23,180 bases of DNA from a virus, in IMG/VR virus record IMGVR_UViG_3300033985_000007, positions 1 through 23,180 of that record; one strand, given 5' to 3'. Both the position numbers and the translations under genes were made by a program. Of this stretch, positions 1 through 23,180 are shown in pieces. Each line of letters starts with the position of its first letter. Within the stretch, counting starts at the first letter, position 1. The notes under the pieces are model-generated. The model ran no database searches. It had not been told where the DNA came from and saw only the letters and a list, made by a program, of their open reading frames with translations.

Positions 1-15
1 GAAGGAGGCTGCGTA

Positions 16-615
16 ATGCAAGTACATATTCTTGAAGAAGCTGGACTAAAAGAAGCTCTCTTCGGCCTGGGTCTGTCCTTTGGCCTGACCTCTGGTGATG
101 AGGGCTACAAACACATATATGAACCGGGGCTCTCTAACGATGGCTCCGTGTATTCTCGTTTGAAAAATCGCTCTTACGAGTTGGCAGGACTTGGTAAGGG
201 GCATGACAAATTCCTCCGCCAGATAATCATGTGGGTGGAGGTTGATGCCCCTCTTTACTGGTGGAAGCAGATGGACCAGTACAAGGTCGCTACAGTCACG
301 CAGTCAGAGTCCACAATGCACACGCTCATGAAGCGTCACCTTACCCAGGACGACTTTGAGGGTGGCATCAAGCAGAGCTGGCTCGTCGAGCTGAATGAGC
401 ACATCGACGCCAAGGATTTTGGCTGGGTGAACCGGCACCTTCCGCAATCGTTCTTGCAGAAGCGCATCCTCTCCATGAGCTATGCCACTGCACGGAATAT
501 AATTGAACAGCGTCGCAAGCACAAGCTGGTGGAGTGGGAGATATTCACCAATGCAATCATCTCCCAGGCTTTATACCCAGAATACCTTGTGCCCAACAAA
601 GATGATAAGGAGTAA
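16..615 (+). CDS. Phage protein with ThyX-like fold pattern, catalytic residues missing
   Basis: Encodes 199 aa. Residues 63-105 (GHDKFLRQI, then VDAPLYWWKQMDQYKVA and SESTMH) and 154-192 (SYATARNIIEQRR, then EWEIFTNAI) line up, from memory, with the FAD-dependent thymidylate synthase ThyX: its GHE..FEH segment, its RHRxxS(x)nSxR signature, and its C-terminal NARSL...LR...AQWEI segment. The signature itself is degenerate: RHR is replaced by QYK and the final Arg by Thr. One serine (about S97) remains at the place of the ThyX serine. Thymidylate synthase activity is therefore doubtful; this looks like a non-catalytic or repurposed family member common in phages. An AAGGAGG site (2-8) precedes the ATG. 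A TAA at 14-16 overlaps that ATG and is probably the stop of an upstream gene cut by the window edge. It sits at the head of a nucleotide-metabolism block. That the gene is real is near certain; the fold assignment is inference. Confidence 0.85.
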   Translation: MQVHILEEAGLKEALFGLGLSFGLTSGDEGYKHIYEPGLSNDGSVYSRLKNRSYELAGLGKGHDKFLRQIIMWVEVDAPLYWWKQMDQYKVATVTQSESTMHTLMKRHLTQDDFEGGIKQSWLVELNEHIDAKDFGWVNRHLPQSFLQKRILSMSYATARNIIEQRRKHKLVEWEIFTNAIISQALYPEYLVPNKDDKE

Positions 616-619
616 TATC

Positions 620-913
620 ATGATGAACATCTCCCGTGAACTCAAGGTCACCAAAACCCTATCAACCAACAACATCACTGTGCGTCTGGTCGAAGTAGAT
701 GGACACCCCGCTACAACCCTTCTTGAAGTACACCTTCACGACACCATCTGCTACGCCGTAGCCGAAGATCCCTACCTTCGTTGTGATATGATCGGGCAGC
801 GAAAAGAAGAGTACCAGCGCATGAAGCTTGAACGTGTAGTGAGTGGTCTGGTTTCAATGATTCGTGACCAGATCACGGATTGCCTTGAAGCAGGTGGTGC
901 GTTCCATGAGTAA
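620..913 (+). CDS. Hypothetical phage protein
   Basis: Encodes 97 aa and is not recognised. I chose the ATG at 620 because an AAGGAG (607-612) lies just upstream; a second in-frame ATG at 623 is equally possible. The frame stays open further upstream, but only inside the previous gene. The protein looks soluble and mixed alpha/beta: a strand-rich N-terminal half (KVTKTL, ITVRLVEVDG, LLEVHLHD) and a helical, charged C-terminal half (GQRKEEYQRMKLERV). No signal peptide or membrane segment is visible. Its last 8 nt overlap the start of the exonuclease gene, so the two are probably translationally coupled. Function unknown. Confidence 0.75.
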   Translation: MMNISRELKVTKTLSTNNITVRLVEVDGHPATTLLEVHLHDTICYAVAEDPYLRCDMIGQRKEEYQRMKLERVVSGLVSMIRDQITDCLEAGGAFHE

Positions 914-1670
914 GACCCGCCATCTTCTCATCGATGCGGACATTCTCGCATACCGAGCAGCCGCCGCATCCGAGAAGGTGATCCGCTTCGGGGAAGACCT
1001 GTGCTTTCCGGTAGGTCACCTCACCGATGCCCGTGTCCTGTTTGAGGACATGCTCTCCTCAATCCTCAAGACCCTCAAGACCACCAACTACACCCTGGCC
1101 TTCACGGACGGTGAGAACTTCAGGAAGCAGATCCTGCCTACCTACAAGGCCAACCGCAAGGACAAGCCCAAGCCCGTGTGCCTGGGGTTCCTCAAGCAGG
1201 AGATCCTGAACGATGAGAGGCACAACTCATACATTCGCCCAGGTCTTGAAGCCGACGATGTCCTGGGCATCCTATCTACCTCCAAGGTCCAGATCAAAGC
1301 TGACGAGCGGATCATCGTGTCCGTGGACAAGGACTTTCGTGGTGTTCCTGGTCTCTTCTACTCCACGAAGGACGAGAAGCTGATCGAGGTCTCCGAAGCC
1401 GAGGCTGACCGTTGGTGGATGATGCAGACCTTGATGGGAGATGCCGCCGATGGATACTCCGGGTGTCCTGGGATCGGCCCGAAGACCGCAGAGAAGATCC
1501 TTGGGGACGCTACCTCCATCAATGAGATGTGGCCAAAGGTGGTCGCTGCGTTTGAGAAGGCTGGCTTCGGGGAAGAGGAAGCTCTAACCCAGGCCCGTGT
1601 TGCCCGTATCCTCCGGGCTAGTGATTTCGACTTCAAGAACAAGAAGGTGAAACTATGGGAGCCGAAATAA
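906..1670 (+). CDS. 5'-3' exonuclease, FEN/T7 gp6-like
   Basis: Encodes 254 aa, a 5'-nuclease of the FEN / Pol I N-terminal family. In T7-like phages such an enzyme (gp6) degrades host DNA and removes RNA primers. The metal-binding acidic residues are visible in order: D10 and D12 (LLIDADILAYR), E115/D117/D118 (LEADDVLG), D141/D143 (SVDKDF) and D179/D182 (MGDAADG). Arg73, Lys81 and Arg84 lie in the helical-arch segment FRKQILPTYKANR. A helix-hairpin-helix (H3TH) DNA-binding motif, GCPGIGPKTAEKIL, follows at about 186-199. The ATG at 906 matches the conserved N-terminus; an in-frame ATG at 864 would add 14 residues lying within the previous gene and is unlikely. It overlaps both neighbours by a few bases and sits in the replication/repair block. 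Confidence 0.92.
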   Translation: MSKTRHLLIDADILAYRAAAASEKVIRFGEDLCFPVGHLTDARVLFEDMLSSILKTLKTTNYTLAFTDGENFRKQILPTYKANRKDKPKPVCLGFLKQEILNDERHNSYIRPGLEADDVLGILSTSKVQIKADERIIVSVDKDFRGVPGLFYSTKDEKLIEVSEAEADRWWMMQTLMGDAADGYSGCPGIGPKTAEKILGDATSINEMWPKVVAAFEKAGFGEEEALTQARVARILRASDFDFKNKKVKLWEPK

Positions 1671-1993
1671 TCAAACTCTGTGCTGACTGCGCTCATTTAA
1701 AAACACAGGTTTGCTCAAAATGCTTCGCTAAGGATTGTTGGTATCCTGCCAATAGCAACGTACAGCAGCATCTGGAAGATCTCACGGATGTCGCCAACCA
1801 ACCACACTACACCTGCTTCAAGATCCAGCCCATCGAGTTCGCCAAAGCAAACGAGCTGGGCTTCCTGGAAGGCAACGTCATCAAGTACATCTGCCGGTAT
1901 CCATACAAGGGTACACCCCTGAAGGATCTCTACAAGGCAAAGGACTATATCGAACACCTCATCCAGAAAGAGAAGGAGAAATGTTATGAATAA
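1655..1993 (+). CDS. DUF3310 protein with N-terminal cysteine pairs
   Basis: Encodes 112 aa. Residues about 49-103 (QPHYTCFKIQPIEFAKAN, GFLEGNVIKYICRYPYK, DLYKAKDYIEHLI) are the DUF3310 core, widespread in phages. Phage DUF3310 proteins are often annotated as nucleotide kinases after T7 gp1.7; that activity is not evident from this sequence. The N-terminal 30 residues carry C9xxC12 and C20xxC23, plus C28, resembling a small zinc-binding module placed before the core. The ATG follows AAGAAGGTGA and lies 16 nt inside the end of the exonuclease gene. The gene overlaps the MazG-like gene downstream, so the group reads as one translational unit devoted to nucleotide supply. Confidence 0.88.
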   Translation: MGAEIIKLCADCAHLKTQVCSKCFAKDCWYPANSNVQQHLEDLTDVANQPHYTCFKIQPIEFAKANELGFLEGNVIKYICRYPYKGTPLKDLYKAKDYIEHLIQKEKEKCYE

Positions 1994-2396
1994 GACTGCC
2001 GCACTCAAACAGTTCCTGAACGCATTTGATCAGGATGGCACTGAACTGACAATGGAAGCCCTGGCCCTCGGGGCTTCTCTCATTTCTGAAGAACATAACG
2101 AACTCCAGGCCGAGTTCGATAAGGTCATGGGATACGTCCTGAAGACCGAGCGTGTGCCCCAGGAGATCATGCAGAACTTCATCAAAGAACTCGCTGACTT
2201 GGTGTACGTCTGCTACTGGACCGCCGCCCGTTTCGATATCGACCTGGATGAAGCGTTCAGGAGGGTCCACCTGTCCAACATGAGTAAGGTTGGGTCCAAC
2301 GGCAAGGTGATCAAGGCCCCCAACGGTAAGGTTCTGAAGCCCGAAGGATACCATAAACCGAAGCTGGCCGATCTGGCCTTGAGGGCACAGAGATGA
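1986..2396 (+). CDS. MazG-like nucleotide pyrophosphohydrolase
   Basis: Encodes 136 aa, all-alpha. It carries the MazG / phosphoribosyl-ATP pyrophosphohydrolase-type metal site: E35, E36 and E39 in LISEEHNELQAEF, then E68 and D71 in KELADLVYV. Such enzymes hydrolyse (d)NTPs to monophosphates; in phages they are thought to tune nucleotide pools or ppGpp-type signals. The C-terminal NMSK..GKVIKAPNGKVLKPEGYHKP tail is typical of the phage version. A nearby ATG at 1981 runs into a stop after two codons, so 1986 is the start, preceded by GAAGGAGAA. It overlaps the DUF3310 gene by 8 nt and the ligase by an ATGA. Confidence 0.88.
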   Translation: MNKTAALKQFLNAFDQDGTELTMEALALGASLISEEHNELQAEFDKVMGYVLKTERVPQEIMQNFIKELADLVYVCYWTAARFDIDLDEAFRRVHLSNMSKVGSNGKVIKAPNGKVLKPEGYHKPKLADLALRAQR

Positions 2397-3307
2397 GTGA
2401 AGACATCATGATCCTCGCCAAGGATGTGGACTTCAAGCGGATGGTTGGGAAGATCTGCTACCTGTCCGAGAAGATCGATGGCATCCCTGCTATCTTTGAG
2501 AAGGGCAAGCCGACGCTCTCCCGTGGCGGTAACGAGATCCTGTCCATCCCCCACATCACCGAGATCGTTCAGTGGTATCTCAAGTCCGACCTTGCCCCGG
2601 TCATCGTGGGTGAACTCTACATCCCCGGCAAGCCGTTCAAATTTTCCAGTGGAATCATCAGGCGGCAGACGCCACAACCTGAAGAGGGAATCAAGCTCCA
2701 CATCTGGGATGCTTATTTCCCCAACGAGATGAACCTGACGTACCAGCAGCGGATGCTCCAGGCTAGTCCTTGGATCAAGTCCCTGCTGCGTGATCAGTCC
2801 GGGCTGTTTGAAATGGCCCCCGACCGCTGGACCATCCCGAAGACCGCCGAGGACGCCGAGAAGACGGTCCTCCGGTACTTCGAGGAGATGGTCAAAGATC
2901 GCCCCTATAGACCGGAAGGCGTGATCATCCGCCCCTATGACGAACCATACAAGATGGGTAGGTCCTGGGGCCTGATGCGGTACGTCGAGAAGCCTACCAT
3001 CGACCTGAAGGTGGTTGGCTTTGAGGAGGCCACAGCCAACAAGGACATGACGTTCTTGGGTGAACGCTACTCCAAAGGTGACGGCCTACGTGCTGTTGGT
3101 AAGATCTTCGTTGAGTATGGAGGCGAGACCATCGGTGTTGGCCCCGGCTGTATGACTCATCACGAACGCCGGGACTACTACCTGAATCCCAACAAGCTCA
3201 TCGGTAAGATCATCAAGGTCCAGTACAAGAAAGACGAGAGCTACAAGGCCCTCCGTCAACCAACCTTCGTTTGCATCCATCACGACAAAACAACCCCAGA
3301 CGCATAA
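2393..3307 (+). CDS. ATP-dependent DNA ligase
   Basis: Encodes 304 aa, a small nucleotidyltransferase ligase of the T7 gp1.3 type (which is somewhat longer). Motif I is SEKIDG, with K27 as the residue that becomes adenylylated. Other visible motifs are SRGG (R44), motif III VGELYIPG (E74), IIIa KLHIWDAYF, IV EGVIIRPYD (about 175-183) and V KPTIDLKVVGF (about 200-210). An OB-fold domain fills about 210-304 and ends in a motif VI-like RQPTFVCIHHDK. It should seal nicks in phage DNA, for example between Okazaki fragments after primer removal by the neighbouring exonuclease. The start is coupled to the upstream stop by ATGA. A polynucleotide kinase gene follows after 12 nt. Confidence 0.95.
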   Translation: MSEDIMILAKDVDFKRMVGKICYLSEKIDGIPAIFEKGKPTLSRGGNEILSIPHITEIVQWYLKSDLAPVIVGELYIPGKPFKFSSGIIRRQTPQPEEGIKLHIWDAYFPNEMNLTYQQRMLQASPWIKSLLRDQSGLFEMAPDRWTIPKTAEDAEKTVLRYFEEMVKDRPYRPEGVIIRPYDEPYKMGRSWGLMRYVEKPTIDLKVVGFEEATANKDMTFLGERYSKGDGLRAVGKIFVEYGGETIGVGPGCMTHHERRDYYLNPNKLIGKIIKVQYKKDESYKALRQPTFVCIHHDKTTPDA

Positions 3308-3319
3308 AGGATTTGAACT

Positions 3320-3847
3320 ATGTCCAAGAAACTCTACCTCATGATCGGCATCCCCGGCTCAGGAAAGTCCACCTACGTCAACAATCTGGTCAAAGACTAC
3401 GGAGTCCAAGTCGTATGCGCTGACGACATCCGTAAAGCCTTCGGTCACGTCTTCTACGGAGCCATCGAGCCTATGATTCACGCCTGGACCTACACCCAGG
3501 CCCGTGCCCTCATGTCCCGTGGCTTCGACGTCGTGATCGATGAATGCAACACCCGTCCCGAGTACATTCGTCGCTGGCGTCAGGCCGCTGTCGAATTCGG
3601 CTACGAGATCATCGGTGTCCACATCATCACCGACAAGGCCACCTGTATCGCCCGTCGAGATGATGGAAAGTTCCCGCTGGAAGTGATTGACCGGAAGGAG
3701 GCGCAGCTCCGCTCCAACCTCCCCGATATCATCGATGAGCTGGACCTCTACATGCCTGTGTTCCAGGATGGGACTGACGGGCTATATGCTGGTTCCACTA
3801 CCGAGGCCTATTACTGGGAGAACATGAGACCGGAGGTTACAGACTGA
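3320..3847 (+). CDS. Polynucleotide kinase-like P-loop protein
   Basis: Encodes 175 aa: a single kinase domain of the T4 Pnk type. The Walker A loop is GIPGSGKST (10-18). CADDIR (33-38) matches the substrate-binding Asp/Arg segment, and VVIDECNT (about 71-78) forms the next core strand. The Arg-rich CIARRDDGK supplies a lid. Predicted role: ATP-dependent phosphorylation of 5'-OH ends of DNA or RNA. It is much shorter than T4 Pnkp (about 300 aa) because there is no C-terminal phosphatase domain. Placed right after a DNA ligase, it could prepare damaged ends for sealing. It ends in TGATG, coupling it to nrdD. Nucleic acid rather than small-molecule phosphorylation is inferred from the family pattern. 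Confidence 0.85.
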   Translation: MSKKLYLMIGIPGSGKSTYVNNLVKDYGVQVVCADDIRKAFGHVFYGAIEPMIHAWTYTQARALMSRGFDVVIDECNTRPEYIRRWRQAAVEFGYEIIGVHIITDKATCIARRDDGKFPLEVIDRKEAQLRSNLPDIIDELDLYMPVFQDGTDGLYAGSTTEAYYWENMRPEVTD

Positions 3848-5784
3848 TGAACATCCACATCAGCTACGATCCTGAATTCGTGACGCTGATGGAAACCTTG
3901 AAGGCTGCCCTTCCCGCTGAACTCTTTGAGATCGACGGGATCGGCAGCCAGCTCGATCTCCATCAGTCCAGTAAACTCTTCTTCAACTATACCGACAAGC
4001 CCACAGCTGACCATTCCGTGGACGCCAACGCCAACGTATCGGGCCGGGACGTCATCACCTACAACTACGAAGTCCCCAAGCCGTTGATGAAGCTGAACTC
4101 CTACTACAACCTCTGGAAGACCATCAGGGAACTGGAGGACATCGAGACTGCGGACGAGGTCATCATCGATCAGCTCGTTGGAGCCATCTACATCAACGAC
4201 GTCTGGGACATCGGGCGTCCATACTGCTTCAACTACAGCACCTACGACATCGCCCTGGAGGGCTTGAAGATGGGCAGCCGGCTGGACATCAAGCCAGCCA
4301 AGGGCCTCTCTTCCTTCCTTCGCCAGATCGAGCAGTTCACGGTGTACGCTGCGAACTCGACCTTGGGAGCCACCGGCTTGGCCGACCTCCTGATCGTGGC
4401 TTCCTGGTACGTGGATGGGATCTACGAGACCGGCAGGGACCACAAGATCGAGGTCTCTCACATCAAGACCTACGTCAAGGAACTGCTGACCAGCCTGATC
4501 TACACGCTGAACTGGGAGTTCCGTGGGAATCAGTCCCCGTTCACCAACGTGTCGATCTATGACCGGAAGTTCCTGGAGGAGCTGGCCCCGGCTTACCTGA
4601 TCAACGGTGTGGCTCCGAACGTCGACACCATCGTACAGGTGCAGGAGTGGTTCCTGGAAGCCTATCGGGAAACCCTCCAGCGTGATCCCATCACGTTCCC
4701 TGTGCTGACCGCTTGTTTCTCCATCAACGACGATAACGAGATCCAGGACGAGGAGTTCCTGGAGCTGATCGCCAAGGAGAACCTGTCCTTCGGTCACATC
4801 AACATCTACTGCGGGAATACCTCAACCCTGTCCTCCTGCTGCCGTCTTCGTTCCGACATCGAGTCCATTGGGTACAGTAACACCTTCGGGGCTGGAGGTA
4901 CGAAGATCGGAAGCCTGGGCGTGGTCACGTTGAATCTCCCCAGGATGGCCAATGAGACGATGGAGTATGTCGAACTCGCCTTGACCGAGGGCGTTGCGAT
5001 AGATCCGGCTGAAGCCTTCCTGCGTGAGCTGGAGCACATGGTTCGCCGTGCTGGTCTGATCAATCACGCCAAGCGTACCTTCATCGGGAAACGCATCAAG
5101 CGTGGCTCCCTGCCGCTCTACACGCTGGGCCTGATGGACCTGAAGAAGCAGTTCTCCACCTGTGGATTCACTGGCTTGTATGAGGCATGTCGGATCCTCG
5201 GCTACGACATCCTCACCGAGGAAGGGCAGGAGTTCGCAAGGAAGATCCTCGACACGATCAACGCGGTGAACACCGAGCTGACCAGGAAGTACGGCTACCC
5301 GCACAACATGGAACAGGTTCCTGGTGAAACGTCCTCCGTGAAGCTGGCCCAGAAGGACAAGATCTGCGGCTGCAACCCGGAGGACATTCCGTTCTACTCC
5401 AACCAGTTCATCCCCTTGGTTTCCCAGGCCGACATGCTGGAGCGTATCAAGCTTCAGGGTATGTTCGACTCTCACTGCACTGGTGGAGCCATCTGCCACC
5501 TGAACGTGAACGAACAGATCTCCTCCTGGGAGAAGCTGGCTGACCTCATCAAGTGGTGTGCCAAAAGTGGCGTGATATACTGGGCGGTGAACTACGCCCT
5601 TGGGAAGTGCCCCAACGGTCATGGCATGTCAGTGGTCAAGCAGGATACCCCTGCCTGTCCGACCTGTGGTGCTCTCATGGAAGTGTTCACCCGTGTTGTT
5701 GGATTCCTCACAAACACGAAACACTGGAGTTACACCAGACGTAAACACGACTGGCCTAACCGTAAGTTCTACAGGAGCATCTGA
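3847..5784 (+). CDS. nrdD: Anaerobic (class III) ribonucleoside-triphosphate reductase
   Basis: Encodes 645 aa. It reduces ribonucleoside triphosphates to dNTPs under anoxia, using a glycyl radical. The C-terminal RVVGFL places the radical glycine at G619. A metal-binding element precedes it: C588, H592, C604 and C607 (CPNGH ... CPTCG), where family members usually have four cysteines. SSCCRLR (C331/C332) holds the thiyl-radical cysteine, and IGRPYCFNYS (C127) aligns with the second active-site cysteine of the T4 enzyme. The N-terminus enters the reductase domain directly, with no ATP-cone I can recognise. Translation is coupled to the kinase upstream by TGATG, and nrdG follows at once. The gene shares the codon style of its neighbours, so it is not an obvious recent arrival. 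It implies an anaerobic or facultative host. Confidence 0.95.
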   Translation: MNIHISYDPEFVTLMETLKAALPAELFEIDGIGSQLDLHQSSKLFFNYTDKPTADHSVDANANVSGRDVITYNYEVPKPLMKLNSYYNLWKTIRELEDIETADEVIIDQLVGAIYINDVWDIGRPYCFNYSTYDIALEGLKMGSRLDIKPAKGLSSFLRQIEQFTVYAANSTLGATGLADLLIVASWYVDGIYETGRDHKIEVSHIKTYVKELLTSLIYTLNWEFRGNQSPFTNVSIYDRKFLEELAPAYLINGVAPNVDTIVQVQEWFLEAYRETLQRDPITFPVLTACFSINDDNEIQDEEFLELIAKENLSFGHINIYCGNTSTLSSCCRLRSDIESIGYSNTFGAGGTKIGSLGVVTLNLPRMANETMEYVELALTEGVAIDPAEAFLRELEHMVRRAGLINHAKRTFIGKRIKRGSLPLYTLGLMDLKKQFSTCGFTGLYEACRILGYDILTEEGQEFARKILDTINAVNTELTRKYGYPHNMEQVPGETSSVKLAQKDKICGCNPEDIPFYSNQFIPLVSQADMLERIKLQGMFDSHCTGGAICHLNVNEQISSWEKLADLIKWCAKSGVIYWAVNYALGKCPNGHGMSVVKQDTPACPTCGALMEVFTRVVGFLTNTKHWSYTRRKHDWPNRKFYRSI

Positions 5785-5786
5785 AC

Positions 5787-6245
5787 GTGAACATCATAGC
5801 CACCGACTTCACCTTGGAGCACGGTGCTGTTGAGGTGTATCTCGCTGGCTGTAACCGCCGTTGCCCTGGTTGTCACAACCCAGAGACCTGGGATTTCAAC
5901 CAGGGTAACGATTGGCGGTATCAGGTCACAGATCGCAACCTCATGCAGCGATTGAAGACTCCACTCACCGATAAAATCTGGATTATGGGAGGTGAGCCTC
6001 TCGACCAAGATCTGAAGGAGCTTGCAGCATTCCTCGATTTCTGTTCTGAGGCCAAGCGGCCCATCTGGTTGTGGACATCCTACGAACTGGATGATGTCCC
6101 TGATTCGATCCTGGTACGAGTCAATGTAATCAAAACAGGGCGATATATTCAGGATCTTCCTGGTTACAAAGACGAGAAAACCGGGATTTTCCTGGCGTCA
6201 TTGAACCAACGTTTCACATGGCTTCCAATTACCCTGCACTTTTAG
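5787..6245 (+). CDS. nrdG: Anaerobic ribonucleotide reductase activating protein (radical SAM)
   Basis: Encodes 152 aa, the expected size for NrdG. The radical-SAM cluster motif is C22-NRR-C26-PG-C29, followed by HNPETWDF, which is diagnostic for this activase. IMGGEPL (about 70) is the GGE motif that contacts the SAM methionine moiety. NrdG uses a [4Fe-4S] cluster and SAM to generate the glycyl radical on NrdD, encoded 2 nt upstream. The start is GTG, with AGGAG (5777-5781) lying within the end of nrdD. The C-terminal LASLNQRF also fits the family. With NrdD it forms a self-contained anaerobic dNTP-producing pair. Confidence 0.94.
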   Translation: MNIIATDFTLEHGAVEVYLAGCNRRCPGCHNPETWDFNQGNDWRYQVTDRNLMQRLKTPLTDKIWIMGGEPLDQDLKELAAFLDFCSEAKRPIWLWTSYELDDVPDSILVRVNVIKTGRYIQDLPGYKDEKTGIFLASLNQRFTWLPITLHF

Positions 6246-6268
6246 AGCCACGGTCAAGGAGGACTGTA

Positions 6269-6499
6269 GTGGCTGACATAAAGCTCCCTCCAATCTCCAA
6301 AGATCTCATCGATGCACTGGAGTCTCTCTTCCCTGACAAGTGTCCTGACATCAGCGATTCAGACCGGAAGATCTGGATCGATGTTGGTCAGCAGAAGATC
6401 ATCAAATTCCTGAAGCATCAGTTCAAGCTCCAGCAGGAAGCTGCAAAGGATCTGACTGGTAGTGATGATCTTCCTCTGACATCCATCTTCAAATCTTAA
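6269..6499 (+). CDS. Small hypothetical phage protein
   Basis: Encodes 76 aa, starting with GTG at 6269 (VADIKLPPISKDLIDAL), which has an AAGGAGG at 6255-6261. An in-frame ATG at 6218 lies inside nrdG and has no good ribosome site, so I reject it. The protein is acidic and mostly helical (SKDLIDALESLFPD, then DVGQQKIIKFLKHQFKLQQEAA), with no membrane segment. Small proteins of this look sit just upstream of the gp7.3-like and portal genes in other T7-like phages, so a virion or head-assembly accessory role is possible. No function is established by the sequence. Confidence 0.78.
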   Translation: MADIKLPPISKDLIDALESLFPDKCPDISDSDRKIWIDVGQQKIIKFLKHQFKLQQEAAKDLTGSDDLPLTSIFKS

Positions 6500-6517
6500 T
6501 AGGAGGATCAAACCGGC

Positions 6518-6730
6518 ATGTGCTCTAGCTCCAAGCCCAAGGTCACCAAAGCCCCAGACCCGATCTACACCCCTGCCCCGCCGCCGCCTGAACCCACAGC
6601 TACCGCCCCGGTGGTCAATGAGACCGTGAAGCGGAAGACCGAATCCAAAACCAAGAAGTCTGGTACTTCTGCCTTGAGGATCGATCTCAACATTGGCGGA
6701 GGTAGTGGAGGTCTGATCATTCCCAGATAA
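6518..6730 (+). CDS. Small virion-associated protein, T7 gp7.3-like
   Basis: Encodes 70 aa. It begins MCSSSKPK and continues with a Pro/Ala-rich low-complexity stretch (YTPAPPPPEPTATAPVV). It ends in SGTSALRIDLNIGGG, a tail seen in T7 gp7.3-type proteins (host-range / tail assembly) encoded just before the portal. The Met-Cys start also occurs in the gp14-like protein here (MCGV); since no signal peptide precedes the Cys, I do not call it a lipoprotein. AGGAGG (6501-6506) lies 11 nt before the ATG. The family link rests on layout and the C-terminal motif, so the assignment is moderate. Confidence 0.72.
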   Translation: MCSSSKPKVTKAPDPIYTPAPPPPEPTATAPVVNETVKRKTESKTKKSGTSALRIDLNIGGGSGGLIIPR

Positions 6731-6752
6731 CCACAATAGCCGGAGGTAAGTG

Positions 6753-8339
6753 GTGACCAAGCAAGGTTACACCAAAGGTCCGGCTGAAGCACGTTACCGT
6801 GAACTTGAATCCGACAGGCAGCCTTTCCTGGACCGAGCCAGGGAATGCTCCAAGCTCACCATCCCTTCACTGATCCCTCCTGATGGCCACGCCAACGGTC
6901 AGAGACTTCCTTCCACTTTCCAGTCCATCGGAGCCAACGGGTGCAACAACCTCGCCTCTAAGCTCCTCCTGACGATGCTCCCTCCCAACGAGCCATGCTT
7001 TCGCCTTCGGGTGGACAACATGCTCTACGAGAAGGAGCAAGCCGAGGTGGACCCGGAATGGAAATCGAAGATCGACAAGGCCCTGTCCCGCTGTGAACAG
7101 ACGGTCCTTGGTGACATCGAGTCCACCGGTGACCGTGTAGTCGTCTTTGAAGGGAATCTCCATCTCCTGATCGGAGGCAACGTCCTCTACTACGACGACA
7201 AGGATAACGGGCTGCGTATGTTTCCGCTGTCCCGGTTCGTCGTTGCCCGTGACCCGATGGGCAATCCCGTGGAGATGGTCGTCCATGAGACCGTCAACCC
7301 CAACACTCTCCCGCCTGACTTCCTGTCCAGTCTTTCTGACATCACCGGCCAGACTGAAACATCTAGTAGCAGCAACACGCCGGGAAAGGACACCGAAGTG
7401 GACATCTTCACCCACATAATTCGGACTCCAAAGAAGTGGAAAGTCTATCAGGAGTGTCGGGGCAAGACGATCCCTGGAACGCTGGGCTACTACGCCCTGG
7501 ATGCCTGTCCCTGGATTCCCGTCCGTATGTACCACATCGCTGGTGAGAACTACGGGCGCTCCTACGTTGAACCCTTCCTGGGTGACCTCCAGTCCCTTGA
7601 GGCTCTCATGCAAGCCATCGTCGAGGGTTCTGCTGCGTCTGCCAAGGTGCTACTGTTCGTGGCCCCCAATGGGACCACAAGGCTCAAGGCTGTGGCCGAA
7701 GCCGGGAACGGGGACGTCCTTGAAGGCAACGCAAACGAGGTCAGTGTTCTTCAGCTTCAGAAACATGCGGACTTCAGGGTTGCCTTGGAGACCGCGCAAA
7801 TGATCTCTGACCGGCTGAAGACTTCCTTCTTGATGACTGACGGGATGCGCCGCGATGCCGAGCGGGTGACCGCCGAGGAGATCCGCGCCGTAGCCCGTGA
7901 ACTGGAGACCGCCCTTGGCGGTGTCTACACAGTCATCTCCCAGGAGTTCCAGCTCCCGTACATCCAGCATCGCATCGCCAAGCTGACCAAGGCCAAGAAG
8001 CTGCCGCCCCTGCCCAAGGGAGTGGTGCGCCCCACGGTCATCACCGGCTTCGATGCGCTGGGCCGAGGGAACGACAAGGCCAAGCTGATGGAACTCCTCC
8101 AGGCAATCCAGCAGCTCCTGGGACCGGAAGGCTTCATGCGGAAGGTCAACACGGACGACGCTATCACGCGACTTGCTTCAGCAATCGGAATCAACATCGA
8201 GGGCCTCCTGATCCCGCAGGACGCTCTCGCCCAGCAGGACCAGCAGGGACAAATACAGTCCCTCATCGAGAAGCTGGGTCCAGAGGTAATCAAACAGGTC
8301 GGCCCTGCCATGATGGGCCAACAAAACCAACAAGGATGA
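6753..8339 (+). CDS. Portal (head-tail connector), T7 gp8-like
   Basis: Encodes 528 aa, close to T7 gp8 (536). The portal forms the dodecameric ring at the head vertex through which DNA is packaged and ejected. Family features include YRELESDRQPFLDRARECSK near the N-terminus, then TFQSIGANGCNNLASKLLL and MLPPNEPCFRL. The C-terminal half holds the conserved crown/stem region DGMRRDAERVTAEEIRAVA and LETALGGVYTVISQEFQLP. The C-terminus is Gln-rich (QDALAQQDQQGQIQ ... GQQNQQG). Two GTG codons are adjacent, at 6750 and 6753. The GGAGG at 6742-6746 is only 3 nt from the first but 6 nt from the second, so I prefer 6753. Confidence 0.95.
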   Translation: MTKQGYTKGPAEARYRELESDRQPFLDRARECSKLTIPSLIPPDGHANGQRLPSTFQSIGANGCNNLASKLLLTMLPPNEPCFRLRVDNMLYEKEQAEVDPEWKSKIDKALSRCEQTVLGDIESTGDRVVVFEGNLHLLIGGNVLYYDDKDNGLRMFPLSRFVVARDPMGNPVEMVVHETVNPNTLPPDFLSSLSDITGQTETSSSSNTPGKDTEVDIFTHIIRTPKKWKVYQECRGKTIPGTLGYYALDACPWIPVRMYHIAGENYGRSYVEPFLGDLQSLEALMQAIVEGSAASAKVLLFVAPNGTTRLKAVAEAGNGDVLEGNANEVSVLQLQKHADFRVALETAQMISDRLKTSFLMTDGMRRDAERVTAEEIRAVARELETALGGVYTVISQEFQLPYIQHRIAKLTKAKKLPPLPKGVVRPTVITGFDALGRGNDKAKLMELLQAIQQLLGPEGFMRKVNTDDAITRLASAIGINIEGLLIPQDALAQQDQQGQIQSLIEKLGPEVIKQVGPAMMGQQNQQG

Positions 8340-8345
8340 AATCAC

Positions 8346-8498
8346 ATGAGCGAAGACATCAAGACCCCTGAGACCAAGGAAGCCCCGAAGGCGGTGCGCT
8401 CCAACCCCGGTAAGAAGGCGACTCCTGAAGCCGACAGCCAGGCGAAAGGTCCGAAGATCACCAAGTTCCCTGATGGAACCATCAAGGAGGACTTCTAG
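8346..8498 (+). CDS. Small basic hypothetical protein between portal and scaffold
   Basis: Encodes 50 aa, starting at the ATG at 8346 (MSEDIKTPETKEAPK) and ending with the TAG at 8496-8498. The upstream AAGGATGA (8332-8339) can serve as the ribosome site. It fills the only gap between portal and scaffold, 6 nt after the former and 2 nt before the latter, and the scaffold's own AAGGAGG (8484-8490) lies within its last codons. The peptide is Lys/Pro-rich, probably disordered, and ends in GPKITKFPDGTIKEDF. Codon style matches the neighbours. Not recognised; a head-assembly accessory is a guess from position alone. Confidence 0.65.
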   Translation: MSEDIKTPETKEAPKAVRSNPGKKATPEADSQAKGPKITKFPDGTIKEDF

Positions 8499-8500
8499 CC

Positions 8501-9262
8501 ATGAGTACCCAGAATCCGAACGAAGGTATGACCATCGAGGCTCCCTATGAAGAAACCGGTCCGAACGACCCTAATGCGGATCCTTCTGCTGCTGCTGATG
8601 ATGGAGGTGACAACCATACGCCTGATCAGGTAGATGGGAATGAACCCCAGGACGAAGGGAGCAACGATACACCTTCACCTGATCAGGAAGGGGATCAGAA
8701 AGGGGATCAGGAAGGGGATCAGTCCTCTTCTAACGCTGTTGCCAGTACGCTGAAAGCCGCTGGCTTGAACATGGACGACTTTACGAGGGAGTTCACTGAA
8801 TCCGGTACTCTGTCCGAGGAGTCCTTCCAGAAACTTGAGAAGGCTGGATTCCCCCGGCCCTTAGTCGAGCAGTACCTCGCCGGTGCGAAGGTCAATGTGA
8901 CCATCGCCAAGGAACAGGAAGCCGCGATTAAAGGAACCGTAGGTGGACCTGAAGCCTACAAGGCCCTTACTCAATGGGCGGCTGATAACCTGAATGCGGA
9001 TGAAATCGAAGCCTACAACAACATCATGGCATCTGGTGACATCAAGGCCATCAAGTTCGCCGTCGCTGGTCTGAAGGCTCGATACGACGCACAAGCCGAG
9101 CCGAACCTAATCGGAGGTAACGCTCGTTCCACTGTTACCAAGACTGACGTCTTCCGCTCCGCTGCTGAGGTCGTCGCTGCCATGAAGGATCCACGCTACG
9201 GGAAAGATCCCGCCTACACCCGTGATGTCGAGATGAAGCTCGCTCGTTCCGACGTCTTCTGA
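8501..9262 (+). CDS. Capsid assembly scaffolding protein, T7 gp9-like
   Basis: Encodes 253 aa. It guides assembly of capsid subunits into a procapsid and then leaves the particle. The first ~80 residues are very acidic and low in complexity, including a DQ(E/K)G tandem repeat at 61-74. The middle is helical (MDDFTREFTESGTLSEES, LEKAGFPRPLVEQYLAGA). The C-terminus (FRSAAEVVAAMKDPRYGKD, then VEMKLARSDVF) matches the conserved capsid-interacting end of T7 gp9-type scaffolds. It lies directly after the portal as in T7, but unlike in T7 it is separated from the capsid gene by three small genes. Confidence 0.92.
   Translation: MSTQNPNEGMTIEAPYEETGPNDPNADPSAAADDGGDNHTPDQVDGNEPQDEGSNDTPSPDQEGDQKGDQEGDQSSSNAVASTLKAAGLNMDDFTREFTESGTLSEESFQKLEKAGFPRPLVEQYLAGAKVNVTIAKEQEAAIKGTVGGPEAYKALTQWAADNLNADEIEAYNNIMASGDIKAIKFAVAGLKARYDAQAEPNLIGGNARSTVTKTDVFRSAAEVVAAMKDPRYGKDPAYTRDVEMKLARSDVF
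8681..8722 (+). repeat. 12-bp tandem repeat in scaffold gene (3.5 copies)
   Basis: The unit gatcaggaaggg occurs at 8681, 8693 (one G-to-A change) and 8705, followed by a half unit at 8717. It is in frame and encodes DQEG-DQKG-DQEG-DQ in the acidic disordered N-terminal part of the scaffold. Slippage could change its copy number without breaking the gene. Confidence 0.9.
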
Positions 9263-9290
9263 TCAACCATTAAAATCTAATGGAGGTATG

Positions 9291-9476
9291 ATGCCCTTCA
9301 TCGAATGGATCACCACCAACGGTGATGCCATCGCCGCTGCTTTGCTTGCGATCCACGCCGCTGCGGTTGCCATCGTCAACCTGACGCCCACGCCGAAGGA
9401 TGATGAAATTATAGCCAAGCTCTACAAGCCCATCGAGTGGCTGGCTGGCATCCTGACCAAGAAGGCCAAGGAGTAG
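9291..9476 (+). CDS. Small single-helix membrane protein, holin candidate
   Basis: Encodes 61 aa from the ATG at 9291; the in-frame ATG at 9288 is only 1 nt from the GGAGG (9282-9286), so 9291 is preferred. One long apolar stretch, DAIAAALLAIHAAAVAIVNL (about 11-30), forms a probable transmembrane helix. It is followed by TPTPKDDEIIAKLYKPIEW and a Lys-rich end (TKKAKE). A short N-terminus, one helix and a basic C-terminal tail fit a class III-like holin or pinholin. The two genes after it include an Rz1-like lipoprotein, which supports a lysis role. No sequence motif proves it; an inner-membrane accessory protein is the alternative. Confidence 0.7.
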   Translation: MPFIEWITTNGDAIAAALLAIHAAAVAIVNLTPTPKDDEIIAKLYKPIEWLAGILTKKAKE

Positions 9477-9478
9477 GG

Positions 9479-9658
9479 ATGAATGGAGTCCTCAAGCTCA
9501 TCACGCTCCTGGCCGACCTCCTCACCTTCCTGGTCGAGACATTCCGGAAGGAGAAGGCTCAAGCATCTGCTGATCGTATCGATGCTGATCCTGCTGGTGA
9601 GTTCTTGCGCCGTTTCAAACGCACCCCGGACTCCAATCCCAGTTCCAAACCTTCCTAG
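9479..9658 (+). CDS. Small membrane-associated protein overlapping the Rz1-like gene, possible spanin partner
   Basis: Encodes 59 aa. The N-terminus is hydrophobic or amphipathic (VLKLITLLADLLTFLVETF, about 4-22), followed by a charged helix (RKEKAQASADRIDADP) and GEFLRRFKR. Small phage proteins with a hydrophobic head and a DPxxxFxxxF tail often sit beside Rz/Rz1 genes. It is far shorter than a typical inner-membrane spanin such as lambda Rz, so calling it an i-spanin would be speculative. Its ATG (AAGGAG at 9468-9473, 5 nt spacing) lies 4 nt before the ATG of a second frame, so most of this DNA encodes two proteins. Confidence 0.6.
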   Translation: MNGVLKLITLLADLLTFLVETFRKEKAQASADRIDADPAGEFLRRFKRTPDSNPSSKPS

Positions 9659-9749
9659 TGCCTGGGTGAATGACCAGGGCGGCATCTGCCTGGACAAGGA
9701 TGATACTGCCCGTCTTCTTCATTACATCGACCAACTACAACACCAATAA
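9483..9749 (+). CDS. Rz1-like outer-membrane lipoprotein (o-spanin candidate)
   Basis: Encodes 88 aa in the +1 frame relative to the 59-aa gene. A basic segment (RRRLKH, 23-28) and a hydrophobic core (LLIVSMLILL) lead to the lipobox LVSSC, with the lipidated cysteine at C42. The mature part is about 47 aa: Pro-rich (NAPRTPIPVPNLPSAW), then GGICLDKDDTARLLHYIDQL, a pattern I associate with Rz1-like proteins. O-spanins join the outer membrane to an inner-membrane partner and finish Gram-negative lysis. An internal ATG at 9582 would leave only 8 residues before the Cys with no positive charge, so I prefer 9483, although its Ser-rich leader is long and unusual. The true start is uncertain. Confidence 0.68.
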   Translation: MESSSSSRSWPTSSPSWSRHSGRRRLKHLLIVSMLILLVSSCAVSNAPRTPIPVPNLPSAWVNDQGGICLDKDDTARLLHYIDQLQHQ

Positions 9750-9782
9750 CCTCACAAAACTCACACACAGGAGATATACTCT

Positions 9783-10745
9783 ATGGCTGATGCTATCCGT
9801 TCTAATCCTGGTTGGATCAATGGCGTAGGTGGTACTTACGAACAGGACAACGCCATGTTCCTCAAGGTCTTCACTGGTGAAGTCCTGACCGCCTTCGACG
9901 AGACCAACGTCATGAAGGATCTGCATCGTGTGCGCACCATCGCTCACGGTAAGTCTGCCCAGTTCGTGGTGATGGGTAAGGCTGCTGCCCGTTACCATAC
10001 CCCCGGTACGCCGGTCCTTGGTTCCAACCAGATCAAGCAGCATGAGCGTGTCATCAACATTGATGATCTGCTCCTGGCTGATGTGTTCATCTATGACCTG
10101 GACGACGCGAAGAACCACTTCGATGTTCGCCAGGAGTACAGCAAGCAGCTTGGTGCCGCCTTGGCCCGTGCTTTCGACCAGAAGACCATGCGTGTTGGTA
10201 TCCTGGCTGCTCGTTCCGCTGGCCTGATCGACGACGAACCTGGGGGCACGATTCTGAAGAACACCGCCGCTCATACCGATGGTGAGGTTCTGGCGTCCCT
10301 GATCTTCAAGTGCGCCCAGAGTTGGGATGAGAAGGATGTCCCGGACATGGATCGCTGCGTCATCGTGAAGCCTGCCCAGTACTACCTGCTGGCCGAAACC
10401 ACCAAGGTCATCAACCGTGATTGGGGTGGCTCCGGTGTGTACGCTGATGGTACGGTCCTGAAGGTGGCTGGCGTTCAGATCGTGAAGTCCAACAACGTGC
10501 CCACTGGCGTTGTGACCACGGTTGAAGGTGAACGCAACACCTACAGCGGTGACTTCACCGACACCGTCGCTCTGGCCCTCCAGAAGGAAGCCATCGGCAC
10601 GGTGAAGCTGAAGGATCTGGCCGTCCAGAAGTCCGGTGCTGACTTCAACGTCATGTACCAGGGCACTTTGATGGTGGCGAAATACGCTATGGGTCACGGC
10701 ATCCTTCGTCCTTCCTGTGCCATCGAGATCAGCAAGGCCGCTTAA
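9783..10745 (+). CDS. Major capsid protein, T7 gp10A-like
   Basis: Encodes 320 aa, slightly shorter than T7 gp10A (about 345), and should adopt the HK97 fold. Family signatures include NAMFLKVFTGEVLTAFDETN, the loop region TIAHGKSAQFVVMGKAAARY, HTPGTPVLGSNQIKQHERV, and IDDLLLADVFIYDLDDAKNH. AGGAGA at 9769-9774 precedes the ATG by 8 nt. The gene is followed at once by a strong intrinsic terminator, as T7 gene 10 is by T-phi, which favours high capsid expression. No frameshifted long form (10B) can be inferred; only about 10 nt separate the stop from the terminator stem. Confidence 0.95.
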   Translation: MADAIRSNPGWINGVGGTYEQDNAMFLKVFTGEVLTAFDETNVMKDLHRVRTIAHGKSAQFVVMGKAAARYHTPGTPVLGSNQIKQHERVINIDDLLLADVFIYDLDDAKNHFDVRQEYSKQLGAALARAFDQKTMRVGILAARSAGLIDDEPGGTILKNTAAHTDGEVLASLIFKCAQSWDEKDVPDMDRCVIVKPAQYYLLAETTKVINRDWGGSGVYADGTVLKVAGVQIVKSNNVPTGVVTTVEGERNTYSGDFTDTVALALQKEAIGTVKLKDLAVQKSGADFNVMYQGTLMVAKYAMGHGILRPSCAIEISKAA

Positions 10746-10756
10746 ACATTCCTACA

Positions 10757-10796
10757 GGGAGGTCGTCCGGGCATCCGGGTGGCCTTCCTTTTTTTT
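10757..10796 (+). terminator. Strong intrinsic terminator after the capsid gene
   Basis: A 14-bp stem (10757-10770 pairing with 10775-10788, several G-U pairs, no mismatch) closes a GCAT tetraloop and is followed by eight T residues (10789-10796). It lies 11 nt after the capsid stop. It probably plays the role of T7 T-phi, separating abundant head transcripts from the tail and internal-protein transcripts that read through. Confidence 0.93.
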
Positions 10797-10830
10797 CGAT
10801 TTTCCATAATGAAACGGAGGATTTACAGGA

Positions 10831-11442
10831 ATGTCTTCCATGATGCTCACGACGCCTACCACTGAACTGGAGGCCGTCAACACTATCCTTTCGTCCATCG
10901 GGGAGTCTCCGATAAACTCCCTCGATGAGCAGCCCACCCACGACGTCGTTCTGGCTATCAACACGCTCAAAGAGGTGTCCACGGAAGTACAGACGGAAGG
11001 GTGGAACTGGAACACGGAAGATGACTATCCCCTGGTCCCGAACCTGGACAACGAGATCATCCTCCCTACGAACACGGTGCGGGTCCACTTCAGGGACTCC
11101 TTCAATCCGCTCGACGTGGTCCTGCGTGGGCAGAAGCTCTATGACCGAGCCAACCACACCTACAAGTTCACCGAGACCTTGTACGCCACGATCACCTTCC
11201 TGCTACCTTTTGAGGAACTTCCAGAGACTGCACGGCGGTACATCGTGCTCCGTGCTGGGCGTCTGTTCCAGGATCGTGCTGTCGGTTCTGGTAATCTCCA
11301 CGACTTCCTTACCGTTGATGAGGCTCGTGCCAGAGCTGCCCTCATGGCTGAAGAGCGGATGCAGGATCGTCCGAACATACTCTCCGGTACATCCCAGAGG
11401 CTGACCGGCTGGCGTCCTCTTGACGTCCTGCGGAGGTGGTAA
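10831..11442 (+). CDS. Tail tubular protein A (gatekeeper), T7 gp11-like
   Basis: Encodes 203 aa (T7 gp11 is 196). It forms the dodecameric ring between portal and nozzle. The start of the conserved domain is visible as ELEAVNTILSSIGESPINSL. It is followed by NTLKEVSTEVQTEGWNWNTE, PLVPNLDNEIILPTNTVRV, and the late ETARRYIVLRAGRLFQDRA plus EARARAALMAEE. The ATG follows CGGAGGATTTACAGGA; in-frame ATGs at 10840 and 10843 are less well spaced. It is the first gene after the terminator, and its stop overlaps the next start in TAATG. Confidence 0.95.
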   Translation: MSSMMLTTPTTELEAVNTILSSIGESPINSLDEQPTHDVVLAINTLKEVSTEVQTEGWNWNTEDDYPLVPNLDNEIILPTNTVRVHFRDSFNPLDVVLRGQKLYDRANHTYKFTETLYATITFLLPFEELPETARRYIVLRAGRLFQDRAVGSGNLHDFLTVDEARARAALMAEERMQDRPNILSGTSQRLTGWRPLDVLRRW

Positions 11443-13823
11443 TGTCTAGAGGCTACCTTGTATCCACCTCCATCCCGAACCTAATCAATGGTGTCTCCCA
11501 GCAGCCATACACCATTCGCCTCCCCACGCAGGCTGAGGAGGTGGTGAACTGCTATCCCAGCGTGGTTGAGTTTCTGAAACGCCGCCAGGCAACCAAGCAC
11601 CTCACCAAGCTGGTGACCGGGGAGGTGACCAAAGGTTTCGCCCATCTGATCAACCGGGATGAGAACGAGCAGTACATCTTGTTGATCACAGATGGAGACC
11701 TGAAGGTCTTCGACTTGAACGGCGTCCAGAAGATAGTCAGCTTCCCTGATGGGAAGGACTACCTCAACACCACCGATCCGAACACGAAGATCTCCACACT
11801 AACCATCAACGACTACACCTTCATTCTTAACAAGACCAAGACGGTACAGATGAGCCCGGACCTCACGCCCAACCGTGGGCCGGAAGCCATTATCTTTATC
11901 AAGCAGGCCAGCTACGGGACGACCTACAAGATCGAGGTGGATGGAATCTCTTGGTCCGTTACCACACCTACCCAGACCACAGAACTGGTGCAATCCACGG
12001 ACATTGCTGTCAACCTCGCGAGCCAGATGCAGTCAGCTATTGGGAGTGATTTTAATATCTCTCTGTCTCACTCCACTATCTGGATACAGCGAAAAGATGG
12101 ATGGGATTTTCAAGTTAGAGCTGAAGATTCCCGATCCAACACGCACATTGTTTGCATTAAAGGTAAGGTTCAGAGGTTCTCTGATCTTCCTATCGTAGCC
12201 CCCAAAGATTTCGTGGTTGAGGTGGAAGGTGATGCTTCCAGTTCCTTCGACAACTACTATGTCAAGTTTGTCCCGAACAACCCGGACGCAACCTTCGACA
12301 ATGGCGTCTGGCTGGAGACAGTGAAGCAGGGCATCAAGCACAAGTTCGACGCCACCACGATGCCTCACGCCTTGATCCGACAGGCTGACGGGACGTTCGT
12401 CTTCCAAAAGCTCGACTGGACCTCCAGAATCTGCGGTGATGAGGATAGTGCCCCGGAGCCCTCCTTCGTGGGGCGTCCGATCGATAACATCTTCTTCTAC
12501 AAGAACCGGCTGGCGTTCCTCTCCAGGGAGAACGTCATCATGTCGTCCGTGGGCGAGTTCTTCACGTTCTGGCCCAAGACTGTGACCACGATGGTGGACT
12601 CCGACCCTGTTGACGTCGCAGCCAGCCACACCAAGGTCTCTGCCTTGGAACATGCCACCCCGTTCTCTGGTGGTCTCATCCTGTTCTCCGAGACAACCCA
12701 GTTCTCGTTGCAACATGATGACGTCCTGTCCAACTCCACTGTGGCCGTGAAGCCTATCACCGAGTTCTCTGCATCGATGCTGGCCGCTCCGGTATCGGCA
12801 GGGCGTACGGTCTTCTTCGCCACTGACCGTGGCAAGTATGGTGGCGTCCGTGAATACTACGCCATGCCTGACACCGACACCAACGATGCCGCCGACATTT
12901 CCGCCCATGTGCCGCAGTACATCGGTGGGAAGATCTTCAAGTTGGTGAGTTCCCCGAACGAGGATGTCCTCTTTGTCCTCTGTGAGAACAACCCAAATGC
13001 GATCTTCATCTACAAGTACTTCTGGAACAACAACGACAAGATACAGTCTGCTTGGTCCAAGTGGGTCTTCGCTGGTAAGGTTGTCAGTATGACTGCGGTG
13101 AACACCGTGGTCCATCTGCTGATCCAGTACCCGGACGGCTTGTACCTGGAACGCTTGAACATCGAGTCAGGATATGTTGACCAGGACGGCATCCTTGAGT
13201 TCAAAATGGATCGGAAGATCGATGAGACTGAAGTCCTTGGTATCTCCTATGATGGTACCCTGAACACTTCAACCATCACCCTTCCCTACCTGCTCTATCC
13301 TGGTATGGAGCCTGTGATCATCTCAAGGGACGGTGGGCCCGATCCTGCTGGTGTCCTCTTTGAGATACTGGCCGAGGATCGTACCGGTGGGAAGAACACC
13401 ATCACAATCCTGAACCAGGACATGCGCGGTCGAAAGTTCTACATCGGTATCAAGTACCTCTCAAGGTACGTCTTCTCCAGGCAGAACCTCCGGGAAACCA
13501 AGCAGGGAGGCCAAGCGGCCATCCTTGAGGGACGGCTTCAGCTCCGGTCCATGAGGGTGAACTTCCATGAGACTGGGTACTTTGAGGCTGTGGTCACACC
13601 GAGAGGTCGAGCTGCCAGCGTCTACCCGTTCTCTGGTCGCGTCCTGGGAACGGTCTCTGCCGTCCTTGGAGAGATCAACCTTCACACCGGCTCGATGACC
13701 ATCCCGATCCTCTCCAAGAACGATCAGGTGGACATCGAGATCCGATCCGATTCACCCCTCCCGTTCAATCTCGTATCGGCTGACTGGGAGGGCTTCTACA
13801 ACTCCAGGAGTTCCCGTCTATGA
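11442..13823 (+). CDS. Tail tubular protein B (nozzle), T7 gp12-like
   Basis: Encodes 793 aa, essentially the length of T7 gp12 (794). It forms the six-subunit tail nozzle that carries the fibres. Typical family segments are SIPNLINGVSQQPYTIRLPT and QAEEVVNCYPSVVEFLKRR at the N-terminus, YTFILNKTKTVQM, FFYKNRLAFLSRENVIMSS, FWPKTVTTMVDSDPVDVAAS and ILFSETTQFSL in the middle, and VKPITEFSASMLAAPVSAGR. I chose the ATG at 11442 (GGAGG at 11432-11436) over a GTG at 11436 that overlaps the ribosome site. A patch at about 12035-12185 (residues about 198-248) uses AT-rich codons unlike the rest. The stop overlaps the next start as ATGA. Confidence 0.95.
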   Translation: MSRGYLVSTSIPNLINGVSQQPYTIRLPTQAEEVVNCYPSVVEFLKRRQATKHLTKLVTGEVTKGFAHLINRDENEQYILLITDGDLKVFDLNGVQKIVSFPDGKDYLNTTDPNTKISTLTINDYTFILNKTKTVQMSPDLTPNRGPEAIIFIKQASYGTTYKIEVDGISWSVTTPTQTTELVQSTDIAVNLASQMQSAIGSDFNISLSHSTIWIQRKDGWDFQVRAEDSRSNTHIVCIKGKVQRFSDLPIVAPKDFVVEVEGDASSSFDNYYVKFVPNNPDATFDNGVWLETVKQGIKHKFDATTMPHALIRQADGTFVFQKLDWTSRICGDEDSAPEPSFVGRPIDNIFFYKNRLAFLSRENVIMSSVGEFFTFWPKTVTTMVDSDPVDVAASHTKVSALEHATPFSGGLILFSETTQFSLQHDDVLSNSTVAVKPITEFSASMLAAPVSAGRTVFFATDRGKYGGVREYYAMPDTDTNDAADISAHVPQYIGGKIFKLVSSPNEDVLFVLCENNPNAIFIYKYFWNNNDKIQSAWSKWVFAGKVVSMTAVNTVVHLLIQYPDGLYLERLNIESGYVDQDGILEFKMDRKIDETEVLGISYDGTLNTSTITLPYLLYPGMEPVIISRDGGPDPAGVLFEILAEDRTGGKNTITILNQDMRGRKFYIGIKYLSRYVFSRQNLRETKQGGQAAILEGRLQLRSMRVNFHETGYFEAVVTPRGRAASVYPFSGRVLGTVSAVLGEINLHTGSMTIPILSKNDQVDIEIRSDSPLPFNLVSADWEGFYNSRSSRL

Positions 13824-14347
13824 TCCACTGTCCCTACGTCAGGGAGAGTGTAGCCGAGGATCTTGTCTACCTTGAACCCAGACTACGGGACGTAGATAAA
13901 CGTGAAATCAGGGACGTCACAGGGCTTGAACCTATGGAGTCCCTTTCTCTTGGCTACAAGATCTCCAAACCATGCTTCACCCTTCTAGCTCCCAAGACAG
14001 GTGACCCGTTCGCCATCCTGGGAGTGGTCCCTGAACAACACTTCCCAGAGATAAGGCAGGCTCGTCCTGCCGGACTAGCGGGGATGATCTGGATGCACTG
14101 CACCAACGATCTCCCCTCCTTCTCATTCCTTCGATACGCCAAGCCGGTCCTCTATGACATCATCGGAGGACAGTACGGCTACAAAATCGTCAGTAATTAT
14201 GTCGACGCACGAAACGAAGTGCATGTCCGATGGCTCCGATGGATGGGCGCAAAGCTCCTCGATGTGGTTCATATCAAAGGCAGTGGAGTCCCTGTCCATC
14301 CCTTCATCATCAATTTAGAAAGGAGGCTACCTGTATGTGCGGAGTAG
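13820..14347 (+). CDS. Internal virion protein A, T7 gp13-like
   Basis: Encodes 175 aa, longer than T7 gp13 (138). The N-terminal half (DLVYLEPRLRDVDKREI, LEPMESLSLGYKISKPCFTL, GDPFAILGVVPE) and the middle (AGMIWMHCTNDL, YDIIGGQYGYKIVSNYVDA) are typical. The end WLRWMGAKLLDVV..GSGVPVHPFI matches family members and resembles acyltransferase-like phage proteins. T7 gp13 is needed for correct incorporation of internal proteins and has not been shown to be an enzyme. The start is ATGA-coupled to the nozzle gene, and the last 13 nt overlap the gp14-like gene. Residues 80-87 (QARPAGLA) and their DNA are repeated in the gp16-like gene. Confidence 0.9.
   Translation: MIHCPYVRESVAEDLVYLEPRLRDVDKREIRDVTGLEPMESLSLGYKISKPCFTLLAPKTGDPFAILGVVPEQHFPEIRQARPAGLAGMIWMHCTNDLPSFSFLRYAKPVLYDIIGGQYGYKIVSNYVDARNEVHVRWLRWMGAKLLDVVHIKGSGVPVHPFIINLERRLPVCAE
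14056..14081 (+). repeat. Copy 1 of an in-frame dispersed repeat (gp13-like gene)
   Basis: Positions 14056-14076 are identical to 17870-17890; after one mismatch the next four bases also match. Both copies are in the same reading frame and encode QARPAGLA. The copy contains a small inverted repeat (ggcagg / cctgcc, loop ctcgt). Confidence 0.9.
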
Positions 14348-14892
14348 CTGAAGTTGGGCTGGCCCTGTCAATCATGTCTATTGCTGCCTCGACTTACGCT
14401 CAAAAGGAGCAAGCAGACGCGCAGAAGGCTTACCAGGAAGCGCAGTCCGCTGAATACGCCCGTGCTGCCAAGATCAACCAGGAGAGCGCGAACAGGGAGT
14501 TCGTGGAATCCACAACCGCCGAGCGCATCAAGCAGATGCAGGAAAGGGCGGCCGCTGCCGAGGAAGAGCAGCGGATCCAGAGGGAACGCTTGGAGAAGCA
14601 GGGACAGGCCCTGGCTTCAAGCGAAACCTCTGGCATGGCCTTGGATGCCCTGATGGCCGACTTCTACCGCTCCGAGGCACAGAAGAAGAGCATCATCCAG
14701 CAGCAGCTTGACATGGCCGGTGTCGGCTCCGAGGTCGCCATCTGGGGTTACCGGGACCGCCGGGACTCCCGGATGAAATCCCAGAGCAACTACATCACCA
14801 GCCCTGTGAACCAGCCAAACTACCTCGCCAGTGCCTTGCAGATTGGTCAGGCTGGTTTGGACTACTACAACAAGAAGTACCCAGAGAAATAA
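14335..14892 (+). CDS. Internal virion protein B, T7 gp14-like
   Basis: Encodes 185 aa (T7 gp14 is 196). T7 gp14 is ejected first and is thought to form the outer-membrane part of the DNA ejection channel. The N-terminus MCGVAEVGLALSIMSIAAS, with an apolar helix, is characteristic. A long Ala/Glu/Gln-rich coiled coil follows (about 20-100), then ASSETSGMALDALMADF and the C-terminal LASALQIGQAGLDYYNK. I placed the start at 14335 because AGGAGG (14321-14326) is 8 nt upstream and MCG matches the family. The frame is open further upstream only inside the gp13-like gene. Confidence 0.9.
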   Translation: MCGVAEVGLALSIMSIAASTYAQKEQADAQKAYQEAQSAEYARAAKINQESANREFVESTTAERIKQMQERAAAAEEEQRIQRERLEKQGQALASSETSGMALDALMADFYRSEAQKKSIIQQQLDMAGVGSEVAIWGYRDRRDSRMKSQSNYITSPVNQPNYLASALQIGQAGLDYYNKKYPEK

Positions 14893-14903
14893 GGAGCTAA
14901 CTC

Positions 14904-16931
14904 ATGGCGAAACCTGAAAAGACCACCGTCCAGATCGAGAAGCTCCGGGAGCTGGCAGGACTCCAGTCCACCATTCGCTCCGAAGCTCTCTACTCATACA
15001 ATGAAGCCCGTCCTGGCTACGTCGAGAGACCCGACGACCTGTACTCCAACCCATGGATGCAACTCTCCAAGGCCCTCGCTGGATTCGACAAGCCGCTCTC
15101 CGAGCTTCACCGGAAGCAGCAGGAGAAGGAGATCGAGAAGAGTCTCGCTGAAGGTGACACTATGTTCACCAACTCCGAGGTCGATCCGACAACTGGCAAC
15201 CGGCTGGCCTGGAAGGAGTACGTCGAGAAGAACCCTGCCGCCGCTGGTCTGAACCCATGGGTGCGGAAGGGATACGAAATGGCCCGTATGCGGTCCCTTG
15301 GGCTGGACTTCAAAGCCCAGCTCCAGGAAGCCTACACCAAGAACGGCCTGATGAACGAGACCGATCAGGCCAAGGTCAGTCAGTTCATCGATCAGTTTGA
15401 GCGGGACTTCCGCAAGAAGCACGGACTGGACGACTACGACGACAAGGTCATTCTTGCCGAGAACTTCACCAAGGAGGCCCTGGAAGCACGAGCTGCAATA
15501 CTCAACCGGCACGTCAAGGACTTTGCCGAGGAGAACCTGAAGCGTGTCACCCAGGAGTTCACCCAACTCACCTCCAAGCAACTGTCCTCCATCGTTGATA
15601 ACCCCAACGTGAACTTCAGTGACCCTGATGTTCGTGAACAGGTCATCATCCCGCAGCTCCAGGAGGCCATCCAGAGGATCTCCCAGGAAGCTGCCAGCTA
15701 TGGTGTCTTGAACAGTGACGTCCCTGGAATCATCTTCAGGGCCCTGGCCGCAGAGGCTACCGAGCGGGGTTATGAGAATGGCGGAAGGGAACTCCTGGAG
15801 ATCGCTAAGAACCTGGACTTCGGTGCAGGTAAGCTGGGTGACATCCCGGAGTATAAAGACTACATCACCAAAGCCGAAAGACAAATGGAGGCCCAGGAGG
15901 AGCAAGACCGGCTCAAGCGAGAGCGAGAGCAGGAGAAAGCCCTGACTGACATCATGGTCGATGCGGCCATCAAAGGGACGTACTACAACGCCGAGCAGCT
16001 CCGAGCCAAAGGCGTACCGGCCCACATGGTCCCGTCTGTCCTGGCGAAGATCAACGCCATCCAGAACTCACGGGAGATCAACGAGAGCTACGGTCAGTGG
16101 GACGTCGAGAAGCGTACCTCCTTCCTCAACCTCCAGCTCAAAGCCGCCCGTGGAGAGCTCACAGATGCCGATCTTCGGAGTGCTGCCCGGGCCTATGGAA
16201 AAGAAGTGGATCGTCTTCTCTCCCTCCACCTGTCCTCCGAGTCAACTCATGACAAACTGGTCGCAAGGACCATTGGTGAAGCGCAGAATCGGGTCTTCCG
16301 GTTGGTGACGGGTGTCAAAGACTCGAACCTGGACACCCTGTCCCTGGACCAGTACGGTGACCCGAAGATCCAGCTTGGACTCCAGGCCGCTGCTGATGTC
16401 ATGTTCACCTTGAAGAGTAAGATTGAGAAGGAATCAGGCGGCGGGAAGGGGGAACTGTCCGCAGCTCGTGCCGAGTTCCTGGCTATGGAGGCAGTGGAGG
16501 AAGTGATCAAAAAGAGTAAGTATGGGATCTATGGAGAGAGAGACATTGAAGCCACCGGCTCCACCCACAATCCCTTCAATCCCGCTGCGGCGTCGTCTGA
16601 AATGAATCCCTCCAAGACTACCATAACTCCTCCTCCGATAGTTGAACAGGCTTCCAGAGAGCCGCTTTTTGGGATTCAGTCCCTAGATGAGTGGCAGGAA
16701 GCATATCAAGAACTCAAGGCTTCCCCTGACCCCGTCAACACCCGCTTGGGTAAGGAGATTGTCAAGCTCAATCTTGACCCTCAATTCATCAATCAGGTGA
16801 TCCTCGCCCAGGATCAGTACTTCAGAAAGAACATGTACCAGAGCCTGTACCAGCCGATGCCTATGGACGATCCTGCCTTCATACGGATCTACAATCGTGT
16901 AGTAGGCGCAGATCAGGCCAAGCAGGAGTAA
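14904..16931 (+). CDS. Internal virion protein C, T7 gp15-like
   Basis: Encodes 675 aa (T7 gp15 is 747). In T7, gp15 and gp16 form the periplasmic conduit during genome ejection. This protein is highly helical and charged, with recognisable family segments: PWMQLSKALAGFDKPLSEL near the N-terminus, RLAWKEYVEKNPAAAGLNPW, and GYEMARMRSLGLDFKAQLQE. A strongly charged coiled-coil stretch (about 320-350) contains many Gln/Glu/Arg, and a Pro/Thr/Ser-rich linker sits at about 550-580. The gene follows the gp14-like gene by 11 nt with AAGGAG before the ATG. No lytic transglycosylase motif is visible. Confidence 0.88.
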   Translation: MAKPEKTTVQIEKLRELAGLQSTIRSEALYSYNEARPGYVERPDDLYSNPWMQLSKALAGFDKPLSELHRKQQEKEIEKSLAEGDTMFTNSEVDPTTGNRLAWKEYVEKNPAAAGLNPWVRKGYEMARMRSLGLDFKAQLQEAYTKNGLMNETDQAKVSQFIDQFERDFRKKHGLDDYDDKVILAENFTKEALEARAAILNRHVKDFAEENLKRVTQEFTQLTSKQLSSIVDNPNVNFSDPDVREQVIIPQLQEAIQRISQEAASYGVLNSDVPGIIFRALAAEATERGYENGGRELLEIAKNLDFGAGKLGDIPEYKDYITKAERQMEAQEEQDRLKREREQEKALTDIMVDAAIKGTYYNAEQLRAKGVPAHMVPSVLAKINAIQNSREINESYGQWDVEKRTSFLNLQLKAARGELTDADLRSAARAYGKEVDRLLSLHLSSESTHDKLVARTIGEAQNRVFRLVTGVKDSNLDTLSLDQYGDPKIQLGLQAAADVMFTLKSKIEKESGGGKGELSAARAEFLAMEAVEEVIKKSKYGIYGERDIEATGSTHNPFNPAAASSEMNPSKTTITPPPIVEQASREPLFGIQSLDEWQEAYQELKASPDPVNTRLGKEIVKLNLDPQFINQVILAQDQYFRKNMYQSLYQPMPMDDPAFIRIYNRVVGADQAKQE

Positions 16932-16937
16932 GTCTAT

Positions 16938-19900
16938 ATGGATTACAAAGACCAGATGACCGAGAGTGGACTCCCGATGTCCACCATCATCGCCTTGTCC
17001 AACAAACGGGGTGCAATCCCGCAACAAGGGATGGATCCTACAGGTGGACAAGAGATAGATCCGAGCACACCCCAAGTTTCCGTGGACGTAAGCTCCGATG
17101 ATCCCGGTCTCCTCGATACTGTTGTGGATGTCGGGAAGGGAATCATTGGTGGTGTCGGTGATGCCATCAACGAAACCTCTGACTTCATCCACGGCGCAGC
17201 CAACTGGGTGGACAACAAACTCGGGACCCACGTGGTCAACGAGCGGAACGAGTGGCGACTTCCTGAAATGAAGGAGAACGTCACCGCCTACGGTAAGTTG
17301 GCCCGTGGTGTCTCCCAGTTCGCTGCTGGGTTCGTGGGAGCCGGTAAGCTCCTCAAAGCTGCCAAGGTACTCCAGGGAACCAGTAAGTACACTACCTTGG
17401 CACGTGGCATGGCCGAGGGTGCAATCACTGACGCTGTGGCCTTCGATGGGCATGATGAGCGTCTGTCCAACCTCATTGAAGAATTCCCTGAACTCTCCAA
17501 CCCAATCACCCGCTACCTGTCCTCCAAGGACTCTGACACGGACGCTGAAGGGCGCTTCAAGAACGCCTTGGAGGGCTTGGCACTTGGTGGCCTGACTGAA
17601 CCGATCTTCGCTGGCGTGAGAGCTATAAAGCAGATGCGCGGAGCGAAGACTGCTGCCGAGAAGGCCAGGATTCAAGAAGAAGTGGCCGAGTTCATGAACG
17701 GTAAAACCTTGGACACGGAAGAAGCCGTCGAGGATGCCATAGTTAATGAACTCACCTCACGCCGTGCGACCCCTGCTGATGAAGCTAACAAGCTCCATGA
17801 CGAGTTCGCTGATGCCGCCAAGGCTCCCAGGCAGGTCCAGGAGGAAGCTGTCGGTGACGCTGGTGCAAAGCAGGCTCGTCCTGCCGGACTCGCGGAGTTC
17901 GCTGAAGCTGGCTCCACCAAGAGCAACCGGGAGTACAAGGCCAAGCTGAACGTAGATGAGTTCTATCAGGTAATCTCCAACTCCAAGAACATGGACGAGG
18001 CCTTAGATATGGCGGCCGAGTCCGTGAACTTCCAGCGGTGGCTCTTTGAAGACCGAGACCAGGAGACTGGCCTTCGGGGCCTCGCAGACGCCTTGTTCGA
18101 CAAGACCGTTAAGTCCAAGGGAAAGGAAGCCCATGAGACCATCTACCGGGAATCGGTGGACATGCTCACCAGGGCTGGCTTCAACACGGACAAGATCATC
18201 GAGATGGCCCAGAGCGGAGCCAAGAAGCTGGCCGAGCTGGCCCGTGAGACCTACGTCGCAAGGATGACCCTTGGTGCATTAGTCAAGGAGTCCACCAGGA
18301 TCGCAACCTTGATCGACACCGGACGTCACCAGTTAAAGGATCTTGTGATGTTCCACCTCTTGCACAAGGATGTCCAAGATCTTCATATCGCCGTGGCCGA
18401 CATGCGTACCGGCTGGGGGCGTGGCCTAAGCTCCCAGAAGATGACCGTAGACCTGGGTAACCTCCCAGATACCAAGATGAAGGTCGGGGCAGATACCACA
18501 GGCGATGTGGCCCAGGAAGCCGCCGCCAAGCAGACCATCCGTCCTGAAGACATCAGGAACATGACCGAGGAGCAGATCCGGGACTACATGGTGCGGAACG
18601 GTCTCGATCCGAACAAGATCAAGCAGACGGCCCGTATCGTGCGGATGGCCGATGGCGATCCTCTGGTTGTCTCCAGGATCATGAACAGGGCGTTCAGTGG
18701 CTCCAAGTGGGGTCTCTACACCGAGTACTGGATGAACTCCCTCCTGTCTGGGTACAAGACCCAGATCGTCAACATTGCAGGCAACACGATCAAGAGCATC
18801 ATGATGCCAGCCGAGAAGATCATTGGCGGGGCCATGATGTCCGACAATACCATGATCCGGGAGGGTCTCCAGACTTACACCGGCATGGTGAAGTTCTTTG
18901 GTGACGCCATCGGCTGTGCGAAGAGAGCCTTCATAGCCGAGAACAACATTCTCGATGCTGGCCACTCGGTCTTCGATGCGCCATCCCACCAGATCAGCTA
19001 CGAGAACATCAAACGGTTGATGCTCTCCTCGAAAATGAAAGGTGCCTCCATCGCTGACCTCGATGCAGCCCAGCTCTCCCCTGTGGAGGAGCTTGTGGCC
19101 CGAAGCATGGAGTACCTTGGGCGAGTCATCAGGCTCCCCTCCAGGTTCCTCCTGACCGGGGATGAGTTCTTCAAGCAGCTCAACTTCCGGGCCAATCTCT
19201 ACGCCAAACTGCACACCGAGGCCCTGAAGAAGTTTGGCCGAAACGGTGATCCTGACGTCATGGCCCGATGGGTCATGCAGGAGATGGACGCTTACTTTGA
19301 ACAAGGTGGCCGTGTCTTTGAACTAGATGGCCGTGCCGTGGACTTCAACGCCGTCGAGGCCAGGGCCCGTGCCAACTCGCCTACCGGTCAGCTACCGCCT
19401 TCCGTCGAGGCCAAGCTCAAGCGGATGCAGAATATCTCCGACAGCAGCCTCCGGTACGCCCAGGAGGCAACCTGGACCCAGGCCCTTGGCTATGGGTACG
19501 GGCAAAGTCTCCAGAGGCTCGCTGCCGAGCATCCCACCTTCAGGATCATCATGCCGTTCATCAGGACTCCCACGAACATCTTCCGGGATTTCGTGGCGCA
19601 CACTCCTGGCATCGCCAATCTGACCAAGCGGTACAAGGCGGCCATCGCCCAAGGTGGTGAAGCAGCCGCTATCGCCAAGGGACAACTCGCCACAGGCTCG
19701 ATGCTCTGGATCACAGGCATCAGCTTAGCAAACTCTGGGATGCTGACCGGCGCACCGCCCAAGGACAAGAAGGAACTGGAGCAGCTCCGGGCCACTGGCT
19801 GGCAGCCCTGGTCCGTGAAGATCGACGGGAAGTACTACCCGTACAACCGTCTTGATCCCATCGGTATGTTCCTGGGCATGGCTGCTGACCTCCACCGGGT

Positions 19901-20687
19901 CTCCCAGGAATTGGACACGGAAGATGCCGGTGATGTGGCCGCTCACGCCATGATCGCCCTGATGCACAACCTGGCTTCCAAGTCCTACCTGAGGGGCCTC
20001 GTCAATGCGCTCCAGGCCATCATGGACCCGGACCGGAACGCCATGAGCTTCATTAAGGGATTGGCCGCTTCGCATCTCCCGTTCTCCGGGCTGATGCGGA
20101 ACATACGTATGGACATGGCTGACGATCACATGCGGGAAGCCCGTGGTCTGCTGGACTACATGATGAACACCATCCCCGGCATGTCGGACGACCTTCCGGC
20201 CAAACGGAACTGGGTCAACGGCAAGCCGATCGACTACGTCATGGTGGGGCAGGACAAGAACGATCCTGTCTTTGACGAGCTGCTCCGACTGGGTAAGGCC
20301 ATCCCTGGCGCACCGGATCGCAGGATCTATGGTAACAACGAGCTAACACCGCAGCAGTACTCAAGGCTCCTGGAGCTGCACGGAACGATCAAGCTCCAGG
20401 GCAAGACGCTGTACGAGCGGCTGGACGAGCTGTTCAAATCCCAGAAGTACGACATCAACCGGGAACGGTTCGATGATCCCCCGCTTGGGATGGAGGGTGG
20501 GCCCCGTGCCGAGGTCGTCAAGAAGATCATCACGGCGTACCGGAACGCTGCCAAGAAGCAGCTCCTCCGGGAGGACCGGGATCTCCTAGCTAAGGTGGAG
20601 GCAACCCGCAGGAGGAACACAGCCATCAAGAAAGGAGCACTGACCAGATCTACCGAGGAGCAGTTCGCCAACCTTCTCCAGTACTAA
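16938..20687 (+). CDS. Internal virion protein D, T7 gp16-like, without visible transglycosylase domain
   Basis: Encodes 1249 aa (T7 gp16 is 1318) at the position of gp16, the ejected protein that spans the inner membrane. T7 gp16 has a lytic transglycosylase at its N-terminus; here residues 1-60 are hydrophilic and contain no transglycosylase motif. Apolar or amphipathic stretches (VVDVGKGIIGGVGDAI, RGVSQFAAGFVGAGKLLKAA) follow. Typical of large phage ejection proteins are GRFKNALEGLALGGLTEPIF, WMNSLLSGYKTQIVNIAGN and the later IIMPFIRTPTNIFRDFVAHT, WKPW-like GWQPWSVKIDGKYYPYNRLD and PIGMFLGMAADLHRVSQE. QARPAGLA (312-319) repeats a peptide of the gp13-like protein. The family assignment is by size, order and these segments. 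Confidence 0.88.
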   Translation: MDYKDQMTESGLPMSTIIALSNKRGAIPQQGMDPTGGQEIDPSTPQVSVDVSSDDPGLLDTVVDVGKGIIGGVGDAINETSDFIHGAANWVDNKLGTHVVNERNEWRLPEMKENVTAYGKLARGVSQFAAGFVGAGKLLKAAKVLQGTSKYTTLARGMAEGAITDAVAFDGHDERLSNLIEEFPELSNPITRYLSSKDSDTDAEGRFKNALEGLALGGLTEPIFAGVRAIKQMRGAKTAAEKARIQEEVAEFMNGKTLDTEEAVEDAIVNELTSRRATPADEANKLHDEFADAAKAPRQVQEEAVGDAGAKQARPAGLAEFAEAGSTKSNREYKAKLNVDEFYQVISNSKNMDEALDMAAESVNFQRWLFEDRDQETGLRGLADALFDKTVKSKGKEAHETIYRESVDMLTRAGFNTDKIIEMAQSGAKKLAELARETYVARMTLGALVKESTRIATLIDTGRHQLKDLVMFHLLHKDVQDLHIAVADMRTGWGRGLSSQKMTVDLGNLPDTKMKVGADTTGDVAQEAAAKQTIRPEDIRNMTEEQIRDYMVRNGLDPNKIKQTARIVRMADGDPLVVSRIMNRAFSGSKWGLYTEYWMNSLLSGYKTQIVNIAGNTIKSIMMPAEKIIGGAMMSDNTMIREGLQTYTGMVKFFGDAIGCAKRAFIAENNILDAGHSVFDAPSHQISYENIKRLMLSSKMKGASIADLDAAQLSPVEELVARSMEYLGRVIRLPSRFLLTGDEFFKQLNFRANLYAKLHTEALKKFGRNGDPDVMARWVMQEMDAYFEQGGRVFELDGRAVDFNAVEARARANSPTGQLPPSVEAKLKRMQNISDSSLRYAQEATWTQALGYGYGQSLQRLAAEHPTFRIIMPFIRTPTNIFRDFVAHTPGIANLTKRYKAAIAQGGEAAAIAKGQLATGSMLWITGISLANSGMLTGAPPKDKKELEQLRATGWQPWSVKIDGKYYPYNRLDPIGMFLGMAADLHRVSQELDTEDAGDVAAHAMIALMHNLASKSYLRGLVNALQAIMDPDRNAMSFIKGLAASHLPFSGLMRNIRMDMADDHMREARGLLDYMMNTIPGMSDDLPAKRNWVNGKPIDYVMVGQDKNDPVFDELLRLGKAIPGAPDRRIYGNNELTPQQYSRLLELHGTIKLQGKTLYERLDELFKSQKYDINRERFDDPPLGMEGGPRAEVVKKIITAYRNAAKKQLLREDRDLLAKVEATRRRNTAIKKGALTRSTEEQFANLLQY
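17870..17895 (+). repeat. Copy 2 of an in-frame dispersed repeat (gp16-like gene)
   Basis: The first 21 nt are identical to 14056-14076 and are read in the same frame, giving QARPAGLA at residues 312-319. They lie in a hydrophilic, probably linker-like stretch between charged helices. Confidence 0.9.
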
Positions 20688-20712
20688 CCTTGAAACAAGA
20701 AACACACACATG

Positions 20713-20748
20713 AGGGCGTCCTGTAGTGTTCACGCTATGGGACGCCTT
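20713..20748 (+). terminator. Long perfect hairpin before the fibre genes: terminator or RNA processing site
   Basis: The 84-nt gap between the gp16-like and fibre genes holds a 16-bp stem (20713-20728 with 20733-20748, some G-U pairs, no mismatch) around a TTCA tetraloop. The following bases (CTTGCGTTTG) are only moderately T-rich, with two T's inside the end of the stem. It could be a leaky terminator or an RNase III-type cleavage site, as T7 uses between late genes. The hairpin is certain; its function is inferred. Confidence 0.65.
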
Positions 20749-20771
20749 CTTGCGTTTGATGAGGAATATCT

Positions 20772-21719
20772 ATGGCGTACAGTTATGCCATCTACGAAGC
20801 AAATGGGACCAGCGGTACATACGCAGTCCCGTTTCCGTTCATCTCCAAGCGGCATGTCAAAGTGTACGTCGATGGAGGTGAGGTTCCGTATGTGTGGCAG
20901 GGAACAGGCTTCATTGTCCTGGACCCGATACCTCCACTTGGCTCCCTGGTGACGATCAAACGAGAGACACCGAAGGACAAAGCCCAAGTGGACTACACGG
21001 ACGGCTCGATCCTGACTGCTTCCGACTTGGACCGGCAGACCCTCCAGCTCCTGTTCGTGGTCCAGGAAGCCTACGACAAGGTGAACACCGCCATCCAGGT
21101 GGACCCGGAGGGAGAGAACTTCGATGCTCGTTGGTGGAGGATCGTCAATCTCGCCGATCCCGTCAACCCCTCCGATGCGGCTACCAAGAAGTACATCGAC
21201 GACCTCTTACTGTCGGTAGGGACGACCGCTTCCCAGGCCGCACAACAGGCCGCGACTGCACGGGACATCACCCTGGCTGCACGGGACCGAGTGCTCATTG
21301 CCGAGGCCACGGTCAACGGAATCGCCGCTGATTTGTCCAACGCCAGACAGGTAGCCATCGAGGCACGGGATGAGATCCTCGCCTTGGCTCCTGTGATCGA
21401 AGCTCAAGTAGCTGCGGCCCTTCAGGCCAGCCAGGAAGCCCAGCAAGCCAGGGACACAACACTCCCCGCACGGGATGCCGCTATTGACGCCAAGGACAGG
21501 GCGGTCCTGGCCGAAACCAATGCTGCTGCTTCGGCTGATGCCGCTGCCAGCTCTGCAACCTACATCGGAAACGTCGAGGCCGTCTGTCAGTCCTACGCCA
21601 ACGCTGCAGCAGGATCAGCAGGACTGGCTGCAAACTATGCTCAACTGGCGAACCTCACGGACTACGGCATGATCGCTGACGTCCCTGATGATTCGCTCGA
21701 CTATGGAGGAATCGTCTAA
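20772..21719 (+). CDS. Tail fibre adaptor, T7 gp17 N-terminal-domain protein
   Basis: Encodes 315 aa. Residues 1-~145 are the T7 gp17 N-terminal domain that anchors fibres to the tail: YEANGTSGTYAVPFPFISKR, VYVDGGEVPYVWQGTGFIVL, RETPKDKAQVDYTDGS, then LQLLFVVQEAYDK. RIVNLADPVNPSDAATKKYI (about 119-138) is the usual hinge. The rest (about 150-300) is an Ala-rich heptad coiled coil (QAAQQAATARDITLAARD). It ends with YGMIADVPDDSLDYGGIV, without a receptor-binding tip. It is therefore an adaptor to which the next gene's protein probably attaches. GAGGAA precedes the ATG. The stop overlaps the next start in TAATG. Confidence 0.92.
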   Translation: MAYSYAIYEANGTSGTYAVPFPFISKRHVKVYVDGGEVPYVWQGTGFIVLDPIPPLGSLVTIKRETPKDKAQVDYTDGSILTASDLDRQTLQLLFVVQEAYDKVNTAIQVDPEGENFDARWWRIVNLADPVNPSDAATKKYIDDLLLSVGTTASQAAQQAATARDITLAARDRVLIAEATVNGIAADLSNARQVAIEARDEILALAPVIEAQVAAALQASQEAQQARDTTLPARDAAIDAKDRAVLAETNAAASADAAASSATYIGNVEAVCQSYANAAAGSAGLAANYAQLANLTDYGMIADVPDDSLDYGGIV

Positions 21720-23180
21720 TGTCCAAAGCCATTCAACGGCGGCGAGGAACGACGGATGAACACGCTGGCTTCACCGGCCTCGTCGGTGAGCTGACCGTCG
21801 ATACCACCAAGAATACCGTTGTGGTCCACGATGGTGTGACTGCCGGTGGACATCCCCTCGCCAAGGAAAATCACAATCACGACACAGTCTATGCCTCCAA
21901 GGCCCACGAAAGCTCGACCTCCGCTCACCCGGAGATGACCGCTTCGGATGCCGAGGTGGATGCCGGGATTGGCTCCAAGTGGGTCAAGGTCTCTCAACTC
22001 ATCCGCGCCACGGTGAAGACCATCAGCTCCATCCTGCCGATCACCTTGGGTGGAACCGGAGCCAGCACTCCTGAAGGGGCCAGAACAAACCTGGGCCTGG
22101 GATCTGTAGCAACCGAGAACACCGTCCCTGTGGCGAAAGGTGGGACCGGGGCAACGACAGCTTCTGCTGCCAGGGCGAACCTGGGCTTGGGAGATGCTGC
22201 GGTGAAGACTGTGGCAGTGACCCCTGCGGGAGCTGCTGACTCCGGTAAACTACCGGCCCTGGATGCAACCGGAAAGCTACCTTCCGGCTTCATCCCCACG
22301 GTTGAAGTATCCTACGTCCCTGAAGCCGGTCACGCCTCAACTGCGGATCATGCCACAACTGCCGGAAGCGCTGATACCGCAACCTCTGCGACGACTGCTG
22401 ATTCGGCTACCAACGCCGACAAAGTGGACGGCTACCATGCGTCCCAGGTGTCGAACCCAAACACGATTCCTGTGGCTGACGCTGCCGGGAAATTGTCTGG
22501 CGACTGGCTCCCTCCGATGGAGGCGTCAACTCTCAACGGCTACACCGCATCCAAAATACCAGGACCATCGAAGATTCCCGTCGCAGATGCTTACGGCCAA
22601 CTGGATGCGGGGTGGTTTCCAACACTCAATGCTGATACAGTGGATGGCTATCACGCTCAATTAACCCCAGCAGCCAACCGCATTCCTGTTACTGGGAGTG
22701 ATGGAAAACTCGCGGATGGATGGCTTCCTGCTCGTCTAGGTGGTACCTGCACCCGCATCACCGATTGGAATGCTGCCACAGAGAATGGTTGGTATATGGG
22801 CAATGCAGCGACCAATGGCCCAGTCCCTCAATGGTTGATGGGCGAGGTGATCAAACATAACAATCTTTGGATCTGTCAGCGTGTTTGCGGATTCGCCACT
22901 GATCAGGTGTGGTATGTGAGATATAAGATCAATGGTGGTTGGTCATCATGGACACATTTAGTAACAAAACCCGAACATGTTACCTGGTACGCTGTACCTT
23001 TAGATGTTGGACATAGCAACATCGGGAGCTTTTGTTATGCATTCAATACGTCAGGAATAACCGTACCGCCTGGAGGAACAATAGCTGGCGCTCATCTACG
23101 ACCATCGGGAAGTCCTACTGGTTCCTACAGCTATGCTTTGATTGGAACGTGGAGATGTCTTGGATACTCTGTTGGTGGGA
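21719..23180 (+). CDS. Receptor-binding tail fibre, partial (runs off window end)
   Basis: An open frame of 487 codons with no stop before the window end. The N-terminus (MSKAIQRRRGTTDEHAGFTG, LVGELTVDTTKNTVVVHDG) is the short domain that begins many phage fibre and tropism proteins. HNHD follows at about 51. Two GGTG...NLGLG fibre repeats (22049-22102 and 22139-22192) come next. Three exact-length 36-aa repeats containing V/LDGY or LNGY, IPVAD and GWLP/GWFP follow at 233-340. The C-terminal part (ITDWNAATENGWYMGNAATN, GGWSSW) is the usual distal fibre domain, and after it comes an unrecognised tip. Codon use turns AT-rich from about 22750, suggesting an exchanged tip. It probably determines host range. 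Confidence 0.9.
   Translation, partial: MSKAIQRRRGTTDEHAGFTGLVGELTVDTTKNTVVVHDGVTAGGHPLAKENHNHDTVYASKAHESSTSAHPEMTASDAEVDAGIGSKWVKVSQLIRATVKTISSILPITLGGTGASTPEGARTNLGLGSVATENTVPVAKGGTGATTASAARANLGLGDAAVKTVAVTPAGAADSGKLPALDATGKLPSGFIPTVEVSYVPEAGHASTADHATTAGSADTATSATTADSATNADKVDGYHASQVSNPNTIPVADAAGKLSGDWLPPMEASTLNGYTASKIPGPSKIPVADAYGQLDAGWFPTLNADTVDGYHAQLTPAANRIPVTGSDGKLADGWLPARLGGTCTRITDWNAATENGWYMGNAATNGPVPQWLMGEVIKHNNLWICQRVCGFATDQVWYVRYKINGGWSSWTHLVTKPEHVTWYAVPLDVGHSNIGSFCYAFNTSGITVPPGGTIAGAHLRPSGSPTGSYSYALIGTWRCLGYSVGG
22049..22192 (+). repeat. Two GGTG...NLGLG fibre repeats
   Basis: Two 54-nt units at 22049-22102 and 22139-22192, offset by exactly 90 nt, encode 18-residue motifs starting GGTGA and ending NLGLG. 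This is a standard phage tail-fibre repeat. Confidence 0.88.
22415..22738 (+). repeat. Three 108-nt (36-aa) repeats in the fibre
   Basis: The units begin near 22415, 22523 and 22631. Each has (V/L)(D/N)GY, about 14 residues later IPV(A/T), and then G(W/D)W(L/F)P. The spacing is exactly 108 nt, while the DNA has diverged, so the repeats are old or kept for structure, probably a trimeric beta shaft. Confidence 0.85.

Follow-up and report, generated by a model that had tools for sequence, protein, structure and literature searches.

A candidate two-component spanin pair opened by ATGAATG between the scaffold and capsid genes of a T7-like phage fragment

Spanin genes have been sorted into classes that include embedded and overlapped arrangements (Kongari et al. 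2018, PMC6139136). Among the pairs collected in SpaninDB the shortest combined periplasmic sequence is 62 residues (PMC6139136), and 507 of the 528 known two-component pairs have at least one periplasmic cysteine for an intermolecular disulfide. Searches for spanins have relied on TMHMM (PMC7660901).

The stretch analysed here, called the window, is a 23,180-nt fragment of a T7-like phage (IMGVR_UViG_3300033985_000007, positions 1 to 23,180) in which the string ATGAATG opens two frames. On balance we take the resulting 59-aa and 88-aa ORFs to be an overlapped two-component spanin pair in a late lysis slot between the scaffold and major capsid genes. The lipoprotein is very probably the o-spanin, and the 59-aa protein is, with somewhat better than even probability, a short i-spanin. 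The proposal draws on the sequence anatomy, the family matches, the conservation of both frames, the lysis context and the co-occurrence of the two families.

The ATGAATG locus and its two products

Three small ORFs occupy the interval between the scaffold and capsid genes (Table 1). A sequence-only reading of the locus had described two ATGs 4 nt apart behind one Shine-Dalgarno-like site, and two frames sharing 176 nt; direct reading confirms both, with AAGGAG standing 5 nt from ATG1 and 9 nt from ATG2 as the putative ribosome site of the two starts. The same reading placed the lipoprotein gene inside the other one, but the nesting is the reverse: the lipoprotein gene continues 91 nt beyond the end of the 59-aa gene, which lies almost wholly within it. 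The embedded class of Rz/Rz1 was rejected on this ground, the o-spanin gene not being contained in the i-spanin gene, and the pair belongs to the overlapped class. What survives of the earlier likeness to Rz/Rz1 is the spanin type, best supported by the profile match of the lipoprotein and by the lysis slot, whereas the nesting is inexact.

Table 1. Features in and around the scaffold-capsid interval of the window.
Feature	Position	Strand	Basis
Scaffold gene	8501-9262		PF05396
62-aa protein, phrog_9685 family, candidate holin	9288-9476	+	profile, hydrophobicity, neighbours
Putative Shine-Dalgarno-like AAGGAG, single, for both starts	9468-9473	+	direct reading
ATGAATG (ATG1 9479-9481, ATG2 9483-9485)	9479-9485		direct reading
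59-aa ORF, phrog_9219 family, proposed short i-spanin	9479-9658	+	profile, alignment, relatives
88-aa lipoprotein ORF, phrog_8971 'Rz-like spanin' family, proposed o-spanin	9483-9749	+	profile, substitutions, lipoprotein scan
Overlap of the two frames	9483-9658
Predicted 41-aa lipoprotein signal peptide	9483-9605	+	direct reading
Lipobox LVSS-C	9594-9608	+	direct reading, regex scans
Predicted lipidated Cys42	9606-9608		sequence pattern only
Rest of mature lipoprotein: TPIPVPNLP stretch, Cys70, C-terminal DxxxLxxYIxxL motif	9609-9746	+	alignment A3
Major capsid gene	9783-10745		PF21703

In a PHROG profile search, residues 30-86 of the 88-aa protein match phrog_8971, 'Rz-like spanin', with an E value of 2.8e-5, and whole-record searches place its close relatives at 3.5e-7 to 8.4e-7. 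The predicted signal peptide has, ahead of GRRRLKH-LLIVSMLILL, some 21 aa of N-terminal extension. Direct reading and regex scans bear out the clear lipobox LVSSC with Cys42, the pattern from which a signal peptidase II lipoprotein is predicted, and the 88-aa ORF is the only lipoprotein-like ORF in a six-frame scan of the window, made with a filter that recovers nine of nine control lipoproteins. The mature part had been called Pro-rich, which is true to a modest degree (5 Pro in 47 residues). Alignment A3 of the lipoproteins has P53, P55, L78, Y81 and L85 invariant and D74 near-invariant. Cys70, predicted to be the single periplasmic cysteine of the mature lipoprotein, supplies the cysteine typical of two-component spanins. 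A unimolecular spanin (u-spanin) was rejected: there is no C-terminal span, and the highest 19-residue mean in the mature part is 0.42.

The 59-aa protein matches phrog_9219 at 1.2e-4 in the same kind of search (relatives, 4.1e-5 to 4.7e-6), a family annotated in PHROG as of unknown function; we know of no experimental support for the function of any of its members. The protein consists of an N-terminal hydrophobic helix, a charged helix, a DPxxxFxxxF motif and a free C-terminal tail, has no Cys, and shares the invariant M1, P38 and F46 of alignment A1. A single-sequence AlphaFold2 model, which carries no information on topology, has helices at 3-32 and 38-47. The hydrophobic N-terminus noticed earlier is thus present, but its strength as a membrane span appears borderline: the Kyte-Doolittle mean is 1.78, within a family range of 0.7-1.8 in which ECBP5 is clearly low, and K6, D13 and E20 lie on one face of an amphipathic helix. 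A type II inner-membrane topology is therefore not secured, and the positive charges that follow the helix would, by the positive-inside rule, favour a cytoplasmic C-terminus. So weak a helix possibly leaves room for a peripheral role, and it could also let TMHMM-based searches (PMC7660901) overlook phrog_9219. The earlier objection that the partner is far too short for an i-spanin was too strong, since the roughly 37 residues after the helix and the 47 of the mature lipoprotein add up to 84, against the SpaninDB minimum of 62.

Lysis context and the roles of the two proteins

Direct tblastn against phage records gave no match for the 59-aa protein and six weak Vibrio matches only for the lipoprotein, and Pfam and NCBIfam hold no relevant match for either; the Vibrio matches were the path to phages with the same pair and to both families. 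In Vibrio phage 1.259.O the phrog_9219 protein has 61 aa, and the gene of a 67-aa lipoprotein, unannotated, overlaps its own. In SP6 an unannotated 72-aa ORF with a GTG start lies between gp44 and gp45 (AY370673.1, 39586-39804; L139, 1187-1405), and the 3' part of it runs into gp45 in another frame; this ORF matches phrog_9219 at 2e-35, gp45 matches phrog_8971 at 1e-33 and gp44 matches phrog_4712, 'holin', at 1.5e-26. The lipoprotein is in the +1 frame of its partner in every overlapping case examined. When 14 records, picked along the way and not at random, were searched with both profiles, nine had both families and five had neither. Searched against the phage collection, the phrog_9219 protein of ECBP5 has matches in 158 records and the ECBP5 lipoprotein in 165, the hosts listed being nearly the same for both; a narrowed family alignment run against viral contigs found two loci only, broader family alignments being too diverse for the scan. 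Most public records of the pair annotate one ORF only, namely the lipoprotein in SP6, K1E, UAB_Phi78, Aer_P220, Kp7 and Premi and the partner in PM 93, KpnP_VR702, K1-ULIP33, CrRp3, fTuEco01 and Tola, and both are annotated in VL73. Kongari et al. 2018 (PMC6139136) describe a gene-calling bias with which such half-annotation agrees. In the open-access papers searched, the phrog_9219/gp45 overlap of SP6-like phages is nowhere described.

In SP6-like and Vibrio phages the order is endolysin, holin (phrog_4712 or phrog_9685), phrog_9219, phrog_8971. The window has its two genes overlapping on one strand, behind a holin-like gene and in a slot that holds lysis genes in relatives. The 62-aa upstream protein matches phrog_9685 (E 5.3e-12) and has one strong hydrophobic segment (best 19-residue Kyte-Doolittle mean 2.25); its homologues in other phages adjoin an endolysin-like gene or precede i-/o-spanin-like pairs, and it is a putative holin. 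The wider family of TPTPKDDE small membrane proteins (phrog_9685-like; L047-L126), with 346 matching viral loci and sometimes directly before an endolysin-like gene (L051-L053), probably consists of holins that lack a functional label. ProddE, the isolate with the closest capsid, has a lysozyme and a holin-like gene in the scaffold-capsid slot, and Pseudomonas phage LUZ100 has there a phrog_9685 gene and after it a 78-aa i-spanin-like protein, unnamed in the record, that is overlapped by an o-spanin-like lipoprotein (L003, 1584-1926). Similar 78-79 aa proteins with an overlapping lipoprotein follow a phrog_9685-like protein in L055, L058, L061, L063, L064, L068, L069 and L073. At L031 (3430-3612 and 3497-3757), and likewise at L032, a lipoprotein overlaps an unrelated hydrophobic protein of 60 aa, which stands after a 56-aa membrane protein in the scaffold-capsid slot; the two are possibly an independent short spanin pair.

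The endolysin candidate of the lineage is a T7-lysozyme-like amidase found among the early genes of a 42.5-kb relative, G001 (PF01510, 3.5e-21; phrog_822); lysozyme PF00959 was not found in the close relatives. The scanned parts of G001 hold no other convincing lipoprotein, about 11 kb being covered only via the homologous window. Where T7 has its holin, behind the tail fibre gene, G001 also encodes a 91-aa protein whose membrane span is C-terminal. It has a tyrosine integrase as well (L135, 1-9000; PF00589, 8.5e-23), given which this T7-like lineage may be temperate. An anaerobic ribonucleotide reductase (NRDD, E 3.5e-82) and an activase-like radical-SAM gene at 3847-6245 of the window suggest, in a T7-like phage, an anaerobic host; the Desulfovibrio phage ProddE also has nrdG. 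A scan of GTDB genomes with the capsid protein returned no relative.

Once an endolysin and a holin are accounted for, the places of inner and outer spanin go to phrog_9219 and phrog_8971. The most serious alternative, which we consider unlikely, accepts the lipoprotein as o-spanin and makes the 59-aa protein a membrane-bound cytoplasmic lysis accessory (a holin regulator or similar) held by its amphipathic helix, the membrane partner being the 62-aa protein or a gene elsewhere. The short amphipathic helix found across phrog_9219 and the positive charges behind it in the 59-aa protein suit this role, and the annotators of Proteus phage Premi gave the name 'i-spanin' to the upstream single-span protein of 47 aa, which counts against phrog_9219. 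The group of phage X29, where an opposite-strand gene stands between phrog_9219 and phrog_8971 in the order endolysin, phrog_9685, phrog_9219, phrog_8971, likewise counts against a paired reading. However, the gene upstream belongs to phrog_9685 in the window and X29 but to phrog_4712 in SP6-like phages, whereas phrog_9219 keeps phrog_8971 as its companion, and the assigned endolysin and holin leave phrog_9219 the place of the i-spanin. Far less probable is a lipoprotein outside lysis, for example a late-expressed one serving superinfection exclusion. Small phage lipoproteins of that kind exist, and in one distant relative the signal peptide, though no other part, weakly matches phrog_1119 'Cor' (0.058), but the specific match to phrog_8971 covers the mature part and the related phages carry the gene in a lysis cassette.

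As an overlapped spanin pair, the two proteins would be translated from one ribosome site, the 59-aa protein from ATG1 and the lipoprotein from ATG2. After export the lipoprotein would receive its lipid at Cys42 and reach the outer membrane as o-spanin, and the 59-aa protein would sit in the inner membrane by its N-terminal helix with the charged helical part in the periplasm. Once holin and endolysin had removed the peptidoglycan barrier, the C-terminal parts of the two proteins would join and bring the membranes together for fusion. A role would thereby be proposed for a family of unknown function that is found in at least 158 sequenced phage records, most of which leave it without annotation or name. 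One of them is the model phage SP6, in which phrog_9219, overlooked so far, is a strong i-spanin candidate. A minimal spanin partner, with about 37 residues after the membrane helix, also becomes testable, and in ATGAATG nature would provide an example of a single ribosome site that starts two members of the same complex.

Start codons and constraint in the shared stretch

Five viral contigs with capsid identities of 94-100% are close relatives of the window. Both frames and both ATGs are intact in all five, and the lipobox frame is uninterrupted throughout, so the conservation that the sequence-only reading proposed as a check was found. The shared stretch has 12 changed sites, five silent in the 59-aa frame, five in the lipoprotein frame and two in neither; those silent in the 59-aa frame all lie before the lipobox, and the three after it, in the mature part, are all silent in the lipoprotein frame. 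Seven of nine changed sites in the lipoprotein-only tail are synonymous. These counts from the window's own lineage are small, and the pattern fits two genes with constraint apparently passing from one to the other. In SP6-like phages the partner's unshared 5' part is under purifying selection (pN/pS 0.485; the two remaining frames have 0.87 and 2.58).

In the overlapping relatives the likely lipoprotein start is 76-85 nt into the partner, or 100 nt in Kp7 and F4M1D, which have a longer partner start. The lipobox Cys lies at +142 to +148 from the partner start in relatives, at +166 in Kp7 and F4M1D and at +127 in the window, and mature lipoproteins have 46-50 aa in overlapping relatives and 47 aa in the window. 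The window codons at +76, +79 and +85 are AGG, CTC and CAT, none a start codon, and ATG 9483 (offset +4) is the only in-frame ATG, GTG or TTG that leaves a usable signal peptide with a charged n-region, which points to it as the start. Most simply, the usual o-spanin start would have been lost in the window's lineage, initiation now lying some 22-25 codons further upstream. It is quite improbable that both proteins are made with the lipoprotein starting inside at a non-AUG codon, such as CTG 9567 behind GAAGG, and the ATGAATG spacing incidental: the internal starts of relatives and a AAGGAGAAGG stretch at 9548-9557 are in keeping with this, but a CTG start gives a signal peptide without positive charge, whereas the start at ATG 9483, an ATG found in each of the six sequences, retains GRRRLKH. 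A single real gene, with the second frame open by chance, is the least probable reading, for although the +1 frame stays open in 7.3% of 20,000 trials in which the 59-aa protein was recoded synonymously (0.6% with a lipobox as well), each frame matches its own separate PHROG family, both are open in all relatives, and the unshared part of each family is under purifying selection.

Only tentatively do we extend the spanin-pair reading to a general account, in which the phrog_9219 proteins, the unannotated SP6 ORF included, would be inner-membrane spanin partners of very small size whose amphipathic, borderline membrane helix TMHMM-based searches would be prone to miss, and in which the window's o-spanin would have lost its usual start and moved to 4 nt after that of its partner, leaving the inner gene almost entirely nested in the outer, the reverse of Rz/Rz1.

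Comparison with known systems

The nearest counterparts are the pairs of SP6-like phages (Molineuxvirinae and Gajwadongvirus; the unannotated SP6 ORF with gp45, K1E, ECBP5, Premi, VL73), which belong to the same two families and share the +1 overlap, a mature lipoprotein of 46-50 aa and a holin-like gene directly upstream. They differ in start offset (76-85 nt, 100 in Kp7 and F4M1D, against 4 nt), in partner length (61-80 aa against 59 aa) and in the place of the cassette, which is beside the tail spike in SP6-like phages and between the scaffold and capsid genes in the window. The suspicion of a reduced or different spanin arrangement thus holds for the 4-nt start spacing, which is peculiar to the window's lineage, but not for the pair as such, since the same two families overlap in SP6-like phages. 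Vibrio phage 1.259.O (61 aa and 67 aa) resembles the window in both families, in the +1 overlap and in its short partner, and differs in an offset of about 79 nt and a phrog_4712 holin upstream. LUZ100 has its pair in the same scaffold-capsid place, after a phrog_9685 gene and with an overlapping lipoprotein, but both its 78-aa partner and its lipoprotein are of other families; homology of the 59-aa protein to the LUZ100-type i-spanin-like protein is unsupported (profile comparison probability 10%). Lambda Rz/Rz1 is alike in combining an inner candidate with a small +1-frame lipoprotein within a lysis gene set, a likeness without demonstrated sequence relation; Rz1 lies wholly inside Rz, whereas the window's lipoprotein gene begins 4 nt into its partner and extends past it. 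Among phrog_9219/phrog_8971 pairs that of the window is divergent, and both its start arrangement and its genomic place are new.
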